NCBI GenBank assembly: GCA_028818695.1
Contig: JAPPNK010000014.1
Coordinates: forward strand, 1 to 64,000
Direction: 5' to 3'
Source of the DNA: Candidatus Poribacteria bacterium
GTDB lineage: Bacteria > Poribacteria > WGA-4E > GCA-2687025
DNA: 64,000 bases
Shown here piece by piece: positions 1 through 64,000 of this stretch. Both the position numbers and the translations under genes were made by a program. The notes beneath the pieces were generated by a model. It was not told the DNA's origin. It worked only from the letters and a program-made list of their open reading frames with translations, and ran no database searches. Each line of letters opens with the position of its first letter. The first letter of the stretch is position 1.

Positions 1-46
1 CCATCAATAGAGCGATCATTCGTTCAAATGTCCCAACTTTACGCAT
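1..46. repeat. Right end of a dispersed MITE-like element
   Basis: Bases 1-46 closely match 60213-60257 (both read ATAGAGCGATCAT, then GTTCAAATGTC, then ACTTTA). They end in ATGTCCCAACTTT, the terminal repeat of the element described at 10271-10419. The rest of this copy lies outside the window. It is non-coding and sits upstream of hemC. Confidence 0.65.
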
Positions 47-122
47 GAGGTCGGAATAGAGGGTTCATTGAGCGTCATTCGGCGCTATCATACGTTATGA
101 GATAACGGCATGGAGCGGCGTT

Positions 123-1025
123 TTGACGGAACGGATACGCATTGGCACGCGGGGGAGCGCGCTGGCGCTGGCGCAGACGCAGCTGGTTGCGGACGCGCTG
201 ACAGCGGAGGTGGAAACGCGCGTCGTTCGCACAACGGGCGACCGCATTCAGGACCGTCCGCTGCCAGAAATCGGCGGGAAAGGGCTGTTCACATCGGAGC
301 TGGAAACGGCTCTGCTGGAGGGGCGCATCGACGCCGCCGTCCACAGCATGAAAGACATGCCGACCGAAATGGACGCGCGGCTAACGGTCGGGGCGGTTCC
401 GACGAGGGGCAACCCGTTCGACGCGCTCGTAACAGCCGACGGTTCCACTTTGAAAGAGCTGCCGGAAGGCGCGCGCGTCGGGACAAGCAGCCGGCGGCGC
501 GCCGCCCAGCTGCTTGCCGTTCGCCCCGATCTGAACGCGGAACCGATACGCGGCAATGTGGACACGCGGCTGCGAAAATTGCGCGGCGACGCGCGCAGGG
601 CGCCGGACGCGCTCGTACTTGCGGCGGCGGGGATGGAGCGGCTCGGCCTGGGGGGCAAGATCGTTCAGCTGTTGAAGCCGCCTGTGATGCTGCCCGCTGT
701 TGGGCAGGGCGCCCTATGCATACAAACGCGAACGGGAGACGCGGCGACGCTGAAGCTCCTGCAACCTGCGCATGACGAGGCGGCATGGCTAGCCGTTCAA
801 GCCGAACGCTCCTTTCTGCGCGCCTTAGGCGGAGGCTGTCATACGCCCATCGCCGCTTACGCCGTATGGACAGACGAGGACGGGGCGGCGCTGACAGGGC
901 GCGTCTTGAGCGCGGACGGTTCAAAATGCGTTGAAGGCGCGCGCGCCGGGCATGACCCTGAAATTGTCGGGGCGAAGCTGGCTGAAGAGCTTTTGAAACA
1001 AGGGGCGAAGGAGCTGCTGACATGA
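123..1025 (+). CDS. hemC: Hydroxymethylbilane synthase (porphobilinogen deaminase)
   Basis: Polymerises four porphobilinogens into hydroxymethylbilane in tetrapyrrole synthesis (cytosolic). The 300-residue protein has the family's usual length. It shows the N-terminal IRIGTRGSALALAQT motif, the catalytic-aspartate segment HSMKDMP (about residues 74-80), the arginine-rich GTSSRRRAAQL stretch, and the dipyrromethane-cofactor cysteine in LGGGCHTPIA (C239). The start is TTG at 123, preceded by GGAG at about 112-115; no in-frame ATG gives a better fit. The stop overlaps the next start as ATGA, so it is probably translationally coupled to the cobA/hemD fusion and is the first gene of a haem/cytochrome c maturation operon. 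Confidence 0.95.
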   Translation: MTERIRIGTRGSALALAQTQLVADALTAEVETRVVRTTGDRIQDRPLPEIGGKGLFTSELETALLEGRIDAAVHSMKDMPTEMDARLTVGAVPTRGNPFDALVTADGSTLKELPEGARVGTSSRRRAAQLLAVRPDLNAEPIRGNVDTRLRKLRGDARRAPDALVLAAAGMERLGLGGKIVQLLKPPVMLPAVGQGALCIQTRTGDAATLKLLQPAHDEAAWLAVQAERSFLRALGGGCHTPIAAYAVWTDEDGAALTGRVLSADGSKCVEGARAGHDPEIVGAKLAEELLKQGAKELLT

Positions 1026-2536
1026 CGGGGCGGGCGTATCTTATCGGAGCGGGACCGGGCGACCCGAAGCTGTTGACGCTGCGCGGGCGCGAGCTGTTGG
1101 AGCGCGCCGACATCGTCTTTTACGACGCGCTGGCAAACCCGTCGCTTCTGAAATACGCGCGCCCGGACGCCGAAAAAGTGTATGTCGGCAAGCGCGGAGG
1201 CGAGAATTATATTCAACAGGAGGAACTGAACGCCCGACTCGTCAAAGCGGCGCGGGAAGGCAAGACGATCGCCCGTCTCAAAGGCGGCGACCCGTTCATC
1301 TTCGGGCGCGGAGGCGAGGAGGCGGAAATGCTGCGCCTTGCCGGCGTGGAGGTTGAGATCGCGCCGGGCGTTCCGTCGCCTGTCGCGGCTCCCGCTTACG
1401 CCGGCATTCCGTTGACGCACCGCGAATTCGCCTCGTCTGCCGCGTTTGTGACGGGGCATGAGGACCCGTCTAAGCCCTCCCCCTCCGTCGACTGGAGAAA
1501 GTTGGCGGACGCGGTCGACACGATCGCGGCGCTGATGGGGATGGGGAACTTGGCGCGCATCGCGGAGGAGCTGATCGCCGGCGGGCGGGCGCCGGAGACG
1601 CCGGCGGCGGTCATTCAGTGGGGGACGCTTCCGCGGCAGCGAACGGTTTTGGCGCAATTGTCGACCGTCGCGGCGGAGGCGGAGAAGGCGGGCGTCGGCA
1701 GCCCCGCGATTGTTCTCATCGGCGAGGTCGCGCAGTTGCGGGAGCGCCTGGCATGGTTCGACCGCCGGCCGTTGTTTGGACGAACCGCGGTCGTGACGCG
1801 CGCCCGCTCACAGGCGAGTTCGCTGGTCGGCTTGCTGGAGGAGGCGGGGGCTGAAGTGATCGAATGTCCGTCGATTCGCGCCGTTCCTTTGAAAGAAAAC
1901 GCGCTTTTAGACGCCTCGGTAAAGGTCCTCCGCGGTTTTGACTGGACGATTTTTTCAAGCGTGAACGCTGTGGACGCTTTCTGGGAGCGACTGGAGTCGG
2001 CGGGTCTGGACGCGCGCGCGTTTGGCGCATGTCGAGTCGCCGCAGTCGGTCCTGCGACGGCGCGCCGCCTTCGCGAGCGGGGAATTCAACCCGACCTTGT
2101 GCCGCGCGAGTCGCGTTCCGAGGGCGTCTTGAAGGAGCTGGAGAATCCCGTCTGGAAGCGATTTTTGCTAGTGCGAGCGTTGAAGGGGCGTGAAACGCTG
2201 CGCGAGGGGCTGCGAAACGCGGGGGCGGAGGTGGTGGACGCGCCGGCGTATGAGACCATCGCGGACGCGCAGAACGCCGACCTTGTCAAAGAACGATTAG
2301 CGCAAAGGGGGGTAGACGTGGTAACATTTACCAGCGGATCGACGGTCGAGAATTTTTTAAAGGCTCTTCAGACCGAGGATGCGGAGGATTTGCTTCAAAA
2401 TGCGGCAGTCGCGGCGATTGGGCCCGTGACGCGCGCGGCGGCTGAAGCGCGCGGCTTGAAGGTCGCCATCGAAGCGCCTGAAGCGAGCGTCGAATCGCTG
2501 GCAGAAGCGGTCAACAGTTATTTTGCGGGAAAGTGA
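1022..2536 (+). CDS. cobA-hemD: Fused uroporphyrinogen-III C-methyltransferase / uroporphyrinogen-III synthase
   Basis: A 504-residue two-domain fusion. Residues 1 to about 245 are a SAM-dependent uroporphyrinogen-III methyltransferase (CobA/SUMT) with YLIGAGPGDPKLLTLRG at the N-terminus and LKGGDPFIFGRGGEE, which makes precorrin-2 for siroheme or cobalamin. From about residue 249 (GRTAVVTRAR) to the end is a HemD domain with FSSVNAVDAFW and TFTSGSTVENF, which cyclises hydroxymethylbilane to uroporphyrinogen III. Such fusions are known in Firmicutes and other phyla. It overlaps hemC by four bases, so three consecutive steps are encoded by two coupled genes. Confidence 0.94.
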   Translation: MTGRAYLIGAGPGDPKLLTLRGRELLERADIVFYDALANPSLLKYARPDAEKVYVGKRGGENYIQQEELNARLVKAAREGKTIARLKGGDPFIFGRGGEEAEMLRLAGVEVEIAPGVPSPVAAPAYAGIPLTHREFASSAAFVTGHEDPSKPSPSVDWRKLADAVDTIAALMGMGNLARIAEELIAGGRAPETPAAVIQWGTLPRQRTVLAQLSTVAAEAEKAGVGSPAIVLIGEVAQLRERLAWFDRRPLFGRTAVVTRARSQASSLVGLLEEAGAEVIECPSIRAVPLKENALLDASVKVLRGFDWTIFSSVNAVDAFWERLESAGLDARAFGACRVAAVGPATARRLRERGIQPDLVPRESRSEGVLKELENPVWKRFLLVRALKGRETLREGLRNAGAEVVDAPAYETIADAQNADLVKERLAQRGVDVVTFTSGSTVENFLKALQTEDAEDLLQNAAVAAIGPVTRAAAEARGLKVAIEAPEASVESLAEAVNSYFAGK

Positions 2537-2543
2537 GCGCCTT

Positions 2544-3053
2544 ATGGAACGCAAATGGATCAAGTTCGTTCTCGCCGGGACGCTGCTGACAGCGGCGGCG
2601 GTCGTGTTGAGCGTCGTCGCCTTCAACAGCCCCGGCGCAAACCTCATCCGCTTCACCCCGGACCAGCTGCTTGCGGATCAGGACGGAGCGTCCGCCGGCG
2701 TTCAGGTGGACGGATGGGTCGCCGAAGGGACGGAACAGTACGACATCGACCGGCAGGAACTGCGCTTTCAGGTTCGCGACGCCGAAAGAACGGCGTATAT
2801 CGACGTCGTCTATCGAGAAGGGCTGAAGCCGGACAGCTTCAAGGAGGGGCAGGGCGTCGTTGTGAGCGGACATTACAACCGGGCGTCCAACACAATTGAG
2901 GCGTCTAAGCTGATGACGAAATGCCCCTCTAAATATGAAGCGGCGGACGGCGGTTACGCCGAGTCGGAAGGCGCGGCGGACGGCGGTTACGCCGAGTCGG
3001 AAGGCGCGGCGAAACAGGTTGAGGAGCCGCTCAGCTCCGAAAGCTCTCCATGA
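2544..3053 (+). CDS. ccmE: Cytochrome c maturation haem chaperone CcmE, CxxxY type
   Basis: Periplasmic, membrane-tethered haem chaperone of System I. The 169-residue protein has one N-terminal membrane anchor (residues 7-27) and the OB-fold CcmE domain (about 33-130) ending ASKLMTKCPSKY. The covalent haem ligand in classical CcmE is histidine (HxxxY); here it is cysteine, giving C127-P-S-K-Y131, the CxxxY variant known from archaea and Desulfovibrio. The C-terminal tail contains an exact 11-residue duplication (AADGGYAESEG twice). ATG at 2544 is preferred over upstream TTG at 2523 because it puts the anchor next to the start. It overlaps ccmF by four bases. Confidence 0.9.
   Translation: MERKWIKFVLAGTLLTAAAVVLSVVAFNSPGANLIRFTPDQLLADQDGASAGVQVDGWVAEGTEQYDIDRQELRFQVRDAERTAYIDVVYREGLKPDSFKEGQGVVVSGHYNRASNTIEASKLMTKCPSKYEAADGGYAESEGAADGGYAESEGAAKQVEEPLSSESSP
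2940..3008 (+). repeat. Two-copy 33-bp perfect tandem repeat inside ccmE
   Basis: A 33-bp unit starting CGGCGGACGGCGGTTACGCC occurs at 2941 and again, identically, at 2974. It encodes AADGGYAESEG twice in the tail of CcmE, after the haem-binding motif. Being an in-frame multiple of three with no differences, it looks like a recent slippage or unequal-crossover event. Confidence 0.9.
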
Positions 3054-5242
3054 ACGGTCGTCCGCGCGAGACGAAGTTTGCTTTTTCCGCCGCCTTCGCG
3101 TTTTTGGGCGTTTCGACGCTCGGTTTTTTGCTTTTGTCTAAGGCGGACGAGGTCGCCGTTACGGGGTTTCCGCGCGCCGCCGTTTACGCTGCCGCGGGAG
3201 CCTCGGCATGGGCGTGCCTCGCGTTCGCCGTCGGGCTGCGCCTTCGCCATGAGGGTTGGCTCCGCAGCGCGCGCCGCGGGATTGTCGTCGCGTGGACGCT
3301 CATGCTCTTCACGACAATCTGCCTGCTCATCGCTCTGCTGTCGGACTGGTATCATATCGAGTATGTTTGGCGCACTTCCACGCCGGATCAGCCCGTTCAT
3401 TACAAGTTGAGCGCCCTGTGGGGCGGCATGTCCGGTTCCATGCTGTTTTGGAACGCGATACTGACCTCCTGCGCCGCGCTGATGGTCTGGCGAAGCCGGC
3501 GCGAAGAGGACAGGCTGACCGATTACGCGCTCGGCGTCATGTCGGTCGTCATGCTGTTTTATGCGGCGCTGTCGGCGGGGATTGTGCCGGGGATCAGCAA
3601 CCCGTTTCAGCTGCTGAACGCAGACGTCCTGGCGCGCATCGAAGCGGACTTGGCGGCAGGCGCTTCAACGCGCGGGCTTGGAATGAACCCGCTTTTACAG
3701 ACGCCCTTGATGATGATTCACCCCCCGAACCTGTACGGCGGGTTTGTGATCTGCACAGCGCCGTTCGCCTACGCGGTCGGGTCAATGCTTCAAGGGTCGG
3801 GAAGTACGCTCTGGCTCGCGCGTTCTCGGCGGTGGACGATCGCGGCGTGGCTGTTCTTGACGCTCGGAAATCTGCTCGGCGGAGCATGGGCGTATAACGA
3901 ACTCGGATGGGGCGGTTACTGGGGCTGGGACCCTGTGGAGAACGCCGCGCTGCTGCCTTGGCTCATGATCACCGCCTTTCTCCATTCGGTGATGATTCAA
4001 GAGCGGCGCAACATGCTCAAGATATGGAACATCGCTCTCATATCGCTCACTTTTCTGCTTGTGCTGTTTGGGACCATGCTGGTCCGCTGCGGGCTGTTGA
4101 CATCGGTGCATGCGTTTGGGGAGTCGAGCGAGCTGTTAGCTTATTTTGGAAGCTTTCTGGCGCTTTCAACGATCGCCGTCGTTTGGTTGATCGCGCGCCG
4201 ATGGCGCCAGCTGCGCAGCGTCAATCGGTTCGATTCGCTGCTGTCTAAGGAGGCGGCGTTCCTTTTTAACAACTGGATCTTTGTGATCAGCGCCGCGGTT
4301 GTCCTGGCAGGCACCATTTTTCCGATCATCTCAGAAGCGTATTACACCTATGTGCGCGGAATCCCCGACCGCAAGATCGCCGTTTCGGAGCCGTATTACA
4401 ACGCTTTCATCGTGCCGCTCGGGCTGATTCTGCTCGCGCTGACAGGCATCGGACCGATGATTTCTTGGAAAAAAGCGACCGGTTCGAACCTTCGCCGCAA
4501 CTTCCTCTGGCCGACAGCGGCGGGTTTGGTTGCGGCGCTGGCGTGCGTCGCCCCGTTCGCCATGATCGGCAGTTCCTCCCCTGACGGATTCCCATTATTG
4601 AAGACGATCTATTCGCTGTTGTGCGTTTTTGCGTCCGTGTTTGTGCTGGGAACGGTGGCGCTGGAGTACTGGAAGGGCGTAAGGATACGCCTGCGGCGCG
4701 GGTCGCCCAATCTGTTTTCAGCGTTGTTTCAGTTGACGAATCAGAATCGGAGGCGGTACGGCGGTTATATTGTGCATATCGGGGTGGCGCTGTTTTATAT
4801 CGGCGCGCTTGGGTCGAACGGGTTTCAGCTGTCGGAGCGGGTGAAGCTGGCGCCGGGCGAAACGTATCAGATCGCCGGCTATCAGCTGAAATACGCCGGC
4901 GAGCCGTTTCAAAAACGCGGCCAGAACGTTGTTTTTCATGGCGTTCCGATTGAGGTCTCCAAAAACGGCAGCGGTCCAATCGCCGAACTGGAGCCGTCGC
5001 GCGGCCAGTACGACGCCAGCGAAACAGCGACATACGAAGCCTCGACGCTGCGCCGCTTGTCGGGCGACCTGTATATCGCTCTCGGCGGGATCAACGAAGA
5101 AGGAAAAGCCGATATGCAGGTATACTACAATCCGCTCGCATGGGTCGTCCTGTGGGCGGTTCCGGTTGTGATGATTATCGGCGGGGCGGTCTGTCTGGCG
5201 GAGCGGATCAAATACCGGCCGGCGAAGGGAGCGGAAGAATGA
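3050..5242 (+). CDS. ccmF: Cytochrome c haem lyase subunit CcmF
   Basis: A multi-pass membrane protein of 730 residues that takes haem from holo-CcmE and attaches it to apocytochrome c. It carries the tryptophan-rich WWD signature GWGGYWGWDPVEN (about residues 287-299), flanked by the histidine-containing segments typical of the HemS/CcmF/CcmC family (MMIHPPNLYGGF before, SVHAFGESSE after). A large C-terminal periplasmic domain follows about residue 575, ahead of a last membrane helix. Length is close to the 600-750 usual for the family. ATG at 3050 overlaps the ccmE stop, and its own stop overlaps the next gene. Confidence 0.95.
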   Translation: MNGRPRETKFAFSAAFAFLGVSTLGFLLLSKADEVAVTGFPRAAVYAAAGASAWACLAFAVGLRLRHEGWLRSARRGIVVAWTLMLFTTICLLIALLSDWYHIEYVWRTSTPDQPVHYKLSALWGGMSGSMLFWNAILTSCAALMVWRSRREEDRLTDYALGVMSVVMLFYAALSAGIVPGISNPFQLLNADVLARIEADLAAGASTRGLGMNPLLQTPLMMIHPPNLYGGFVICTAPFAYAVGSMLQGSGSTLWLARSRRWTIAAWLFLTLGNLLGGAWAYNELGWGGYWGWDPVENAALLPWLMITAFLHSVMIQERRNMLKIWNIALISLTFLLVLFGTMLVRCGLLTSVHAFGESSELLAYFGSFLALSTIAVVWLIARRWRQLRSVNRFDSLLSKEAAFLFNNWIFVISAAVVLAGTIFPIISEAYYTYVRGIPDRKIAVSEPYYNAFIVPLGLILLALTGIGPMISWKKATGSNLRRNFLWPTAAGLVAALACVAPFAMIGSSSPDGFPLLKTIYSLLCVFASVFVLGTVALEYWKGVRIRLRRGSPNLFSALFQLTNQNRRRYGGYIVHIGVALFYIGALGSNGFQLSERVKLAPGETYQIAGYQLKYAGEPFQKRGQNVVFHGVPIEVSKNGSGPIAELEPSRGQYDASETATYEASTLRRLSGDLYIALGGINEEGKADMQVYYNPLAWVVLWAVPVVMIIGGAVCLAERIKYRPAKGAEE

Positions 5243-5709
5243 AGCGTATCGCGTTTGCGGCGGCGTTGACCGCTGTCATGGTTGTTGGAGCGGCCGAGGA
5301 GAGCGGGCAGCTGACGCCGATTCAAAAGACGGCGCTGAAGAAAGCGTCGCAAAGCGTCCTTTGCAGCTGCGGCTGCCCGCCGACGATTCTGAATGATTGC
5401 ATATGCGATGAGGCGCGCGCCTTCAGAGATGTCATGACCGAGCAGGCGCGGGAGGGGATGACCGGGGAACAGATTGCGGCGGCGTATATTGAAAAGTATG
5501 GAGAGCAGTATCGCCCGGCGCCGGCGAAGAAAGGTTTTGATCTTCTGCTCTGGATATTGCCGGCGGTTCTGTTTGCCGCGGCGACAGCGTTTCTCTGTAT
5601 TTTCTTAATGTCTCAAAAAGAGAGGGAGGAAGAGACGGCGGCGAAACAGCCCCAGGACGAGTATCGAGAGCGAATTGAAAAAGAGCTGAAGGAGCGCCGG
5701 ACGGTATGA
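5239..5709 (+). CDS. ccmH: CcmH-like thiol protein of cytochrome c maturation
   Basis: 156 residues: a signal peptide (about 1-19), a short periplasmic thiol domain, a transmembrane helix (about 106-127) and a charged cytoplasmic tail. In place of the classical LRCxxCQ site of CcmH it has LCSCGCPP (C42, C44, C46) plus a second pair at C54 and C56 (DCICDE). This cysteine-rich form is placed in the CcmH role, which is to keep apocytochrome CxxCH thiols reduced, by its position after ccmF and its topology. ATG at 5239 overlaps the ccmF stop. Five clustered cysteines could also bind a metal. Confidence 0.75.
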   Translation: MKRIAFAAALTAVMVVGAAEESGQLTPIQKTALKKASQSVLCSCGCPPTILNDCICDEARAFRDVMTEQAREGMTGEQIAAAYIEKYGEQYRPAPAKKGFDLLLWILPAVLFAAATAFLCIFLMSQKEREEETAAKQPQDEYRERIEKELKERRTV

Positions 5710-5728
5710 GCGTTGGGATGGATTCAAG

Positions 5729-6115
5729 ATGACGGCGGAGACGGCTCTGTTCGCTGCATTGTGCGCGTTGACGCTGCTGGGCTTGCTTTATTTAGGAAGC
5801 CCGATTTTGAGCGCCGGCGGGCGGCGTTTTGAGGCGCGCGACACGGAGCTGGACGAGCTGATGATAGAGCGGGAGCGCAGCTACACGGCTCTTGCCGATC
5901 TGGACTTTGACAGAGATTGCGGAAAGATTTCGGAACGCGATTATGAGCGGCTACGGGCCGATCTGATGCAGGAAACGGCGCATATACTGGCGGAGATGGA
6001 CGCGCGCATTGAGGAGCGGGGAGGCTCCCCAACCGCGCCCGCCGGCTCCATTGACGACGACCTGCTTGAGCGGGAGATCGAAGCGTTCAAGAAAGCGCGG
6101 GGGCAATACCGATGA
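5729..6115 (+). CDS. Short CcmI-like cytochrome c maturation protein
   Basis: A 128-residue protein with one N-terminal membrane helix (about 4-27) followed by a charged, mostly helical cytoplasmic region containing ALADLDFDRDCGKISERDYERL. That segment is the pattern seen at the N-terminus of CcmI (AL.DLDFD...GK.S..DY). The TPR domain of full CcmI is absent, so it is either a minimal CcmI-type adaptor or a partner of the preceding ccmH-like protein. Its stop overlaps the start of the next gene. Confidence 0.6.
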   Translation: MTAETALFAALCALTLLGLLYLGSPILSAGGRRFEARDTELDELMIERERSYTALADLDFDRDCGKISERDYERLRADLMQETAHILAEMDARIEERGGSPTAPAGSIDDDLLEREIEAFKKARGQYR

Positions 6116-7845
6116 GGCTGACAGGGCGGATCGCCGCGGCATGCGCGCTCGCGCTGGCGATTTCAACCGCCGCAGACGCGCAGACGACAGGAACGATACG
6201 CGGACGACTTCTCGACGCGGCGACGGAACAGACATACGACAACGTGGAGGTGACTCTCACCTGGACGCAAGAGGGCAAAACGGAGCGGCGCGTTCAACGG
6301 ACGCAGAACGGCGGGCGGTATGCATTCACCGGGCTGCCTGTTCAGCTGGAGCTGTCGTTCACGCTTTCGGCGGAGGTGGACGGGGAGCTTGTTGAGCGGA
6401 GCGGCGTTGCGCTGTCGGAATGGACGCCGGAAATGACCTACGATTTGAAGCGCGTCGCGGCGACCTCAGACCGCGCGGACCTGGCGACGCGCCTCGTGAT
6501 TGCGATCCATGATTCGGGCGACCGCAGCTCATGGAGGCTGGCAGAATTCATAACGATAGAAAACAAGGGCGCCGAAAATTATGTCCACGCGGACGCCGAC
6601 GGTCGACGGATTCCCCTGCGTTTAGAAACGCCGGCGAGAGCGGCGGAGCTCTCTGGAGAACGTCAGGAAGGCGGCAGCGGAGCCTCAACGCCGCTTCTGA
6701 CAGACGAACGGGACGCGCTTCTGAACGATCCGCTGCCGCCGGGGCAAACGCTCATCACATACTCCTACAGCCTTTCGGCGCAGCCGCCGCTGAACCTGTC
6801 GCGGACGCTTCATCTTCCGATGGACGAAATTCTTGTGCTGATCGAAAACCCGAACGGGAGGGTTCTCTCAGACGGGTTTGAGTCGACAGGCTCGCAGACA
6901 ATCGGGGAAGCCTTGTTTCAGCGTTTTGAGCTGAAGAACGCGCCGGCGGGGCAGAGCATACCGATACAGGTAGAGCTGCCGTCGTTGTCGGCGCAGCTGA
7001 TGATCATGCTTCGAGCGGCGGAAAAGGACGGGTTTGTTGAGGCGGTTGAGTTTCTGCATGTCCAAAACAACGGAACGGAGGATTTTGCCGAGACCGATCA
7101 TGACGGCGTCCCGATCGGTTTGCATATCCATCTGCCAGAAGGCGCGCGGGATGTACAGGCAGGCGGCGCAGGCGGGCAGTCGATTGAAACGCGGGTGGAC
7201 GAAACAGGCGTGAGCGTCGTCAACCCGATACCCCCGGGGACGACAACCATTGAGCTGGCGTATTTAATGCCTGTCGGCTCGCCGATGGACCTGTCGCGTT
7301 CGTTCCATATGCCGGTGAGAGAGATACGGGCGGGGCTAGAGAATTTGCGCGCCTGGATCGTCTCTCCATTTTTCATCATGCAAGGCTCCGAATTGATCCA
7401 CGGGGATGGAAGCGGCGCTCCTCCGATGCGCATCAACCTGTTCACGCGGCGGAACATTCGGTTTGGCCGCTCCGTTCCGATACGGGTGGAGTTTTTTGGC
7501 GGCGCGGATTCAGGTTCCAAGGGGGTTCCGATTTTCTTGGCGGTCTTGATGGGCGCGCTTGCGTTGACGGTCGGCGGAGCGGTCGGTTCATGGATATCGC
7601 AGTCGCGCGCGTTGAACAGGAAAACGACGGAGGAGCCTGCGCCGCCGCCCCGTCGTCCGACGGAGGGGTTGAAGCGTTTCAAGGCGGGCGATCTGGCGGT
7701 GATGAAGCGGATGCTGTTGGAGTATATCGCGGAGCTGGACGCGCAGCGGGAACAGAATGCGCTGACGGGCGCCGCCCACCGGCAGATGCGCGACGAGGCG
7801 AAAGCGCGCCTTGCCCGCGTCATTGAACAACAAGAGGCGACATGA
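6112..7845 (+). CDS. Membrane-anchored protein with duplicated extracytoplasmic domain, unknown role in the ccm cluster
   Basis: 577 residues with a clear signal peptide (cleavage near ADA-Q24), then a carboxypeptidase-regulatory-like beta-sandwich (TTGTIRGRLLDA onward). An internally duplicated region follows: copy 1 has ITIENKGAENY, LPPGQTLITYSY, LNLSRTLHLP; copy 2 has LHVQNNGTEDF, IPPGTTTIELAY, MDLSRSFHMP. A transmembrane helix at about 463-485 and a helical cytoplasmic tail complete it. It sits between the ccmI-like gene and ccmA with an ATGA overlap, so it is co-transcribed with cytochrome maturation genes, but I do not recognise it as a known Ccm component. A structural or sensing role at the membrane is only a guess. 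Confidence 0.75.
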   Translation: MRLTGRIAAACALALAISTAADAQTTGTIRGRLLDAATEQTYDNVEVTLTWTQEGKTERRVQRTQNGGRYAFTGLPVQLELSFTLSAEVDGELVERSGVALSEWTPEMTYDLKRVAATSDRADLATRLVIAIHDSGDRSSWRLAEFITIENKGAENYVHADADGRRIPLRLETPARAAELSGERQEGGSGASTPLLTDERDALLNDPLPPGQTLITYSYSLSAQPPLNLSRTLHLPMDEILVLIENPNGRVLSDGFESTGSQTIGEALFQRFELKNAPAGQSIPIQVELPSLSAQLMIMLRAAEKDGFVEAVEFLHVQNNGTEDFAETDHDGVPIGLHIHLPEGARDVQAGGAGGQSIETRVDETGVSVVNPIPPGTTTIELAYLMPVGSPMDLSRSFHMPVREIRAGLENLRAWIVSPFFIMQGSELIHGDGSGAPPMRINLFTRRNIRFGRSVPIRVEFFGGADSGSKGVPIFLAVLMGALALTVGGAVGSWISQSRALNRKTTEEPAPPPRRPTEGLKRFKAGDLAVMKRMLLEYIAELDAQREQNALTGAAHRQMRDEAKARLARVIEQQEAT

Positions 7846-7855
7846 AGAGCGGGCG

Positions 7856-8512
7856 ATGAACGGGCTTGCGGCGAAGCGTCTAGAAAAGACGCGCGGCGGG
7901 CGCTCTGTTCTGCGCGGGGCGTCGCTTCAAGTGGAGCGCGGCGCAAGCCTGTCGTTGATCGGAGCGAACGGAAGCGGAAAGACGACGCTGCTGGAGCTGC
8001 TGGCGGGGCTGTCTCGACCGAGCGGCGGTTCCATCATATGGAACGGCGTTGACGCGCGGAAGCGTCCAATGACCTACCGCCGCTGCGTCGGATATGCGGC
8101 GCATGAGCCGTTGATTTATCCTGAATGGTCGGGTCGGCAAAACTTGCTTTTTTTTGCGCGGCTGCGGGGCATCGACAATTCGCGCCGGCAGGTTGAACAG
8201 GAACTGAGCGAGGCGGGGTTGACTCCCTTCGCCGAGACGCCCGCGCGGTTCTATTCACGAGGGATGACGCAGCGTCTAGCGCTGGCGCGCGTTTTTTTGC
8301 GCCGTTCAGAGCTGCTGCTTTTGGACGAGCCGTTCGCCGGTCTGGACGAGGAATCGCGCCTGCGCCTGCTGGATCGGCTGCATCGAGAAAGGGAGAGGGG
8401 AGCCGCGCTCATCCTTGCGACGCATGACGCCGAGCTGAGCCGCCAGGCGTGCGAAAGAGAGGCGCGTCTGCAGGACGGAGCGGTCGTCTTTAGCCGCGGC
8501 AGCAGAGAATAA
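7856..8512 (+). CDS. ccmA: ABC transporter ATPase CcmA (holo-CcmE release)
   Basis: 218 residues, a single ABC ATPase domain. Walker A is GANGSGKT (37-44), the signature region reads SRGMTQRLALARVF, Walker B is ELLLLDEPF, and the switch histidine is in ATHD. The short length, the SRGMTQRLALAR form of the signature and the neighbours ccmB-ccmC identify it as CcmA, which drives release of holo-CcmE from CcmC. ATG at 7856 is chosen because it aligns with family N-termini; an earlier in-frame codon at 7811 would overlap the upstream gene. Confidence 0.9.
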   Translation: MNGLAAKRLEKTRGGRSVLRGASLQVERGASLSLIGANGSGKTTLLELLAGLSRPSGGSIIWNGVDARKRPMTYRRCVGYAAHEPLIYPEWSGRQNLLFFARLRGIDNSRRQVEQELSEAGLTPFAETPARFYSRGMTQRLALARVFLRRSELLLLDEPFAGLDEESRLRLLDRLHRERERGAALILATHDAELSRQACEREARLQDGAVVFSRGSRE

Positions 8513-8531
8513 CGTTGAGAAAGCGTTCGTT

Positions 8532-9245
8532 TTGAAGCATACGCTTGCGCAATTCAGCCGCCTCTTTTACAAAGACCTGTCGCTCCAGTGGCGCAGTCGG
8601 GGGGCGATGGCGGTTGCGCTGCTGTTTTCGTTGACGGCGGTGATGTTGTTCGCGCTGGTGTACGGCCCGTTCTTTTCGCCGCCGGAGCTTCCGATGGAGG
8701 CGCGGCGGCGCGAGCTGGCGAAGCTTGCCTCCAGCATTTACTGGACGGCGGCGGCGTTTGCGGGCGTCGTGGCGATATACCGCAGCGCGGAGGCGGACAG
8801 GGAAGCGGGCGGAATCAAGGCGGTACGAATGGACGCGGACGGTTCCGTCATCTATGCGGCGAGAATGTGCGCTTTGAGCGTCATGTTATGCTTGACGCAG
8901 CTGGCGCTCGGTCTGTTGACGGCGGCGTTTTTCGATATTTCGTGGTTGACGCTGGGCGATGTCTTGCGGCTGATCGGCGTCGGGGCGGCCGCCTCGGTCG
9001 GCCTCGGAGCGGTCGGCGCGCTGATGGGCGCAATGGCAGCGTCGATGCGCGGGGGCGAAGGGCTGCTCTCGGCGGGGATGCTGCCCCTGCAGCTGCCGCT
9101 GCTCATGGCGGCGTCCAAGTGCGCGGCTCCGATCTGGGCGTCCGAGCCGATACAGGAAAAGGCATGGATCGCCCTGCTTGTCGCGTATGCGCTCATCATG
9201 TCGGCGGTTGGGCTGCTGCTTTTTGAAGTTGTTTTGGAGGATTAA
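8532..9245 (+). CDS. ccmB: Haem exporter membrane subunit CcmB
   Basis: 237 residues with about six transmembrane helices. The N-terminus (FSRLFYKDLSLQWRSRGAM) matches the RKDL...E.R pattern of CcmB proteins. It partners CcmA and CcmC in the complex that loads and releases CcmE. The start is TTG at 8532 with a weak ribosome-binding site, 19 bases after ccmA; no ATG exists before the conserved N-terminal motif. Confidence 0.88.
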   Translation: MKHTLAQFSRLFYKDLSLQWRSRGAMAVALLFSLTAVMLFALVYGPFFSPPELPMEARRRELAKLASSIYWTAAAFAGVVAIYRSAEADREAGGIKAVRMDADGSVIYAARMCALSVMLCLTQLALGLLTAAFFDISWLTLGDVLRLIGVGAAASVGLGAVGALMGAMAASMRGGEGLLSAGMLPLQLPLLMAASKCAAPIWASEPIQEKAWIALLVAYALIMSAVGLLLFEVVLED

Positions 9246-9246
9246 A

Positions 9247-9912
9247 ATGACAAAAATGCAGGCGGGAGCGATCGTTTCAACGCTGGCGGTTTTTGCGGCG
9301 TTGACGGTCGTGTTCATGTTTTTGCCTCTTGAAGCGGAGATGCTTGAGTCGCAAAAGATTTTCTATTTTCATGTCTCGTTTGCGTTCACGATGTTTCTGG
9401 CGTGCATTGTGACGGCGGTTGCCGGCGGGTATTATCTTGCGCGGGGATGCGAGCTGGCGGACGCGGTCGCTGGGGCGTCGGCGGAGGCGGCGTTTCTGTT
9501 CGCGTCGATCGTGCTGTTGACGGGGATGTTCTGGGCGCGCAGCTCGTGGAATGTGTGGTGGAACTGGGAGCCGCGCCTGACCTCCATGCTGGCGCTATGG
9601 GCGATCTATGCGGGGTATCTGCTGTTTCGGGCAAACGCGCGCGGGGAGGCGCGCCGCCGTCTCGCATCGGTTTACGGCATCGCCGCGTGCGTCATGGTTC
9701 CCATCGTGTATTACTCCATCAAGCTGTGGGGAGGCCTCATGCATCCGCGGGAGGGGACAATCTTCGACATGGAAGTTTCCATGCAGGTCGGTCTGCTGAT
9801 CAGTTTCGCGGCGGTTTTATGCGTGTATGCGGCGCTCATGGCGCTCAGGGCTAGGATTGAGACGGCGGAGCGGCGCTTGGAGTCTCTCTGGCAGAACGAA
9901 GGAAGGGGATAA
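9247..9912 (+). CDS. ccmC: Cytochrome c maturation protein CcmC
   Basis: 221 residues, six predicted membrane helices and the WWD-type signature in a variant form, WNVWWNWEPRLTS (classical WGTWWVWDARLTS). Histidines flank it in FHVSFAFT and GGLMHPREG. CcmC presents haem to CcmE. ATG at 9247 follows a GGAGG at 9236-9240 that lies in the end of ccmB. The D-to-E change in the WWD motif is worth noting, but the fold and neighbours leave little doubt. Confidence 0.92.
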   Translation: MTKMQAGAIVSTLAVFAALTVVFMFLPLEAEMLESQKIFYFHVSFAFTMFLACIVTAVAGGYYLARGCELADAVAGASAEAAFLFASIVLLTGMFWARSSWNVWWNWEPRLTSMLALWAIYAGYLLFRANARGEARRRLASVYGIAACVMVPIVYYSIKLWGGLMHPREGTIFDMEVSMQVGLLISFAAVLCVYAALMALRARIETAERRLESLWQNEGRG

Positions 9913-9913
9913 T

Positions 9914-10264
9914 ATGCGGGCGGCATGGATCGCGTTTGCGGTCAGTTTTGCGGTTTGTACAACGTTGGCGTTTATGACAGCGGCGCCGGTGGGCGTCTCG
10001 GCGGAGGATGTGCGCGCCGAGGCGGAGGCGACTCAGACGATTAATCCGGATCTGCCGGCGGACGCGGCGATTCAAAAGGCGGCCGACTATTTGGAGAAGA
10101 AGCAGCGCAGTCGGCTCACCTATCTTTTTTCGGCGTATCTCGTTTTGTGGGGCTTGCTGGGTCTGTATCTCTACACGCTGGCGCGGAAGCAGGCGCGGAT
10201 TGAGGCGGAGCTGAAGCGGTTGAGCGCGTTGTGGGAGGACGCGCCTGAAGACAGCGTGGGGTGA
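9914..10264 (+). CDS. ccmD: CcmD-like small membrane protein
   Basis: 116 residues. The C-terminal half (YLFSAYLVLWGLLGLYLYTLARKQARIE) has the CcmD pattern of one membrane helix followed by a basic amphipathic tail. It is longer than classical CcmD (about 40-70) because of an extra N-terminal signal-like helix and a periplasmic acidic segment. CcmD stabilises CcmC/CcmE interaction. It starts one base after the ccmC stop, after AAGGGG, and ends the operon. Confidence 0.72.
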   Translation: MRAAWIAFAVSFAVCTTLAFMTAAPVGVSAEDVRAEAEATQTINPDLPADAAIQKAADYLEKKQRSRLTYLFSAYLVLWGLLGLYLYTLARKQARIEAELKRLSALWEDAPEDSVG

Positions 10265-10270
10265 CGCAAC

Positions 10271-10419
10271 GCCTTAAGTTGGGACATTAGAGCGCAAAAA
10301 ACCTTTCCATTTGTGGATAAGCCGCCGCCCCGCCGGTCGTCATTCCCGCGCAAGCGGGAATCCAGAGGCGTCTCAGAAGCCGACCGCGTTCACATGCCTA
10401 CATGTCCCAACTCAAGCGC
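10271..10419. mobile_element. MITE-like element, most complete copy (reverse orientation)
   Basis: A non-coding 149-bp element with inverted ends: AGTTGGGACAT at 10277-10287 and its exact complement ATGTCCCAACT at 10402-10412. Similarity extends outward less perfectly (CTTAAG against CAAG). In the middle lies a near-palindromic core with CCCGCGCAAGCGGG at 10344-10357. Partial and full relatives are near 1, 30191, 33055, 48034, 48945, 54055, 60115 and 62564. No transposase is visible in the window, so it would move in trans or may be inactive. Confidence 0.7.
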
Positions 10420-10496
10420 CCATCCTCAAATATCCAGGTTGCCTCTTACGTTCGTTTCTGTTAAAGTTTCTGCGCAGCGCAACAGCATTTTTAATC

Positions 10497-11552
10497 ATGA
10501 CGGACGGGCAGCCGATGACGCTTGCAGAGCATATTGACGATATACGGGATAATATGGAGAACAACCGGTATATAAGCGAGCGGGATGTTTCTGATAACAT
10601 TGTGTTGAGGATTCTGTGCGACGCTCTGCATTGGCCCAGATACGACAAACGAATAGTATGTGCTGAATACCGCTTGGAGGGCGGGCGGGTCGATTTTGCG
10701 CTGTGCCATCCTATAGGCAAACCGAAGGTTTTTATTGAGGTCAAAGACGTCGGAAAAATTGACGACGGAGTAGATCAACTGTTCGAATATGCGTTTCTAG
10801 CTGCCTTCCGTCAAAGCGTCTCGATCATCGTTTTAACGGACGGACATAAATGGCGTTTTTACAATGCCCGCGCTGACGGCAGTTATGAAGATCGAGTGGC
10901 GTATGAGATGGACCTAATTGAAGAGGCGGGCGAAAGCGCGGGTGAACGTTTGACGCGGTACCTTTGCTATGAATCGGTACAATCCGGAGAAGCGATTGAG
11001 GCTATCAAAGAAGACCATAAGAAAGGGGCGAGCCGGAGAGAGGCGGGGAAGAATTTGCCCAAAGCGTGGAAGAACCTGATCGAAAAGGAAAGCGAGAATT
11101 TGTTCTTGGCTCTATCGGAGGAGACGAAAGATCTGTGCGAGCATGAGCCGACAATAGAGCAGATCAAGGATTTTTTGAAGAGCTTGAAGCCGCCTCCGCC
11201 TCCACCTCCGCCTCCTAATGGAGACAAGAATGGAAGTAAGAAGAATGGAGGCAAAAAGCCCCCCACTCGTCTTGCCGTTACGATGCCCGATGGCTCTCGC
11301 ATTTACCAGAGATTCGCATCCGAAACATTTGCTGATGTGATTGATCGTATAGGAATAGAGCAGATAAAAAGCCTCAACAAACGATTATCTGGTCATACAT
11401 TAATCTCTACCTCCGTTCCTAGCACAGGTTATACTGAGCGCGGCGAATATTATATCGCCACCAGGTCTAATACAGCTACGAAAAAACAGATTATTGAGGA
11501 GATCGCGGCAGAATTGGGCATAGCGATACAGGTGGAGATTGTCGAGAATTAG
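10497..11552 (+). CDS. Standalone HsdR_N-like PD-(D/E)xK nuclease-domain protein
   Basis: 351 residues. Residues about 8-160 resemble the type I restriction R-subunit N-terminal domain (HSDR_N), with the nuclease triad D66 (GGRVDFAL), E81 and K83 (VFIEVKDV) and the trailing Q94...Y98 motif. No helicase/translocase domain follows. Instead there is a charged helical stretch, a run of nine prolines with a lysine/glycine linker (about 232-260) and a small C-terminal domain (about 261-351). Base composition is visibly more AT-rich than its neighbours. No hsdM/hsdS is nearby. ATG at 10497 has little Shine-Dalgarno sequence, so the start is provisional. It is bracketed by inverted 31-bp repeats. Confidence 0.72.
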   Translation: MTDGQPMTLAEHIDDIRDNMENNRYISERDVSDNIVLRILCDALHWPRYDKRIVCAEYRLEGGRVDFALCHPIGKPKVFIEVKDVGKIDDGVDQLFEYAFLAAFRQSVSIIVLTDGHKWRFYNARADGSYEDRVAYEMDLIEEAGESAGERLTRYLCYESVQSGEAIEAIKEDHKKGASRREAGKNLPKAWKNLIEKESENLFLALSEETKDLCEHEPTIEQIKDFLKSLKPPPPPPPPPNGDKNGSKKNGGKKPPTRLAVTMPDGSRIYQRFASETFADVIDRIGIEQIKSLNKRLSGHTLISTSVPSTGYTERGEYYIATRSNTATKKQIIEEIAAELGIAIQVEIVEN

Positions 11553-11577
11553 GGCGGACGCGGACAGCTCCTTCGGT

Positions 11578-11608
11578 CCTCTGGATTCCCGCTTGCGCGG
11601 TAATGACG
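11578..11608. repeat. Inverted partner of the MITE-like core, downstream of the HsdR_N-like gene
   Basis: This 31-bp stretch is the reverse complement of 10338-10368 with a single mismatch. Upstream of it, bases 11553-11577 (GGACGCGGACAG) resemble the arm of the element. It lies between the stop of the nuclease-like gene and the 3' end of the convergent rqcH gene. Confidence 0.75.
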
Positions 11609-11638
11609 CTATGTGGAGTCGGTTTCCGTTGCCGCCCG

Positions 11639-13375
11639 CTAAGTTCCAAACAGCTCCGACGGGGGCGCAGGGTCCACGAACAAGGTCTTTTCCCGCGAAT
11701 AGACGACCATCCCTGTCTTGGCGCCTTTCGGACGGTTCACATATTTTAAAAAGGTGTAGTCCACCGGCGCATGCTTGGTTGAACGCGCCTTGCTCATATT
11801 CGCCGCCAGCTTCGCCGCGGACAGCAGCACCGGCATCGGTATCTGCGCGCGCCGCTCAGGGTTGCGTATCAGCACATGCGAGCCTGCCGTCTGCTTCGCG
11901 TGGAGCCACATATCGTCTTTCCGTCCGACGCGCGTGACGAGCCACTCGTTCTCGCGGTCGTTGCGCCCCGCCAGTATCGTCCATCCGCGGTGCGTGAAGG
12001 AACGGTACGGCTGCTGCTGCTGCTCCCTCTTGGAACCTTTCGCGTCTGCCCGCTGAATCCAGCCCATCCGCTCCATTTCGCCCCGCTGCGTCTCCAGGCT
12101 CTCCATGTCGTCCGCCTCCTTCAGGAGCCGCCTGCGTTCGTCCACCCATTCAAACTCGCGCTCTAGGTCGGAAATGAGCTGCGCGATTCGGGCGGCTCCC
12201 CTGCGCGCCTTGCGGCTTTTTTTAAAATACTCCTGCGCGTTCTCCAGAGCCGACCTCTTCGGGTTCAGCGCGATCTCCACCTTTGGCGCGTCCGGATCGT
12301 AATAGTCCGCGACAGACGCCGTTTCGGCGCGCGGCGGTATCTCATGGAGCGACGACATGATCAGCTCGCCGCACCGCTGGTAATTTTCCGCCTGCTCTGA
12401 ACGGCGCAGGTCGCCTCGCAGGGCGCGCTGTTTTTTCAACAAAAACGCTTCCCGGCGCTGTATCGCCTGCGCGAGCTGATTCCGCGCCCTTTCGATCTCC
12501 TCTTGGCGCGCCGCCTGCGTGTAGTACGCGCCGATTGCCGCGTCCACGCTCTCAAACCGCACCGCCTCGGCGAACGGATCGCCCGACGGAGAAAACAGCG
12601 TATACCCGACCGCGCGTTCGCCGTTGTATAACACATGCGGGTTCGGTTGACGCCGTTTCAGCCGCTCCATGCGCTCATGGAGAGCCGCCCAGAGCGCGCC
12701 GCTGGATCCGTCATGCGCGGACGCCTCCCACTCCTTCGCAAAGGCGGGGCTGAACCCGTCGATGCGCTCCAGCGCCTGCTTCCAGACGGGGGCGTCGTCG
12801 GTCGGGTCCATGAGCGCGTCAAACTGGGCGCGCGTCATGGCGAACGGGTCTGCCCGTTTCGGGGGCGGCGGGGGCAGATACTCGGCGCCCGGCACAATTT
12901 CTCGATGGCGGTTTTGATGTTCGCGGACATGCTTTGCCGCTTCGATGATGCGGTTCGTCTGCGCGTTGACGAGTATGAGGTTGCTGTGCTTGCCCATCAT
13001 TTCAACGATGAGCAGGCTTTCGCCGCGCTGTTCGCTCAACAAGCCCGGCGGCGGATCGAAGCGGAGCGTCAGGATTCGGTCAAGATCGGTTTGGTCGATG
13101 GCGGTCAGTTCGCCCCGCAGCAGATGCTGGCGGAGCGTCGCGGCAAAATGCGGGAGCTGTTTTTGTTTTGGAAACTCGCTTGATGTATGAACGCGCGCCC
13201 GTTGCGGATGTAGAGAGAGCAGCAGTATCGGTCCGCTCTCTTCCTCTTCGCGCCGTCGAAAACGCAAGACGATTTCAAAGCGGGACGGCTGCGAGACATC
13301 CCGCGCGGGTCGATTTAAAAAGCGCGCCCGCAGCTCTGGAATCATGCAGTAAAGCGAAAAGCTGTCGATCGACAT
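11639..13375 (-). CDS. rqcH: NFACT-family protein RqcH (ribosome-associated quality control)
   Basis: 578 residues with the NFACT order: N-terminal NFACT-N domain, helix-hairpin-helix and coiled-coil middle (about 300-430), and the C-terminal NFACT-R domain (RSFTHRGWTILAGRNDRENE, DDMWLHAKQTAGSHVLIRNP). RqcH recruits tRNA-Ala to stalled 50S subunits and adds C-terminal alanine tails that mark truncated proteins for degradation. Older annotations call the family fibronectin-binding protein. The start is ATG at 13375 because AAGGAG lies seven bases upstream. It is divergent from the next gene. Confidence 0.9.
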   Translation of the reverse strand: MSIDSFSLYCMIPELRARFLNRPARDVSQPSRFEIVLRFRRREEEESGPILLLSLHPQRARVHTSSEFPKQKQLPHFAATLRQHLLRGELTAIDQTDLDRILTLRFDPPPGLLSEQRGESLLIVEMMGKHSNLILVNAQTNRIIEAAKHVREHQNRHREIVPGAEYLPPPPPKRADPFAMTRAQFDALMDPTDDAPVWKQALERIDGFSPAFAKEWEASAHDGSSGALWAALHERMERLKRRQPNPHVLYNGERAVGYTLFSPSGDPFAEAVRFESVDAAIGAYYTQAARQEEIERARNQLAQAIQRREAFLLKKQRALRGDLRRSEQAENYQRCGELIMSSLHEIPPRAETASVADYYDPDAPKVEIALNPKRSALENAQEYFKKSRKARRGAARIAQLISDLEREFEWVDERRRLLKEADDMESLETQRGEMERMGWIQRADAKGSKREQQQQPYRSFTHRGWTILAGRNDRENEWLVTRVGRKDDMWLHAKQTAGSHVLIRNPERRAQIPMPVLLSAAKLAANMSKARSTKHAPVDYTFLKYVNRPKGAKTGMVVYSREKTLFVDPAPPSELFGT

Positions 13376-13495
13376 TGCGCCGCTCCTTAACATTAAATAT
13401 AGCGCGCTGTTCCTTGCGGAGACCAGTTAACTGACCGAGTTTGCCATAAAGCGAAAAAGCGCATACAATGCCCGCACAGGCTTTAGGACATAACC

Positions 13496-14206
13496 ATGAA
13501 CGCCAGCGCATTTGCCGACGATTTTCAACGAGACGGATTCGCCGTCATCCCGCGCCTTTTCAACCGAGACGAAACGGACAAGCTCAAAACCGAATGCAAG
13601 CGCATTGTCCGGCAGGTCGCCGCCGAGGCGGAAGCGCAGGGGCGCGATCCGAAAACGCTTTTCCCCGCCGGCGTCTGCGTCGGCCTTGTGCAGCGCAGCA
13701 AGCTGTTCCATCAAGCTGTCGCCGATCCCAGACTGCTGGACGCGCTTGAAGCGCTGCTCGGCTCCGACATACGTTTTCTGAGCGACAAGGTCTGTTTCAA
13801 AAATGAACATACGACCTTCGACAGCCCATGGCACCAAGACTGGAGCTACTGGGGGCATGACCACAAGATTTCCATATGGGTCGCCCTAGACGACGCGACG
13901 ACAGCGAACGGGTGCCTCAAACTGCTCCCAGGCTCGCACAAGCGGCATCTGACGCATGACGGCGACGCGAGCGACGGACATGGTTTTGGGCATCGGCTTG
14001 ACCCGAAAAGCGTCGACGAAACGGACGCTGTAACGGCTGAAATCGAAGCGGGCGGCGCCGTCTTTTTTCATGATCTGACGCTCCACGCAAGCCATCCGAA
14101 CGCGGAAAAACAGGACAGGTGGGTGTGGATACCAACCTACCATGACGCAAAAGGCGACGAACCGCTCAAACGCTGGAACGCGGCGCGCGTTGTGCGCGGG
14201 GGCTGA
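13496..14206 (+). CDS. Phytanoyl-CoA dioxygenase (PhyH) family protein
   Basis: 236 residues, a non-haem Fe(II)/2-oxoglutarate oxygenase. The facial triad is visible as H113 and D115 (PWHQDWSYW) and H197 (LTLHASHPN), with R208 (DRWVW) as the likely 2-oxoglutarate anchor. The start of the domain reads FQRDGFAVIPRLF. Substrate is not predictable; related enzymes hydroxylate small metabolites. It is monocistronic, divergent from rqcH, and one of three PhyH genes in the window. Confidence 0.87.
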   Translation: MNASAFADDFQRDGFAVIPRLFNRDETDKLKTECKRIVRQVAAEAEAQGRDPKTLFPAGVCVGLVQRSKLFHQAVADPRLLDALEALLGSDIRFLSDKVCFKNEHTTFDSPWHQDWSYWGHDHKISIWVALDDATTANGCLKLLPGSHKRHLTHDGDASDGHGFGHRLDPKSVDETDAVTAEIEAGGAVFFHDLTLHASHPNAEKQDRWVWIPTYHDAKGDEPLKRWNAARVVRGG

Positions 14207-14207
14207 T

Positions 14208-14237
14208 TTGCTAACGCCGTCATGTCGATGTTATGAT
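14208..14237 (+). promoter_or_regulatory. Sigma70-like promoter before the lipoprotein pair
   Basis: TTGCTA at 14208-14213 and TATGAT at 14232-14237, spaced 18 bases, lie 44 bases upstream of the first lipoprotein gene. The match to consensus is moderate. Confidence 0.35.
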
Positions 14238-14280
14238 CATAGCGCGGACGTATTACAAGCTGTGAAACGAGGAGAAGCGC

Positions 14281-14956
14281 ATGAATCGACCAAAACGGCG
14301 GACAACATACGGCGTCGGAGCGGCGCTCTTGACAGCGGCGGCGGTTCTGCTGTCGGGCTGCGTTGATGGGCATTGGAAAACATACAGGGAGGCGCAGGGG
14401 TCGCTTGCAGAGACGGCGCCGGCAGAATGGAGGTCGTTTCAAGTGACGCAATTTAAATTGACATGGAAAGTGAGCTATTTAAGAAGTTTGGACGGATGGA
14501 CAGTATACCGCCATGCGTGGGAGAACTATCGAGAGCATAAGGCAGAATACGACGCCAAGGTGAAAAAGCTGGTCGGGGACGCGCAAATGGCGGAGCAAGC
14601 GGCGTTGGACGCAGCGTTAGGCACATAGCGGAACGGTACCATGCGGCGGTGGAGCGGTACAGCAAGGCGGCGAAGGTTCTGATAATGGGGGGCCGCATAT
14701 CGTGGACGAGGCGGAAGAGGCGCGGCAAAAATATGAAGCGGCGATAGAAGCGCTGAAACAGGCGGCGCCGGCAGAATGGGCGGCGTTTGAAACGGCGGCA
14801 GAAGCGGCGATAGAAGCGGCAGAAGCAGCTACAACCAGCCGCTATAAACATAGAGTAGAGCGGGCGAACGGAAAGAGAGCCGCAAGATACGCCGAAGCCG
14901 CCTATGACGCGCGGCTGCTCCTCTCGCCGGACGGACCGTTTCCGCTTGTCCCATGA
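14281..14956 (+). pseudogene. Frameshifted copy of the EWAAFE-repeat lipoprotein
   Basis: The first frame (14281-14628) encodes an N-terminal lipoprotein signal (LLSGC) followed by EGHWKTY-like and APAEWRSF segments; the continuation (14702-14956) is in another frame. Aligned with the intact paralogue at 15031-15693, one base is missing near 14622-14627 and another near 14687. The first loss brings in the TAG at 14626. The two parts together match the paralogue end to end, including the shared SPDG.FPLVP ending. It is either a recent pseudogene or a sequencing error; two independent single-base losses favour decay. Confidence 0.8.
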
Positions 14957-15030
14957 TGCGGGAAAATAGCGCGAGTTAGCGTTATGACCGCAGTAAGAGG
15001 TCTTTTAAACTACACAACAAGGAGGCGGTC

Positions 15031-15693
15031 ATGAATCGGCGTTTTTGCGGCATGGCGGCGCTCTTGACAGCCGCGGCGGTTCTGCTGGCGGGCTGCATTG
15101 AGGGGCATTGGAAAACCTACCATGCGGCGCAGGGATCGCTTCAAGAGGCGGCGCCGGCGGAATGGGCGGCGTTTGAAACGGCGCAGACTAATCTGAGATG
15201 GAAAGTACTTGGTCTGCAGGGGCGTTCGAGAAAATGGCGGGGGTACTTCATTGCGCGGCTAATTTATACTAGGGAGAAAAAGGCGCGCGACGCCGACTTT
15301 AAAGTTCTGTTTGGCGATCAGGTTATAGAAGGCGACACGGCGGCGGCGGAAGCGGCGGTGGAGACGGTGGTAGGTTCCACTGCGGAGTTTTATCATTCGG
15401 CGGTGGAGCAGTTACAGGAAGCGGCAAAGGCGCTGATACATGAGGCGCCGGACCTCGTGGACGAGGCGGAGAAAGCGCGGCGAAAATATGAAGCGGCGAT
15501 AGAAGCGCTGAAACAGGCCGCGCCTGCGGAATGGGCGGCGTTTGAAGCCGCGGCAGATGCGACCGGCGCAGCCGCAAACGGACGTTATGAAGAAGAACGC
15601 GCGCGAGGTAAAAAAGACGCAAAAATCGCCGAGAACGCCTATGAAGCGCGGCTGCTCGTATCGCCGGACGGATCGTTCCCGCTTGTCCCATGA
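15031..15693 (+). CDS. Putative lipoprotein with repeated AAPAEWAAFE motif
   Basis: 220 residues, with a lipobox LLAGC (cysteine at 22), so probably anchored to a membrane after signal peptidase II. The mature part is almost all helical and contains two copies of the same motif, LQEAAPAEWAAFE near residue 37 and LKQAAPAEWAAFE near 165, suggesting an internal duplication of a helical hairpin. It follows AAGGAGG. I do not recognise the family. A tandem, frameshifted paralogue lies directly upstream. Confidence 0.8.
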   Translation: MNRRFCGMAALLTAAAVLLAGCIEGHWKTYHAAQGSLQEAAPAEWAAFETAQTNLRWKVLGLQGRSRKWRGYFIARLIYTREKKARDADFKVLFGDQVIEGDTAAAEAAVETVVGSTAEFYHSAVEQLQEAAKALIHEAPDLVDEAEKARRKYEAAIEALKQAAPAEWAAFEAAADATGAAANGRYEEERARGKKDAKIAENAYEARLLVSPDGSFPLVP

Positions 15694-15832
15694 TGCGGAG
15701 GAATGACGCGGAGGCATGACGACTGAAAAGCCGCTCCTATTTGTTGCCGTCCGAATCGCTCCCGTTCAATCCATGATACACTAAGCGGCGTTGATGGAGC
15801 GGTTTTAAACAAAACAGCGACTGGAGCGATCT

Positions 15833-16963
15833 ATGCCTGAAACAGCGAATGTCGGAATCATCGGATGCGGACGCATCAGCGGAGCCTATCTGAACCACGC
15901 GCAGCGGTTCAAAGCGTTTGACGTGACCGCCGTCGCCGATCTGCGGCTTGAAGCGGCGGAAGCGCGCGCCAAGGAGTTCAACATACCGAAAGCGTGTCTG
16001 CCCGACCAGCTGCTGGCAGATCCCGACATCGAGACGGTCATCGTGTTGACGCCGCATAAATGGCACGGGGAGGTCGGCATATCCGTTCTGGAAGCCGGCA
16101 AAAATGTGTATATTGAGAAGCCGTTTGCGGTTGAACTGACCGACGCGAACCGCATGGTGGAGCTGGCGGCTGAAAAGGGGCTGCGAGCGGGCGCCGCGCC
16201 CGACACCTTCTTCGGCGGCGCCTGGCAAACGGCGCGCTCGCTCATCGACGACGGCGCCGTCGGCGAGCCGATCGGGGCGTTCATCTGCCTCCAAGCGCGC
16301 ATGGGCGGACCCTGGAAGCGCGGGAACGAGCCGGGAGCCGAAGCTCCCGACCATTATGAAAACTTCTACATCACCGACTTTTTTGAGTACGGCGTCACAT
16401 GGTCGTTCGACCGCGGACCCTACTATCTGAACGCTGTCATTCACCTGATGGGACCTGCCAAGCGCGTCGCCGCCTCCGCAACAAATCCATGGCCCGAACG
16501 CGACCGCGGCGGGCGCAAGTTTGAATGCAACACGCCGACGCATTTTACCGGCGTCATCGACTTTGCGAACGGCGCCGCCGCTTCGTTCCACATCACCTCC
16601 GACGTGATCGGACTCGGCCTTCCGCATGTGGAGATCTACGGCAGCGACGGCTCCCTCCGCTGCATCGACCCGAACAACTTCGGCGGACGGCTTCGGCTCA
16701 AAAAAGCGAACGGCGAAACGACCGACATCGATTCGACCTTCGGATACAACGGCAACAGCCGGGGCGTCGGCGTCGCCGATATGTGTTCCGCCATACGCGC
16801 CGGGCGTCCGCACCGCGCCAGCGGCGAAATGGGGCGGCATGTCGTTGAGATCATCCACGCGCTGCATACATCGTCCAGCGAGGGGCGGCATGTCGTTCTC
16901 GAATCGACATGTCCGCAGCCGGCGGCTCTGCCTTCTGGGATGGAGGATTGGGAGATCGACTGA
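15833..16963 (+). CDS. Gfo/Idh/MocA family NAD(P)-dependent oxidoreductase
   Basis: 376 residues. The N-terminal Rossmann domain opens VGIIGCGRISGAY and contains the family's catalytic-lysine motif IEKPFA (about residue 95); the C-terminal alpha/beta domain spans about 125-340. These enzymes oxidise or reduce hydroxyls of sugars, inositols and related compounds. Its stop overlaps the start of a galactonate-dehydratase-like gene (TGATG), so a shared sugar or sugar-acid pathway is likely. Confidence 0.88.
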   Translation: MPETANVGIIGCGRISGAYLNHAQRFKAFDVTAVADLRLEAAEARAKEFNIPKACLPDQLLADPDIETVIVLTPHKWHGEVGISVLEAGKNVYIEKPFAVELTDANRMVELAAEKGLRAGAAPDTFFGGAWQTARSLIDDGAVGEPIGAFICLQARMGGPWKRGNEPGAEAPDHYENFYITDFFEYGVTWSFDRGPYYLNAVIHLMGPAKRVAASATNPWPERDRGGRKFECNTPTHFTGVIDFANGAAASFHITSDVIGLGLPHVEIYGSDGSLRCIDPNNFGGRLRLKKANGETTDIDSTFGYNGNSRGVGVADMCSAIRAGRPHRASGEMGRHVVEIIHALHTSSSEGRHVVLESTCPQPAALPSGMEDWEID

Positions 16964-18066
16964 TGAAAATAACGAAGCTGGAGACGATACTTGTCAAGCC
17001 GCGCTGGCTTTTTCTGAAGATGCATACGGACGAGGGGCTGGTTGGACTCGGCGAGCCGATACTGGAGGGGCGCGCCAAAACATGCGCCCAGGCGGTCGCC
17101 GAAATGGAGGAGTACCTCATCGGGAAAGACCCGCGCCGAGTCGCGCACCACTGGCAGGCGGTCTATCGACACGCTTTCTATCGGGGCGGTCCCATTTTGA
17201 CAAGCGCGCTCAGCGGCGTTGAGCAGGCGATGTGGGACATTGCCGGCAAGGCGCTCGGCGTTCCCGTTTATCAGCTTCTCGGCGGACCGACGCGCGACCG
17301 CATCCGACTCTATAAGGGCGGAGCCAGCCCCGACACGATACAGGACTGGATCGCCAAAGGGTTCACGGCGTTCAAGGTGGGCGTTCAGGGCGGGCGGAAC
17401 GCGCGCATCGTTGAAAATATGCGGTTCATTGACAACGCCGCGAACGCTTTCGCCGCCCTGCGCGAGGCTGCCGGTCCCGACATTGACCTTGCCATCGACT
17501 TCCATGGCGCGATCAGTCCGCAGACGGCGAAGCTGCTCATCAAGGCGCTGGAGCCGTATCAGCCGATGTTTGTTGAGGAGCCTGTTCAGTGCCAGAATGT
17601 GGATGTGATGGCGGAAATTGCGCGGGGGACGCATCTGCCGATTGCGACGGGGGAGCGCATCTTCACAAAGTGGGGTTTTCGGGAGATCCTGGAAAAGGGC
17701 GCCGCGTCGATTCTTCAGCCGGACCTGTGTCACGCGGGCGGAATTTTAGAGACGCGGCTCATTGCGGGGATGGGCGAGGCGTATTACGCGGGCGTCGCGC
17801 CGCATAATCCGCTCGGGCCGATTTCGCTGGCGGCATGCATTCAGCTGGACGCGAGCATACCGAACTTTGTCATGCAGGAGCATACGACGCTGGGCGAAGG
17901 GTATCTGAAGAAGCCGTTCGTTTTCAAGGACGGGTATGTGGAGCTGCCGACCGCGCCGGGGCTGGGCGTTGAATTGGACGAAGAGGCGCTGGCAGACAAG
18001 ATTGACCACGACTGGAAAAATCCGAGGGCTTATCTGGAGGAGGACGGCTCCGTCGTCGACTGGTGA
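16963..18066 (+). CDS. dgoD: Galactonate-dehydratase-like enolase superfamily enzyme (MR/MLE)
   Basis: 367 residues that track the D-galactonate dehydratase pattern closely: N-terminal capping domain with FLKMHTDEGLVGLGEP and AFYRGGPILTSALSG, then a TIM barrel with metal ligands in IDFHG, the VEEPV glutamate and TGERI, and the catalytic histidine in VAPHNPLGP. DgoD dehydrates D-galactonate to 2-keto-3-deoxygalactonate. No kdgK or aldolase is adjacent, so specificity for galactonate is inferred from motif similarity only. ATG at 16963 is coupled to the upstream dehydrogenase. Confidence 0.82.
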   Translation: MKITKLETILVKPRWLFLKMHTDEGLVGLGEPILEGRAKTCAQAVAEMEEYLIGKDPRRVAHHWQAVYRHAFYRGGPILTSALSGVEQAMWDIAGKALGVPVYQLLGGPTRDRIRLYKGGASPDTIQDWIAKGFTAFKVGVQGGRNARIVENMRFIDNAANAFAALREAAGPDIDLAIDFHGAISPQTAKLLIKALEPYQPMFVEEPVQCQNVDVMAEIARGTHLPIATGERIFTKWGFREILEKGAASILQPDLCHAGGILETRLIAGMGEAYYAGVAPHNPLGPISLAACIQLDASIPNFVMQEHTTLGEGYLKKPFVFKDGYVELPTAPGLGVELDEEALADKIDHDWKNPRAYLEEDGSVVDW

Positions 18067-18196
18067 CGGCGCCTCGGCGGGAGAAGCTGCCTGCAAACCG
18101 TCCGCATTCGCCTCCCCAGTCCTTGACGGCTCAACGCCCTTGACATAAAATCAGGTTGCCTCTCAAACAACAGCAGAAAGCGGCGGCTGGTCCAAG

Positions 18197-19429
18197 ATGA
18201 GCGAACAAGAGGAGAAGGAATCTTTCTCCAAAGAAGAAATTGAAAAGATACGCAGGGCGGTTCGCAAGCTTCTGCTGACGCTTGCGGCGCTTGCGGTCGG
18301 GACGGCATGGATTGCATGGCTCGCGCGTGTCGCCAACGGGCACGAATGGGCGGTCGGCTGGTTTCAGCGGTTTGAAAAACATGACCCCTGGGCGTTCTGC
18401 TGGCGCATTGGACTGGAAGCCGTCGCGGCGTCGCTCATCGTAGGGGCTCTCACGTACGCGGGGATCTTTGCGTTCCGCTCCGCCAAAAAAGAATCAAGCG
18501 AAAAATTAAGCGGCATTGGCAGCTTAGAAAAAACGCTTGTCAGGTCGATCGTCCGGGCGCTTCTATTTCGGGCGGCGCCTGTCGTTCTGCTCAGCTCGCT
18601 TGGAGCGGGATTAGGAACGCAGGCGGTCGTCTCCGCCTACTGGAGCGTCTTTTTAGCGATCATAAAAGATGAATGGCGGTACGTCCCCTCCCGTTTCGCC
18701 TCCGGCCTCTATTTCGGCTTCGCGTTTGCGTTCTGGTACCAGACCTCTTTTTGGCTCGCCGCCGCGGTGACGGTCGGCTCGCAGGCGCTGATTCCCTTCG
18801 GCGTTCATCTGGTAAAACCGATTCTACGCATCGCAAAACACATCGTCAAGAAGTGGGCATGGATACTGGCGGCAGCGGGCATCGCGGCGGTCGGGGTCTT
18901 AGAAGGCGCCGACTCGTTTGCATGGACATTTGAATGGCTTCAAGAGCGGTATAAAGCGCGCGACCCGTGGGCATTCTGCTGGCGCATCACGCTGGAGGGC
19001 TTGCTTGCGTCCTTTGCGTTCCTCATTGCCGCGGCCGTCGCTGAGCGGGCGTTGAAAGCCGACTGGAAGCGAGACAAAGCCAAAGGCAAAATCACGAGAG
19101 CGGACGTCCTCATCCGCGCGCCGATATTTGAAACGCTGTTTTTTCAGGCGGTACCGATCGGAGCGTTGAGCTGGATGGACGCCAGCTTCGGGACGCAGGC
19201 GGTTGTGTCGACATTTCTGTTTGCGGCGGCGCATTTCGAAAACTCGACCATAAGCGGCATCGCGGCAGGCATACCGGGCGGGTATTACTTGGCCTTCAGC
19301 TACGCTTTCTGGCTGCCCGAATCGTTCTGGACGGCGTTCTGGGTTACGGCTCTCTCGCATGCGCTGCATAACCTGCCGCCCGCCATGTTCATCGGCGGCG
19401 GCAAGACCGCTCAATCGGCAAAGAACTAA
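18197..19429 (+). CDS. Two-domain CPBP-like intramembrane protease homologue with one degenerate half
   Basis: 410 residues, many membrane helices, made of two homologous halves; each starts with DPWAFCWRI..E and has a GTQAVVS segment. The C-terminal half keeps CPBP (CAAX protease/bacteriocin-processing) active-site positions: E in PIFETLFFQ, H in FAAAHFEN and H in LSHALHN. In the N-terminal half these positions are replaced (ALLFRAAP, WSVFLAII, GSQALI), so it looks catalytically dead. The canonical EExxxR is ETLFFQ here, so even the active half is unusual. It converges with the next gene, with a four-base overlap. Confidence 0.72.
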   Translation: MSEQEEKESFSKEEIEKIRRAVRKLLLTLAALAVGTAWIAWLARVANGHEWAVGWFQRFEKHDPWAFCWRIGLEAVAASLIVGALTYAGIFAFRSAKKESSEKLSGIGSLEKTLVRSIVRALLFRAAPVVLLSSLGAGLGTQAVVSAYWSVFLAIIKDEWRYVPSRFASGLYFGFAFAFWYQTSFWLAAAVTVGSQALIPFGVHLVKPILRIAKHIVKKWAWILAAAGIAAVGVLEGADSFAWTFEWLQERYKARDPWAFCWRITLEGLLASFAFLIAAAVAERALKADWKRDKAKGKITRADVLIRAPIFETLFFQAVPIGALSWMDASFGTQAVVSTFLFAAAHFENSTISGIAAGIPGGYYLAFSYAFWLPESFWTAFWVTALSHALHNLPPAMFIGGGKTAQSAKN

Positions 19430-20541
19430 AAGACAGGCTCAAACGAGGTGCGGAGATCAACGGCGCATCCTTCCCGCGCGGAACGATAACCCGCGTCAAA
19501 AATCTCCACCACATGCCGCGCATGCTCCGCCGTGACGATCGTCGGCTTCCCCTCTCGAATCCAGTCCACCAGCTGCATGATGTCCTCAAACACATGCGCC
19601 TCCGGCAGCTCTCGGTGAACGCCTGTGACATGCGGCAGCTCCCCCTGCCCCGCCCGACTTTCGATCTCTTCGCGCCCTGGGTACTCAATCGGCGCTCCGT
19701 TGAACCTCCCGTCGCTGACCCGCCCGCGCGTTCCGAAGATGGACGCGCGCCCGACATTCAATCCGCCCGCCGCCGAGCCGTACACAAACGCAAACAGCGC
19801 GTCCCCAAAATCGACCGTGATGAAGGTGTTGTCGTCCATTTCGGTTTGGATGCGTTCGCTGCGAAATTCGCGTTCTAGAATGCGCATGCCTGAAAACGCC
19901 GTGACGCGCTTCGCCGGACCCAAAATGCCTGTCAACGCATGGAGGCCGTAAACCGTCATATCGTAAAGGGGGCCGCCGCCCGGACGCTTGTAATACCACG
20001 CCGGGTTGATGTTGCTGAGGGGACCGTCCCCTTGGCGCGCCGCTTCGTTTTCGTGGTAGGCTCCGAACGCCGCGCCTGTCGCCGCCCAGACAACGCGGCC
20101 GAGTCCGCCGTCCAAAATAAAACGGCGCGCCGCCTGATTCTTTGGGCGCAGCATCTCGCCCGGCGACGCGACCAGCTTGACGCCCCGCTTCTGCGCCTCG
20201 GCGATGAGAGCGTCCGCTTCGTCCGTTGTCGTCGTCATGCTCTTGTTGAAATGAACATGGACGCCGCGCTGAACCGCCAGCATCCCCTGCTCAAAATGGA
20301 GGCCGATGGGCGAGGCGAGAGAAACCGCGTCAACGACATCGGCGTCCAGCATCGCTTCAAAATCGGCAAAGGAATGTTCCGCGCCGAATTTGAGCGCCGC
20401 AGCCTCGGCGCGCTTCTCAACGATGTCGCAAACGGCGGTCAAACGCAGCCTGTCCTGGACATCCGTCTGCGTCACATGCGGAAGGATGCCGCGCAGCGCG
20501 ACGCTTCCCGTTCCGACAACTCCGAAACGCAGCGGTTTCAT
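19426..20541 (-). CDS. Gfo/Idh/MocA family oxidoreductase with altered EKP motif
   Basis: 371 residues. A Rossmann N-terminus (RFGVVGTGSVALRG) and a C-terminal beta-sheet domain are clear. The usual EKP catalytic motif reads HFNKSMT, so lysine is kept but the flanking residues are changed. It is coupled by a four-base overlap to the SDR gene upstream, implying a two-dehydrogenase module acting on one carbohydrate-like substrate. Confidence 0.83.
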   Translation of the reverse strand: MKPLRFGVVGTGSVALRGILPHVTQTDVQDRLRLTAVCDIVEKRAEAAALKFGAEHSFADFEAMLDADVVDAVSLASPIGLHFEQGMLAVQRGVHVHFNKSMTTTTDEADALIAEAQKRGVKLVASPGEMLRPKNQAARRFILDGGLGRVVWAATGAAFGAYHENEAARQGDGPLSNINPAWYYKRPGGGPLYDMTVYGLHALTGILGPAKRVTAFSGMRILEREFRSERIQTEMDDNTFITVDFGDALFAFVYGSAAGGLNVGRASIFGTRGRVSDGRFNGAPIEYPGREEIESRAGQGELPHVTGVHRELPEAHVFEDIMQLVDWIREGKPTIVTAEHARHVVEIFDAGYRSAREGCAVDLRTSFEPVF

Positions 20542-21440
20542 TCACCCGTTCCTTGCGCGTCTCTCCATGAGGTCGTGTGCGTCCATCCGACCATTCGTTT
20601 GATGAGATCGCATTTGATGAACGACTCATGCCCCTCCATATGCCGGGCGAGCGGCTCCAGGTCTGGGTTGAAGCGTTCAACCAGCTCGGCGGACGGCTCT
20701 AGGGCGGAGGTGTCGTCCGCGTTCACAAAGTAAGCTCCGTAAGGGGGCAGTTCGTCTGCCGCCTCCATGAGCAGCCGGTGGGCGGAGGCGACATCCTCGC
20801 TGCCGACCCAGCAGTAGAGCCAGGGCGTCCATCCGCCTGCCGGGCGCGCGTTGGCGTTCATCTGGGCGCGCCGTTCAGGGGGGCAGATGCCGGCGGGGCG
20901 CGTGACGCTCGTGCGGATGCCGTAGGCGCGGGCGTACATCGCCATCAGATCCTCGCCCGCGTTTTTGGAGTAGCTGTAGGAATCTTCAGGATAACATGGG
21001 TGGTTCTCGTCTATCGGCAGATAGTCGATGGGAAACGGGTTGCCGCTGATGCGGAATCCATGCCCTAGGGCGCAGTTGCTTCCGCACAGGACGACGCTGG
21101 AGACGCCCTCTTCGACCGCCGCCTGCATGAGATAGTAGGTTCCGAGCATGTTTGTGCGGAAGGTGGCGTCGAACGGGACGCCCTGCTCTTCAGCGCGGGG
21201 GCGTATGTTCGGGTGGTCGACAGGGTTCGGCTGCGCGCCGAGGTGCTGAATTGCCTGAACGCCCTTGACCGCTTCCTGGCAGTCTTCGTATCGGTTCAGG
21301 TCTGCCTGTATCCATGGCAGGTCGGAGAACTCCTCGTCCGGCGGGCGGCGCGATGTCAACACAAGGTCGTAACGCTCCCGCAGTTCCCGTATCACATACG
21401 GACCTAGACGCCCGCTCGCGCCGGTGATGAGTACCTTCAT
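20538..21440 (-). CDS. NAD-dependent epimerase/dehydratase (extended SDR)
   Basis: 300 residues. The nucleotide-binding motif GASGRLG is at 7-13 and the catalytic YxxxK is YSYSK in EDSYSYSKNAGED, with the serine in LCGSN. The overall layout matches atypical extended SDRs such as uronate dehydrogenases and UDP-sugar epimerases. ATG at 21440 is chosen for AAGGAG nine bases upstream. It is first in a two-gene minus-strand unit with the Gfo/Idh/MocA gene. Confidence 0.85.
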   Translation of the reverse strand: MKVLITGASGRLGPYVIRELRERYDLVLTSRRPPDEEFSDLPWIQADLNRYEDCQEAVKGVQAIQHLGAQPNPVDHPNIRPRAEEQGVPFDATFRTNMLGTYYLMQAAVEEGVSSVVLCGSNCALGHGFRISGNPFPIDYLPIDENHPCYPEDSYSYSKNAGEDLMAMYARAYGIRTSVTRPAGICPPERRAQMNANARPAGGWTPWLYCWVGSEDVASAHRLLMEAADELPPYGAYFVNADDTSALEPSAELVERFNPDLEPLARHMEGHESFIKCDLIKRMVGWTHTTSWRDAQGTGE

Positions 21441-21590
21441 GCGCCGCTCCTTTTCATATTCGCCGTCCCATTGTGCGCAACGGGCATGATACCGCGTTTC
21501 AGGCTTAGCGCAAGCGGAGCATACTTCATGCGATGCTCCGATTTGAAAAGAGCGGCGCGGCAGCGTATCATCATAAGAAAGGAGTATGCT

Positions 21591-21836
21591 ATGTCCAACG
21601 AAAAACGAACCGTCCGCGCTGTCCGCCGAGAAAAAGAGATCACGCTCCAGCAGCTCGCCGAAAAAACAGGCATCCCTCTCAGGACGCTCACCATGATCGA
21701 CCGGAAGCATTACTTCGCCTCGCCCGAACAGGTGCGGCGCATCTGCGACGCGCTGGATGTTCCGCCTGAAGAACTGGACATCGGCGCCCCCGAAACGAAG
21801 CCAGGCACATGGGGAACCGGCGGGACCTACTCATAG
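21591..21836 (+). CDS. Small XRE-type helix-turn-helix protein
   Basis: 81 residues consisting almost only of a Cro/C1-type HTH domain (LQQLAEKTGIPLRTLTMID, then SPEQVRRICDALDV) plus a short glycine-rich tail. AAAGGAG lies seven bases before ATG 21591. Likely DNA-binding. It points toward the convergent pyruvate kinase gene and has no obvious toxin partner on either side. Confidence 0.75.
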   Translation: MSNEKRTVRAVRREKEITLQQLAEKTGIPLRTLTMIDRKHYFASPEQVRRICDALDVPPEELDIGAPETKPGTWGTGGTYS

Positions 21837-21846
21837 CGCCGCCCGA

Positions 21847-23271
21847 CTATAGCGCGTCAGCTTTTAACATGTTCGTTGTGCCGCGCGCGTCTAGGGGCGT
21901 CCCTGCGACGATGACGATGCTGTCCCCTTTCTGACCGACTCCCGCCGCCAGCGCCGCCGCCTTCGCCTTTTCAATGATGTCGTCCGTGTCGACCGGCTCC
22001 TGTATCAAGAGCGGATCAACGCCCCAAGATATCTGAAGCCGCTGAAGAACCTCCTCGTCCGAACTGGCGCCGATGATCGGCATTTCTGGACGAAACCGCG
22101 CAACCGCGCGCGCCGTCTGTCCAGAACGCGTGCAGCAGACAATCATCTTTGCGCCGATGACCGTCGCCAAATCGCAAGCCGCTTGACTCACCGCGTCCTT
22201 CACATTCGCGCTCGTTGCCATATGCCGCTCCGCCATGAGCGCCGCATAATGAAACCGCTCGCGCGCCGTGTCCGCGATCCGCTTCATGATTTTCACCGCC
22301 GCGGTCGGATGTTTGCCGACAGCGGTTTCGCCCGACAGCATCAAGGCGTCCGTCCCGTCAAAAATAGCGTTCGCCACATCGGTCAACTCCGCCCGCGTCG
22401 GACGCGCGTTATCAAGCATCGACTCCAACATCTGCGTCGCTGTGACGACAGGCAGACCGCGTCGGTTCGCCTCCTGTATGATCCGCTTCTGCGCCCATGG
22501 TATCTCATGCATCGGTATCTCGACGCCGAGGTCGCCCCGCGCGACCATCGCCCCGTCGGACGCCTCTAAAATGGAGATGAGATTCTCCAGCGCCGCCCGC
22601 TTCTCAATCTTGGCGATGATCGGAATTTCCAACCCCGCCTCCCGTATGAGCGCGCGCGCCGCGCGGATGTCGTCCGCCGTCCGCACAAAGGAGAGCGCGA
22701 TCCAGTCCACCTGCCGCTCTAAGCCGAAGCGCAGGTCTGCCTTGTCCTTCGCTGTCATGGAGGGCAGGCGCAGCAGCTTCTCCGGGACATTGATGCCCTT
22801 GTGCGCGCCCAGTTCGCCGCCATGAACAACCTCGCAGACGGCGTCCGCCGCGGTTGCGGACTCAACGCGCAGCTCCAGCATGCCGTCCGACATGAGGATG
22901 CGGTCGCCCGGTTCCAGCTCCGCGATGAGCTCTCGGTAGTTGACGCTCGCCTCCTCGGCTCCGCCGGGCGTCTCCCGCGATGTCAAGACGAAGCGGCTGC
23001 CGGGCGTCAGCTCAACCGCCCCCGGCGCCATCGGTCCGGTGCGTATCTTCGGTCCGGACAGGTCTTGTATAACGGCAGTATGCCTCCCCGTCTCTTTTCC
23101 TGCTTTTCTCACCATGCGGATATAGTCGAGATGTTCCTTGCGCGAGCCGTGCGAAAAATTGAGCCGCGCCGCGTCCATTCCCGCCTCAACCAGCTCTAGA
23201 ATCGACTCATACGATGCGGTGGACGGACCGATGGTGCAGATGATTTTCGCTTTTGCGCTGGCGCCGTTCAT
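21847..23271 (-). CDS. pyk: Pyruvate kinase
   Basis: 474 residues, the standard size. Family motifs are all present: KIICTIGPS near the start, RLNFSHG, the GPKIRTG substrate segment, the active-site signature IIAKIEKRAALEN, ARGDLGVEIP and TATQMLESM, followed by the C-terminal regulatory domain. It converts phosphoenolpyruvate and ADP to pyruvate and ATP. It overlaps the upstream response regulator by four bases, an unusual partnership for a glycolytic enzyme. Confidence 0.96.
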   Translation of the reverse strand: MNGASAKAKIICTIGPSTASYESILELVEAGMDAARLNFSHGSRKEHLDYIRMVRKAGKETGRHTAVIQDLSGPKIRTGPMAPGAVELTPGSRFVLTSRETPGGAEEASVNYRELIAELEPGDRILMSDGMLELRVESATAADAVCEVVHGGELGAHKGINVPEKLLRLPSMTAKDKADLRFGLERQVDWIALSFVRTADDIRAARALIREAGLEIPIIAKIEKRAALENLISILEASDGAMVARGDLGVEIPMHEIPWAQKRIIQEANRRGLPVVTATQMLESMLDNARPTRAELTDVANAIFDGTDALMLSGETAVGKHPTAAVKIMKRIADTARERFHYAALMAERHMATSANVKDAVSQAACDLATVIGAKMIVCCTRSGQTARAVARFRPEMPIIGASSDEEVLQRLQISWGVDPLLIQEPVDTDDIIEKAKAAALAAGVGQKGDSIVIVAGTPLDARGTTNMLKADAL

Positions 23272-24692
23272 TTGCCTCTTCCCCTCGCGCGCGGTATGGG
23301 TATGGACAGCTCCTCAATGCGCCGCCGCAGAGTTGTTCGGCTGATTCCGAGCCAATGCGCCGCTTTCACCTGATTGCCTCCCTGCGTCTTGAGCGCGTTT
23401 GCGATGAGCGCGCGCTCCAGCTCGTTCAACGCGGCTTGGTACATCTCGCCAGGCGGCGTTTCTTCCGCTAAGCTCTCGACCGCTCGGCGCATCATTCGCG
23501 CGGTTAACGGCTCCTGTCCATCTAGGAGCTGCTCTGGGTTCAGGACTCCCGCCGGCAGATGCTCCTTTAAAAGGACTCCGCTTCTGGCGAAGACAGCCGC
23601 ATGCCGTATCGCATTTTCCAGCTCGCGCACATTTCCAGGCCATGGGCATTCTTGAAGCGCCTGCGCCGCCGCCTCGTCCATGGCGAGGGAGCGCCGCCCG
23701 AGCTCTTTCGCCGTTTTCGCCAAAAAATGCTCCGTCAAGGCGGGGATGTCCTCCTTCCGTTCGCGCAACGGAGGCAGCTGAACGGAGACCACCTTCAAGC
23801 GGTAGTATAAATCCCAACGGAACAAGCCGTCGCGCGCCGCCTCCTCCAGCGGATAATTGGTCGCGGCGATGACGCGCGCCCGGACGGGCAGGCTTTCCGT
23901 TCCGCCGACGCGCTGATACTCGCGCTCCTGCAGGGCGCGCAGCAGACGCACCTGAACGCCGGGCGACGCGCTGACGATCTCGTCCAGAAAAAGCGTGCCG
24001 TCCTCCGCCGCCCCGATGACGCCGCTTGTCTGTCTGTCGGCTCCTGTGAAGGAGCCTTTTTCATGCCCAAACAGCTCCGATTCAAGCAGGTCTTCGGCAA
24101 AGGCGCCGCAGTTCACCGGCATAAACGGCTTGTCGCGGATTGGGCTGTTGAAGTGAATGGCGCGGGCGGCGTTCTCTTTTCCGACGCCGCTTTCGCCCTC
24201 AATCAAGACCGTGACGCGGTTCACCGTCAACGCTCCGATCAGTTTATACACCTCCTGCATGGCGGGGCTTTCGCCGACAAGGGCGGGCATACGCCCCTGC
24301 GGCTCGGCGGGGGCGGAGGAGGCTTGCGTTGAGCCGGAGCGCTCCATGCGCGCCAGCAGCGTTTTCAGGCGGTTCAGGTCAAGCGGCTTCGTCAGATAGT
24401 CTATCGCGCCGCGCTGGATCGCCTCAATAACGGTCTGCGGATCGCCGTAGGCGGTCATGACGATCACATCGGCGTCGGGGCTTGCTTTTTTTAAAAGCGG
24501 AAGCGCGTCAAGCCCGCTCATTCCCGGCAGTTTGACGTCGCAGATGATGACAGAGGGCCGCTCCGCCTTGGCAATCTCAATCCCTTGTTCTGCCGTTTCA
24601 GCGAGAAGGGGGGCGTATCCGGCGCCTTTGAGAAACTGCTCGAACGCCCAGCGCGCCTTCTCTTCATCCTCAATGACGAGCGCTTTTTTCAT
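23268..24692 (-). CDS. NtrC-family sigma-54-dependent response regulator
   Basis: 474 residues: receiver domain (phosphoacceptor D52 in IICDVKLPGMSG, TKPLD downstream), AAA+ sigma-54 activator domain (Walker A GESGVGKE, the sigma-54-contacting GSFTGA loop, Walker B TLFLDE, arginine region FRWDLYYRL) and a Fis-type HTH (HWLGISRTTLRRRIEEL). When phosphorylated it should activate RNA polymerase-sigma54. It is coupled to the histidine kinase upstream and pyk downstream. The usual FLDEIGE and FREDLYYRL read FLDEIVSA and FRWDLYYRL. Confidence 0.92.
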   Translation of the reverse strand: MKKALVIEDEEKARWAFEQFLKGAGYAPLLAETAEQGIEIAKAERPSVIICDVKLPGMSGLDALPLLKKASPDADVIVMTAYGDPQTVIEAIQRGAIDYLTKPLDLNRLKTLLARMERSGSTQASSAPAEPQGRMPALVGESPAMQEVYKLIGALTVNRVTVLIEGESGVGKENAARAIHFNSPIRDKPFMPVNCGAFAEDLLESELFGHEKGSFTGADRQTSGVIGAAEDGTLFLDEIVSASPGVQVRLLRALQEREYQRVGGTESLPVRARVIAATNYPLEEAARDGLFRWDLYYRLKVVSVQLPPLRERKEDIPALTEHFLAKTAKELGRRSLAMDEAAAQALQECPWPGNVRELENAIRHAAVFARSGVLLKEHLPAGVLNPEQLLDGQEPLTARMMRRAVESLAEETPPGEMYQAALNELERALIANALKTQGGNQVKAAHWLGISRTTLRRRIEELSIPIPRARGRGK

Positions 24693-26104
24693 GGCGGTCC
24701 TCCTTCCAGGGGAAAGCTCAATAGAACGCGCGCGCCGCCTTCCGCCCTGTTTTCGATGCGCGCATACCCCCCATGCTGCTCCAAAATGCGCTTGACGACG
24801 GTCAAGCCAAGCCCGCTCCCCCGCGTCTTAGTCGTGAAAAACGGATTGAACAGCTCCTCCAAAGCCTCCTCCGAAAAGCCAGGTCCGCCGTCCTCCACAA
24901 CAAACTGCGCCTCGTTGCCGACCGTCCGAATCGACGCTGCGATCTCGCCTCCGTCCGGCTGCGCCTGCGCCGCGTTCAACAGCACATTCAGCAGCGCTTG
25001 TTTTAAAGAGGCTTCGTCTGCGTTCAAGATCGGTTCATCGACAATGTCGAGACGCGACTGAATCCTCTGCTGGCGGAAATTGGCGGACAGCAGGTCAAGC
25101 GCGCCGCGCAGAACCTCCGCCGCGTTCATCGGCTGAAAATGGAGCCGCGGCGGACGCGCGCTGTCGACCGCAAAGGCGAGCGTCCGCTCCACAATATCGT
25201 TCAGCCGGTCGATCTCTTCAACGCCGTTTTCAATGTAGGTCAAGATTTCCTCCTGCCGCGTTTTTTCGGCTGCGAGCTGCAGCGTCAACCGAATCGACGA
25301 GAGCGGGTTGCGTATCTCGTGGGCGAAGGTTGCCGCCATCTGTCCAGCCGCCGCCAGGCGTTCCTGCTGCGCCAGGCGTTCGCGCGAGCGCAGCAGTTGA
25401 TCCGTCATCTCGTTGAACGCCTCGGCGAGCTGTCCGACCTCGTCTTCGGAGCGCGACTCGACCCTGCGCGTCAGGTCGCCGTCTGCGATGCGCCGGGCGC
25501 CTTCAGCCAGCTCCTCTATCGGCGCAGTGATCGCGCGCGCGATCACCCTGCCTGTCAACGCGGCAAACGCCGCGCCGGCCATCGCCGCCCCAGCCACCAG
25601 CCATGCGATCCAGCGCCGCGCCGCCTCCACATCGTCAAACGGCAGCGTCATCGTCAGCAGCTCCACGTTGCGGTCGAACGGTATCCGCGCATGCGCCATC
25701 CGGTATGAGCGCCCCTGTACGCTGAACCATCTCGGCTCGGACGGGTTTTCATACGCCGCTTTCAACGCCGTTTCAAGACGCGCATGGTCGTCCCGTTCAA
25801 ATTTGGATCTGTCAAGCGTCGCTCCCATGACATGCCCGTTACGGTTCGATCCGATTAGATCGACGCCGAACGCCGTCTTCGCTTTTTCATACTCGCGCCA
25901 ATTGCCGAGATCCAGCAGTTCGGAAGACGCGACAGCGTTCAAATAACGGCGCATGGAGGCGTCCACATCGCGCTCCGTATAGCGGTTGAAAACATAGAGC
26001 GAAGCCGCCGCCGAAACGCCGACCGCGGACATCACGAGCGCCGTGAACGGAACTGCCATTTTCCAGCGTATGCGCCATCTTTTCACCCAGGAACGAATCC
26101 GCAT
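24689..26104 (-). CDS. Membrane sensor histidine kinase
   Basis: 471 residues: TM1 (about 16-38), a periplasmic sensor region (39-163), TM2 (164-187), HAMP (187-240), HisKA with phospho-accepting H262 in FAHEIRNPLSS, and an HATPase with DGGPGFSEEALEELF and TTKTRGSGLGLTVVKR. It is the cognate kinase of the adjacent NtrC-like regulator, with an ATGA overlap. The ligand of the periplasmic domain is unknown. Confidence 0.92.
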   Translation of the reverse strand: MRIRSWVKRWRIRWKMAVPFTALVMSAVGVSAAASLYVFNRYTERDVDASMRRYLNAVASSELLDLGNWREYEKAKTAFGVDLIGSNRNGHVMGATLDRSKFERDDHARLETALKAAYENPSEPRWFSVQGRSYRMAHARIPFDRNVELLTMTLPFDDVEAARRWIAWLVAGAAMAGAAFAALTGRVIARAITAPIEELAEGARRIADGDLTRRVESRSEDEVGQLAEAFNEMTDQLLRSRERLAQQERLAAAGQMAATFAHEIRNPLSSIRLTLQLAAEKTRQEEILTYIENGVEEIDRLNDIVERTLAFAVDSARPPRLHFQPMNAAEVLRGALDLLSANFRQQRIQSRLDIVDEPILNADEASLKQALLNVLLNAAQAQPDGGEIAASIRTVGNEAQFVVEDGGPGFSEEALEELFNPFFTTKTRGSGLGLTVVKRILEQHGGYARIENRAEGGARVLLSFPLEGGPP

Positions 26105-26114
26105 GGCGCGCCTC

Positions 26115-26900
26115 CTAAACCGACAATGCCGCCTGCCAGACGCCGTCCGCCTCTACAAAACGCGCCTGGACGCCGTAAGTTTCTTGTATGAGGCGCGGGT
26201 CGCGCAGCTCGTCCACGCGCCCAAACGCCAGCGCTTTCCCTTCCCGCAGAAACATGAGCCTGTCGCAGTATCGATACGCGAGGTTCAGGTCATGCAGGGC
26301 GGCGGCGACTGTCCAGCCGCGTTCATCCGCAAGCGCGCGCGCCGCCTGCATCGTCTCCATCTGATACTTGATGTCCAAGTGCGCCGTCGGTTCATCCAGC
26401 AGAACGACGCTCGGTTCCTGCGCCCATATCTGCGCCAGAAACATCCGCTGCCGCTCCCCGCCGCTCAATTCGCTGGAGGGCCGATGTTGAAGTTCAGACA
26501 GCTCCGCCGCCTCCAGCGCGGCGTCTACCGCCTCAACGTCGCGCCTGCTCATGGACGCAAAGACGGACCGATGGGCGAAACGCCCCATGGAGACGATGTC
26601 GCGGGGGGTGAGCTCGGCGACTCCTTCGGTATGCTGCGCCATCACGCCGAGTATCTGCGCCCGTTCCCGTTTGGAATACTGCTCTATCGGCCGCCCTTCC
26701 AGCAGGACGCTTCCCTTCGCAAGAGGCTGCGCCCCGGCGAGCGCGCGCAGCAGGGTCGTTTTGCCGGCTCCGTTGGCGCCGAGTATGCCGGTCGTTTCGC
26801 CGCGCTGAAACGCGCCGCTGACGCCGTCCAGGATGCGCGCCGAGCCGATCTGTACCGACACATTCAACGCAGCCAGCGGAGCGTCCTTATCGATCTTCAT
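26115..26900 (-). CDS. ABC transporter ATP-binding protein of the FecE/BtuD type
   Basis: 261 residues. Walker A is GANGAGKTT, the signature LSGGERQRMFLAQ, Walker B VVLLDEPTAHLD, and the switch histidine is in AALHDLNLA. LDIKYQ after Walker B and the HDLNLAYRYCDR form are typical of ATPases for iron-siderophore, haemin or cobalamin import. No permease or binding protein is next to it, so it is an orphan here. Confidence 0.85.
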   Translation of the reverse strand: MKIDKDAPLAALNVSVQIGSARILDGVSGAFQRGETTGILGANGAGKTTLLRALAGAQPLAKGSVLLEGRPIEQYSKRERAQILGVMAQHTEGVAELTPRDIVSMGRFAHRSVFASMSRRDVEAVDAALEAAELSELQHRPSSELSGGERQRMFLAQIWAQEPSVVLLDEPTAHLDIKYQMETMQAARALADERGWTVAAALHDLNLAYRYCDRLMFLREGKALAFGRVDELRDPRLIQETYGVQARFVEADGVWQAALSV

Positions 26901-26912
26901 GGCAGGCGCCTT

Positions 26913-27566
26913 TCAGACCATGATCGGAGGCGCGGAGGGAGCGAGCAACTGTATCAACCCCAGCGCAAAGACGAACGCGGCAAACGCCGCCAGCGCCAAC
27001 AGCAAGCCCCATGCGAGCGCCGCCGCCAGAAATGCGCGGAAGGCGCTGGTCTCATGGGCGGCTTGAAGGCCGGCGACCGTTAAATAAAACCCCCAGAACG
27101 GGTACAGCAACAGGCCGACGCAGGGCGTCCACGCGAGCAGTATGAGCGCGCCGTTCATATACAAAAACGCGCGGAGGGAGACGCCCAGCCCGTTCCTCCC
27201 CGCCCCTAGAAGCGCCGCAAAAAGATGCTGATAGCATGCGAGCGCGACCACGCCGAAGGTGGAGCAGATCATGCCGATCAGAAGCAGGACAGCTCGTTCC
27301 AACAACCCGATCGGATCCGCCGCCATGTTAAACGGGGACGGAAAGACAGACTGAATCAACGCGCTCAACAGAAACGACAGCGCGGCGGCAATCGTCCAAA
27401 ACAGGAGCGCCGCGCCGATTTTCGCAGACTTCCCGTTGGGCGCATACGCGACATGCGGCCGAAACAGCGCCGCGCCAAAGACGCTAAAAAACGCCGGTAT
27501 CCGCCTCAGCCCCAGTCTGCCTTCCCATGCGTCCAGAGGGTTGCGTCCGTCAACAGTTTTTTCCAT
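26913..27566 (-). CDS. YIP1-like integral membrane protein
   Basis: 217 residues with an N-terminal cytosolic segment (about 1-45) and five predicted membrane helices, in the arrangement of YIP1-domain proteins. The start ATG at 27566 follows a GGCGGAGG sequence; earlier in-frame codons encode a charged extension not needed for the fold. It lies just upstream of the ABC ATPase, on the same strand with a 12-base gap, so a link to that transporter is possible. Function unknown. Confidence 0.62.
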   Translation of the reverse strand: MEKTVDGRNPLDAWEGRLGLRRIPAFFSVFGAALFRPHVAYAPNGKSAKIGAALLFWTIAAALSFLLSALIQSVFPSPFNMAADPIGLLERAVLLLIGMICSTFGVVALACYQHLFAALLGAGRNGLGVSLRAFLYMNGALILLAWTPCVGLLLYPFWGFYLTVAGLQAAHETSAFRAFLAAALAWGLLLALAAFAAFVFALGLIQLLAPSAPPIMV

Positions 27567-27648
27567 ACCCTCCGCCTTGAGTTGATGGTCATGGTCATTG
27601 TGCCACATTGCCGCAAAAATTCAACCGCCGCCTCATACATTCAACGGC

Positions 27649-27678
27649 TTGCCGAGAAGCGGCTGTCTGTTATATGAT
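27649..27678 (+). promoter_or_regulatory. Candidate promoter of hflX
   Basis: TTGCCG at 27649-27654 and TATGAT at 27673-27678, 18 bases apart, lie about 40 bases upstream of the hflX start. Confidence 0.4.
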
Positions 27679-27719
27679 ATAACAGGCGAACGGGAAGCAA
27701 GCCTCATTTGGAGAAGCGT

Positions 27720-29045
27720 ATGGCGGAAATGTTCGACTGGCGCGCGCGTTTAGAAAAAAAGGAGCGCGCCATTCTCATCGGCGTCGAAGGGACGGACGAG
27801 CGTTTTGGACGTTACGACGCCGCCGAGTCGCTCGAAGAGATGGCGGCGCTCGCCGACACAGCCGGCATAGAGATCGTGTGCCGCGCCTTGCAAACGCGGA
27901 ACGCTCCCGACGCGGCGACGCTCATCGGCAAAGGCAAGGCGGAAGAGCTCCAAACGCTCAACGAGGAGGTCAAGGCGGACGTTTTTCTGTTTGACGGAGA
28001 CCTCTCGCCCGGCCAACTGCGCAACCTTGAAGCGATACTCGAAACGCCGGTCATTGACCGCTCCGACATCATCCTAGACATCTTTGCGCAGCGCGCCCAG
28101 ACAAAAGAGGCGATGCTGCAGGTGGAGATGGCGCAGCTGGAACATGCCGCGTCTCGCTTGCGGCGGGCATGGACGCATCTGTCGCGCGTCGGCGGCGGAT
28201 CGGGCGTCGGCGGCGGGGCGGGTACGCGCGGTCCCGGCGAAACGCAGCTCTCCATGGACAGACGGCTCATCCAACGCCGCATCAAGCAGCTGCGAAAAGA
28301 TCTCGCAAGAGTGTCTCGTCAACGGCGCGTCTCGCGGGCGGGGCGCGCCGATCTGTTCACCGCCTCGCTTGTCGGATACACAAACGCGGGAAAGTCTTCG
28401 CTGTTGAACGCGCTCACCGGAGAGACGCATGCCGCCGCCGAGGATAAGCTGTTTAAGACGCTTGACACGACGACGCGCCGCCTTCAGTTGCCGAACGGCG
28501 TTTATGCTCTGCTGACCGACACGGTCGGCTTTATCCGCCGGCTGCCGCATCGGCTCGTCACCTCCTTCCGCGCGACCCTCGAAGAGACGAGCGAAGCGGA
28601 CCTGCTGCTCCATGCGGTCGACATCTCCTGTTCGTCCCCGCTTCAACAGATTGAGGCAGTGAACGGGGTTTTGAAAGAGATTGGGGCGCTTGAGAGGCCG
28701 ACGCTCATTGTACTCAACAAAATGGACGCGCTGCGAGATGAGGAGCCGCTGCGCGAGGCGCTGGCAGCGCATCCTGACGCGGTACCTGTCTCGGCGAAGA
28801 CGGGGGAGGGTCTGGAGCGGTTGAAGGCGCGTATCGGGGAGCGCGCGGCGCCGAATATTCAGAGTTACCGCATTGAGCTGACGCACGAGCAGGGGCGCCT
28901 GCTTTCATACCTCTACGATGTAGGGCGGATTCATCAGGTTGAGCATCATGTTGCGGGCGTCACGGTGCGCGCGTCGGTCGATCCGAGACAGATGCGGCCT
29001 TTGGAGGCGTATGCCGCGCCGATGCAAGAGGAGAGACGGACATGA
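27720..29045 (+). CDS. hflX: Ribosome-splitting GTPase HflX
   Basis: 441 residues. The HflX N-terminal domain contains DAATLIGKGKAEEL and the glycine-rich loop VGGGSGVGGGAGTRGPGE that precedes the coiled coil. The GTPase domain has G1 GYTNAGKSS, G2 TLDTTTRR, G3 DTVGF and G4 NKMD. HflX splits stalled or hibernating 70S ribosomes under stress. ATG at 27720 is chosen for GGAGAAG upstream. The stop overlaps the next gene (ATGA). Confidence 0.95.
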   Translation: MAEMFDWRARLEKKERAILIGVEGTDERFGRYDAAESLEEMAALADTAGIEIVCRALQTRNAPDAATLIGKGKAEELQTLNEEVKADVFLFDGDLSPGQLRNLEAILETPVIDRSDIILDIFAQRAQTKEAMLQVEMAQLEHAASRLRRAWTHLSRVGGGSGVGGGAGTRGPGETQLSMDRRLIQRRIKQLRKDLARVSRQRRVSRAGRADLFTASLVGYTNAGKSSLLNALTGETHAAAEDKLFKTLDTTTRRLQLPNGVYALLTDTVGFIRRLPHRLVTSFRATLEETSEADLLLHAVDISCSSPLQQIEAVNGVLKEIGALERPTLIVLNKMDALRDEEPLREALAAHPDAVPVSAKTGEGLERLKARIGERAAPNIQSYRIELTHEQGRLLSYLYDVGRIHQVEHHVAGVTVRASVDPRQMRPLEAYAAPMQEERRT

Positions 29046-30223
29046 AAATCGCCGCCATGAAAACCTTCCTCACCCACGACGGAGGACGCCCCCGCGCGCT
29101 CGTCAAGGTCGAAACGGACGAGGGAATATACGGATGGGGAGAGGCGTACTGCCACGGACCCGAACGCGCCATCGAACCGATCGTCGATTACATCTTTGAG
29201 ATGATCAAGGGCGAAGACCCGCGCCGCATCGAGTTTTTAATGTTGAAGCTGTTTCAGCAGTTTCGGTTTCCGCAGGGAGGCGTCGCGCTTGCGGCAATCT
29301 CCGCTATCGACCACGCTTTCTGGGACATCAGCGGCAAGGCGGCGAACCTGCCCGTTTATATGCTGCTCGGAGGCGCGGCGCGCGACCGCGTCTGGGTGTA
29401 CTGCCACATCCGCGGGCGCGACGGAACCGAGGCCGCAGACCAAGCGAAACAGCGGAATGAAGAGTGGGGATTGACCGCCTTCAAAACAAGCCCCTACAAA
29501 CTTCCGACCGAATCGGCAAGATGGGGGCTGATATGCAAAGCGGGGGCGAAATACTTTGAAACGCTGCGAAACGAATGCCCCGACGAATGGGAGTTTGCGT
29601 TCGACCCGCACGCCAAAATTTTTGAGCCGATCCGCGCGCTCCAGCTCGCCAACGCGCTCGCGCCGTACGACCCGTACTTCTACGAGGAGCCGCTGCGGCC
29701 CGAACATCGCCCCGCATGGGCGCGCCTGCGGGCGCAGATGCAAGTTCCGCTCGCCACGGGCGAATGCCTTTACACCCGTTTTGAGTTTTTAGACCTGCTC
29801 GCGCAGCAGGGAGCCGACATCATCCAGCCGGACATCTGCTCCGTCGGCGGGCTGCTTGAGATGCGCAAGATCGCCGCTATCGCCGAAGCCCACTATGTGA
29901 CTGTCGCGCCGCACAACCCGATGGGACCGCTCGCAACCGCCGTGAACGTCCATTTCGCCGCCGCGACGCCCAACTTCAAGATACTGGAATACTGCCTCCC
30001 CGGCCGAAACCATTGGCTGGACGACCCATACCTTCCCGTGAACGGCTTTCTGGAGCTGCGCGACCGACCGGGCTTCGGCGTTGAGGTGGATGAAGAGGCG
30101 ATACGCGGCGACCGTTATATCCACTGGGCAGCGCACATGCCGACTGCGCCCAGACGGTTCCACCGACTACATTTGATTTGCCTCGTTATATTAGTTGGGA
30201 AGCTGGGACATTGGAGCGAATGA
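29042..30223 (+). CDS. Enolase-superfamily dehydratase (MR/MLE family) with an element-derived C-terminus
   Basis: 393 residues. N-terminal capping domain (VKVETDEGIYGWGEAY) then a barrel with metal and catalytic positions in FAFDPHAKI, YEEPLRPEH, TGECLYT and the histidine in VAPHNPMGP. Most similar in pattern to galactonate/gluconate-type dehydratases, but the substrate is unknown. The last 30 or so residues (after about 360) do not resemble family ends and are read from a stretch containing the dispersed element end TGGGACATTGGAGCG, which also supplies the stop codon. It is translationally coupled to hflX. Confidence 0.84.
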   Translation: MKIAAMKTFLTHDGGRPRALVKVETDEGIYGWGEAYCHGPERAIEPIVDYIFEMIKGEDPRRIEFLMLKLFQQFRFPQGGVALAAISAIDHAFWDISGKAANLPVYMLLGGAARDRVWVYCHIRGRDGTEAADQAKQRNEEWGLTAFKTSPYKLPTESARWGLICKAGAKYFETLRNECPDEWEFAFDPHAKIFEPIRALQLANALAPYDPYFYEEPLRPEHRPAWARLRAQMQVPLATGECLYTRFEFLDLLAQQGADIIQPDICSVGGLLEMRKIAAIAEAHYVTVAPHNPMGPLATAVNVHFAAATPNFKILEYCLPGRNHWLDDPYLPVNGFLELRDRPGFGVEVDEEAIRGDRYIHWAAHMPTAPRRFHRLHLICLVILVGKLGHWSE

Positions 30224-30225
30224 CG
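30191..30225. repeat. Solo end of the MITE-like element
   Basis: TTAGTTGGGAAGCTGGGACATTGGAGCG resembles the end of the copy at 10274-10294 (TTGGGACATTAGAGCG). Only one end is recognisable. It overlaps the 3' end of the MR/MLE gene. Confidence 0.5.
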
Positions 30226-30262
30226 CTCTTTGTCTGCAGACAAACCGATTAGGAGGAAGACG

Positions 30263-31252
30263 ATGAGAAAACTGCTCATTTTGACCGCGCTGATGTCGAT
30301 GGCCGCAGGCGCCGCGAACGCGCAGCTGCCGTTTGAAGTGAAGACGATCTATTTCAAGCCGACGGACGTTCCCGAAAACACTGCGAAGGTGAAGCGGTTG
30401 ATCGAAGGGGCGCAGGAGCTCTACCAATCCGAAATGGAACGGCACGGGTTCGGCGCGAAGACCTTTCGCCTTGACCCAACCATCCATATCATTCGCGGGC
30501 AGAATAACCTGGCGCACTACAAGGAGAACACCTACAATAAAATTGAGCAGGAGCTGCCGCAGAAATTCCGCAATCAGAACAACGTCTATGCGATCTTTCT
30601 CGCGGGCGCCGACTTTGTGGAGGGCTGGCCGTGCGGGGTCGGCTGGCCCATCTTCGGATGGGCAAACGGCGGAACGGCGCTCATCGCCGAGCATAGTAAC
30701 TGCCCCGACCATGTCTCCCTTACAGCCCATGAGCTCGGCCACGCGTTCGGCCTCTATCATGACCTAACGAATCCGAAGGCGATCATGGGCGCAGGCGACG
30801 ACGAATTCAACGACTTTGAATGCCGCTGGCTTGACAAGCACCACTACTTCAACGATGTCCACCGCATCAACGATGTCCCGGATGTCTTCGAGGTTCAAAT
30901 GAAGGGCGTCAAACTGGACGGCAAGAAGTATGCGCAATTCACCATCGACGCCGGTTCCGACATCGGGCTGCATCAAGCGCATCTGATGCGGCTCTCCGAT
31001 GTGGGCGTCGTCGGCTGGGACACAACCATTCAAGGCGCGCGCGACTCGGCGGTGATCCAGACCCGAACGGCGTGGCTCGCCGGGGACGCCAGCCTAGTGG
31101 CTCAGATTCTGGACATACAGGGCAACCATTTCATGCACACCTTCCCCTACATGCCGCCGACAACCTTTGAAGGGGATGAGGAGGAAGAGCCGCCGATGGA
31201 TGTCTCAAGTGGAGGGAAGCTGCCGATCGTCTGGGCGGACTTGAAGAAATAG
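30263..31252 (+). CDS. Secreted metzincin-type zinc metalloprotease
   Basis: 329 residues. A signal peptide ends near ANA-Q21. The zinc site HELGHAFGLYHD gives H156, E157, H160 and H166, followed by a Met-turn candidate (AIMGAG, M175), the layout of metzincins. Cysteines at 124 and 147 could form a disulphide. The protein ends with GGKLPIVWADLKK, a tail shared with the three CBM9-like proteins encoded next to it. AGGAGGAAG precedes ATG 30263. A terminator follows, so it is probably monocistronic. Confidence 0.82.
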   Translation: MRKLLILTALMSMAAGAANAQLPFEVKTIYFKPTDVPENTAKVKRLIEGAQELYQSEMERHGFGAKTFRLDPTIHIIRGQNNLAHYKENTYNKIEQELPQKFRNQNNVYAIFLAGADFVEGWPCGVGWPIFGWANGGTALIAEHSNCPDHVSLTAHELGHAFGLYHDLTNPKAIMGAGDDEFNDFECRWLDKHHYFNDVHRINDVPDVFEVQMKGVKLDGKKYAQFTIDAGSDIGLHQAHLMRLSDVGVVGWDTTIQGARDSAVIQTRTAWLAGDASLVAQILDIQGNHFMHTFPYMPPTTFEGDEEEEPPMDVSSGGKLPIVWADLKK

Positions 31253-31271
31253 ACGGAACGGGGCCTTCATT

Positions 31272-31305
31272 AAAAAAGGCGGTCTCCATGATGGGACCGC
31301 CTTTT
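31272..31305 (+). terminator. Intrinsic terminator after the metzincin gene
   Basis: AAAAAAGGCGGTCTC pairs with GGGACCGCCTTTT across a short loop, followed by T-rich sequence, 20 bases after the stop. The A and T runs on either side suggest it can also serve the convergent CBM9-like genes. Confidence 0.75.
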
Positions 31306-31350
31306 GTCATTTCGTCATTCTTCCCGTAAAAACGAGAATCTTAGCGCGGG

Positions 31351-32136
31351 TCAGCGCGTTTTGAGCGTTCCCCATGAGATCGACAGCTTGTCCGCCGGGT
31401 CAACCGACGCGGGCGTTCCGACGAAGTTGACGACGTTCATCTGCGAAGTGTCTTTTCCGAAGACGATCGCGTTCGCGCCCCATCCGAGCCACCCTTTCTG
31501 CCCTTGTTGGCCAGGCTCGTCGTCCCCGTCGTTCACAATCATTCCGAATCCGATGGAGCCGCCCGCTTCTAGAGCTGTAGGCGCAATGGCGGCCGCCGGG
31601 AAGAACACTTCATAGACCGTCCGTTTTTCGGCTTCGATGCGCGCAATCGCGTAATCGTCCGCTGCGACGCCCACCGCCGCCGGCCCTGTCGCAAATTTGA
31701 GCGCCCGGCTGAATTGCGGGCTGTCGGAGTTGGGGCCGCCGAGACCGAAATTGAACTCGTACATGTTGTTGCCGCCGCCGCGTTCTGCCGTCGGATCGAT
31801 AGCGACCTGCGCCCCGTCGCCGTTCCAGATGCCGGCTCCGACGCCCGTGTTCAGATGCGAATCGTCCGTGATGTCCGCGGCGAAGTAGAGGCCGTTTTCG
31901 TCCCAGAGAAGCCAGAAGGTTCCGCTGGCGTCGTCTTCTCCGTTCCAGACGCCGCCGCCATTCGCCGTAAAGTCGGTGAGCGCAACGCCTTCAGGGACGC
32001 CGCTCCAGTCGCTCAAGTTTGCGTCTATGGTCGGCGCGGAGCCGCCTGTGTGGAAGGCGGAATACTCCTGGTCTTGCGCAAATACCGCCCCGGCAAGCGC
32101 GAATGCGCATGCAGCCGCCATCGCTGTTCGTTTCAT
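31351..32136 (-). CDS. Secreted CBM9-like protein (copy A)
   Basis: 261 residues: a signal peptide ending VFAQ, then a beta-sandwich of the CBM9/DOMON-like type (TIDANLSDWSGV, FWLLWDENGLYFAADITDD, GDGAQVAIDPTAERGG, SIGFGMIVNDGDDE). It ends VDPADKLSISWGTLKTR. Such domains bind sugars or cytochrome-like cofactors; binding specificity is unknown. AGGA lies nine bases before ATG 32136. It is the most diverged member of a three-gene tandem family. Confidence 0.75.
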   Translation of the reverse strand: MKRTAMAAACAFALAGAVFAQDQEYSAFHTGGSAPTIDANLSDWSGVPEGVALTDFTANGGGVWNGEDDASGTFWLLWDENGLYFAADITDDSHLNTGVGAGIWNGDGAQVAIDPTAERGGGNNMYEFNFGLGGPNSDSPQFSRALKFATGPAAVGVAADDYAIARIEAEKRTVYEVFFPAAAIAPTALEAGGSIGFGMIVNDGDDEPGQQGQKGWLGWGANAIVFGKDTSQMNVVNFVGTPASVDPADKLSISWGTLKTR

Positions 32137-32172
32137 ATGATGCAATCCTTTCTTGCAGTGTTGTGCCGTTGT

Positions 32173-32976
32173 TTATCGGCTCGTTTTAATGTTTGCCCAG
32201 GACGCTGCCAGCTTGCCCGCTGGATCAACGCCTAGAGCCTCTCCTGAAAGTATGAGCAGGTTTGTCTGGCTCGCGTCTTCTCCAAAAACGATGGAGTTGG
32301 CGCCCCATCCGAGCCATCCTTTTTGTCCGTCTTGTCCAGGTTCGCGGTCGCCATCGTTCACGATGAGTCCCAGTCCGATCATCGAATCTGCCTTCAGCTC
32401 GGCGGGCGCAATCTGTCTGGCAGGGAAAAAGACGAGATATTTGGTCAGCTTCCGCTCCTCCACCCGCTCGAATTCATAAGAAACTGTTTCCGGATGGAAC
32501 TCCGCAGGCGCCTCGGCATGCTGCAGTTCGCGCACGAAACTAGGCGTCGCGGAATTGGGCGCGCCGAGTCCAAAGTTGTACTCGTACATGACGCCGTCTC
32601 CGCCCGGCAGCCGCTCGCCTGTCGGTTCAATGGCGACCTGGACGCTGTCGCCGATCCAGATGTCGGCTCCAGCGTTGTTGTTCAGGTGCGAATCGTCCGT
32701 CACTTCGACCATCAGGATAAGGCCTTCTTCGTGCCAAAGAAGCAGAAATCGTCCGCTGGCGTCCTCGTTTCCGTTGTGTATGCCGCCGCCCGCTGCCGTA
32801 AAATCGTCCTTGTCCAACTCGATAAAATCGACAAATGACCACCAGGAGGCAGGATCGTCAGGCAACGCAGCCTCAGGCGCATACCGAACAACATACTCTT
32901 GATCCTGCGCCATCGCCGCTGTCATGAACGCCGCCATCGCCATCGCCGCCGCTACACGCAATCCAGATCGTTTTAT
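32173..32976 (-). CDS. Secreted CBM9-like protein (copy B), start codon apparently ATA
   Basis: About 267 residues if initiated at ATA 32976, which aligns exactly with the ATG of copy C (GGAGCGAGACG then ATA against ATG). A TTG at 32961 is the next option but lies more than 20 bases from the ribosome-binding site. The product is otherwise intact: signal peptide, DDFTAAGGGIHNGNEDASG, LMVEVTDDSHLN, WLGWGANSIVFGED and the tail GKLAASWANIKTSR. It is closely related to copy C. Whether it is expressed is uncertain; a MITE-like insertion also interrupts its upstream region. Confidence 0.62.
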   Translation of the reverse strand: MKRSGLRVAAAMAMAAFMTAAMAQDQEYVVRYAPEAALPDDPASWWSFVDFIELDKDDFTAAGGGIHNGNEDASGRFLLLWHEEGLILMVEVTDDSHLNNNAGADIWIGDSVQVAIEPTGERLPGGDGVMYEYNFGLGAPNSATPSFVRELQHAEAPAEFHPETVSYEFERVEERKLTKYLVFFPARQIAPAELKADSMIGLGLIVNDGDREPGQDGQKGWLGWGANSIVFGEDASQTNLLILSGEALGVDPAGKLAASWANIKTSR

Positions 32977-33325
32977 CGTCTCGCTCCTTCATAGAAAACA
33001 TTCTCCTATGTTATACGCCTAGACAGCTCAATTCGATGACATTCATTTTTTCCGCGGCGGCCCGCCGATCCAGCCTGTTATTTCCGCGCAAGCTGGAATC
33101 CAGAGTTTTTCCAGACAGCCTACGCATTCCAAAACGGAGCTCTAAAATCAAAATCATCGTCTATAGAGACTGCCCAATGCACAATCGGGCGTTGCCTCTT
33201 CCGCCGCATATGGTACGACATAGCAGAATGCGCCCGGCGAGATCGCTGTCGCCGCGGCATTCGCGCATGCCGCGGCGCTGTTTGTTTCATATGATCCGAT
33301 CTTTTCTTGCGGCGTCCGCCTTTGT
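32977..33325. other. Scar region: promoter of copy B, degenerate element, remnant of a fourth CBM9-like gene
   Basis: No intact gene. Bases 32977-33035 match the upstream region of copy C (34127-34175). A degenerate copy of the dispersed element (TTTCCGCGCAAGCTGGAATCCAGAG) lies at about 33055-33105. Bases 33180-33225 match 34188-34233 (CTTCCGCCGCATATGGTACGA). Bases 33230-33350 match the first codons and 5' flank of copy A (32100-32200), including TTTCATATGAT. This is the footprint of a roughly 1.1-kb tandem duplication. Confidence 0.7.
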
Positions 33326-34126
33326 TTATCTGCCTGTTTTGATGGCCGCCCAGGACGCTGCCAGCTTGCCGGCTGGATCAACGCTTAGGGATTCTTCCGA
33401 AAGTATGAGCAGGTTTGTCTGGCTGGTGTCCTTAGCGAAAACGACGGAGTTGGCACCCCATCCGAGCCAGCCTTTTTGCCCTTGTTGACCTGGTTCGTCA
33501 TCGCCGTCGTTGATGACCATTCCCATGCCGATTCTCGAATCGACTTCCAGCACAGCCGGGGCCAGATGCGCAACTGGAAAAAAGACCACATATTTGGTCA
33601 GTTTTTCTTCTTCGACGCGTTCAAACATGAAATAAAAATCATCTGTGTTCATTGGCGGCGCTTCGGGATGGTTGAACGCTCGCGCGAAGTGGGGTGTGGC
33701 AGAGTTCGGCGCTCCCAGCCCAAAGTTGTACTCATATTTGCTGAGACCCGCCCGACGTTCGCCCGTCGGTTCAAACACCACTTGGACGCTGTCGCCGTTC
33801 CAGATGCCGCCCCCAGCGTTGGTGTTCAAGTGCGAATCGTCCGTCACTTCGACCATCAGGAAGAGGCCTTCTTCGCTCCAGAGAAGCAGAAATCGCCCGC
33901 TGGCGTCCTCGTTTCCGTTGTGTGTGCCGCCGCCATGCGCCGTAAAATCATCCCTGTCCAACTCGACAAAATTGACAAATGACCACACAGCCGCCTCGGA
34001 GGCTGGATCGTCAGGAAACTCAGCCCCAGGCGCATACCGAACAACGTACTCTTGATCTTGCGCAGTCGCCGGCGTCAATGCTGCCAGAGCCAGCGCCGCC
34101 GCTATGCACAATCCAAACCGTTTCAT
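33326..34126 (-). CDS. Secreted CBM9-like protein (copy C)
   Basis: 266 residues: signal peptide to about TATAQ, then a domain nearly parallel to copy B (DDFTAHGGGTHNGNEDASG, LMVEVTDDSHLNTNAG, YEYNFGLGAPNSATPHF, WLGWGANSVVFAKD), ending VDPAGKLAASWAAIKTGR. ATG 34126 follows GGAGCGAG. A TATAAT sequence about 45 bases upstream on this strand is a likely -10 box. It is divergent from a Gfo/Idh/MocA gene, which may share its regulatory region. Confidence 0.78.
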   Translation of the reverse strand: MKRFGLCIAAALALAALTPATAQDQEYVVRYAPGAEFPDDPASEAAVWSFVNFVELDRDDFTAHGGGTHNGNEDASGRFLLLWSEEGLFLMVEVTDDSHLNTNAGGGIWNGDSVQVVFEPTGERRAGLSKYEYNFGLGAPNSATPHFARAFNHPEAPPMNTDDFYFMFERVEEEKLTKYVVFFPVAHLAPAVLEVDSRIGMGMVINDGDDEPGQQGQKGWLGWGANSVVFAKDTSQTNLLILSEESLSVDPAGKLAASWAAIKTGR

Positions 34127-34259
34127 CGTCTCGCTCCTTTCATGATAAACGTCCCCTTATTATACACTCTAGACGGCTCAATTGAACAATCGCGCATTGC
34201 CCCCTTCCGCCGCATATGGTACGATGGCGCGGCATACCGTAACAGACACAGGAGTCAAC

Positions 34260-35309
34260 ATGGCAGATAATACATACAAGGTCGGCGTCGTCGGATGCGG
34301 GGGCATGGGGCGCGCGCATGCGGGCGCATGGAGCCGGCATGAGCGGTGCGAAGTGGTCGCCGCCGCCGATATGACGTTGGGCGCGGCGCAAAAGCTCGCC
34401 GAATCGCACAACGCGCGCGCCTACGACGACTACAACAAAATGTTTGAAACAGAAGAGCTGGACATCGTCTCCGTCACCACATGGCAGAGTGTGCGCGCCG
34501 AGATCACGGTCGCCGCGGCAAACGCCGGCGTGAAAGGCGTGTTCGGCGAAAAACCGATGGCTGCCAGCATGGGCGGCGCCCGCGACATGATCGAAGCCTG
34601 CGAGAAAAACGGCGCCAAACTCGCCATCGGACATCAGCGCAGATACGGCGCCCAGAACGTCGAAATGCGCCGACTCGTTATGGACGGCGCCATCGGCAAG
34701 CCGAACGCCGTTCTGCGGCGAGACGCCCACGGCCTGCTCAACCGCGGAACGCACGAAATCGACGAGATGCGCTTCTGGATCGGCGACCCGGATCCGATCT
34801 GGCTGATCGGCAACCTGTCGCGCAGAACCGACCGATGGGAGCGGCGCGTCCGCACCGAAGACCTGTGCGCCTTTCTGCTCTGTTTTGAAGGCGGCGCCCG
34901 CGGCACATATGAAAGCGACATGCCCGGACCCGACCTGAACCGCCATATCGTTTACGGCGAAGACGGAACCGTCAAGCGCGGACCAAGCGGCTCCGTTCTG
35001 CTGCTGAACTCCGAAAGCGGCGGATGGAAACAGCTGCCCTCCCCGCCTGTCAACACAAACCAGTATCTTGAGTTCATCGAATGGATGGACGGGGAGCGCG
35101 AGACGCACCGAAACGAAGGCAAGGTCGCCGCGACGACGCTGGAGATCCTCATGGCGTGCTACGAATCGGTGCGCGTCCAGGGCGTCGTCTCGTTTCCGCT
35201 TGAGACGCGCGAAAACCCGCTTGACCTGGTTGTTGAAACCGGCAAGGTTCCGGTGGAGGTGGAAGGCCGCTACGACATCCGCGCGCCGTTCCCTGAGCAG
35301 AAACGGTAA
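34260..35309 (+). CDS. Gfo/Idh/MocA family oxidoreductase
   Basis: 349 residues with Rossmann start YKVGVVGCGGMGRAHAGAW and the catalytic motif GEKPMA (about residue 96-101). The second-domain histidine region reads GLLNRGTHEIDEMRFW. It likely acts on a sugar or cyclitol. ATG 34260 follows AGGAG. The gene diverges from copy C and converges with a PhyH gene. Confidence 0.87.
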   Translation: MADNTYKVGVVGCGGMGRAHAGAWSRHERCEVVAAADMTLGAAQKLAESHNARAYDDYNKMFETEELDIVSVTTWQSVRAEITVAAANAGVKGVFGEKPMAASMGGARDMIEACEKNGAKLAIGHQRRYGAQNVEMRRLVMDGAIGKPNAVLRRDAHGLLNRGTHEIDEMRFWIGDPDPIWLIGNLSRRTDRWERRVRTEDLCAFLLCFEGGARGTYESDMPGPDLNRHIVYGEDGTVKRGPSGSVLLLNSESGGWKQLPSPPVNTNQYLEFIEWMDGERETHRNEGKVAATTLEILMACYESVRVQGVVSFPLETRENPLDLVVETGKVPVEVEGRYDIRAPFPEQKR

Positions 35310-35327
35310 CGCCCGCTGCGCGCCGTT

Positions 35328-36125
35328 TCAGCCGGACGCATGCAGCGTCTTTTCGGTCGCTCCGTTCAGTCCTGCGACCACCGGAAAGGTGCGCGAGCCG
35401 CTTTTCGCCGTATAACGCACTTCCGGCGAGAAGTATGCGTACAACGCCGTGTTGCGCGGACGGGGCGACCGATTCGGCCCTGATCCATGGGCGCACAGGC
35501 TGTGAAAAAACAGCCCGCCGCCCGCTTTGAGCGGAGCCGCCACCGCGTCCGCCTCGTCGATTTCGTCGCCGTCCGTGAGCGATTCGTGCTGCTCGCGCGC
35601 GATGCGCCCGCCCAGCTTCTCTCCCCAGAGATGGCTTTTCGGAATGACGCGGATGCATCCGTTTTCCAGCGTTGAGTCGTTCAGGGCGATACTGACCGTC
35701 ACGAGCGCCGGCGGCTCCATCGGCCAATATGCCGAGTCCTGATGAAACCCGTGCGGCGATCCATGCCGAGCCGGCTTCAACATGAGCGTGCTGCGGAACA
35801 GAAGCAGGTCCGGCCCGAGCAGATTTTTCACCTCCCGCAGCACATTCGGATGCTCCGAGAGCCGCCGAAAGACGTCTGAATGCGCTCGCGTGTTCTCGAT
35901 TTTGCGCAGGACGGGGGAGCCGTCCTCCCGCTTGGCGTCTTTGGCGTACGGCTCCTGCTGAAACGATCCCCCGCGCGGATCCCCTTTCGCCTTCAGCTCC
36001 GCCGCAAGGAGGTGGAGTCTGTCCACCTCTTGCCGGCACTCCTCCAGCTCATCCGCCGAGAGCAAACCCTCCGCAATCAGATATCCTTCCTCTTCAAAAA
36101 ACGCTTTCCGCTCTTCTAGCGTCAT
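35328..36125 (-). CDS. Phytanoyl-CoA dioxygenase (PhyH) family protein
   Basis: 265 residues, Fe(II)/2-oxoglutarate oxygenase fold. The iron ligands are H128 and D130 (GFHQDSAYW) and the histidine in FFHSLCAHGSGPN; an arginine follows in NRSPRPRN. The N-terminus reads FFEEEGYLIAEGLL as in other family members. Substrate unknown. ATG 36125 overlaps the stop of a possible 45-codon reading frame upstream. Confidence 0.86.
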   Translation of the reverse strand: MTLEERKAFFEEEGYLIAEGLLSADELEECRQEVDRLHLLAAELKAKGDPRGGSFQQEPYAKDAKREDGSPVLRKIENTRAHSDVFRRLSEHPNVLREVKNLLGPDLLLFRSTLMLKPARHGSPHGFHQDSAYWPMEPPALVTVSIALNDSTLENGCIRVIPKSHLWGEKLGGRIAREQHESLTDGDEIDEADAVAAPLKAGGGLFFHSLCAHGSGPNRSPRPRNTALYAYFSPEVRYTAKSGSRTFPVVAGLNGATEKTLHASG

Positions 36126-36259
36126 CTCTCGCCCTTCCCGCAGTCTTTTTTGTCTGGCGAGGAACTTTTTGCGTAAGCTCCGCCCGCCGGCATGTCCGAA
36201 TCAAGCGTCAGCGCCGCCTCTTCATCCAAACCGCAGCGCATGATAACATGCTCCATCAT
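36122..36259 (-). CDS. Possible small protein upstream of the PhyH gene
   Basis: A 45-codon open frame beginning MMEHVIMRCGLDEEAAL and ending with a TGA that overlaps the PhyH ATG. The four-base overlap is the style used by real gene pairs in this window, but there is no ribosome-binding site and no family that I recognise. It could be a leader peptide or chance. Confidence 0.25.
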   Translation of the reverse strand: MMEHVIMRCGLDEEAALTLDSDMPAGGAYAKSSSPDKKDCGKGER

Positions 36260-36291
36260 ATACGAATGTGGAAGCGAAAGGAAGGCTTAAC

Positions 36292-37167
36292 ATGAAACGG
36301 AAGCGGATTGTCGGCGCCGTTCTCGCGGCTCTGCTTGCAGCCGCCTTGATTGCGCTGGGTACGCGCGGCACGGCGCAGAGGGGTCAAAGCGGAACCGTCC
36401 AACTCGACAAGGTCGCCGAGAACGTCTATATGTTGACAGGCAGGGGCGGCAATATCGGCCTGTCGGTCGGCGATTCGGGCGCGTTTCTGATCGATGATCA
36501 GTTTGCCCCGATGACGGAGCCGATTCTCGCCGCCGTCAAATCCGTTACGGACAAGCCCGTTGAGTTTGTCTTCAACACGCACCATCACGGCGACCATACC
36601 GGCGGCAACGAGAACATGGCAAAAGCGGGGGCGCATATCGTGTCGCATGTGAATGTGCGGAAGCGGCTCGCCCAGTCCGGCAGCTCAGGCCTTCCCGTTC
36701 TCACCTTCGAAGACGCCGCCGTTTTCCATTGGAACGGCGACGAGGTCCGCGTCTTCCATGCCCCTAACGCCCATACAGACGGCGACATGATGGTTCATTT
36801 TAAAAAGGCGAACGTCCTGCATATGGGCGACACATTCTTCAGCGGGCGGTATCCGTATATCGACATCAACAGCGGCGGCTCCATCGACGGCCTCATCGCG
36901 GCGGTCGACTCCGCGTTCAAAATCGTCAATGAAGAAACACAGCTGATTCCAGGTCATGGTCCGCTCTCAACGCTCAGCGATTTAAAAGAGTATCGGGAGA
37001 TGCTCATCACATCGCGGCAGCGGGTTCTGAAGCTGATTGAGAAGGGCAAGACGCGGGAGGAGGCGGTCGCGGCGAAGCCGAACGCGGACATGGACGAACA
37101 ATGGGGCGGCGGTTTTATTTCGGCGGAACGCTGGGTCGGTTCGCTTTACGACAGCTTGACCCGTTGA
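36292..37167 (+). CDS. Exported metallo-beta-lactamase-fold hydrolase
   Basis: 291 residues with an N-terminal signal or anchor (about 6-23). The dinuclear zinc motif THHHGDHTGG (HxHxDH), HTDGD, and a final GHGPLS histidine mark an MBL-fold enzyme related to the B3 class and to quinoprotein relay-type hydrolases. The substrate is not predictable. AAAGGAAGG precedes ATG 36292. Its stop overlaps the -35 box of the sodN promoter. Confidence 0.85.
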   Translation: MKRKRIVGAVLAALLAAALIALGTRGTAQRGQSGTVQLDKVAENVYMLTGRGGNIGLSVGDSGAFLIDDQFAPMTEPILAAVKSVTDKPVEFVFNTHHHGDHTGGNENMAKAGAHIVSHVNVRKRLAQSGSSGLPVLTFEDAAVFHWNGDEVRVFHAPNAHTDGDMMVHFKKANVLHMGDTFFSGRYPYIDINSGGSIDGLIAAVDSAFKIVNEETQLIPGHGPLSTLSDLKEYREMLITSRQRVLKLIEKGKTREEAVAAKPNADMDEQWGGGFISAERWVGSLYDSLTR

Positions 37168-37192
37168 CATGCGGAGGCAGATTGCGTATAAT
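37164..37192 (+). promoter_or_regulatory. Consensus sigma70 promoter of sodN
   Basis: TTGACA at 37164-37169 and TATAAT at 37187-37192, spaced 17 bases, a perfect consensus. Predicted transcription starts near 37198-37200, leaving a leader of about 73 bases before the sodN ATG. Confidence 0.8.
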
Positions 37193-37197
37193 AGGGG

Positions 37198-37252
37198 CGC
37201 TTCGGCAGATACAGGAGACGGCGGCGTTGTTGCCGAAGCGTTGCGACGCCGC
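37198..37252 (+). promoter_or_regulatory. Structured 5' leader of sodN with two competing helices
   Basis: Helix 1 pairs CGCTTCGGCA (37198-37207) with TGCCGAAGCG (37231-37240), ten perfect pairs. Helix 2 pairs GCGGCGTTG (37221-37229) with CGACGCCGC (37244-37252), nine pairs with one G-T wobble. The order A-B-A'-B' is that of a pseudoknot, but only three bases separate A' from B', too few to span a ten-pair stem, so the helices are more likely alternatives. The ribosome-binding site AGGAG follows at about 37260. This could be a regulatory switch; no known class is recognised. Confidence 0.55.
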
Positions 37253-37271
37253 ATCTCAACAGGAGATCAGG

Positions 37272-37760
37272 ATGATTCATTCGCTGCTGTCCAAACTAGA
37301 TTCAAAGGTCGGCTTGGAAAAAGCGAGCGCCCACTGCGATGTCCCGTGCGGCATCTACGATCCGAGTACCGCGCTCATTTCGGCGCTGACCGTCGTCCGC
37401 ATGGTGGATCTGATAGAAGACCTTGAGTCGAACACGGCTGACAAGGCGGGCGTCGCCAACAAAATGATTCGCTGCGTCGCCCAAAAAGAAGAGCATGCCG
37501 AAGATGTGAAGCATGAGGTGCGCATCATCTGGGGCGATTTCTTGAAAGAGGCTGCGGCGCAGGAGGCGCATGACCTGACGCACCGCATCATGCTGAAAGC
37601 GTCCGCATGCCGTCAGGGCGTCAACCGAGACGACGCGGTGGAGCTGGTGGAGCTGGTGAACGAGTTCGCCGAGCTGTTCTGGAAAGCAAAGGGCGTCGAA
37701 ACAACGCGCGCCGTTTGTCCCTACGAGCCGAAGCTCGAGACGGTTTACCCGGTTCTTTAA
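37272..37760 (+). CDS. sodN: Nickel superoxide dismutase precursor
   Basis: 162 residues. The nickel-hook motif HCDVPCG starts at residue 21 (ligands H21 backbone and side chain, C22, C26), preceded by a 20-residue propeptide that must be removed to free the histidine amine. Mature length of about 142 fits NiSOD, which forms hexamers and dismutates superoxide using one nickel per subunit. AGGAG lies upstream of ATG 37272. A maturation protease gene follows, and a nickel/cobalt-transporter-like gene lies 10 kb away. Confidence 0.95.
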   Translation: MIHSLLSKLDSKVGLEKASAHCDVPCGIYDPSTALISALTVVRMVDLIEDLESNTADKAGVANKMIRCVAQKEEHAEDVKHEVRIIWGDFLKEAAAQEAHDLTHRIMLKASACRQGVNRDDAVELVELVNEFAELFWKAKGVETTRAVCPYEPKLETVYPVL

Positions 37761-37773
37761 TTTTCTGAACGCG

Positions 37774-38085
37774 ATGGCGTTCCAAATCGTGCGCGTCGCC
37801 GGCCAGAGCATGGAGCCGAAATACCGCAGCGGAGATTATCTGCTGGTGTGGACGCTCAAACGGCTTTTCAAGCCCAAGGCCGGCGACGCCATTCTCTTCA
37901 AGCACGCTCGGCATGGTTTGATGGTGAAGTTGGTGGAGTCGCGCGGCGCGGACGGGCGTTATGCGGTGCGCGGGCTGCATCCGCTCAGCTCGGAAACTCG
38001 AACGCTGGGGCTGATACCTGAAGACGATGTGATCGGAAAAGTGGCGCTCTGTTTTCGGGGGAAGCCTAAACGCCCTCTTCGGTAG
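37774..38085 (+). CDS. sodX: NiSOD maturation protease SodX (S24/S26 type)
   Basis: 103 residues, a compact signal-peptidase-like serine protease. The nucleophile is S12 in AGQSMEP, with the general-base lysine K52 in GLMVKLVE, the SGDYLLV strand between them and the GLHPLSSETR loop after. Proteins of this kind next to sodN remove the SodN propeptide. It starts 13 bases after sodN and overlaps the convergent membrane-protein gene by 20 bases. Confidence 0.9.
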   Translation: MAFQIVRVAGQSMEPKYRSGDYLLVWTLKRLFKPKAGDAILFKHARHGLMVKLVESRGADGRYAVRGLHPLSSETRTLGLIPEDDVIGKVALCFRGKPKRPLR

Positions 38086-39046
38086 AACGTCGAAGCGCGA
38101 ACCGCCCGCCGAGAGCCGCCATCCAATAGTACCCGGCAACCGTTAGCGTTGAGAGAAACGTCCAGCCGGTGAAGCCGTAGAAGGGAATGGAACCCGCCAG
38201 AAACAACAGATTGATACCTGTCAATATAGCGCCGACATATTGCGCATTTCCAACAGGATTCTCGCTTCCGATGCGCCCCGCAAGATACCCTCCAAGCGCC
38301 GCAAACAAAAAATAGATGGATATGGAAAGCGCAAAAAGCACCAGGGAAGCGAGCGTTAACGCGCCTTCTCCTATATCGAATTTGTCCATATAGTCAGGGT
38401 CTTGAAGCGCCGCCCAGCCGGACGGATGATCATGGAGATCGATGATCAGGTAGACGCCGCCGACGATCATATACAAAAAGATCGGGCTAAGGAACGCGGT
38501 AAGCCATCCGAGCGTCATCGCTTTTAGGCTAAGCCGTCTTTCCTTGAGCGCCGCCCCGACGCCCGATATTGATCTCCGCTTGCTTGCCGTATATCCTCCC
38601 AAGAGAGCTATGACGCAGCAGCCGAGCAGATAGAGATACAGCCCCCAGACGCTAGAAAATCCGGCGGAAAGCAGGTCCGACAACGTAACCAGCCCCATGA
38701 GCGCGGAAGGGATGCCCGCCATGACAGCGGCGTTCAGGACGGGCGCGTTTTTGCCGATTTTGCCGGCAACATATCCGCCGATGAACGAGAAAAACGCCGC
38801 TATCGAGAAGAAGACGATGCCAAGCCCGAATAGGTCTTGTGAGAGCGCCTGCTCTAACTTCTCTTGAACGGCTGCCGATTCCCCTGGATTGACGAAATCG
38901 AAGTCGAGTCTCAGATTTATATAGAGCATGAATGCAACTGAAAGGCAAAGCAGCGCCCCGACGAACCCGACGCCAATCCCCGCTGCGACCGCCGCCCAGC
39001 TCAGTACTTTTTCGTTGGTCGGTTCATTCGGTTCGGCGTTGTTCAT
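38066..39046 (-). CDS. Multi-pass membrane protein with duplicated GGYxAGxIG motif
   Basis: 326 residues, about eight to nine membrane helices. A motif recurs: FIGGYVAGKIGKNAPVLNA near residue 87 and ALGGYLAGRIGSENPVGNA near 261, and a weaker version around residue 147 (LLGGYTASKRR). Hydrophobic helices surround each, so the protein looks like an internal duplication of a three-to-four helix unit. Function unknown. It shares the motif with the upstream gene and is probably co-transcribed (21-base gap). Confidence 0.7.
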   Translation of the reverse strand: MNNAEPNEPTNEKVLSWAAVAAGIGVGFVGALLCLSVAFMLYINLRLDFDFVNPGESAAVQEKLEQALSQDLFGLGIVFFSIAAFFSFIGGYVAGKIGKNAPVLNAAVMAGIPSALMGLVTLSDLLSAGFSSVWGLYLYLLGCCVIALLGGYTASKRRSISGVGAALKERRLSLKAMTLGWLTAFLSPIFLYMIVGGVYLIIDLHDHPSGWAALQDPDYMDKFDIGEGALTLASLVLFALSISIYFLFAALGGYLAGRIGSENPVGNAQYVGAILTGINLLFLAGSIPFYGFTGWTFLSTLTVAGYYWMAALGGRFALRRSTEEGV

Positions 39047-39067
39047 GGACGTTTTCTGTTTTTGCGA

Positions 39068-39562
39068 TCATGTCTCTTCTCCGCTGCCCCCTCCGAGCTG
39101 TCCGCCCCATCTCGCTAAGAGGAGGACGACCGCTGCTTGCCCCAAACCCATTAAGATGTTGAGAAGCGCTTTTGACAAGTCGCCCGCCCCCAACATGAGT
39201 AGGAACTGGAGAAGGGTGAACAGCAGCAAGATTCCGCCTACGATGCCGCCGACCCATGTTCCGTTCAAGACCGGTTCCTCTTTGCCCATGCGCCCAGAGA
39301 TATAGCCGCCCAGGAGCGCAAAACCGCCGAAGGCAGCGATAAAAAGAATTACCACCGTTGGATTCGAGAACGATTCCTCTATCTCCGCCGTTAGCGCTTC
39401 CAACATTGCCTCATCTTCGAGATTTTCCCACTGCTGAAAGTTGGGTCCTATGGACGTTCCGAATATAACCATTGCCAGAATGCATGACGCAATGCATCCG
39501 CCAAAGAAGGCGACCAAGCTGCCGACCGCGATCGCTTTTGCGCTAGCGCGTTTTTCATTCAT
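39068..39562 (-). CDS. Small membrane protein with GGYxxGxxG motif
   Basis: 164 residues with four predicted membrane helices. The segment LLGGYISGRMGKEEPVLNG matches the repeat in the downstream 326-residue protein, and an acidic extracytoplasmic loop (about 41-65) separates helices 1 and 2. It looks like a half-size relative of its neighbour. Function unknown. Confidence 0.68.
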   Translation of the reverse strand: MNEKRASAKAIAVGSLVAFFGGCIASCILAMVIFGTSIGPNFQQWENLEDEAMLEALTAEIEESFSNPTVVILFIAAFGGFALLGGYISGRMGKEEPVLNGTWVGGIVGGILLLFTLLQFLLMLGAGDLSKALLNILMGLGQAAVVLLLARWGGQLGGGSGEET

Positions 39563-39717
39563 ATCTTTTCTCCACTTATTGCCGCGCGGTTATATTATGC
39601 TATGCGGAGAGCGATGTCAATGGGCGATTTCAGACTTCAGCCTTCTGCGGCGGCGCAGCTCATCGACCGTCATGCGGGAATGCATTTTAAGGTAGACATT
39701 CGTTCGCGGGAACGCCG

Positions 39718-41517
39718 TTACCGCCGTTGAAAGCGCGTTTCGATCTCCGAGCGCGGCATCTGTATGACGACAGGGCGCCCATGCGGGCAGTTGAACGGAA
39801 GCTTGCATGCGGACAGGTCCTTTAAAAGCTGTTTCACAGCCTCTTCGGGAAGCGCATCGCCCGCGCGCACGGCGGAATGGCACGCGACCGTCGCCGCCGC
39901 CTTCTCCTGCAGAGCCTCCCAGCTGCGCTCAGGTTGGATCTCCTCATCCAGCGCGTCCAGCAGGTCGCGGCACATCTGCGCGGCTTGGGACGGGTCTAAC
40001 ATGGATGGAATCGCCTGAATCGACACGGCGCGCCCGCCGAACGCCTCCGCCTCTATGCCGAACTGCGCAAGCCACTCCTGGCTGCCCTCAAACGCGGACG
40101 CCTGCGACGCGCTCAACTCCGCCACAACAGGCTTCAACAGCCCCTGCGACTGCGCCTTCCCCGTCTGCATCTGCGTCATGATCCGCTCATAATGAACCCG
40201 CTCCGACGCCACATGCTGGTCAATCATATACATGTTTCGCTCGTCGGCGGCGAGTATGTAGGTGTTGTACAGGACGCCGACCAGCTCAATCTCTGGCATG
40301 CCCAGCAGCTCCACTTGCTCGTTGTCCGCCGAATTTTCAAACGCGGCGGCAGCTTCAAACACAGGCTCAGCGCGCCGATTCGCCGACCGGTAAACCGACC
40401 TTGACGGACGCGAAAATCCCCCGCCTGAACGAAACGCCGACTCCTGATCCGACCTACGCCCCGTCCTTGAGAATCCGCCCGACGGCGCAGAAGACTCAGA
40501 AGACGCGGACGTATCCACAACAGGAATGTACGCGCGCGATCCGATCCCCTGCGCAATCGCCTGAACAATGTTGCGAAACAGAGCGCGTTCCTCTTTAAAA
40601 CGCGCCTCCGACTTCGCGGGATGAACGTTCACATCCACCTCCGAAGGCGGAAGCGTCATAAAGAGAAACGCGACCGGATAACGCCCCTTCGGCGTCGTCT
40701 CTTGAAGCGCCCTGCCGACAGCGGCGGAGACCGTTTTATCCCGTATCGGCCGCCCGTTCAAGAAAAAAAGCTGATGCGCCCTGTTCGGTTTCGTCAAGTT
40801 CGGATCGCCGATATAACACTCGATCTCAAAGCGGTCGAAGGTTTTCGTGAACGGGATCAGCCGCTCCACAAATTGCTTCCCGTAAAGCGTCTGAATGCGC
40901 TCGATCCTTTCGGCGCATTGAGGCGCATCGATCAACTCGCGCCCGTTGTGAAGAAGCGTAAACCGCACATCCGGACGCGACAGCGCCGCCCATTGAAGAT
41001 GCGCGCTTGATCGGTTCAGCTCCGTCTTATCTGTTTTGAGAAACTTCAACCGCGCAGGGACATTGTAGAACAGGTTGGAGACGGACACGCGCGTACCGGG
41101 CGCGCATCCGACGGGAGAGGCTTCCAGCTGCTTTCCGCCTTCGACAACAACGCGCGTTCCTTCCATCGCGCCGGCGGGCCGCGTCAGCAGCTCAAACTTC
41201 GAGACCGAGGCGATGGACGGGAGCGCCTCGCCGCGGAAGCCGAGCGTGGAAATTCGCTCAAGGTCTTTTGCGGCGGCAAGCTTGCTGGTCGCATGCCGGC
41301 GCACGGCGAGGACCGCGTCTTCGGGCGCCATTCCGCATCCGTTGTCGCGCACGATGATGCGCCGCTTGCCGCCTTCTGTCAGTTCGACGCGCACAGCGTC
41401 CGCTTCTGCGTCCAGCGCATTTTCGATGAGCTCCTTGACGGCGGAGGCGGGCCGCTCCACCACCTCTCCCGCGGCGATTTTGTTGGCGACATCTTCGGGC
41501 AAAATCCGTATCGGCAT
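39718..41517 (-). CDS. mutL: DNA mismatch repair protein MutL
   Basis: 599 residues. GHKL ATPase N-terminus (IAAGEVVERPASAVKELIEN, DNGCGM, STLGFRGEAL) and a C-terminal dimerisation domain carrying the endonuclease signature DQHVASERVHYE plus ACHSAVRAGD and CPHGRP. It is therefore the nicking type of MutL found in bacteria without MutH. A serine/arginine-rich linker (about 340-395) joins the domains. ATG at 41517 is chosen because it aligns with the universal MPIR.L start. No mutS is in the window. Confidence 0.95.
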   Translation of the reverse strand: MPIRILPEDVANKIAAGEVVERPASAVKELIENALDAEADAVRVELTEGGKRRIIVRDNGCGMAPEDAVLAVRRHATSKLAAAKDLERISTLGFRGEALPSIASVSKFELLTRPAGAMEGTRVVVEGGKQLEASPVGCAPGTRVSVSNLFYNVPARLKFLKTDKTELNRSSAHLQWAALSRPDVRFTLLHNGRELIDAPQCAERIERIQTLYGKQFVERLIPFTKTFDRFEIECYIGDPNLTKPNRAHQLFFLNGRPIRDKTVSAAVGRALQETTPKGRYPVAFLFMTLPPSEVDVNVHPAKSEARFKEERALFRNIVQAIAQGIGSRAYIPVVDTSASSESSAPSGGFSRTGRRSDQESAFRSGGGFSRPSRSVYRSANRRAEPVFEAAAAFENSADNEQVELLGMPEIELVGVLYNTYILAADERNMYMIDQHVASERVHYERIMTQMQTGKAQSQGLLKPVVAELSASQASAFEGSQEWLAQFGIEAEAFGGRAVSIQAIPSMLDPSQAAQMCRDLLDALDEEIQPERSWEALQEKAAATVACHSAVRAGDALPEEAVKQLLKDLSACKLPFNCPHGRPVVIQMPRSEIETRFQRR

Positions 41518-41536
41518 TCTCAACGCTCGTTTCGTT

Positions 41537-42406
41537 TCAGTCCCAGGGATCAAGTCCGAGCAGTTTTCGGCCGAGCGGGGTCAGCTTCGCCGGTCCGTAA
41601 TTCTTCGCCTCCCAGCCTCTTGGGTCGCCGGGGTAGGGAGGGCGTCCGAGGGCGCGCCGTTCGCGCCAGAGCGCGATTCGTTCCTGCCGGCGCGACTCCT
41701 CCGGCTCGCTCATCTTAAAGGCGGACGGAGCCGTCCAGTCCGTCCGAAGCGACGAATGCGGAGCGGGGAAAAAGTTCATATACTGCGCGAGGCGCGGCTT
41801 GTCCGACGTATTCCGCCCGTTGCCGTGCGGCAGCGCCGAATGCCAGATGAGCAGCGACCCCGCTTTGCCCGGCACCTGAACAAACTTGTCGATCTCCAGC
41901 TCCGGCGCCCATGGGTTGTCAGGATCAATGAGCGTTTTATGCGCCCCCGGCCAGCAGACGAAAGAACCTTGATTGTCGGCGGTGTCGGTCAAATACAAAA
42001 CCCCCTGAACGCAGAATCGCACCGGCAGCTTCGTCGTGTCGATGTCCCAGTGGTACATGCCCTTATGGTCCCATTCGGGTCGGTCGGGTCGGTAGGGCGG
42101 CTTCATGTTGACGCGGTCAAGATGCGCCCAGATGCGATGCGTTCCGTAGAGCTCTTTATAGATCTCATACACAGGCGGATACTGGTACACATCCCAGATC
42201 GCCTGATGCTGGTACATCTCTACCATGCCGGGTCCAGGGCGGTGCGGCGCCCGGTACCAGTCGTCCGGATCGTCTGGGTCCATCTCTAAAAAATCCCAGA
42301 TAGCGCGCGCTGTCGCCGCGCACAACCGATGCGGCACAGCGTTCTCGATGACCATATAGCCGTATTCGTTAAAATGGTCCCAATGTTCTTGCTTTAGCCG
42401 ACCCAT
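41537..42406 (-). CDS. Phytanoyl-CoA dioxygenase (PhyH) family protein
   Basis: 289 residues. The Fe(II) ligands are H119 and D121 (MYHWDIDTT) and the histidine in LIWHSALPHGNGRN; LARP-like arginine in KPRLAQY follows. The N-terminus reads HFNEYGYMVIENAV. It is longer than the other two PhyH proteins because of a C-terminal basic extension. ATG 42406 has GAGGAAAGAG upstream. It lies 19 bases upstream of mutL and may be co-transcribed with it. Confidence 0.85.
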   Translation of the reverse strand: MGRLKQEHWDHFNEYGYMVIENAVPHRLCAATARAIWDFLEMDPDDPDDWYRAPHRPGPGMVEMYQHQAIWDVYQYPPVYEIYKELYGTHRIWAHLDRVNMKPPYRPDRPEWDHKGMYHWDIDTTKLPVRFCVQGVLYLTDTADNQGSFVCWPGAHKTLIDPDNPWAPELEIDKFVQVPGKAGSLLIWHSALPHGNGRNTSDKPRLAQYMNFFPAPHSSLRTDWTAPSAFKMSEPEESRRQERIALWRERRALGRPPYPGDPRGWEAKNYGPAKLTPLGRKLLGLDPWD

Positions 42407-42546
42407 GCTCTTTCCTCTTTTGGATATTCTACGCCTGCCCCGCCGGGGACGCAAGCGCGCTGACATTCTTTTTAATGGTAAACGCCGCCAACTCAACCCG
42501 CCCCGCCGGCGCTGTATGCATGCAATCAAAAGCGTCAAAAGAATGG

Positions 42547-42623
<77 letters not shown>

Positions 42624-42634
42624 ACACGCTAAGG

Positions 42635-42663
42635 ATTATACTGCGCGGGCGGCGGGGCGTCAA
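42635..42663 (-). promoter_or_regulatory. Promoter of tRNA-Trp
   Basis: Read on the minus strand, TTGACG (42663-42658) and TATAAT (42640-42635) are spaced 17 bases and end 11 bases before the tRNA 5' end. Confidence 0.8.
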
Positions 42664-42829
42664 GAAAAACCGCTGCGCCTATAGGCGGCGGCGTTCATTT
42701 TTTACACGACGGCGCGCCGTACCCGATGTGAACGGAATGACGGAAAAGATGGAGTGTTGCCGTGAGCCTCCAAAACCCGTATGCTGATGGCGGTTGGATG
42801 CGTCTGATGCGGAATGCGGGAGTCGACTC

Positions 42830-43933
42830 ATGAAAACGCGCGCGGCGGTTGTAGAGAAGCGAAACGGACCGATCGCCGTTCAAGAGGCGGAGCTCAATCC
42901 GCCTGGACCTGGGCAGGTTCTCGTCAAAATCGGCGTGAGCGGCGTCTGCCACAGCGACCTGTCCGCTGTCACCGGCGCGATACCGCTCCCGCTCCCTGCC
43001 GTGCTGGGGCATGAGGGCGCGGGCGTCGTCGAACAGGTAGGCGAAGGCGTCCGATCCGTCCAACCCGGCGACCGCGCGATGCTCTCCTACATCACGGCGT
43101 GCGGACGATGTCGATACTGCGTCATCGGAAAGCCGAACCTCTGCAGCGTTCACTGGCGGGCGAAACGCGGCTCGCTATGCGACGGAACGAACCCGTTTCA
43201 ACGCGGCGGAGAAACGATGTACCAGATGTCCAGCCTTGGAACGATGGCGGAACGAACGGTTGTCATGGAAAACGCTGTCATTCCGATTCCGCCCGACGTT
43301 TCCTTTGAGCGGGCGGCGCTGGTCGGATGCGGCGTCATGACAGGCGTCGGCGCCGTTTTATTCACCGCAAAGGCGGAGCCGGGAAGCCGCATCGCGGTCA
43401 TCGGGGCGGGCGGCGTCGGCGTCAATGTGATTCAAGGGGCTGTTCTAGCCGGCGCGGAAATGATCGCCGCTGTCGACATATCGGACGAGAAGCTGAAGAT
43501 GGCGGAGCCGTTCGGCGCGACGCATCTCGTGAACGCCCGCCGGGACGACCCTGTCGAAGCGGTTCGCGAGCTGACAGGCGGAGAAGGGGTCGACTACGCC
43601 TTCGAAGCGATCGGAAATCCAAAGACGATAGAGCAGGCGTTTTCTATGCTCAATTTCGGAGGCGCGGCGGTTGTGATCGGAATTGCGCCGCAGGGCGCGA
43701 AGGCGAGCATACCCGCCTCATGGCTGCCTTACGGCGAGCGCAGGCTGATCGGCTCCATGTACGGGTCGGCGCGTATGCGGGTCGACATGCCGCGCCTGCT
43801 GGATTTGTGCCGGGCGGGGCGGTTGAAGTTGGACGAACTTGTAACGAAAACGTACCCGCTGGACGAGGTGCAAACCGCGTTCGACGACCTGCGCGCGGGC
43901 GCGAACATACGCGGCGTGTTAAAGATGTATTAA
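42830..43933 (+). CDS. Zinc-dependent alcohol dehydrogenase (MDR family)
   Basis: 367 residues. Catalytic zinc ligands C40 (GVCHSD), H61-E62 (GHEGAG) and a third cysteine in LVGCGVMTG; structural zinc cysteines C91, C94, C97 and C105. The nucleotide motif is GAGGVGVNVIQGA. The pattern is that of class III-like and aryl or general alcohol dehydrogenases; substrate unknown. ATG 42830 follows GGGAG. It converges with rnhA, four-base overlap. Confidence 0.9.
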   Translation: MKTRAAVVEKRNGPIAVQEAELNPPGPGQVLVKIGVSGVCHSDLSAVTGAIPLPLPAVLGHEGAGVVEQVGEGVRSVQPGDRAMLSYITACGRCRYCVIGKPNLCSVHWRAKRGSLCDGTNPFQRGGETMYQMSSLGTMAERTVVMENAVIPIPPDVSFERAALVGCGVMTGVGAVLFTAKAEPGSRIAVIGAGGVGVNVIQGAVLAGAEMIAAVDISDEKLKMAEPFGATHLVNARRDDPVEAVRELTGGEGVDYAFEAIGNPKTIEQAFSMLNFGGAAVVIGIAPQGAKASIPASWLPYGERRLIGSMYGSARMRVDMPRLLDLCRAGRLKLDELVTKTYPLDEVQTAFDDLRAGANIRGVLKMY

Positions 43934-44364
43934 CGAGTACGATTTCGGCGGCTGGAAAGATGTTGTTTCACGATGCCGCTGGCGAGGCGGTCCGCTTCCT
44001 TGTTCGCTTCTCGCCTCACATAAGCGATTTCCGCGCTCTCAAATTTTTGGAACATGCGGCGAACCTCGTCGCGCAGCTCTTTGAGGGCGGCGTTGCGCGT
44101 CTGATAGCCGCCTGTCACCTGCATCGCCATGAGCTGGCTGTCCGTATAGACCCTGACGTTGGCGCAGCCCCTGTCGGCCGCTTCATGGAGCGCGCCAATG
44201 AGCGCGCGGTATTCGGCGATGTTGTTCGTCGCCTTGCCGATATACTCCGCCCGCCAGAGCAGCGTCTCGCCTCGGCCGTCTTGGATCGTGTAAGCGATGC
44301 CTGCAGGACCTGGGTTGCCTTTACAGGCGCCGTCGGTGTATATGGTGTAGATTGTCGGTTTCAA
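43930..44364 (-). CDS. rnhA: Ribonuclease HI-like protein
   Basis: 144 residues. Catalytic carboxylates are visible as D11 (YTDGACKGNPG), E51 (NNIAEYRAL), D75 (VYTDSQL) and the aspartate in KEADRLAS. It degrades the RNA strand of RNA-DNA hybrids. The start is TTG at 44364 because GAGGAG lies six bases upstream; a longer TTG-initiated frame has no such site. It is divergent from pncB, whose start is 29 bases away. Confidence 0.9.
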   Translation of the reverse strand: MKPTIYTIYTDGACKGNPGPAGIAYTIQDGRGETLLWRAEYIGKATNNIAEYRALIGALHEAADRGCANVRVYTDSQLMAMQVTGGYQTRNAALKELRDEVRRMFQKFESAEIAYVRREANKEADRLASGIVKQHLSSRRNRTR

Positions 44365-44393
44365 ACTGGACTCCTCTGTATGAAAGCGGCGGC

Positions 44394-45740
44394 ATGACCC
44401 GTCAAGCGATGACAACCGACCTGTATCAGCTTTCGATGGCGGCGGCGTACGTTGCCGTGGGCGTTCCGCGGCGCGCTTCGTTTGAGCTGTTTATTCGAAA
44501 AATGCCCAAGCGGCGCGGCTATCTGATCGCCGCCGGACTTGAGCAGGCGCTGGAGTATCTCTCCGCGCTTCGCTTTGACGCGGATGATATCGATTTCCTG
44601 CGCAGCCTTCCGATGTTTCAAGGCGCGCCTGCCGGTTTTTTTGAAGAGCTGGCGCGCCTGCGCTTTACAGGTAACGTCAGCGCGGCGCCTGAAGGTACCC
44701 TCATTTTTGCAAATGAACCGCTTCTCCGCGTGGAAGCGCCCATCATGGAAGCGCAATTGGCTGAAACCTATCTTCTTTCGACCATACTTTTTCAAACGAT
44801 GATCGCCTCCAAAGCCGCGCGCGTCGCAGGCGCCGCAAGCGGCCGCCCGGTCGTTGATTTTGGAACGCGACGCGCCCATGGACCGCAAGCGGGCGTCCTG
44901 GCGGCGCGCGCGGCGCATATCGGCGGATGCGTCGGTACCTCCAACGTTGAAGCGGGCAGGCGGTTCGGCGTCCCCGTCTTCGGCACGATGGCGCACTCGT
45001 TTGTCTCAGCAAGCCGCACCGAAAAAGAGGCGTTTGAACAGTTCATGCGCGTCTTCCCAGACAACGCCTCCCTGCTCGTCGACACCTACAACATACGCGA
45101 AGGCGTCCAAAACGCCCTCTCCATGGGGCATGGGGTCAAAAGCGTACGCATCGACAGCGGCGACCTTCAACATGAAAGCCGAAGCGTCCGAGAGCAATTG
45201 AACGCCGCGCGCCGCCCCGACATCAAGATCATCGCCAGCGGCGATCTGAACGAATGCCGAATCCACAAGCTGATCCAAAACGAAGCCCCCATCGATATCT
45301 TCGGCGTCGGCACCGAGCTGACAACCTCCCGCGACGAACCGTCCCTGAGCGGAGTCTATAAACTGATCAGCTATGAGCGAGACGGCGGGAGAACCGTCCC
45401 CGCCGCCAAAACAAGCGCAGGCAAACGCACCTACCCGTACCCAAAGCAGGTTTATCGCCAAAGCGGCTCGGACGGCATGTTTATGAGGGACGTCATCGCG
45501 TTGGTCGATGAGAAACATAAGGGAGAGCCGCTGCTAGAAAAGGTTATGGAAAACGGCGAACGCATCCATCCGCCCCCGCCGCTAGAGTTGGCGCGAAACA
45601 GGGCGGCGGAACAGCTCGAACGGCTGCCCTGCCGATATAAATGTCTGCAAAACGCTCCTGAATATCCCGCCTATTTTTCTAAAAAGCTGGAAAAAGCGCG
45701 CAGAAAAGCGGAGTCAGCCCGCCTCAACGGCTCCGATTAA
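44394..45740 (+). CDS. pncB: Nicotinate phosphoribosyltransferase
   Basis: 448 residues. The N-terminus MTTDLYQLSMAAAY, the phosphorylated-histidine region FGTMAHSFVSA and VDFGTRRAHGPQAG are characteristic. It forms nicotinate mononucleotide from nicotinate and PRPP in NAD salvage. Start at ATG 44394; ATG 44409 is possible. The C-terminal 60 residues are rich in basic and helical residues. Confidence 0.93.
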   Translation: MTRQAMTTDLYQLSMAAAYVAVGVPRRASFELFIRKMPKRRGYLIAAGLEQALEYLSALRFDADDIDFLRSLPMFQGAPAGFFEELARLRFTGNVSAAPEGTLIFANEPLLRVEAPIMEAQLAETYLLSTILFQTMIASKAARVAGAASGRPVVDFGTRRAHGPQAGVLAARAAHIGGCVGTSNVEAGRRFGVPVFGTMAHSFVSASRTEKEAFEQFMRVFPDNASLLVDTYNIREGVQNALSMGHGVKSVRIDSGDLQHESRSVREQLNAARRPDIKIIASGDLNECRIHKLIQNEAPIDIFGVGTELTTSRDEPSLSGVYKLISYERDGGRTVPAAKTSAGKRTYPYPKQVYRQSGSDGMFMRDVIALVDEKHKGEPLLEKVMENGERIHPPPPLELARNRAAEQLERLPCRYKCLQNAPEYPAYFSKKLEKARRKAESARLNGSD

Positions 45741-45789
45741 AGTATAATTCTAGCCGTCTTGGCAACACACACCATCAAAGGCGGCGCAT

Positions 45790-46662
45790 ATGACCCAACT
45801 ACAGATCGGCATTCCAAAAGGGAGCTTGCAAGAGCCGACCGTTCGGCTGTTTGCGAAGGCGGGGTACGACATCCATATCCCCGCCCGCTCCTACCATCTT
45901 TACATCAACGACGAACAGATGGGAGGAATGCTGCTTCGTCCGCAGGATATGGCGCTGTATGTGGAACGGGGCGTTCTGGACGCCGGTTTTGCGGGCAAGG
46001 ACTGGGTCATTGAGTGCGGCGCGGATGTCCACACGGCGGCGGAGCTGGAGTATAGCCGCGCGTCGAACCGGCGCGCCCGATGGGTGCTGGCGGTTCCGCA
46101 CGATTCGCCCATTCAGAAGGCGTCCGACCTGCAGGGCAAGACGATCTATACAGAGATTGTCCGTACCGTTCAGAAATGGCTGGCGGAGCGGCGCATTGAG
46201 GCGGATGTGCAGTTTTCGCACGGCGCGACGGAGGCGAAAGTTCCGCACCTCGGCGACGCCATCGTCGAGCTGACCGAAACAGGCAGCTCCATCCGCGCGA
46301 ACAACCTGCGCATTGTCGATGAGCTGATGACAAGCGCCGTCGTATTTGTCGTCAACCGAGCAAGCTGGACGGACGCATGGAAACGGGAGAAGATCGAAGA
46401 CCTGCTGACGCTCCTGCAGGGAACGCTGTCGGCGCAGGGAAAGGTCGGGCTAAAGCTGAACGTCCCAAGCGACCGCCTGGAGGCGATTTTGAAGGTCCTG
46501 CCGGCGATGAAGGAGCCTACCATCTCTCCGTTGACCAATTCGGACTGGGTGGCGGTCGAAACGATTGTGGATCAGCCGGCGGCGAGAGAGTTGATTCCGC
46601 TGCTGCGCCGGGCGGGCGGTCAGGACTTCATCGAGTACCCGCTCAATAAGGTGATCCCATGA
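45790..46662 (+). CDS. hisG: ATP phosphoribosyltransferase, long form
   Basis: 290 residues, the size of HisG with its C-terminal ACT-like regulatory domain. IGIPKGSLQEPT opens the protein, DAGFAGKDWVIE and VQFSHGATEAKVPHLGDAIVELTETGSS are catalytic-domain motifs, and the C-terminus (about 215-290) is the histidine-feedback domain. It commits PRPP to histidine synthesis. No other his genes are adjacent. A TATAAT lies upstream at about 45742. It overlaps coaE by four bases. Confidence 0.95.
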   Translation: MTQLQIGIPKGSLQEPTVRLFAKAGYDIHIPARSYHLYINDEQMGGMLLRPQDMALYVERGVLDAGFAGKDWVIECGADVHTAAELEYSRASNRRARWVLAVPHDSPIQKASDLQGKTIYTEIVRTVQKWLAERRIEADVQFSHGATEAKVPHLGDAIVELTETGSSIRANNLRIVDELMTSAVVFVVNRASWTDAWKREKIEDLLTLLQGTLSAQGKVGLKLNVPSDRLEAILKVLPAMKEPTISPLTNSDWVAVETIVDQPAARELIPLLRRAGGQDFIEYPLNKVIP

Positions 46663-47297
46663 AGCGCGGTCTGACGATCGGGTTGACAGGGGGGATGGCG
46701 TGCGGGAAGTCGACCGTCGCGGCTGTATGGAAGTCTCTAGGCGCGCATGTGATCGATTCGGACGCGACGGTGCATCGCCTCTTGGCGGAGGACGCCGAGA
46801 TTCAACAGGCGGTGGGCGAAGCGTTCGGCGCTGAAACGCGGCGCGCGGACGGAAAAATCGACCGGGCGAGGCTTGCGGCAATCGTCTTCAACGACGAGGC
46901 GGCGCTGCGCCGCTTGACCGACATACTTTACCCGCAGACGCGGGCGTACCATGTGAACGAGGCGCGCCGCATCACGCATGGGCGGCCCGACTCGGTTGCG
47001 GTGATCGATTCGCCGCTTCTGTTCGAGTCAGGCTTGGACGCGCAGATGGATGTGACGGTCGCGGTCGGAGCGCCGATAGAGCGTCAAATTGAGCGCGCGT
47101 TGGCGCGGGCGCAGGCGCAGGGCAAAACATTAACCCGAGCCGAAGTCGAAAAACGCATCGCCCTTCAAATGCCGTTGGACGAGAAACGGCGGCGCGCCGC
47201 ATATGTCATCGAGAACGACGGCGCAATAGAGGAGCTGCGCGAGGCGGCCGTCCAGCTCTACCGCGCGTTGACCGCTAAATGCCGAGAAAGCGGATAG
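46659..47297 (+). CDS. coaE: Dephospho-CoA kinase
   Basis: 212 residues. P-loop GLTGGMACGKSTVA (8-21), DSDATVHRLL, and the core segment VIDSPLLFESGLD are CoaE hallmarks; a lid with RIALQMPLDEKR follows. It phosphorylates dephospho-CoA in the last step of CoA synthesis. It is coupled to hisG (ATGA) and converges with the transporter gene. Confidence 0.95.
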   Translation: MKRGLTIGLTGGMACGKSTVAAVWKSLGAHVIDSDATVHRLLAEDAEIQQAVGEAFGAETRRADGKIDRARLAAIVFNDEAALRRLTDILYPQTRAYHVNEARRITHGRPDSVAVIDSPLLFESGLDAQMDVTVAVGAPIERQIERALARAQAQGKTLTRAEVEKRIALQMPLDEKRRRAAYVIENDGAIEELREAAVQLYRALTAKCRESG

Positions 47298-47943
47298 CAA
47301 GCCCGCTGCATGCAATGGCGAAGCCGGCGGCGCAGTGGGCGAATCGTTCCGCCCAGTTGCCTTTCACAAAGGAGAGCCCGCGCATACCAAGCGCGACCGC
47401 GCCGAGCATGACAATCAGCGTCACCGCGGAGAAAATAGCCGTGACGGCGGCGACCCCCCAGACGCTGCGCTGCGAGGCGGGGTACATCAGCAGCGGAATA
47501 AGCGGCTCGCACGGGCCGAGGCCGAAGATGACAAACAGCGCCCAGGGCGTCATCTGCCGCTTGGCAGCCTTTGAATCCGGCGCATGCGAATGTTCATGCG
47601 AGCCGTGAAAATGAGTGTGCGTCTTATGTTTCAAAGCCCGCCGAAGCCCCCAGGCGCCGTAGAGAAACCCGAAAGCGATCAGCGCCCATGCTGCCAGCTC
47701 GCCGCGCGTCGCCTCTATGCCTTCCAGCCGCGTCACGCCGATGCCCAAAGCGATGCCGACCGTCCCGATGGCGATGGAGCTGATCACATGCGCCGTCCCG
47801 CACAGGAGCGTTACAAGGTAGGTTTTAGAACGGCTCCACTGCCCCGCCCGCCCCATCATGACGAAGGGCAGGTAATGGTCGGGACCCATGAGCGTATGTG
47901 TCAAGGCGATGAAAGCGGCGGCAAGATAAAGGCTGGACGGCAA
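47275..47943 (-). CDS. Nickel/cobalt transporter-like membrane protein with histidine-rich loop
   Basis: 222 residues, six predicted membrane helices. TM1 carries H16 and P21-D22-H23 (THTLMGPDHYLP), like the HxnDH motif of NiCoT/NicO transporters, and a cytoplasmic or periplasmic loop (about 105-122) reads KHKTHTHFHGSHEHSH. GLGPCEPLIPLL in TM4 fits the UreH/NicO branch. It probably moves nickel or cobalt across the inner membrane and could supply or buffer metal for NiSOD. The start is TTG 47943 with GGGAG seven bases upstream. Confidence 0.72.
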   Translation of the reverse strand: MPSSLYLAAAFIALTHTLMGPDHYLPFVMMGRAGQWSRSKTYLVTLLCGTAHVISSIAIGTVGIALGIGVTRLEGIEATRGELAAWALIAFGFLYGAWGLRRALKHKTHTHFHGSHEHSHAPDSKAAKRQMTPWALFVIFGLGPCEPLIPLLMYPASQRSVWGVAAVTAIFSAVTLIVMLGAVALGMRGLSFVKGNWAERFAHCAAGFAIACSGLAIRFLGI

Positions 47944-48033
47944 GGCGAGGCTCCCTTAAAGAAACGCAGAGGCGGATTTTCATGACGTATTGCAAACGAA
48001 GAGACGCCGCCGTCTGTTTCATAGGAGGGCGCC

Positions 48034-48058
48034 CTTATTTGGGAAAAGGCGCCGCCAA
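48034..48058. repeat. Left inverted arm of the MITE-like element beside the nuclease-like gene
   Basis: TTTGGGAAAAGGCGCCGCCAA here is the inverse of TTGGCGACGCCTTTTCCCAA at 49031-49050; about 22 of 26 positions agree over the full arm. It sits within four bases of the stop codon of the nuclease-like gene. The stem GGCGCC..GGCGCC may also act as a weak terminator. Confidence 0.65.
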
Positions 48059-48059
48059 T

Positions 48060-48905
48060 TTACGCCCCTGAGTTTTCGATTGCGTTGTAAAGCTCTTTGC
48101 CTTTTTGGACGAGCGCTTCGCGGATTTCATCCCAGTCTTCTCTGTCGTTTTTCCCCTTTTCAAGAACCGGGAGCTTCGCTGTTACCTGTTTTGCAGACGG
48201 ATCGTTCAATTCAAAATTGTAATCTTGATCAGAAAACAACCCCACGACTGCGTCTCTCCGCGTTATGTTTTCCTCCTGAGTCAAAATTCCACCGAAATAC
48301 AGCAAAATGTAGCAGCGCGTACTGGTGATATACAGATGCACGCCGATGCTGCGAATCGACTTCGATATCCAATGCTCATATTTGCGCGGCACAGGTTTTC
48401 CCGCAAAGAGCGGGCCGTATTCGCCTCGGCGTATCGGCGCCCAGAATTCACTTTCTTCGTCGCCGGCCGTCTTTTCCGTTTTAATGTCCTTAGACGGGCC
48501 GACCACATGGTGAAATGACAGCTCGTCGTGCGAATTCGCATGCGCCTCAATGAGATACCAGTCGATGGAGCTGTCGACGTCGTCGCGCAGCCTGCATGTG
48601 TCAATCATCAGCTCCTCAAACTCTTCGGCAACGAGAACGGCGACATCCGCCTCCTTCAGACGGGCGTACGCTTCGAGCCGCCCCCAGTGGTCCCAGTTCG
48701 CCTTTCCAAACTGGTTTTCAATGACAAGCGTTCCGTCTTCGCCTGTCGCGACGATGTCCGCCTTCCGCGCGCCGACATTCGCTTCCGTTTCGGCGTCTTC
48801 AAACTGTCCGACCTTCAAGGCGTCTAGATGATCAGCTAGATCGGCTGAAAATTCCTCTTCGCGATTGTATAGTTGATTGAGCGATTTGCGTTCCTGCAGT
48901 TTCAA
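48060..48905 (-). CDS. DUF4268-like PD-(D/E)xK nuclease-fold protein
   Basis: 281 residues. The N-terminal part has D50 (ARKADIVATG) followed by LVIENQFGKANWDHWGRL (E63, Q65), the D...ExQ variant of the nuclease core seen in DUF4268-type proteins, with a conserved HWGRLEAYA helix. The C-terminal half (about 150-281) contains VHLYIT and an aromatic-rich core but no familiar domain. Such proteins are often linked to defence or DNA-modification islands. TTG 48905 has AAGGA upstream. It is bracketed by inverted arms of the dispersed element and has no methylase partner here. Confidence 0.68.
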   Translation of the reverse strand: MKLQERKSLNQLYNREEEFSADLADHLDALKVGQFEDAETEANVGARKADIVATGEDGTLVIENQFGKANWDHWGRLEAYARLKEADVAVLVAEEFEELMIDTCRLRDDVDSSIDWYLIEAHANSHDELSFHHVVGPSKDIKTEKTAGDEESEFWAPIRRGEYGPLFAGKPVPRKYEHWISKSIRSIGVHLYITSTRCYILLYFGGILTQEENITRRDAVVGLFSDQDYNFELNDPSAKQVTAKLPVLEKGKNDREDWDEIREALVQKGKELYNAIENSGA

Positions 48906-48944
48906 TGTGTTTTCCTTCTTGTCAAGAGATTGAACAGACGTTGG

Positions 48945-49056
48945 CGCTTGAATCGGGACAACGCTGAACGTGAACGCAGACGTCTTCTGTTGGACTCTGG
49001 ATTCCCGCTTGCGCGGGAATGACGGTCTGGTTGGCGACGCCTTTTCCCAACATTAG
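48945..49056. mobile_element. MITE-like element (forward orientation) upstream of the nuclease-like gene
   Basis: The left end CGCTTGAATCGGGACA is followed by GTGAACGCAGACG, the core GGATTCCCGCTTGCGCGGG (about 48999-49017) and the right arm TTGGCGACGCCTTTTCCCAA. The right terminus is truncated compared with the 60115 copy. It supplies the stop codon of the adjacent Gfo/Idh/MocA gene. Confidence 0.65.
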
Positions 49057-50144
49057 ATTGGAGGATCGCCAAAATCGGGGATGGGCAGCCGTTCTCCCTC
49101 TCGCAGCGCCGATTGGTGCGCGACCAGCCCCGGCGCCGCATAACGAACCGCCTCCCAGACATGGATGCGCGGCAGCCGCTCGCGGTTCACCGAATCGACA
49201 AACTCATGGACGAGATAGGCATGCGACCCGCCATGCCCCCCCAGATTTGCCGCCAGCGCTTCCGGCAGCGGCTCATGATGCCGCGGCGCATGAACAGGCT
49301 CCGTCCCATGCTTCGTCGCCCAGACAGCTCCCGCCGCGTTTTGTTCATACGAGCCTTCAGCGCCGTAGATGCCGCTTGCCCGTTCGCAGCCGGGGTATCC
49401 GATGCGGCGGTATTCGCAAACTCGCGCGGAAGCGCCGTTGCTCATCTCAAAGAGCGCGGTTTCGTTGGAAAACTCGTTTTCGTAGATCGTGTCTTTGCGG
49501 TACCAGTCGTCGTTCGGATGGCGGTATCCGAGCGCGGAGACGCTTGTCATATGCGCCTTCATGACGGAGACGATGAAACAGGTCGAATGCGTCGGGTAGC
49601 TCATGGGGATGCCGCCCGTTTTGTCGGCGCTCCACTGCTCGCCCCATCGGTTCTGGTTGACGGCGCGCAGTCCATGGTCAATGTCGTGCATATACTCGGC
49701 TTCGGCGTGGACGAACCGCCCGAAGGCTCCTTCTGCCGCTTTTTGCCGACAGTAAGCCGTTTCGGGGCGAAAGTAGCTCGTTTCGCCGTTCATGTAGATC
49801 ATGCCTGTTTGTTCGATGGTTTGGACAAGCCGCTCGCAATCGTCTAAAGTTTGAGCGGCGGGGACGGCGGTATAGACATGTTTTCCGCTCGTTGCCGCTT
49901 CGATGGCATGGTCGGCGTGGAGCCATGGCTGCGTCATAATAAAGAGCGCGTCCAGATCGGATGCGCATGCTTCCGTCAGGCTGGAATAGGTTTCAGCGAT
50001 CTCAAACTGCCCCGCCCATCGTTTGAGCCGATCGGCGCGCAGGTCGCACAACGCGAGACGGCGCACATCCGGATGATGTTTGAAGTTTTGAATAAAGCTG
50101 GGACCGAATTGCCCCAGTCCAACAATGCCAACGCTAACGCTCAT
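49053..50144 (-). CDS. Gfo/Idh/MocA family oxidoreductase lacking the EKP motif
   Basis: 363 residues. Rossmann start VSVGIVGLGQFGPSF and a normal second domain, but the catalytic EKP position reads VYTAVPAA, with no lysine. Histidine-rich segments (RHHEPLPEALAANLGGHGGSH) occur near the C-terminus. It may be a non-canonical hydrolase or a dehydrogenase using other residues, as seen in some glycoside-hydrolysing family members. Its stop TAA lies at the edge of the element at 48945-49056. Confidence 0.83.
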   Translation of the reverse strand: MSVSVGIVGLGQFGPSFIQNFKHHPDVRRLALCDLRADRLKRWAGQFEIAETYSSLTEACASDLDALFIMTQPWLHADHAIEAATSGKHVYTAVPAAQTLDDCERLVQTIEQTGMIYMNGETSYFRPETAYCRQKAAEGAFGRFVHAEAEYMHDIDHGLRAVNQNRWGEQWSADKTGGIPMSYPTHSTCFIVSVMKAHMTSVSALGYRHPNDDWYRKDTIYENEFSNETALFEMSNGASARVCEYRRIGYPGCERASGIYGAEGSYEQNAAGAVWATKHGTEPVHAPRHHEPLPEALAANLGGHGGSHAYLVHEFVDSVNRERLPRIHVWEAVRYAAPGLVAHQSALREGERLPIPDFGDPPI

Positions 50145-50307
50145 AATCCCGCTCCTTTTGGGTTATTATGAAGCCTTGCGCCGCGCAAGTAAAGCGGAGC
50201 TTGACGCGCAAGGAACCGCATGATCTTTCAAATCGGTTGAGAGGGTTTGGATAAGCCGGTAAAACGAAGTACAATGCGCGGCGGGCATCTTACGGAGATC
50301 GTTGAAA

Positions 50308-51126
50308 ATGTCTGAAGGTCAAGTCGTTCGCAAGACAAAAACGCCCGCCACAATCGAATCGCTGCGGGCGGATTTTGAGGCGCTCGGCGTCCAAAAGGGA
50401 ATGGTCTTGCTAGTCCATTCGTCCTTGAGCGCAATGGGTTGGGTGTGCGGAGGCGCTGTCGCTGTCATCATGGCGCTTCAGGAGGTATTGGGCGAAACGG
50501 GAACGCTTGTCATGCCGACCCACTCAACCGACCTCAGCGATCCAAGTCAATGGGAGAATCCGCCTGTCCCTGAATCGTGGTGGCAAACGATACGCGAGAC
50601 GATGCCCGCCTACGATCCCGATTTGACCCCAACGCGTTCCATGGGCAAAATTGCCGAAACGTTCCGAAAGAAAAAAGGCGTTTTCCGCAGCATGCATCCG
50701 CAGAGCTCCTTCTGCGCAAGCGGTCCTCAAGCGTCGTTCATCATAGATCGCCACTCCCTGGCTTATAGTTTGGGTGAGAATTCGCCGCTTGCCAGAATCT
50801 ACGATTTAAACGGCTTTGTTCTCCTTCTCGGCGTGGGGCATTCACGCAATACCTCCATCCATCTCGCAGAGTATCGGGCAAACATCCCAACCAAGCGGGT
50901 CGTCCAGGAAAGGGCGCCCATCTCACAGGCGGGTTCAAAGACATGGACAACCTTTGAAGATATTGAGGTGGACGATTCGGATTTAGACCGCATCGGCGAG
51001 GATTTTTTGCGTTCCGAGGCGGGAAAAGCGGTTCGGCGCGGCAAGGTCGGCATCGCAGACTGCCAACTCATACCGCAACCAGCCATGGTCGACTTTGCCG
51101 TTGATTGGCTTGAGAAAAACAGATAA
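50308..51126 (+). CDS. AAC(3)-family N-acetyltransferase
   Basis: 272 residues. MVLLVHSSLSAMGWV, TLVMPTHSTDLSDPSQW, FRSMHPQSSFCASGP and LLLGVGHSRNTSIHLAEY form the AAC(3) antibiotic acetyltransferase pattern (acetyl-CoA-dependent; includes YokD-like proteins). Chromosomal members often have unknown natural substrates, so resistance should not be assumed. ATG 50308 or the TTG six bases before it could start translation; GGAG lies at about 50295. Confidence 0.85.
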   Translation: MSEGQVVRKTKTPATIESLRADFEALGVQKGMVLLVHSSLSAMGWVCGGAVAVIMALQEVLGETGTLVMPTHSTDLSDPSQWENPPVPESWWQTIRETMPAYDPDLTPTRSMGKIAETFRKKKGVFRSMHPQSSFCASGPQASFIIDRHSLAYSLGENSPLARIYDLNGFVLLLGVGHSRNTSIHLAEYRANIPTKRVVQERAPISQAGSKTWTTFEDIEVDDSDLDRIGEDFLRSEAGKAVRRGKVGIADCQLIPQPAMVDFAVDWLEKNR

Positions 51127-51133
51127 GGAACGC

Positions 51134-51970
51134 ATGCGAACCTACCCGCTTCAAGGGAGCATCAATCTGAACGCCGTTTTAACAATGGGGCAGACCTTCG
51201 CCTGGAAAAAGCGCGGCGAATGGCATGTCGGCTCGATCGGCGGACAGGTTGTCCGGGTGAAAACCGAGAACGGCGGCGCAACGCTCATCGCCGACGCCCC
51301 GGACGACCGCCCGCGGCGCTACTTTGACGCCGAGAGGGATATGCAGGCGCTCCGCCGGGAGATCGCCCTCCGCTGTCCGCGCGCCGCAAGAGCCGCCGCG
51401 CAGTTTCCGCAGATACGCATGCTTCGGCAGCCGCTGTGGGAATGCCTTGCCGGCTTCTTGCTCTCGTCGGTCAACAACATCAAGCGCATCGCCCGCATTG
51501 TTGAGAATCTGTCCCAAAGTTTAGGCGGGGAGCAAACCGTCGGCGGACAAAAAGAGCGCGCCTTCCCCTCCGCCGAAGCGGTCGCCGAAACGTCTATTGA
51601 GAGCCTATACGCCCTTGGAACAGGCTTTCGCGCCAGAGGACTCCAAGCCGCCGCAAGAGCGGCGCGGGACGGCGAGCTGGACGCCGAATCGCTTCGGCGC
51701 GCCCCGATGGAGGAGGCGCGTCAAACGCTCATGGGGCTGCGCGGGGTCGGACCGAAAATTGCGGACTGCGTGTTGCTGTATGCGCTAGACCATGCGCGCG
51801 CCTTCCCGCTGGATGTGTGGATGCTGCGGGAAATGCGGCGGATTTATTTTAAGGGAGAAGAGAGGCCTGCGGCTGAAATACAGGCGTTCGCGCAGGCTCG
51901 TTTCGGAGAGTTTGCGGGATACGCGCAGCTGTACCTATACCACGCGGCGCGGATGCGTCAACGAGGCTAG
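51134..51970 (+). CDS. ogg: 8-oxoguanine DNA glycosylase/lyase, OGG1 type
   Basis: 278 residues. N-terminal OGG domain then the HhH-GPD fold with hairpin GLRGVGPKIADC, catalytic lysine K208 and aspartate D227 (PLDVWM); the K-D spacing of 19 equals that of human OGG1. It removes 8-oxoguanine opposite cytosine and can nick the abasic site. AAGGA precedes ATG 51134, eight bases after the acetyltransferase gene. Confidence 0.9.
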   Translation: MRTYPLQGSINLNAVLTMGQTFAWKKRGEWHVGSIGGQVVRVKTENGGATLIADAPDDRPRRYFDAERDMQALRREIALRCPRAARAAAQFPQIRMLRQPLWECLAGFLLSSVNNIKRIARIVENLSQSLGGEQTVGGQKERAFPSAEAVAETSIESLYALGTGFRARGLQAAARAARDGELDAESLRRAPMEEARQTLMGLRGVGPKIADCVLLYALDHARAFPLDVWMLREMRRIYFKGEERPAAEIQAFAQARFGEFAGYAQLYLYHAARMRQRG

Positions 51971-51977
51971 CGGCGCG

Positions 51978-52604
51978 CTATGAAGAGGCCGCTTTCTGGC
52001 TCGCTGCGCCCTCTATGCGGCTTTTCTGATTCACCATTCGGAAGAAACCGAATTGTACCGCTGCGATCAGCCCCATCCATAGAATCCGATATCCGAGCGC
52101 CGAAGAGACCGCCTGTGTGAAGTACTGATACGCGGTGAAAAGAACATTGAGCGACATCATCCATCCCGCCCAGAAGTAACCGATTCGCGCCGCTTTCATG
52201 CCTGCGCGGGACGCCCTTTGCGAGAGCCGGAAGCTGACGCCCATCAGAGCCAGAATCGGGACGCTCAACCCAAGCGCGAGGTAGGCGTCTGACGAGGTCG
52301 TAAACTTTATGGTCAGCAGAATCGGCATGGAGGCGAACGCCGCCAGCAGCAGCGCCGCTGGAAGCAGCGCCGCGCGTATGCCTCCCTCCGCCTCCTTCAC
52401 AGCGCGTCTGATAAGGTGGCTTGCGAACGTTATGAAGAGCGCCGCGAATAGAGACCATGTTAGCGTCCCTAACGGCATCGACATTGAAGGCGGCAGATCA
52501 ACAAAAACGAACGCCAGCAGTCCGAGCAGAGAGACGGCAATTGCCGCTATAGCGATGATCGGTCCTGTCTTGTGCCATGAAAGGGGCGATGCGTCTTTTT
52601 TCAT
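51978..52604 (-). CDS. Membrane protein, tandem family member 1
   Basis: 208 residues, six predicted helices. Shared family segment: DAYLALGLSVPILALMGVSFRL then YQYFTQAVSSALGYRILWMG. AAGGAG precedes ATG 52604. It is the last of three adjacent paralogues on this strand. The C-terminal tail SRIEGAASQKAASS is intact here but frameshifted in member 2. Function unknown. Confidence 0.7.
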   Translation of the reverse strand: MKKDASPLSWHKTGPIIAIAAIAVSLLGLLAFVFVDLPPSMSMPLGTLTWSLFAALFITFASHLIRRAVKEAEGGIRAALLPAALLLAAFASMPILLTIKFTTSSDAYLALGLSVPILALMGVSFRLSQRASRAGMKAARIGYFWAGWMMSLNVLFTAYQYFTQAVSSALGYRILWMGLIAAVQFGFFRMVNQKSRIEGAASQKAASS

Positions 52605-52700
52605 TCCATGTCTCCTTCTGCTGCGCTGCATATAACATACCGCATCTGCGGCAGCTCGGCATGTATTGTCAAGGCGCCGCTTTTTCGCTCGCTGCGCCCT

Positions 52701-53294
52701 CTATGCGTCTTTTTCCATCTTCGTCCCCATCCAGCGAAAGCCGATGAACGCCGCCAATATCAGCGCTATGCAAAGAAATTCAAACGCAGGCGATACCGCA
52801 GGTTTGAAATACTGGCTGGCTGTTAATAGAACGGCATACGACATGAATTCCGCAGCCGTAAGAAAATTTCTCCCCGCTGTTGTCATGCCGATGCCGAGCG
52901 TTCTTCGGGACAGCCAAAAGTTGACGTAGATCAAAGGCATCAACAAGCAACCCAACCCTAGCGCAAAGGAAGCGTTTGAAAAGGTTTCAAGATGAATGCA
53001 GAGCGATATCAGAACGGAGATAGACCCCAGCAACATCATCGCTGTCGGGAGAATCGCCGGGCGTATGTATCCATCCGCCTCCTCAACGACAGACCTAAAA
53101 GGGAGAAACGGGACCATTAACATTCCCGTTGCGAATAGAGACAACGCTAGAGCTCCCGACAACGTCGAGATAGGAGGCTTCATGTCAACAAACATATTGA
53201 GCGTCCACAGCGCTGCATTAACGGCAAGAAATACGATTACAGCGATGAGAATTGCGGTCAGTATCCATGACTTGCGCGTTGCGTCTTTATTCAT
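52701..53294 (-). CDS. Membrane protein, tandem family member 2 (shortened C-terminus)
   Basis: 197 residues, six predicted helices, with NASFALGLGCLLMPLIYVNFWLS and SQYFKPAVSPAFEFL matching its neighbours. It stops at TAG inside a stretch (52665-52712) whose other frame reads RIEGAASEKAAP, homologous to the end of member 1, so a single-base shift has removed the ancestral tail. ATG 53294 overlaps the stop of member 3 by four bases. Function unknown. Confidence 0.7.
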   Translation of the reverse strand: MNKDATRKSWILTAILIAVIVFLAVNAALWTLNMFVDMKPPISTLSGALALSLFATGMLMVPFLPFRSVVEEADGYIRPAILPTAMMLLGSISVLISLCIHLETFSNASFALGLGCLLMPLIYVNFWLSRRTLGIGMTTAGRNFLTAAEFMSYAVLLTASQYFKPAVSPAFEFLCIALILAAFIGFRWMGTKMEKDA

Positions 53295-54022
53295 TCCGCA
53301 TGCTCCATTTCTGGCGTTCGCTCTTGCGCCTCCCGAATCTGATCCAAGCGATGACGCATCCAGAAATACCCCGCGAGGACCGGCGCATACAAGACGATCT
53401 CGAACGCTGTACGCGGAAATGGCATCAACGCCGCGATCTCCATATAATCCAGCATGGCGCCGGCCGCTGCGACCAACGGCAAAGCCGCCGCGAACAGATA
53501 ACCGCCCGCTGTTACTGGCATGCCGCGGCGGAGCGCGCTTTGGAACTGCCAGAGGCATACGCCGGTCAGAGACAGCAGCGCGGCGGACATTCCAAACGCG
53601 AGGTACGTCTGTGAAGCCGTTTGAAACTCAACGGCGGATTGAATCAGAATGGAGAGCGTTGCAACCAGGACGACCCCCGCCGTAAGAAACGCGGAGAGCC
53701 TCTTTCCGCCCGTCTCCTGCGCAATGTACGCAACATCAATCTTGATGTACATGATCAACCAGCAGAGAGCGCCGAACGCAACCCAATAAACGCCAAACTT
53801 CTCCAACGAATGCGCCGAACCATAAGGCGCATTCTCAATGGCTAACGCGATGTAGACTCTCCTGGCGCATTCGTCTATTACGGAGGCGATTTTGCCGGAT
53901 CCCTGCACAATGAACATCAGCCCCAACGCAATCAAGATTCCAGGCAGTGGAGACCTATAGACTTTTATTTTGGCGCCTCCTCTCGTGATACGCGCAAACG
54001 GAGCTGCTTGAAGCCGTTTCAA
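53291..54022 (-). CDS. Membrane protein, tandem family member 3 (start uncertain, TTG or ATA)
   Basis: Up to 243 residues from TTG 54022, six predicted helices, with QTYLAFGMSAALLSLTGVCLW matching its neighbours. The TTG has a poor ribosome-binding site. In contrast an in-frame ATA at 53968 lies seven bases after GAGGAGG and would give a start IKVYRSPLPGILIALG, the same distance from the first helix as in the paralogues. The 18 extra residues from TTG look non-conserved. First gene of a three-gene unit. Function unknown. Confidence 0.65.
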   Translation of the reverse strand: MKRLQAAPFARITRGGAKIKVYRSPLPGILIALGLMFIVQGSGKIASVIDECARRVYIALAIENAPYGSAHSLEKFGVYWVAFGALCWLIMYIKIDVAYIAQETGGKRLSAFLTAGVVLVATLSILIQSAVEFQTASQTYLAFGMSAALLSLTGVCLWQFQSALRRGMPVTAGGYLFAAALPLVAAAGAMLDYMEIAALMPFPRTAFEIVLYAPVLAGYFWMRHRLDQIREAQERTPEMEHAE

Positions 54023-54080
54023 CCCATTCTACATCATTTCACTTGCCCATGCATTCTTGCGCGGGAAGGGCGGCGGGGCT

Positions 54081-55358
54081 TCACTCCCGAATATGCCCGT
54101 CCCCCAGCGCGATGAACTTATAGATTGTCAGCTCCTCAAGCCCCATGGGTCCGCGCGCGTGCAGCTTCTGCGTGCTGATCCCGATCTCGGCGCCCAAGCC
54201 GTACTCATACCCGTCCGCGAACCGCGTCGAGGCGTTCACAAACACCGACGACGAATCGACCCCCTGCGTGAACCGCCGAGCGCTCTCCTCGTCCCGCGTC
54301 ACAATCGCGTCGGAATGGTGCGAGCCGTACGTCTCGATATGCTCAACCGCTTCCTCCAGCGAGTCGACGACCCGTATCGACAAAATCAGATCATGGTATT
54401 CCGTCCGCCAGTCCTCTTCCGACGCGGGCTTCATCCCCGATACGATCTGGCGCGAGCGTTCGCAGCCGCGCAGCTCAACGCCGGCCGCCGCCATCTTCTC
54501 GCACACCGACGGCAAAAACGCTTCCGCAATCGACGCATGCGCCAGAAGAGTCTCCATCGCGTTGCAGACGGACGGGCGCTGTACCTTTGCGTTCAGAGAG
54601 ATCGTCTCCGCCATCTGCAGGTCTGCCGTTTCGTCCACATAGGTGTGGCAGATGCCGTCCTCGTGCTTAATGACCGGTATCGTGGAGTTCTCCGCGACAT
54701 GCCGTATCAGCCCTTTTCCGCCGCGCGGGATGATGACGTCAATGAGCGCGTCCTGCTTCAACATCACATTCACCGCCTCTCGGTCGGTTGTGTTGATGAA
54801 CTGGACAATCTCTTTGGAGAGGCCCGTCTGTTCGACGGCGTTTTGGAGCAGCTCGGCGATGGCGGCGTTGGAATGAATCGCCTCAGATCCGCCGCGCAGG
54901 ACGACCGCGTTGCCCGACTTGAAGCATAAGCCCGCCGCGTCCGCCGTCACATTTGGGCGCGATTCATAGATGATGCCGATGACGCCGAGCGGAATGCGCT
55001 CTTTTTCGACGACAAGGCCGTTCGGGCGCGTTTGCCGATCATACCGCCGTCCGACAGGGTCGGGCAGGTCGGCGACCTGACGCAAGCCGTCCGCCATCGC
55101 GTCAATGCGCGCGTCGGTTAGTTCCAGCCTGTCCAGCAGCGAGGAGGAGAGTCCGTTTTCGCGCCCCGCCTCCAGATCCTTTTTATTTTGAACCGCCAAA
55201 AATGCGCGGTTTTCAAGGATGAGCGCCGCCATCCGTTTCAGCGCCTCGTTCTTCTGCTCGGTTGACGCTACAGCGATCTGCCGCGCCGCCTCTTTCGCCA
55301 TGCGCATCTGCCGAATCGCCTTCTGCGCGAGTTCGCTTCCGTTGCCGCTGTCCGTCAT
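54081..55358 (-). CDS. proA: Gamma-glutamyl phosphate reductase
   Basis: 425 residues. PLGVIGIIYESRPNVTADAAGLCFKSGNA, IIPRGGKGLI, the catalytic cysteine in QRPSVCNAMET and ASTRFADGYEYGLGAEIGISTQKLHARGPMGL-type C-terminal sequence are all present. It reduces gamma-glutamyl phosphate to the semialdehyde in proline synthesis. It lies 42 bases downstream of proB. Confidence 0.96.
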   Translation of the reverse strand: MTDSGNGSELAQKAIRQMRMAKEAARQIAVASTEQKNEALKRMAALILENRAFLAVQNKKDLEAGRENGLSSSLLDRLELTDARIDAMADGLRQVADLPDPVGRRYDRQTRPNGLVVEKERIPLGVIGIIYESRPNVTADAAGLCFKSGNAVVLRGGSEAIHSNAAIAELLQNAVEQTGLSKEIVQFINTTDREAVNVMLKQDALIDVIIPRGGKGLIRHVAENSTIPVIKHEDGICHTYVDETADLQMAETISLNAKVQRPSVCNAMETLLAHASIAEAFLPSVCEKMAAAGVELRGCERSRQIVSGMKPASEEDWRTEYHDLILSIRVVDSLEEAVEHIETYGSHHSDAIVTRDEESARRFTQGVDSSSVFVNASTRFADGYEYGLGAEIGISTQKLHARGPMGLEELTIYKFIALGDGHIRE

Positions 55359-55400
55359 TCCGCTCTCCTTTCGCTATTTCGTTTCATCCGCCGCCAGCTG

Positions 55401-56576
55401 CTAGCCGTTCTCCACTAACACAAGATTGTCTCGATGGATCGCCTCGTCCGCGTAATGGTACCCAAGCGTCTGCATAATCTCATTCGCGCGCATTCCCAGT
55501 ATTTTGTTGATTTCCTCCGCGCCGTAATTGACCAGCCCGCGCGCGAATTCGACGCCGTCCAGCCCGACGCACCGCACAAGATCGCCCGTTTGAAATTCCC
55601 CGGTCGCGCTTCGAACGCCTGCCGGCAGCAGGCTCGCGCTGCGCTCCACAACCGCCTTCCGCGCGCCCTCGTCCGCCACAAGAACCCCTTTTGCGTCCAG
55701 CGCATGCGAGATCCAACGCTTCTTGCCCGTTTTGCGCTCCCCTTTCGGAATAAAGAAGGTGCCGACATCCTTACCGTCCAGTATGTCGATCGCCGAGTTG
55801 CGCCGTCCGCCATGGGCAAGCGCGGTCGGTATGCCGGAGGAGCCGGCGGTCTGCGCCGCTTTCAGTTTTGTTAAAAGACGCCCCGTGCCGAGCTGCGTTC
55901 CGTATCCGCCGGGCGATTCATCCGCCATACGCATCGTCTCCGCATCGATCTCATGGATGATCGGAATGCGCTCGGCGTCCGGGCGGCGGCGCGGGTCGGC
56001 TGTGAAGACGCCGTCCGTGTCGCTCAACAAAATGAGCAGGTCGGCGCCGACCGCGACAGCTGTATGGGCGGAGAGGGTGTCGTTGTCGCCGACGCGAATC
56101 TCTTCGGTGGCGACCGCGTCGTTTTCGTTTAAAATCGGAACGGCTCCGAAGTTGAAGAGCGCGTTGAGCGCGTTGGCGAAGTTCACATACCGGCGCCGGT
56201 TCTGGAGGTCGTCCGTTGTGAGAAGCGCCTGCGCGGCGGGCAGCCCGTAGGGGCGCAGCGCCTCTTCATACATTTTCATGAGCAGGCTCTGTCCGACGCT
56301 CGCCGCCGCCTGCAGCTCGCTGATTTTGGAGGGGCGTTTTTTGAGCCTAAGACGCCCCATCCCGGCGCCGATCGCGCCTGACGTTACAAGTATCGTCTGA
56401 ATGCCGCGCCGGCGCATCTCGGCGATCTGCTCTGCGACCCATTCGATGCGCGTTTTGTTGAGCGTCCGCGTGTTTGCGGTCAGCGCGCTCGTTCCGATTT
56501 TAACGACGACCCGCCGCGCGTCTTTCAGCCAAAAACTCCGCAATGGAACCTGGCTGCCGTTCGTTTGAGAAGACAA
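55401..56576 (-). CDS. proB: Glutamate 5-kinase with PUA domain
   Basis: 391 residues: amino-acid kinase domain (RRVVVKIGTSALT, VTSGAIGAGMGRL, NENDAVATEEIRVGDNDTLSA, LLSDTDGVFTADP) and a C-terminal PUA domain (about 295-370). It phosphorylates glutamate and is usually proline-inhibited. The start is TTG 56576 with GGAGG eight bases upstream, so the gene overlaps the end of obgE by 77 bases, a long overlap for this window. Confidence 0.94.
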   Translation of the reverse strand: MSSQTNGSQVPLRSFWLKDARRVVVKIGTSALTANTRTLNKTRIEWVAEQIAEMRRRGIQTILVTSGAIGAGMGRLRLKKRPSKISELQAAASVGQSLLMKMYEEALRPYGLPAAQALLTTDDLQNRRRYVNFANALNALFNFGAVPILNENDAVATEEIRVGDNDTLSAHTAVAVGADLLILLSDTDGVFTADPRRRPDAERIPIIHEIDAETMRMADESPGGYGTQLGTGRLLTKLKAAQTAGSSGIPTALAHGGRRNSAIDILDGKDVGTFFIPKGERKTGKKRWISHALDAKGVLVADEGARKAVVERSASLLPAGVRSATGEFQTGDLVRCVGLDGVEFARGLVNYGAEEINKILGMRANEIMQTLGYHYADEAIHRDNLVLVENG

Positions 56577-57840
56577 ATTCTCGACCTCCGATGATAACGG
56601 AATCGCCCTCTTTGGCGCCCGCGCGTTTCAGAGCCTGACGAATGCCGAGCTGTTCAAGCCGCTTTCCCATGAGCCAGACCGCTTCGTCGTTGCTAAAGTC
56701 GGTCATGACGACGGCGCGGGACGCCTGCTTGCTTTCCACTGCAAATCCGCCGCCGCGCGCCTGTATCTGAATCCGCCCTTTGCTGCGGTACACCGTCGCG
56801 GCGGCGCGCCGATCAGCCTCCGCCTTCTCTGCCGATTCTTCTTCCCGTTTCAAAATGCGCTGCAGGCTGGAGTAACTGTCAAAAAGCAGTTTCTGAACGC
56901 CTTCCCCCGTGACCGCCGAGATCGGATAAACGGGAGCTTTTCCGAGCGCCGACCGTATCGCCGCAACCGCCTCCCGCCCCGCCGGCAGATCGATCTTATT
57001 GAGCGCGATCAGCTGCGGCAGGTCTGCCAACCGGTCGCTGTGAAGCGCAAGCTCCCGGTTCAAGACGCGTATATCTTCTACAGGATCGCGCCCGTCAGCC
57101 GACGAGGCGTCCACAACATGAACCAGCAGCCGCGTTCGCTCCACATGCCGCAAAAAGCCGTGTCCCAGACCTGCCCCCGCATGCGCCCCCTCAATGAGGC
57201 CGGGCAGATCCGCCGCGACAAAGTTCTTCTGCGCCGCGACGCGCGCCAGACCCAGGTTGGGCGACAGCGTCGTGAACGGATACGGGGCGATCTTCGGTTT
57301 CGCCGCCGAAACAACGCTCAGAAGCGTCGATTTGCCCGCGTTTGGAAATCCGACGAATCCGACATCGGCGATCAGCTTTACTTCGATGCGCAGTCGGCGC
57401 GCCTGCCCAGGTTCGCCCAGCTCGGCAGCTCTCGGCGCCTGATAGACGCTTGTTTTGAACTCGGCGTTGCCGCGCCCGCCTATGCCGCCTTCAGCCAGCA
57501 GTAGCCTGTCGCCCTGCGCCAGCAGCTCGCCGACAATCTCCTCCGTGTCGAGATCGGTCAAAACGGAGCCGACCGGCAGCGGTATTTCAATGTCGGAGCC
57601 GTCCATGCCGTGCGCGTTTTTTCCCATGCCGTGCGATCCGCGCTGCGCCTCGTAATGTTTCTGGTAACGCTGGTCAATGAGCGTGGAAACGGAGCGGCTG
57701 CCGACGGCGTACACGCATCCGCCGCGCCCGCCGTTGCCGCCGTTCGGTCCGCCTCGCGGGACAAACTTTTCCCGTCGAAAGGAGACGCACCCTTTTCCGC
57801 CGTCCCCCGCCTTGACATTGATTTCAACGAGATCAATCAT
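56500..57840 (-). CDS. obgE: Ribosome-associated GTPase Obg
   Basis: 446 residues: glycine-rich OBG fold (DLVEINVKAGDGGKGCVSFRREKF, GGPNGGNGGRGG), GTPase domain (G1 GFPNAGKSTLL, G3 DLPGLIEGA, G4 NKIDLP) and a C-terminal OCT domain (about 360-425). Obg acts in 50S assembly and stress signalling. ATG 57840 aligns with the family start. It follows rpmA by 10 bases in the conserved rplU-rpmA-obg order. Confidence 0.96.
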   Translation of the reverse strand: MIDLVEINVKAGDGGKGCVSFRREKFVPRGGPNGGNGGRGGCVYAVGSRSVSTLIDQRYQKHYEAQRGSHGMGKNAHGMDGSDIEIPLPVGSVLTDLDTEEIVGELLAQGDRLLLAEGGIGGRGNAEFKTSVYQAPRAAELGEPGQARRLRIEVKLIADVGFVGFPNAGKSTLLSVVSAAKPKIAPYPFTTLSPNLGLARVAAQKNFVAADLPGLIEGAHAGAGLGHGFLRHVERTRLLVHVVDASSADGRDPVEDIRVLNRELALHSDRLADLPQLIALNKIDLPAGREAVAAIRSALGKAPVYPISAVTGEGVQKLLFDSYSSLQRILKREEESAEKAEADRRAAATVYRSKGRIQIQARGGGFAVESKQASRAVVMTDFSNDEAVWLMGKRLEQLGIRQALKRAGAKEGDSVIIGGREFVFSNERQPGSIAEFLAERRAAGRR

Positions 57841-57850
57841 GCCGTTTTGT

Positions 57851-58108
57851 TTAGATAACGGGATAGACGCTGGCTTGCTTGCGCCGCCGTCCGATGCGCT
57901 CATACTTGACGACGCCTTCCAGTTTGGCAAAGAGCGTGTCGTCGCCGCCCCGTCCAACATTGGAGCCTGGATGGATGCGCGTTCCACGCTGGCGGACAAG
58001 TATCGCGCCCGCCTTCGCAAATTGCCCGTCGTGGAGTTTGACGCCTAAGCGTTTCGAGCGGCTGTCGCGCCCGTTGCGAGAATGTCCCTGTCCTTTTTTA
58101 TGCGCCAT
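57851..58108 (-). CDS. rpmA: 50S ribosomal protein L27
   Basis: 85 residues, full length. [47 protein letters not shown]-type sequence is diagnostic. L27 contacts the peptidyl transferase centre. The N-terminus begins directly with MAHKK, without the cleavable extension seen in Firmicutes. Confidence 0.98.
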
Positions 58109-58141
58109 ATGGCTCTCCTTTCGCCCGCCGCTGCCGTTCGG

Positions 58142-58459
58142 TTAAGAGACGTTGATCGCTTCGACGCGCAGCCGCGTATAATGTTGCCTGTGTCCGATCT
58201 TGCGCTGATACCGCTTTCTGCGTTTTGATGTGAAGACAATCACCTTCGGATTTCGATCCTGCTTCACGATGGTACAGACGACGGAGGCTCCTTCAACGCT
58301 GGGCGCGCCGATTTTTGCCGACCCGTTTTCGTCCATCACAAAAAGCGGGTCGGAGAGAATCACCTCGTCGCCGACTCCGCCCTCTATCTTCTCAACATCG
58401 ATCATATCGCCGACGGAGGCGCGGTACTGCTTGCCTCCTGTCGAAATAATTGCATACAT
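58142..58459 (-). CDS. rplU: 50S ribosomal protein L21
   Basis: 105 residues: MYAIISTGGKQYRASVGD, then KVIVFTSKRRKRYQRKIGHRQ, typical L21. ATG 58459 with GGAGAA upstream is preferred over a longer frame. First gene of rplU-rpmA-obgE. Confidence 0.97.
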   Translation of the reverse strand: MYAIISTGGKQYRASVGDMIDVEKIEGGVGDEVILSDPLFVMDENGSAKIGAPSVEGASVVCTIVKQDRNPKVIVFTSKRRKRYQRKIGHRQHYTRLRVEAINVS

Positions 58460-58502
58460 ATCGCATTCTCCGTATTCTGCCGCTGGAAATAGGTATTGAG
58501 TA

Positions 58503-58531
58503 ACGATACTCCGAACGCGGCTGAATGTCAA
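58503..58531 (-). promoter_or_regulatory. Promoter of the rplU-rpmA-obgE unit
   Basis: On the minus strand TTGACA (58531-58526) and TATCGT (58508-58503) are spaced 17 bases, about 45 bases before the rplU start. Confidence 0.55.
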
Positions 58532-58568
58532 AATCTTCGCAGCGGATCCTTTTCGCCCGGCATACCGC

Positions 58569-59309
58569 CTATCGCCGCTTTTCGGTAAAGGTCAGCTCCG
58601 GCAAGACGCCCCGCCCAAGAAACTCCGCCTCGTCGATATAGGGCGACATGTCGGGCAGGGGAGGAGGATCGCCCCCGCCGGCAAGCGCCGCCTTCCGCCA
58701 TTGACGCATGGCGGCGTAATCGGCGGGATTGCATCGGACGGCGAGCCAAATATTGAAATCGCCGCGGCTGCCTGGATGCCGCCGCATCTCTTCGTCAAGA
58801 CCTGATGGCGTCTTGCCTGGGAAATGCTTCTTGAACCATGAAACCTGAACAGCTTTCACGAACGTTCGCAGCTCACTCGCAAAGGCGCGGCAATCTTCAA
58901 GTCTCGCTTCCCCCATGACGCCGCCCCAAACATTGTGTTGAGCCGTTTGAGGAAACATGATATTCAAATCAACATAGCCGTCGGCTTTCAACTCAGAGCG
59001 AACGACCCTGAGGCTGGCTTCGAAGTCTTGGAAGTAGTCGTACCCGTCGGGAATACGGTCCGTTTCCATGTACTCCGCCAACCCAAGGAACTCTTTGGAA
59101 AAAAGGAGCGAAAAGACGGGTCGGGTTGTCAAAAACAGATGCGGCTTCTCACCTTCTGGAATCACCGTAAGAGAGGATCGACCCCAGACATGCCCCGTTG
59201 ATGTAACAGGCGGATAAAGCCAATCCAGTTCAATGCTCCACTCAAAATCCCAAGCGCGAAGCGTCGCTGTGTAGGAAGGCGTGATCTCAAAACCGCCCAT
59301 GTGCTTCAT
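58569..59309 (-). CDS. Unknown protein, tandem copy 1
   Basis: 246 residues, soluble, no signal peptide. It is a close duplicate of the upstream gene: both contain ITPSYTATLRAWDFEWSIEL, SLLFSKEF, YMETDRIPDGYDYFQD, DLNIMFPQTAQHNVWGGVMG and end GVLPELTFTEKRR. Rich in aromatic and acidic residues. I do not recognise a domain. ATG 59309 and ATG 59300 are both possible starts. The homology continues through the 3' flank, so the duplicated unit is about 0.8 kb. Confidence 0.7.
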   Translation of the reverse strand: MKHMGGFEITPSYTATLRAWDFEWSIELDWLYPPVTSTGHVWGRSSLTVIPEGEKPHLFLTTRPVFSLLFSKEFLGLAEYMETDRIPDGYDYFQDFEASLRVVRSELKADGYVDLNIMFPQTAQHNVWGGVMGEARLEDCRAFASELRTFVKAVQVSWFKKHFPGKTPSGLDEEMRRHPGSRGDFNIWLAVRCNPADYAAMRQWRKAALAGGGDPPPLPDMSPYIDEAEFLGRGVLPELTFTEKRR

Positions 59310-59377
59310 TGATTTATCCGTATCGTCATCTCTCGCAGGAACGGCGCCCCGCGCAGGCGGACGAAAATCCGCAGCGC

Positions 59378-60103
59378 CTATCGCCGCTTTTCGGTAAAAG
59401 TCAGCTCCGGCAAGACGCCCTGCCCAAGAAACTCCGCCTCGTCGATGTAGGGCGGAATGTCGGGCAGGGGAGGAGGATTGCCCCCGCCGGCAAGCGCCGC
59501 CTTCCGCCATTGATACATAGCGGCGTAATCGGCGGGACTGCACCAGGCAACGATCCAATCATGGTAATCGCGGCGGCTGCCTGGATTCTGCCGAATCTTT
59601 TCATCAAGATCGGAGGGCGTCTTGCCTGGGAAATGCTTTTTGAACCATGAAACCTGAACAGCTTTCACGAATGTCCGCAGTTCATCCGCAAAGGAGCGGC
59701 AATCTTCAAGTCTCGCTTCCCCCATGACGCCGCCCCAAACATTGTGTTGAGCCGTTTGAGGAAACATGATATTCAAATCAACAAAGCCGTCGTCTTTCAA
59801 CTCAGAGCGGACAACCCTAAGGCTGGCTTCGAGGTCTTGGAAGTAGTCGTACCCGTCGGGAATACGGTCTGTTTCCATGTACTCCGCCAACTCAATGAAC
59901 TCCTTGGAAAAGAGGAGCGAAAAGGGGAATTGGTTCGTCAAAAACAGATGCGGCTTCTCACCTTCTGGAATCACCGTAAGAAAGGATTGACCCCAGACAT
60001 GCCCCATTGATGTAACAGGCGGGTAAAGCTTATCCAGCTCAATGCTCCACTCAAAATCCCAAGCGCGAAGCGTCGCTGTATAGGATGGCGTTATTTTAAA
60101 CAT
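59378..60103 (-). CDS. Unknown protein, tandem copy 2
   Basis: 241 residues, about 85% identical by eye to copy 1, differing mainly in SMGHVWGQSF, NQFPFSLLF and the segment KIRQNPGSRRDYHDWIVAWC. GGAG about 11 bases before ATG 60103. A MITE-like element begins 14 bases upstream. The similarity of sequence and the retained frame in both copies suggest selection. Function unknown. Confidence 0.7.
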   Translation of the reverse strand: MFKITPSYTATLRAWDFEWSIELDKLYPPVTSMGHVWGQSFLTVIPEGEKPHLFLTNQFPFSLLFSKEFIELAEYMETDRIPDGYDYFQDLEASLRVVRSELKDDGFVDLNIMFPQTAQHNVWGGVMGEARLEDCRSFADELRTFVKAVQVSWFKKHFPGKTPSDLDEKIRQNPGSRRDYHDWIVAWCSPADYAAMYQWRKAALAGGGNPPPLPDIPPYIDEAEFLGQGVLPELTFTEKRR

Positions 60104-60114
60104 CTGATCCTGCT

Positions 60115-60257
60115 CCCTTGAGTTAGGACAAATCCAAATGCGAAGGCGGGCGGCGACGCCTTAAGATTCCCGCTTGCGCGGGAATGACGGCCTGGTTGGC
60201 GGAGCCTTTTTCCCATAAATAGAGCGATCATCAGTTCAAATGTCTCTACTTTAGGCA
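60115..60257. mobile_element. MITE-like element, full-length forward copy
   Basis: Left end CCTTGAGTTAGGACA, core GATTCCCGCTTGCGCGGG (about 60165-60182), arm GGTTGGCGGAGCCTTTTTCCC, right end AAATGTCTCTACTTTAGGC. The two ends are imperfect inverted repeats of each other. The right half closely matches bases 1-46 of the window. Confidence 0.7.
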
Positions 60258-60391
60258 TAACGAACGACAAAACCGTCAGACTGAAAGCAAACACATGAGC
60301 GTATGAAGTTAGACGACCGCGCTGTTGCGCGATCTGGAGAAGATGCCGCTAGAGGCGCGCGTCGCAAAAAGGCGGAGTGATCGGAAGAAGA

Positions 60392-60423
60392 CGAGCTGAG
60401 GGAAGGCGCCTTCCCCCAGCTCG
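60392..60423 (-). terminator. Strong hairpin downstream of the 319-residue protein gene
   Basis: CGAGCTG and CAGCTCG flank GGGAAGGC/GCCTTCCC, giving a 15-pair stem with one mismatch and almost no loop, 14 bases beyond the stop at 60437. The U-tract is weak, so it may be a terminator or an mRNA-protecting structure. Confidence 0.5.
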
Positions 60424-60436
60424 CCGCTTCATGGCG

Positions 60437-61396
60437 TCATTCATCAATGACGCCCAATTCCAAAACCGTCAGCTTGTACTCTGGACGAGAGGGCTGAAGA
60501 TCTTCGGGCTTGGTCTCAGTTGACGGGGGCTGGAGATGGCGCTCCCTCGCCCTGCGTTTTATCTCCTCAACGCTCCGCTTCCGCCTCTCTTTCCTGTGGG
60601 TTCTCAATTCAGGCGTTTTCATCTCGATCATCAACGTTTGTATGGCTGCGATAGCTTCCAGCGCCTCCGTATTTTCAGGGTCATGAGTCAGCTTGGTTTC
60701 CCACTGCGCGTACTCCTTTTCCAGCTGCGCGAGCTCCTGTTGACCCCATTCCGTATCTGCAGGGACGTACCGCGTTTGCCATATCACAACCACCTCCTCG
60801 TCCTCGTCGAAGTAGTAACGCTCTCCGTTGGGAAGGCTGAGCGAGCCTTTCTTCAATGCTAGGGGCGGTAAACGACCCGCGCGGACAAGAAACTGTGCAG
60901 AGTCGAACTCTTCCATTGGCATCCTTTCTTCCGTTCGTTCTTCCATCGGCACATCGTCGCCATACGGCAGGTACTGTGACAACGCCGCAGTGAGAGCAGG
61001 GTCTTCTTCGTCTAAAAAGATGCGGCCTGTGACGTCATGATACGCTTGCGTCTCCGCTTTTAGCGGATCCACGCCCGCCGCTATCTGCGCGTCGTACTCA
61101 AGCCCAATCAGCTCGGCAAGATGGTTCGCCGCGTCTTCCCAGCCTTCAAACTTGTACGGTCCCGTATCCAATTCGGCAACCCCCGAATCGGCGCTCGGCT
61201 CCCCGTCTGCCGCGGACGTCTCCTGCGGCTGAACGGGAGATTGCGCCTCTTCCATCGATGCGGCAGCTCCGCCGGCGCCCTCCATGTGCCTCGTTGTCTC
61301 GGACAGCATGGGAGCGTCCCTTAACGAAAACCAAATGAACGCGGCAAGGAGAGCCGCCGCCGCCAATGCGACGGGTACGGTTATCTTTCGAGTCAT
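60437..61396 (-). CDS. Membrane-anchored protein of unknown function
   Basis: 319 residues with an N-terminal anchor or uncleaved signal (about 6-25), then a low-complexity acidic linker (about 38-78), a globular part (80-230) with YKFEGWEDAANHLAELIGLEYD, and a long charged coiled-coil-like region (about 222-292) rich in Glu, Lys and Arg. No family recognised. It lies 29 bases downstream of the secreted-protein gene at 61426 and may be co-transcribed with it. Confidence 0.7.
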   Translation of the reverse strand: MTRKITVPVALAAAALLAAFIWFSLRDAPMLSETTRHMEGAGGAAASMEEAQSPVQPQETSAADGEPSADSGVAELDTGPYKFEGWEDAANHLAELIGLEYDAQIAAGVDPLKAETQAYHDVTGRIFLDEEDPALTAALSQYLPYGDDVPMEERTEERMPMEEFDSAQFLVRAGRLPPLALKKGSLSLPNGERYYFDEDEEVVVIWQTRYVPADTEWGQQELAQLEKEYAQWETKLTHDPENTEALEAIAAIQTLMIEMKTPELRTHRKERRKRSVEEIKRRARERHLQPPSTETKPEDLQPSRPEYKLTVLELGVIDE

Positions 61397-61425
61397 GTCA
61401 TATCTCCTTTCTCTGACCCCAACAA

Positions 61426-62307
61426 TCAGAGACCAGGGCGGGGGAGAGGATCGGGGCGGGGGAGAGGATCGGGTTCGGTGAGATCGGGGTGGCGAGGGGG
61501 TGGAGGAGGGGAAGCGAAGCGACGGTTGCTGCCGTAAGACGCATCCAGTTCTGTGGGGCCATCGGGTTGGTTGATATCAGGCACCAGCCCACTTATCGTT
61601 GCCCATCCGCTTGATCTGTGCGAGGACCTATGTCCCACTATCGTCGAAGGGTCATTGTAAATGTACCCCTCGGTGCTCACAGACTTTTGAACCGACTCCG
61701 GATCCGAAATCTTCCAGTAAAAACGCGACTTCCCATTTTTGTCCGTGTAGAAGACTCTCCGCCTCTTCATGGTGACAGTGTTCGCGTCATGCTCGCTCTT
61801 ACTCTTTCCTCCGGCACTGGCGCTACTATAAGCATAGAGTTCGATCTCCTCATGATCGCCCGGCAAACCGCCCGCTCTGTCGTCAACGATCGTGCCGTCG
61901 AACCACACTTCCGCCACGGAATATGCACTTGCCGCCTCGTGCCAACGATACCAATACGACGATCCGCGAACGCCATTCAGATCGTACCATGGAGTTATCT
62001 CCTTTGGGCCATGGGACCCGCTCCCGAGACTGTAGGTGAGACCGTAAAGCTGCGCAACATTCTCTTCGCGAACTCTCGAACTCGTCCAGTATTCAGATGG
62101 TGGAATGGCTTCACCAAAGTTGCGGCCGCTGAAACGGTACTCGTTTGTCGCGTACTCGCCGTATTCGGGCCAGCCCGTATCTGACCAGTCATGCGCGCTT
62201 GCGGCGAAGGCGAACGAGAGGAAGAGAAGAACGGTCAGCGCAGAGCTAACCCAGTTGACACGAAAATTGTGGGGGGGGGGGATTTGACATGCGTTGTGAA
62301 ACATCAT
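61426..62307 (-). CDS. Secreted protein with a poly-C tract before its signal peptide
   Basis: 293 residues. The signal segment is SSALTVLLFLSFAFAASAHD, placed about 20 residues after the start. Between start and signal is a C11 tract (62281-62271) encoding IPPPH, so a one-base slip would disconnect the ATG from the signal peptide. The mature part is rich in Trp, Tyr and Ser (YWYRWHEAASAYSVAEVW) and ends in a PDPLPRPDPLPRP repeat. No family recognised. Start at ATG 62307 or 62304. Confidence 0.7.
   Translation of the reverse strand: MMFHNACQIPPPHNFRVNWVSSALTVLLFLSFAFAASAHDWSDTGWPEYGEYATNEYRFSGRNFGEAIPPSEYWTSSRVREENVAQLYGLTYSLGSGSHGPKEITPWYDLNGVRGSSYWYRWHEAASAYSVAEVWFDGTIVDDRAGGLPGDHEEIELYAYSSASAGGKSKSEHDANTVTMKRRRVFYTDKNGKSRFYWKISDPESVQKSVSTEGYIYNDPSTIVGHRSSHRSSGWATISGLVPDINQPDGPTELDASYGSNRRFASPPPPPRHPDLTEPDPLPRPDPLPRPGL
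62271..62281. repeat. Homopolymer of 11 G (C on the coding strand)
   Basis: Eleven consecutive G bases in the 5' coding part of the secreted-protein gene. Tracts of this length commonly slip during replication. Confidence 0.85.
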
Positions 62308-62673
62308 AGTTTGCCCTTCTTGACAAACGGTGTTCGGCGTTCAGCAGTCGAGCCAGTCCCAACCCGAACGCCTGCATTGATCATAGCGGAGATTCTTTGG
62401 CGCGACAACAACTTTTTTTCGCAACACAACGAACTCCGCCTCATTTGTATCGTAGCGGAAACTCTCCGGCGCTGCAACAACTATGTCGCCGCGCAACGAA
62501 TTTTCTGCTACAACATGCTCTATCAGAAACTCTTCTCCGCGTCAACCCTTTTCTGACCTTACCGCTTTAGTCGGGACATATCGGCATACGAACGCAGACA
62601 GCGTCTGCGGCGCCTCTGGATTCCCGCGCGTTTTACCGCAAGAGCGGGGGGATATACGAGGTCAATCGTTCTC
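62308..62673. repeat. Intergenic 69-bp tandem repeat followed by a half MITE-like element
   Basis: A 69-bp imperfect unit starts at 62381, 62450 and, in weaker form, 62519 (TCATAGCGGAGATTCT, TCGTAGCGGAAACTCT, TCTATCAGAAACTCT; then CAACAACT). From 62564 the left half of the dispersed element begins (CTTTAGTCGGGACAT, GAACGCAGACAG, CCTCTGGATTCCCG), with its core disrupted by extra bases. No gene is visible. Confidence 0.65.
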
Positions 62674-64000
62674 TCATTTCAATAAAACCATGCGCCTCAG
62701 AGCCGTATATCCGCCCGCCTCAATGCGAACAAAATATATCCCGCTGGCTGCCCGCTCTCCAAGGTTGTTGCGCCCGTCCCAGTAGGCGGCTCTCACTCTG
62801 CTGCGGTAGGAACCTGCAGGCAGCGCTCCCAGATCCATCTCCCGCACAACCGCCCCGTCCGCGTTATAGATCGTCAAGCGCACATCGGACGCCTCCGACA
62901 GATCGAACGGAATCCATGTTTCAGGGTTGAACGGATTCGGATAACTCGGCAGAAGCGATGAACGCGCCGGCAGCGAAACTGCATGCGCCGCCAATAAGGC
63001 GCGCAGCGCAGCTTCCCCTCTCCGAGACGCCGACCCTTTCACAACAAGCCGCTCCGCGTCCGCAAACCAGCGCGCCGCCTCGTCTAGATGCGCCGACGAG
63101 AACGCGGCGGCCGCATGCGCAGGAGGCGCGGCGAACCATCCCGCCGCTTGGTCGATCGCGTCTGCAATCAGCAGGATGTCAAGTATGTCGACGACGCCGT
63201 CGCCGTTCACATCGGCTGTGATGTTCTCTGTTTGTCCGTATTGCGCCGCGGCGAGCGCCAGGTCTGCAAAATCGACGACGCCGTCGCCGTTCACATCGAC
63301 GCGCGGCGGCGGCGTATGCCAGAAGCGGAAGGTGCGGTCGCGCGATCCGCTCAATAGCGTCTGCCCGTCCGGCGAAAAGGCGATCGTATAGACGGTTCCC
63401 GTATGCCCCTCCAAGACGCGCTTGCGCCGCCCGTTCCCCGCCGCCCAGAGCCAGATGGTGCCGTCATGGTGCGCGCTGGCGAGCGTCTGCCCGTCCGGCG
63501 AAAAGGCGGCCGAATGGACAAGCCCTGTTCCGCCGCCTCCGACGGTCAGGAGATGCCGCCCGTCCGCGGCGTTCCAGAAGCGAATCGTTTCATCGCTGCT
63601 GCCGGTCGCAATCGTCTGTCCGTCCGGCGAAAAGGCGGCGGAGCGTACCGCGCGTCCATGCCTCTTTTGAGAATAGATCATTTTTCCGTCGGCGCTCCAC
63701 AGCTTGAACGTCCGGTCGGCGCTGCCGGACGCAATCGTCTGTCCGTCCGGGGCGTAGGCAACCGCCAAGACGGGACCGGCATGCTCCGTCATCGTTTTCA
63801 GCAGTTTTCCGTCCGACGCCCGCCACAGCTTGATGGCGCGGTCGGCGCCGCCCGTCGCGAGCGTTTGACCGTCCGGCGAAAAGGCGGCGGCGTACAGTCT
63901 GTCTGTATGTCCAGGCAGCTCTCTGACGAGCGCGCCTGTTTGGACATTCCATATCCGCGCGGAGCCGTCGTACGATCCGCTGGCGAGCGTCTGCCCATCC
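62674..64000 (-). CDS. Secreted WD40-dockerin protein with FlgD/T9SS-like C-terminus (5' end outside window)
   Basis: Partial; at least 440 residues, open to the window edge. From the N-terminal side there are about six WD40 repeats (each with SPDGQT[LI]A.GS.D.T...W), then two dockerin-type calcium repeats (DVNGDGVVDFADLALAAAQYG and DVNGDGVVDILDI), a helical linker, and a C-terminal module with PSYPNPFNPETWIPFDLSE, WDGRNNLGERAASGIYFV and RRMVLLK. That end is the FlgD-Ig-like or T9SS-type tail. The combination is characteristic of Poribacteria-like genomes. It is likely exported and may join a surface complex by dockerin-cohesin contact; no cohesin is seen here. Confidence 0.85.
   Translation of the reverse strand, partial: DGQTLASGSYDGSARIWNVQTGALVRELPGHTDRLYAAAFSPDGQTLATGGADRAIKLWRASDGKLLKTMTEHAGPVLAVAYAPDGQTIASGSADRTFKLWSADGKMIYSQKRHGRAVRSAAFSPDGQTIATGSSDETIRFWNAADGRHLLTVGGGGTGLVHSAAFSPDGQTLASAHHDGTIWLWAAGNGRRKRVLEGHTGTVYTIAFSPDGQTLLSGSRDRTFRFWHTPPPRVDVNGDGVVDFADLALAAAQYGQTENITADVNGDGVVDILDILLIADAIDQAAGWFAAPPAHAAAAFSSAHLDEAARWFADAERLVVKGSASRRGEAALRALLAAHAVSLPARSSLLPSYPNPFNPETWIPFDLSEASDVRLTIYNADGAVVREMDLGALPAGSYRSRVRAAYWDGRNNLGERAASGIYFVRIEAGGYTALRRMVLLK

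Follow-up and report, generated by a model that had tools for sequence, protein, structure and literature searches.

A short C-terminal tail on unrelated exported proteins of Candidatus Poribacteria looks like an undescribed sorting signal

The window analysed here, a stretch of 64,000 nucleotides on contig 29 of a 3.57-Mb Candidatus Poribacteria genome, encodes four proteins that finish in the same short tail. A metzincin-like metalloprotease gene on the forward strand (30263..31252) specifies 329 amino acids with a signal peptide and a Reprolysin domain at residues 41-170; its C-terminal tail, MDVSSGGKLPIVWADLKK (31193..31249, forward strand), is preceded by an acidic EEEE linker and matches at E 2e-4 a tail profile of 20 columns that we built from 52 tails. 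The reverse strand carries three CBM9-like exported proteins in tandem. The first (31351..32145; 264 amino acids; CBM9_1 E 5e-15) has the C-terminus SVDPADKLSISWGTLKTR, within which the tail PASVDPADKLSISWGTLKTR is encoded at 31354..31413 (profile E 2.5e-7). The paralogue at 32173..32961 (262 amino acids; CBM9_1 E 4e-8) ends GVDPAGKLAASWANIKTSR, with its tail ALGVDPAGKLAASWANIKTSR at 32176..32238 (profile E 9e-8), and the one at 33326..34126 (266 amino acids; CBM9_1 E 9e-10) ends SVDPAGKLAASWAAIKTGR, with its tail LSVDPAGKLAASWAAIKTGR at 33329..33388 (profile E 3e-8).

The original prediction was that the metzincin and the three CBM9-like proteins share a C-terminal tail, and all four were found as placed. 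Searched for as a DNA pattern, KLxxxW[GA]x[LIVMF]K matched the window four times, at exactly these tails, with 0.01 matches expected from shuffles (n=100). A domain search put the tails of all four proteins outside any recognised domain, CBM9_1 stopping at residue 222-240 in the three proteins of 262-266 amino acids. Because the Reprolysin and CBM9_1 borders exclude the tail, the objection that the metzincin tail belongs to a CBM9-like domain fails, and the same borders rule out the tail as a part of either the CBM9 or the metzincin domain. The metzincin, a cargo unrelated to CBM9, also has the wider consensus described below, with V at -5 and G at -1. Chance is ruled out by the shuffles, by reversed patterns and by genomes from outside the phylum.

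The motif is by no means restricted to these four proteins, so the other objection raised with the original prediction, a lack of further carriers, fails as well. The genome holds 23 matches to the same pattern and none to its reversal, and on translation every one of the 23 is followed by a stop codon 1-4 residues downstream, just as had been proposed for KLxxxW[GA]x[LI]K at the very C-terminus. With the profile we found 70 places at E<1, where chance alone would give about one; 30 of them were read, and all ended in the tail or a near variant (such as K[MAQ]xxxW[GA]x[LV]K), save for one truncated copy. A search for further carriers, suggested with the original prediction, revealed a tail that is kept throughout the phylum: all 84 Poribacteria genomes contain 16-166 exact matches each (reversed control 0-4), with a median of 99 per genome in the 81 that were tabulated. 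The 204 genomes from outside families have 0-3 matches, the same as their own controls. When a single genome of each species was scanned with a stricter pattern, in which P, G and some core positions were obligatory, at least 117 loci emerged, and 116 of 117 among the matches listed were titled Poribacteria.

The remaining locus of that scan is on a 3.8-kb contig titled Deltaproteobacteria, where the tail (L148:2639-2677) and the last part of an esterase gene share DNA but are read in different frames; the contig is likely, if not proven, to be misbinned Poribacteria. In a genome from another phylum (G153), two near-identical large proteins (L059 and L060) end in GKLTSTWGE[IL]K. They lie on small, lower-GC contigs, the longer of the two proteins being an open frame of 884 amino acids, and either contamination or transfer may have placed them there.

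The consensus of 295 unique tail proteins is [LT][APS]V[ED]PxGKL[AT]TTW[GA]x[LI]K, which is 17 residues long and usually has 1-4 further residues, commonly basic ones, behind it. Both the W and the first K are present in 100% of these proteins, having been fixed by the construction of the search; the second K is present in 99%, V(-5) and L in 94%, P(-3) in 80%, and G(-1) and T(+3) in 73%. These figures are inflated by the 117 loci from the stricter scan, whose pattern demanded P, G and some of the core. V(-5), P(-3), G(-1) and T(+3) were not demanded by the first search, and the 23 matches in the window's own genome, gathered with no requirement for P or G, yield the same consensus. Among the 295, which were chosen as ending within 12 residues of the motif, 288 have 0-7 residues after it; a sample that was not chosen by distance has the same peak, at 0-5 residues. 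In principle, so brief a terminal peptide, with its constant residues, could act as a degradation or quality-control tag for a periplasmic protease. Degradation tags normally have small hydrophobic residues as their very last ones, whereas the 0-7 residues after this motif are variable and often basic; moreover, the tail is encoded constitutively in dozens of proteins per genome and is kept phylum-wide, and we judge that role very unlikely.

A logo of 293 tails displays no hydrophobic run in or after the tail, so the tail is not a membrane anchor. This feature separates it from PEP-CTERM, GlyGly-CTERM, PGF-CTERM and LPXTG, which resemble it in being short C-terminal signatures of exported proteins but are tripartite and include a transmembrane helix. 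MYXO-CTERM (TIGR03901), which works with myxosortase in surface sorting, is phylum-universal and occurs on dozens of proteins per genome (PMC11980579), as the Poribacteria tail is and does; yet it combines a transmembrane helix with an invariant Cys and a C-terminus rich in Arg, whereas the tail has neither Cys nor helix and only some basic residues at its end. The identification of the tail as an LPXTG, PEP-CTERM, GlyGly-CTERM or MYXO-CTERM tag was set aside on architecture, no transmembrane helix following the signature. Neither Pfam nor NCBIfam models matched the tail, and an NCBIfam scan of isolated tails returned no family at E<10; one Pfam match, to PF19969 (E 0.046), was under its cut-off and was taken as noise. 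No paper in the collection searched contained core strings of the tail.

The carriers are overwhelmingly exported proteins. In a home-made heuristic test for signal peptides, used in place of SignalP, 257 of 271 complete tail proteins (~95%) passed, compared with 245 of 759 control ORFs, a set that includes spurious frames. A lipobox with its Cys was present in only seven of the 257, and the possibility that the tail proteins as a class are lipoproteins was rejected on that count. One tail protein (L094:1851-2951) starts with a Tat-like RRRFLG motif, which suggests that the tail may act after export by either route. The cargo peptides of bacterial microcompartments and encapsulins are also short and terminal, and Poribacteria reportedly possess microcompartments; this reading is already disfavoured because the tail proteins have signal peptides, with ~95% bearing export signals, and its probability is vanishingly small.

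The exported bodies to which the tail is attached are diverse, as well as small (median length of tail proteins, 262 amino acids). Stripped of their tails and compared by BLAST, they form 36 clusters at E<1e-5 and 28 at 1e-3, counts that hinge on the sensitivity of BLAST, and some of the clusters may share jelly-roll ancestry. Pfam matches in 78 members comprised LamG (8), CBM9 (6), 3-keto-disaccharide hydrolase (4), PKD (3), cohesin (3), Kelch (2), NPCBM (2), DUF362 (1) and others. The largest cluster, dominated by LamG, takes in 131 of 257 sampled tail proteins, a concentration that might be expected if the tail were hitchhiking as the remnant of a single, much-duplicated ancestral family. 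We consider such shared descent highly improbable: the same 17 residues recur in 36 clusters whose bodies have no detectable similarity, and the linker and body are unconserved beside a near-invariant K-L-W-K. Four genomes (G022, G045, G079 and G082) have an expansion of LamG-type domains, with 20-88 copies each, most of which, in the sample that was read, belong to small tail-bearing proteins.

Structure prediction places the tail apart from the body that it follows. The AlphaFold2 model of a LamG tail protein has a mostly confident beta-sandwich body (pLDDT mostly 85-95) and an undefined tail, with pLDDT below 50 at tail residues 233-246 and a six-residue helix at the W; a model of a window CBM9 protein, built from four sequences, reached pLDDT 49 and was too poor to use. 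Docking of the tail as an amphipathic helix was not supported by a moment test, in which the helical moment of its core (0.30) was at the level of shuffled cores (0.29); the strand-like moment was 0.39 against 0.29. A tail that is predicted to be detached from the fold would suit a docking peptide, dockerin-like in role, by which small sugar-binding or enzyme modules clip to a surface scaffold. Carbohydrate-binding folds abound in the cargo (LamG, CBM9, 3-keto-disaccharide hydrolase, NPCBM), and a few tail proteins contain cohesin-like domains. However, no candidate scaffold, with its receptor domains in repeats, came to light, and cargo with no connection to carbohydrate, such as the metzincin and the DUF362 protein, bears the tail too; scaffold docking is on balance unlikely.

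The original prediction had interpreted the tail as a sorting, anchoring or processing tag and had proposed looking for it on many unrelated folds, on proteins with signal peptides, and in the company of a protease or translocon. The occurrence of one terminal sequence on unrelated exported folds (36 clusters, with LamG, CBM9, PKD, Kelch and metzincin among them) is what is generally looked for in a C-terminal sorting signal, and the 257 signal-peptide-bearing carriers bear out the second expectation. Both translocon and protease are represented by components of the T9SS, namely SprA, PorV and PorU. Fold diversity, signal peptides, phylum-wide conservation and these T9SS parts together favour the tag interpretation.

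SprA_N was detected in 75 of 81 Poribacteria genomes, nearly always in one copy. In the window's own genome the divergent SprA/Sov-like gene lies on contig 2 (L218:7540-14145), and SprA-like relatives are found at loci L220-L229. A protein of about 2150 amino acids matches the SprA/Sov model TIGR04189 at E 1.7e-43, below the curated cut-off of that model, and the two relatives that were tested gave E values of about 1e-42. Neither the SprA sequence nor its profile had a meaningful match among PDB sequences. The SprA-like gene of the window's own genome is followed (L218:14942-19619) by a cell-division cluster, named by eye, of rsmH, ftsI and murE-like genes. C25 proteases, which are PorU-like, and PorV are each present in 80 of 81 genomes, most genomes having 2-3 PorU-like and 1-5 PorV-like genes. 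The C25 proteases tested matched PorU (NF033707) at E 1e-106 to 6e-129, one of them above the cut-off, and each one that was read has a type A CTD at its C-terminus. The classic type A CTD itself occurs in 81 of 81 genomes. Kamke et al. (2014), working from single-cell genomes, described T9SS CTDs in Poribacteria and reported finding no structural genes of the system (PMC3909097); the divergent SprA, PorV and PorU detected here bear on that open question.

The T9SS type A CTD (TIGR04183/PF18962, Por_Secre_tail) resembles the tail in being C-terminal, in occurring on many folds of Sec-exported proteins, and in sharing its genomes and, among LamG cargo, even homologous carriers. Type A CTDs are Ig-like domains of about 100 residues that are recognised by PorV, and the T9SS signals known so far are domains spanning about 100-235 residues (PMC12618676). 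The tail, in contrast, has about 17 residues. As the original prediction had it, the tail is unlike LPXTG, PEP-CTERM and T9SS tails in sequence, matching no CTERM or CTD model; TIGR04183 and PF18962 found nothing in the four window proteins or in six isolated tails. Judged as type A substrates, the tail proteins have the signal peptide and belong to genomes with SprA, PorV and PorU; the CTD-model match is absent. That the T9SS can recognise different C-terminal signals is established (PMC12618676), the precedent being the type B CTD (TIGR04131), which is served by PorP/SprF shuttles. At 150-235 residues the type B CTD is also far longer than the tail, and PorP/SprF gave weak matches in 15 of 81 genomes only; the type B shuttle, not being general in Poribacteria, was rejected as the route for the tail.

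Tail and CTD divide by protein size, as among LamG proteins. Of the sampled LamG ORFs of up to 450 amino acids, 62 of 69 have the strict tail at their C-terminus and most of the remaining seven a variant of it, while a classic T9SS CTD ends three of the four that made up the sample above that length. Homologous LamG domains in the same genomes have the short tail if the protein is small and the classic CTD if it is large, and this interchange suggests a shared destination. The most likely route, proposed tentatively, is that the tail marks a second substrate class of the divergent T9SS of Poribacteria. It could instead be a T9SS-independent anchor, with a Poribacteria-specific outer-membrane or S-layer-like receptor holding the small proteins and the T9SS serving only the large ones with CTDs. 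The division by protein size is consistent with this alternative, as are the lack of an Ig-like CTD or TIGR04183 match in the proteins scanned and the lack of correlation between short-tail and classic-CTD copy numbers (Spearman 0.17, p 0.13, 81 genomes). So too is the finding that in SprA-bearing genomes outside Poribacteria (n=56) tail counts are at background, which eliminates the tail as a general T9SS signal. Against an independent anchor stand the swapping of signals on LamG proteins, the failure to find a candidate receptor, and a supply of PorU-like and PorV-like genes that would suffice for a second substrate class; we regard it as a credible but doubtful alternative.

Whichever route is taken, we think it probable that the tail serves Candidatus Poribacteria as a short C-terminal sorting signal, probably without fixed structure. 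Sec, or rarely Tat, would export a small protein, which would fold in the periplasm with the 17-residue peptide displayed at its very end. A dedicated receptor in the outer envelope would then bind the tail through its near-invariant K-L, W and K, and would position or keep the cargo in the outer envelope or at the cell surface; recognition by the receptor and placement at the surface are the steps that we infer. If the T9SS is the route, small proteins would use the tail where large cargo have the Ig-like CTD of roughly 100 residues. The full scheme, in which sorting confined to one phylum relies on a helix-less, domain-less peptide of about 17 residues, read by a putative outer-envelope receptor on about 100 small proteins per cell, with the T9SS for large ones, is one that we advance with some reserve.

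Poribacteria are abundant sponge-associated bacteria of which, to our knowledge, none has been cultured, so that sequence is the only source of what is known about the biology of their surface. In this setting the tail looks like an undescribed address label that directs proteins to the cell envelope or surface. Such a phylum-wide label would single out, in each genome, about a hundred proteins that probably belong to the envelope, among them sugar-binding modules and proteases that are likely to meet the host, and, if the interpretation is true, it would be a C-terminal sorting signal with an architecture not described in the literature that we found.
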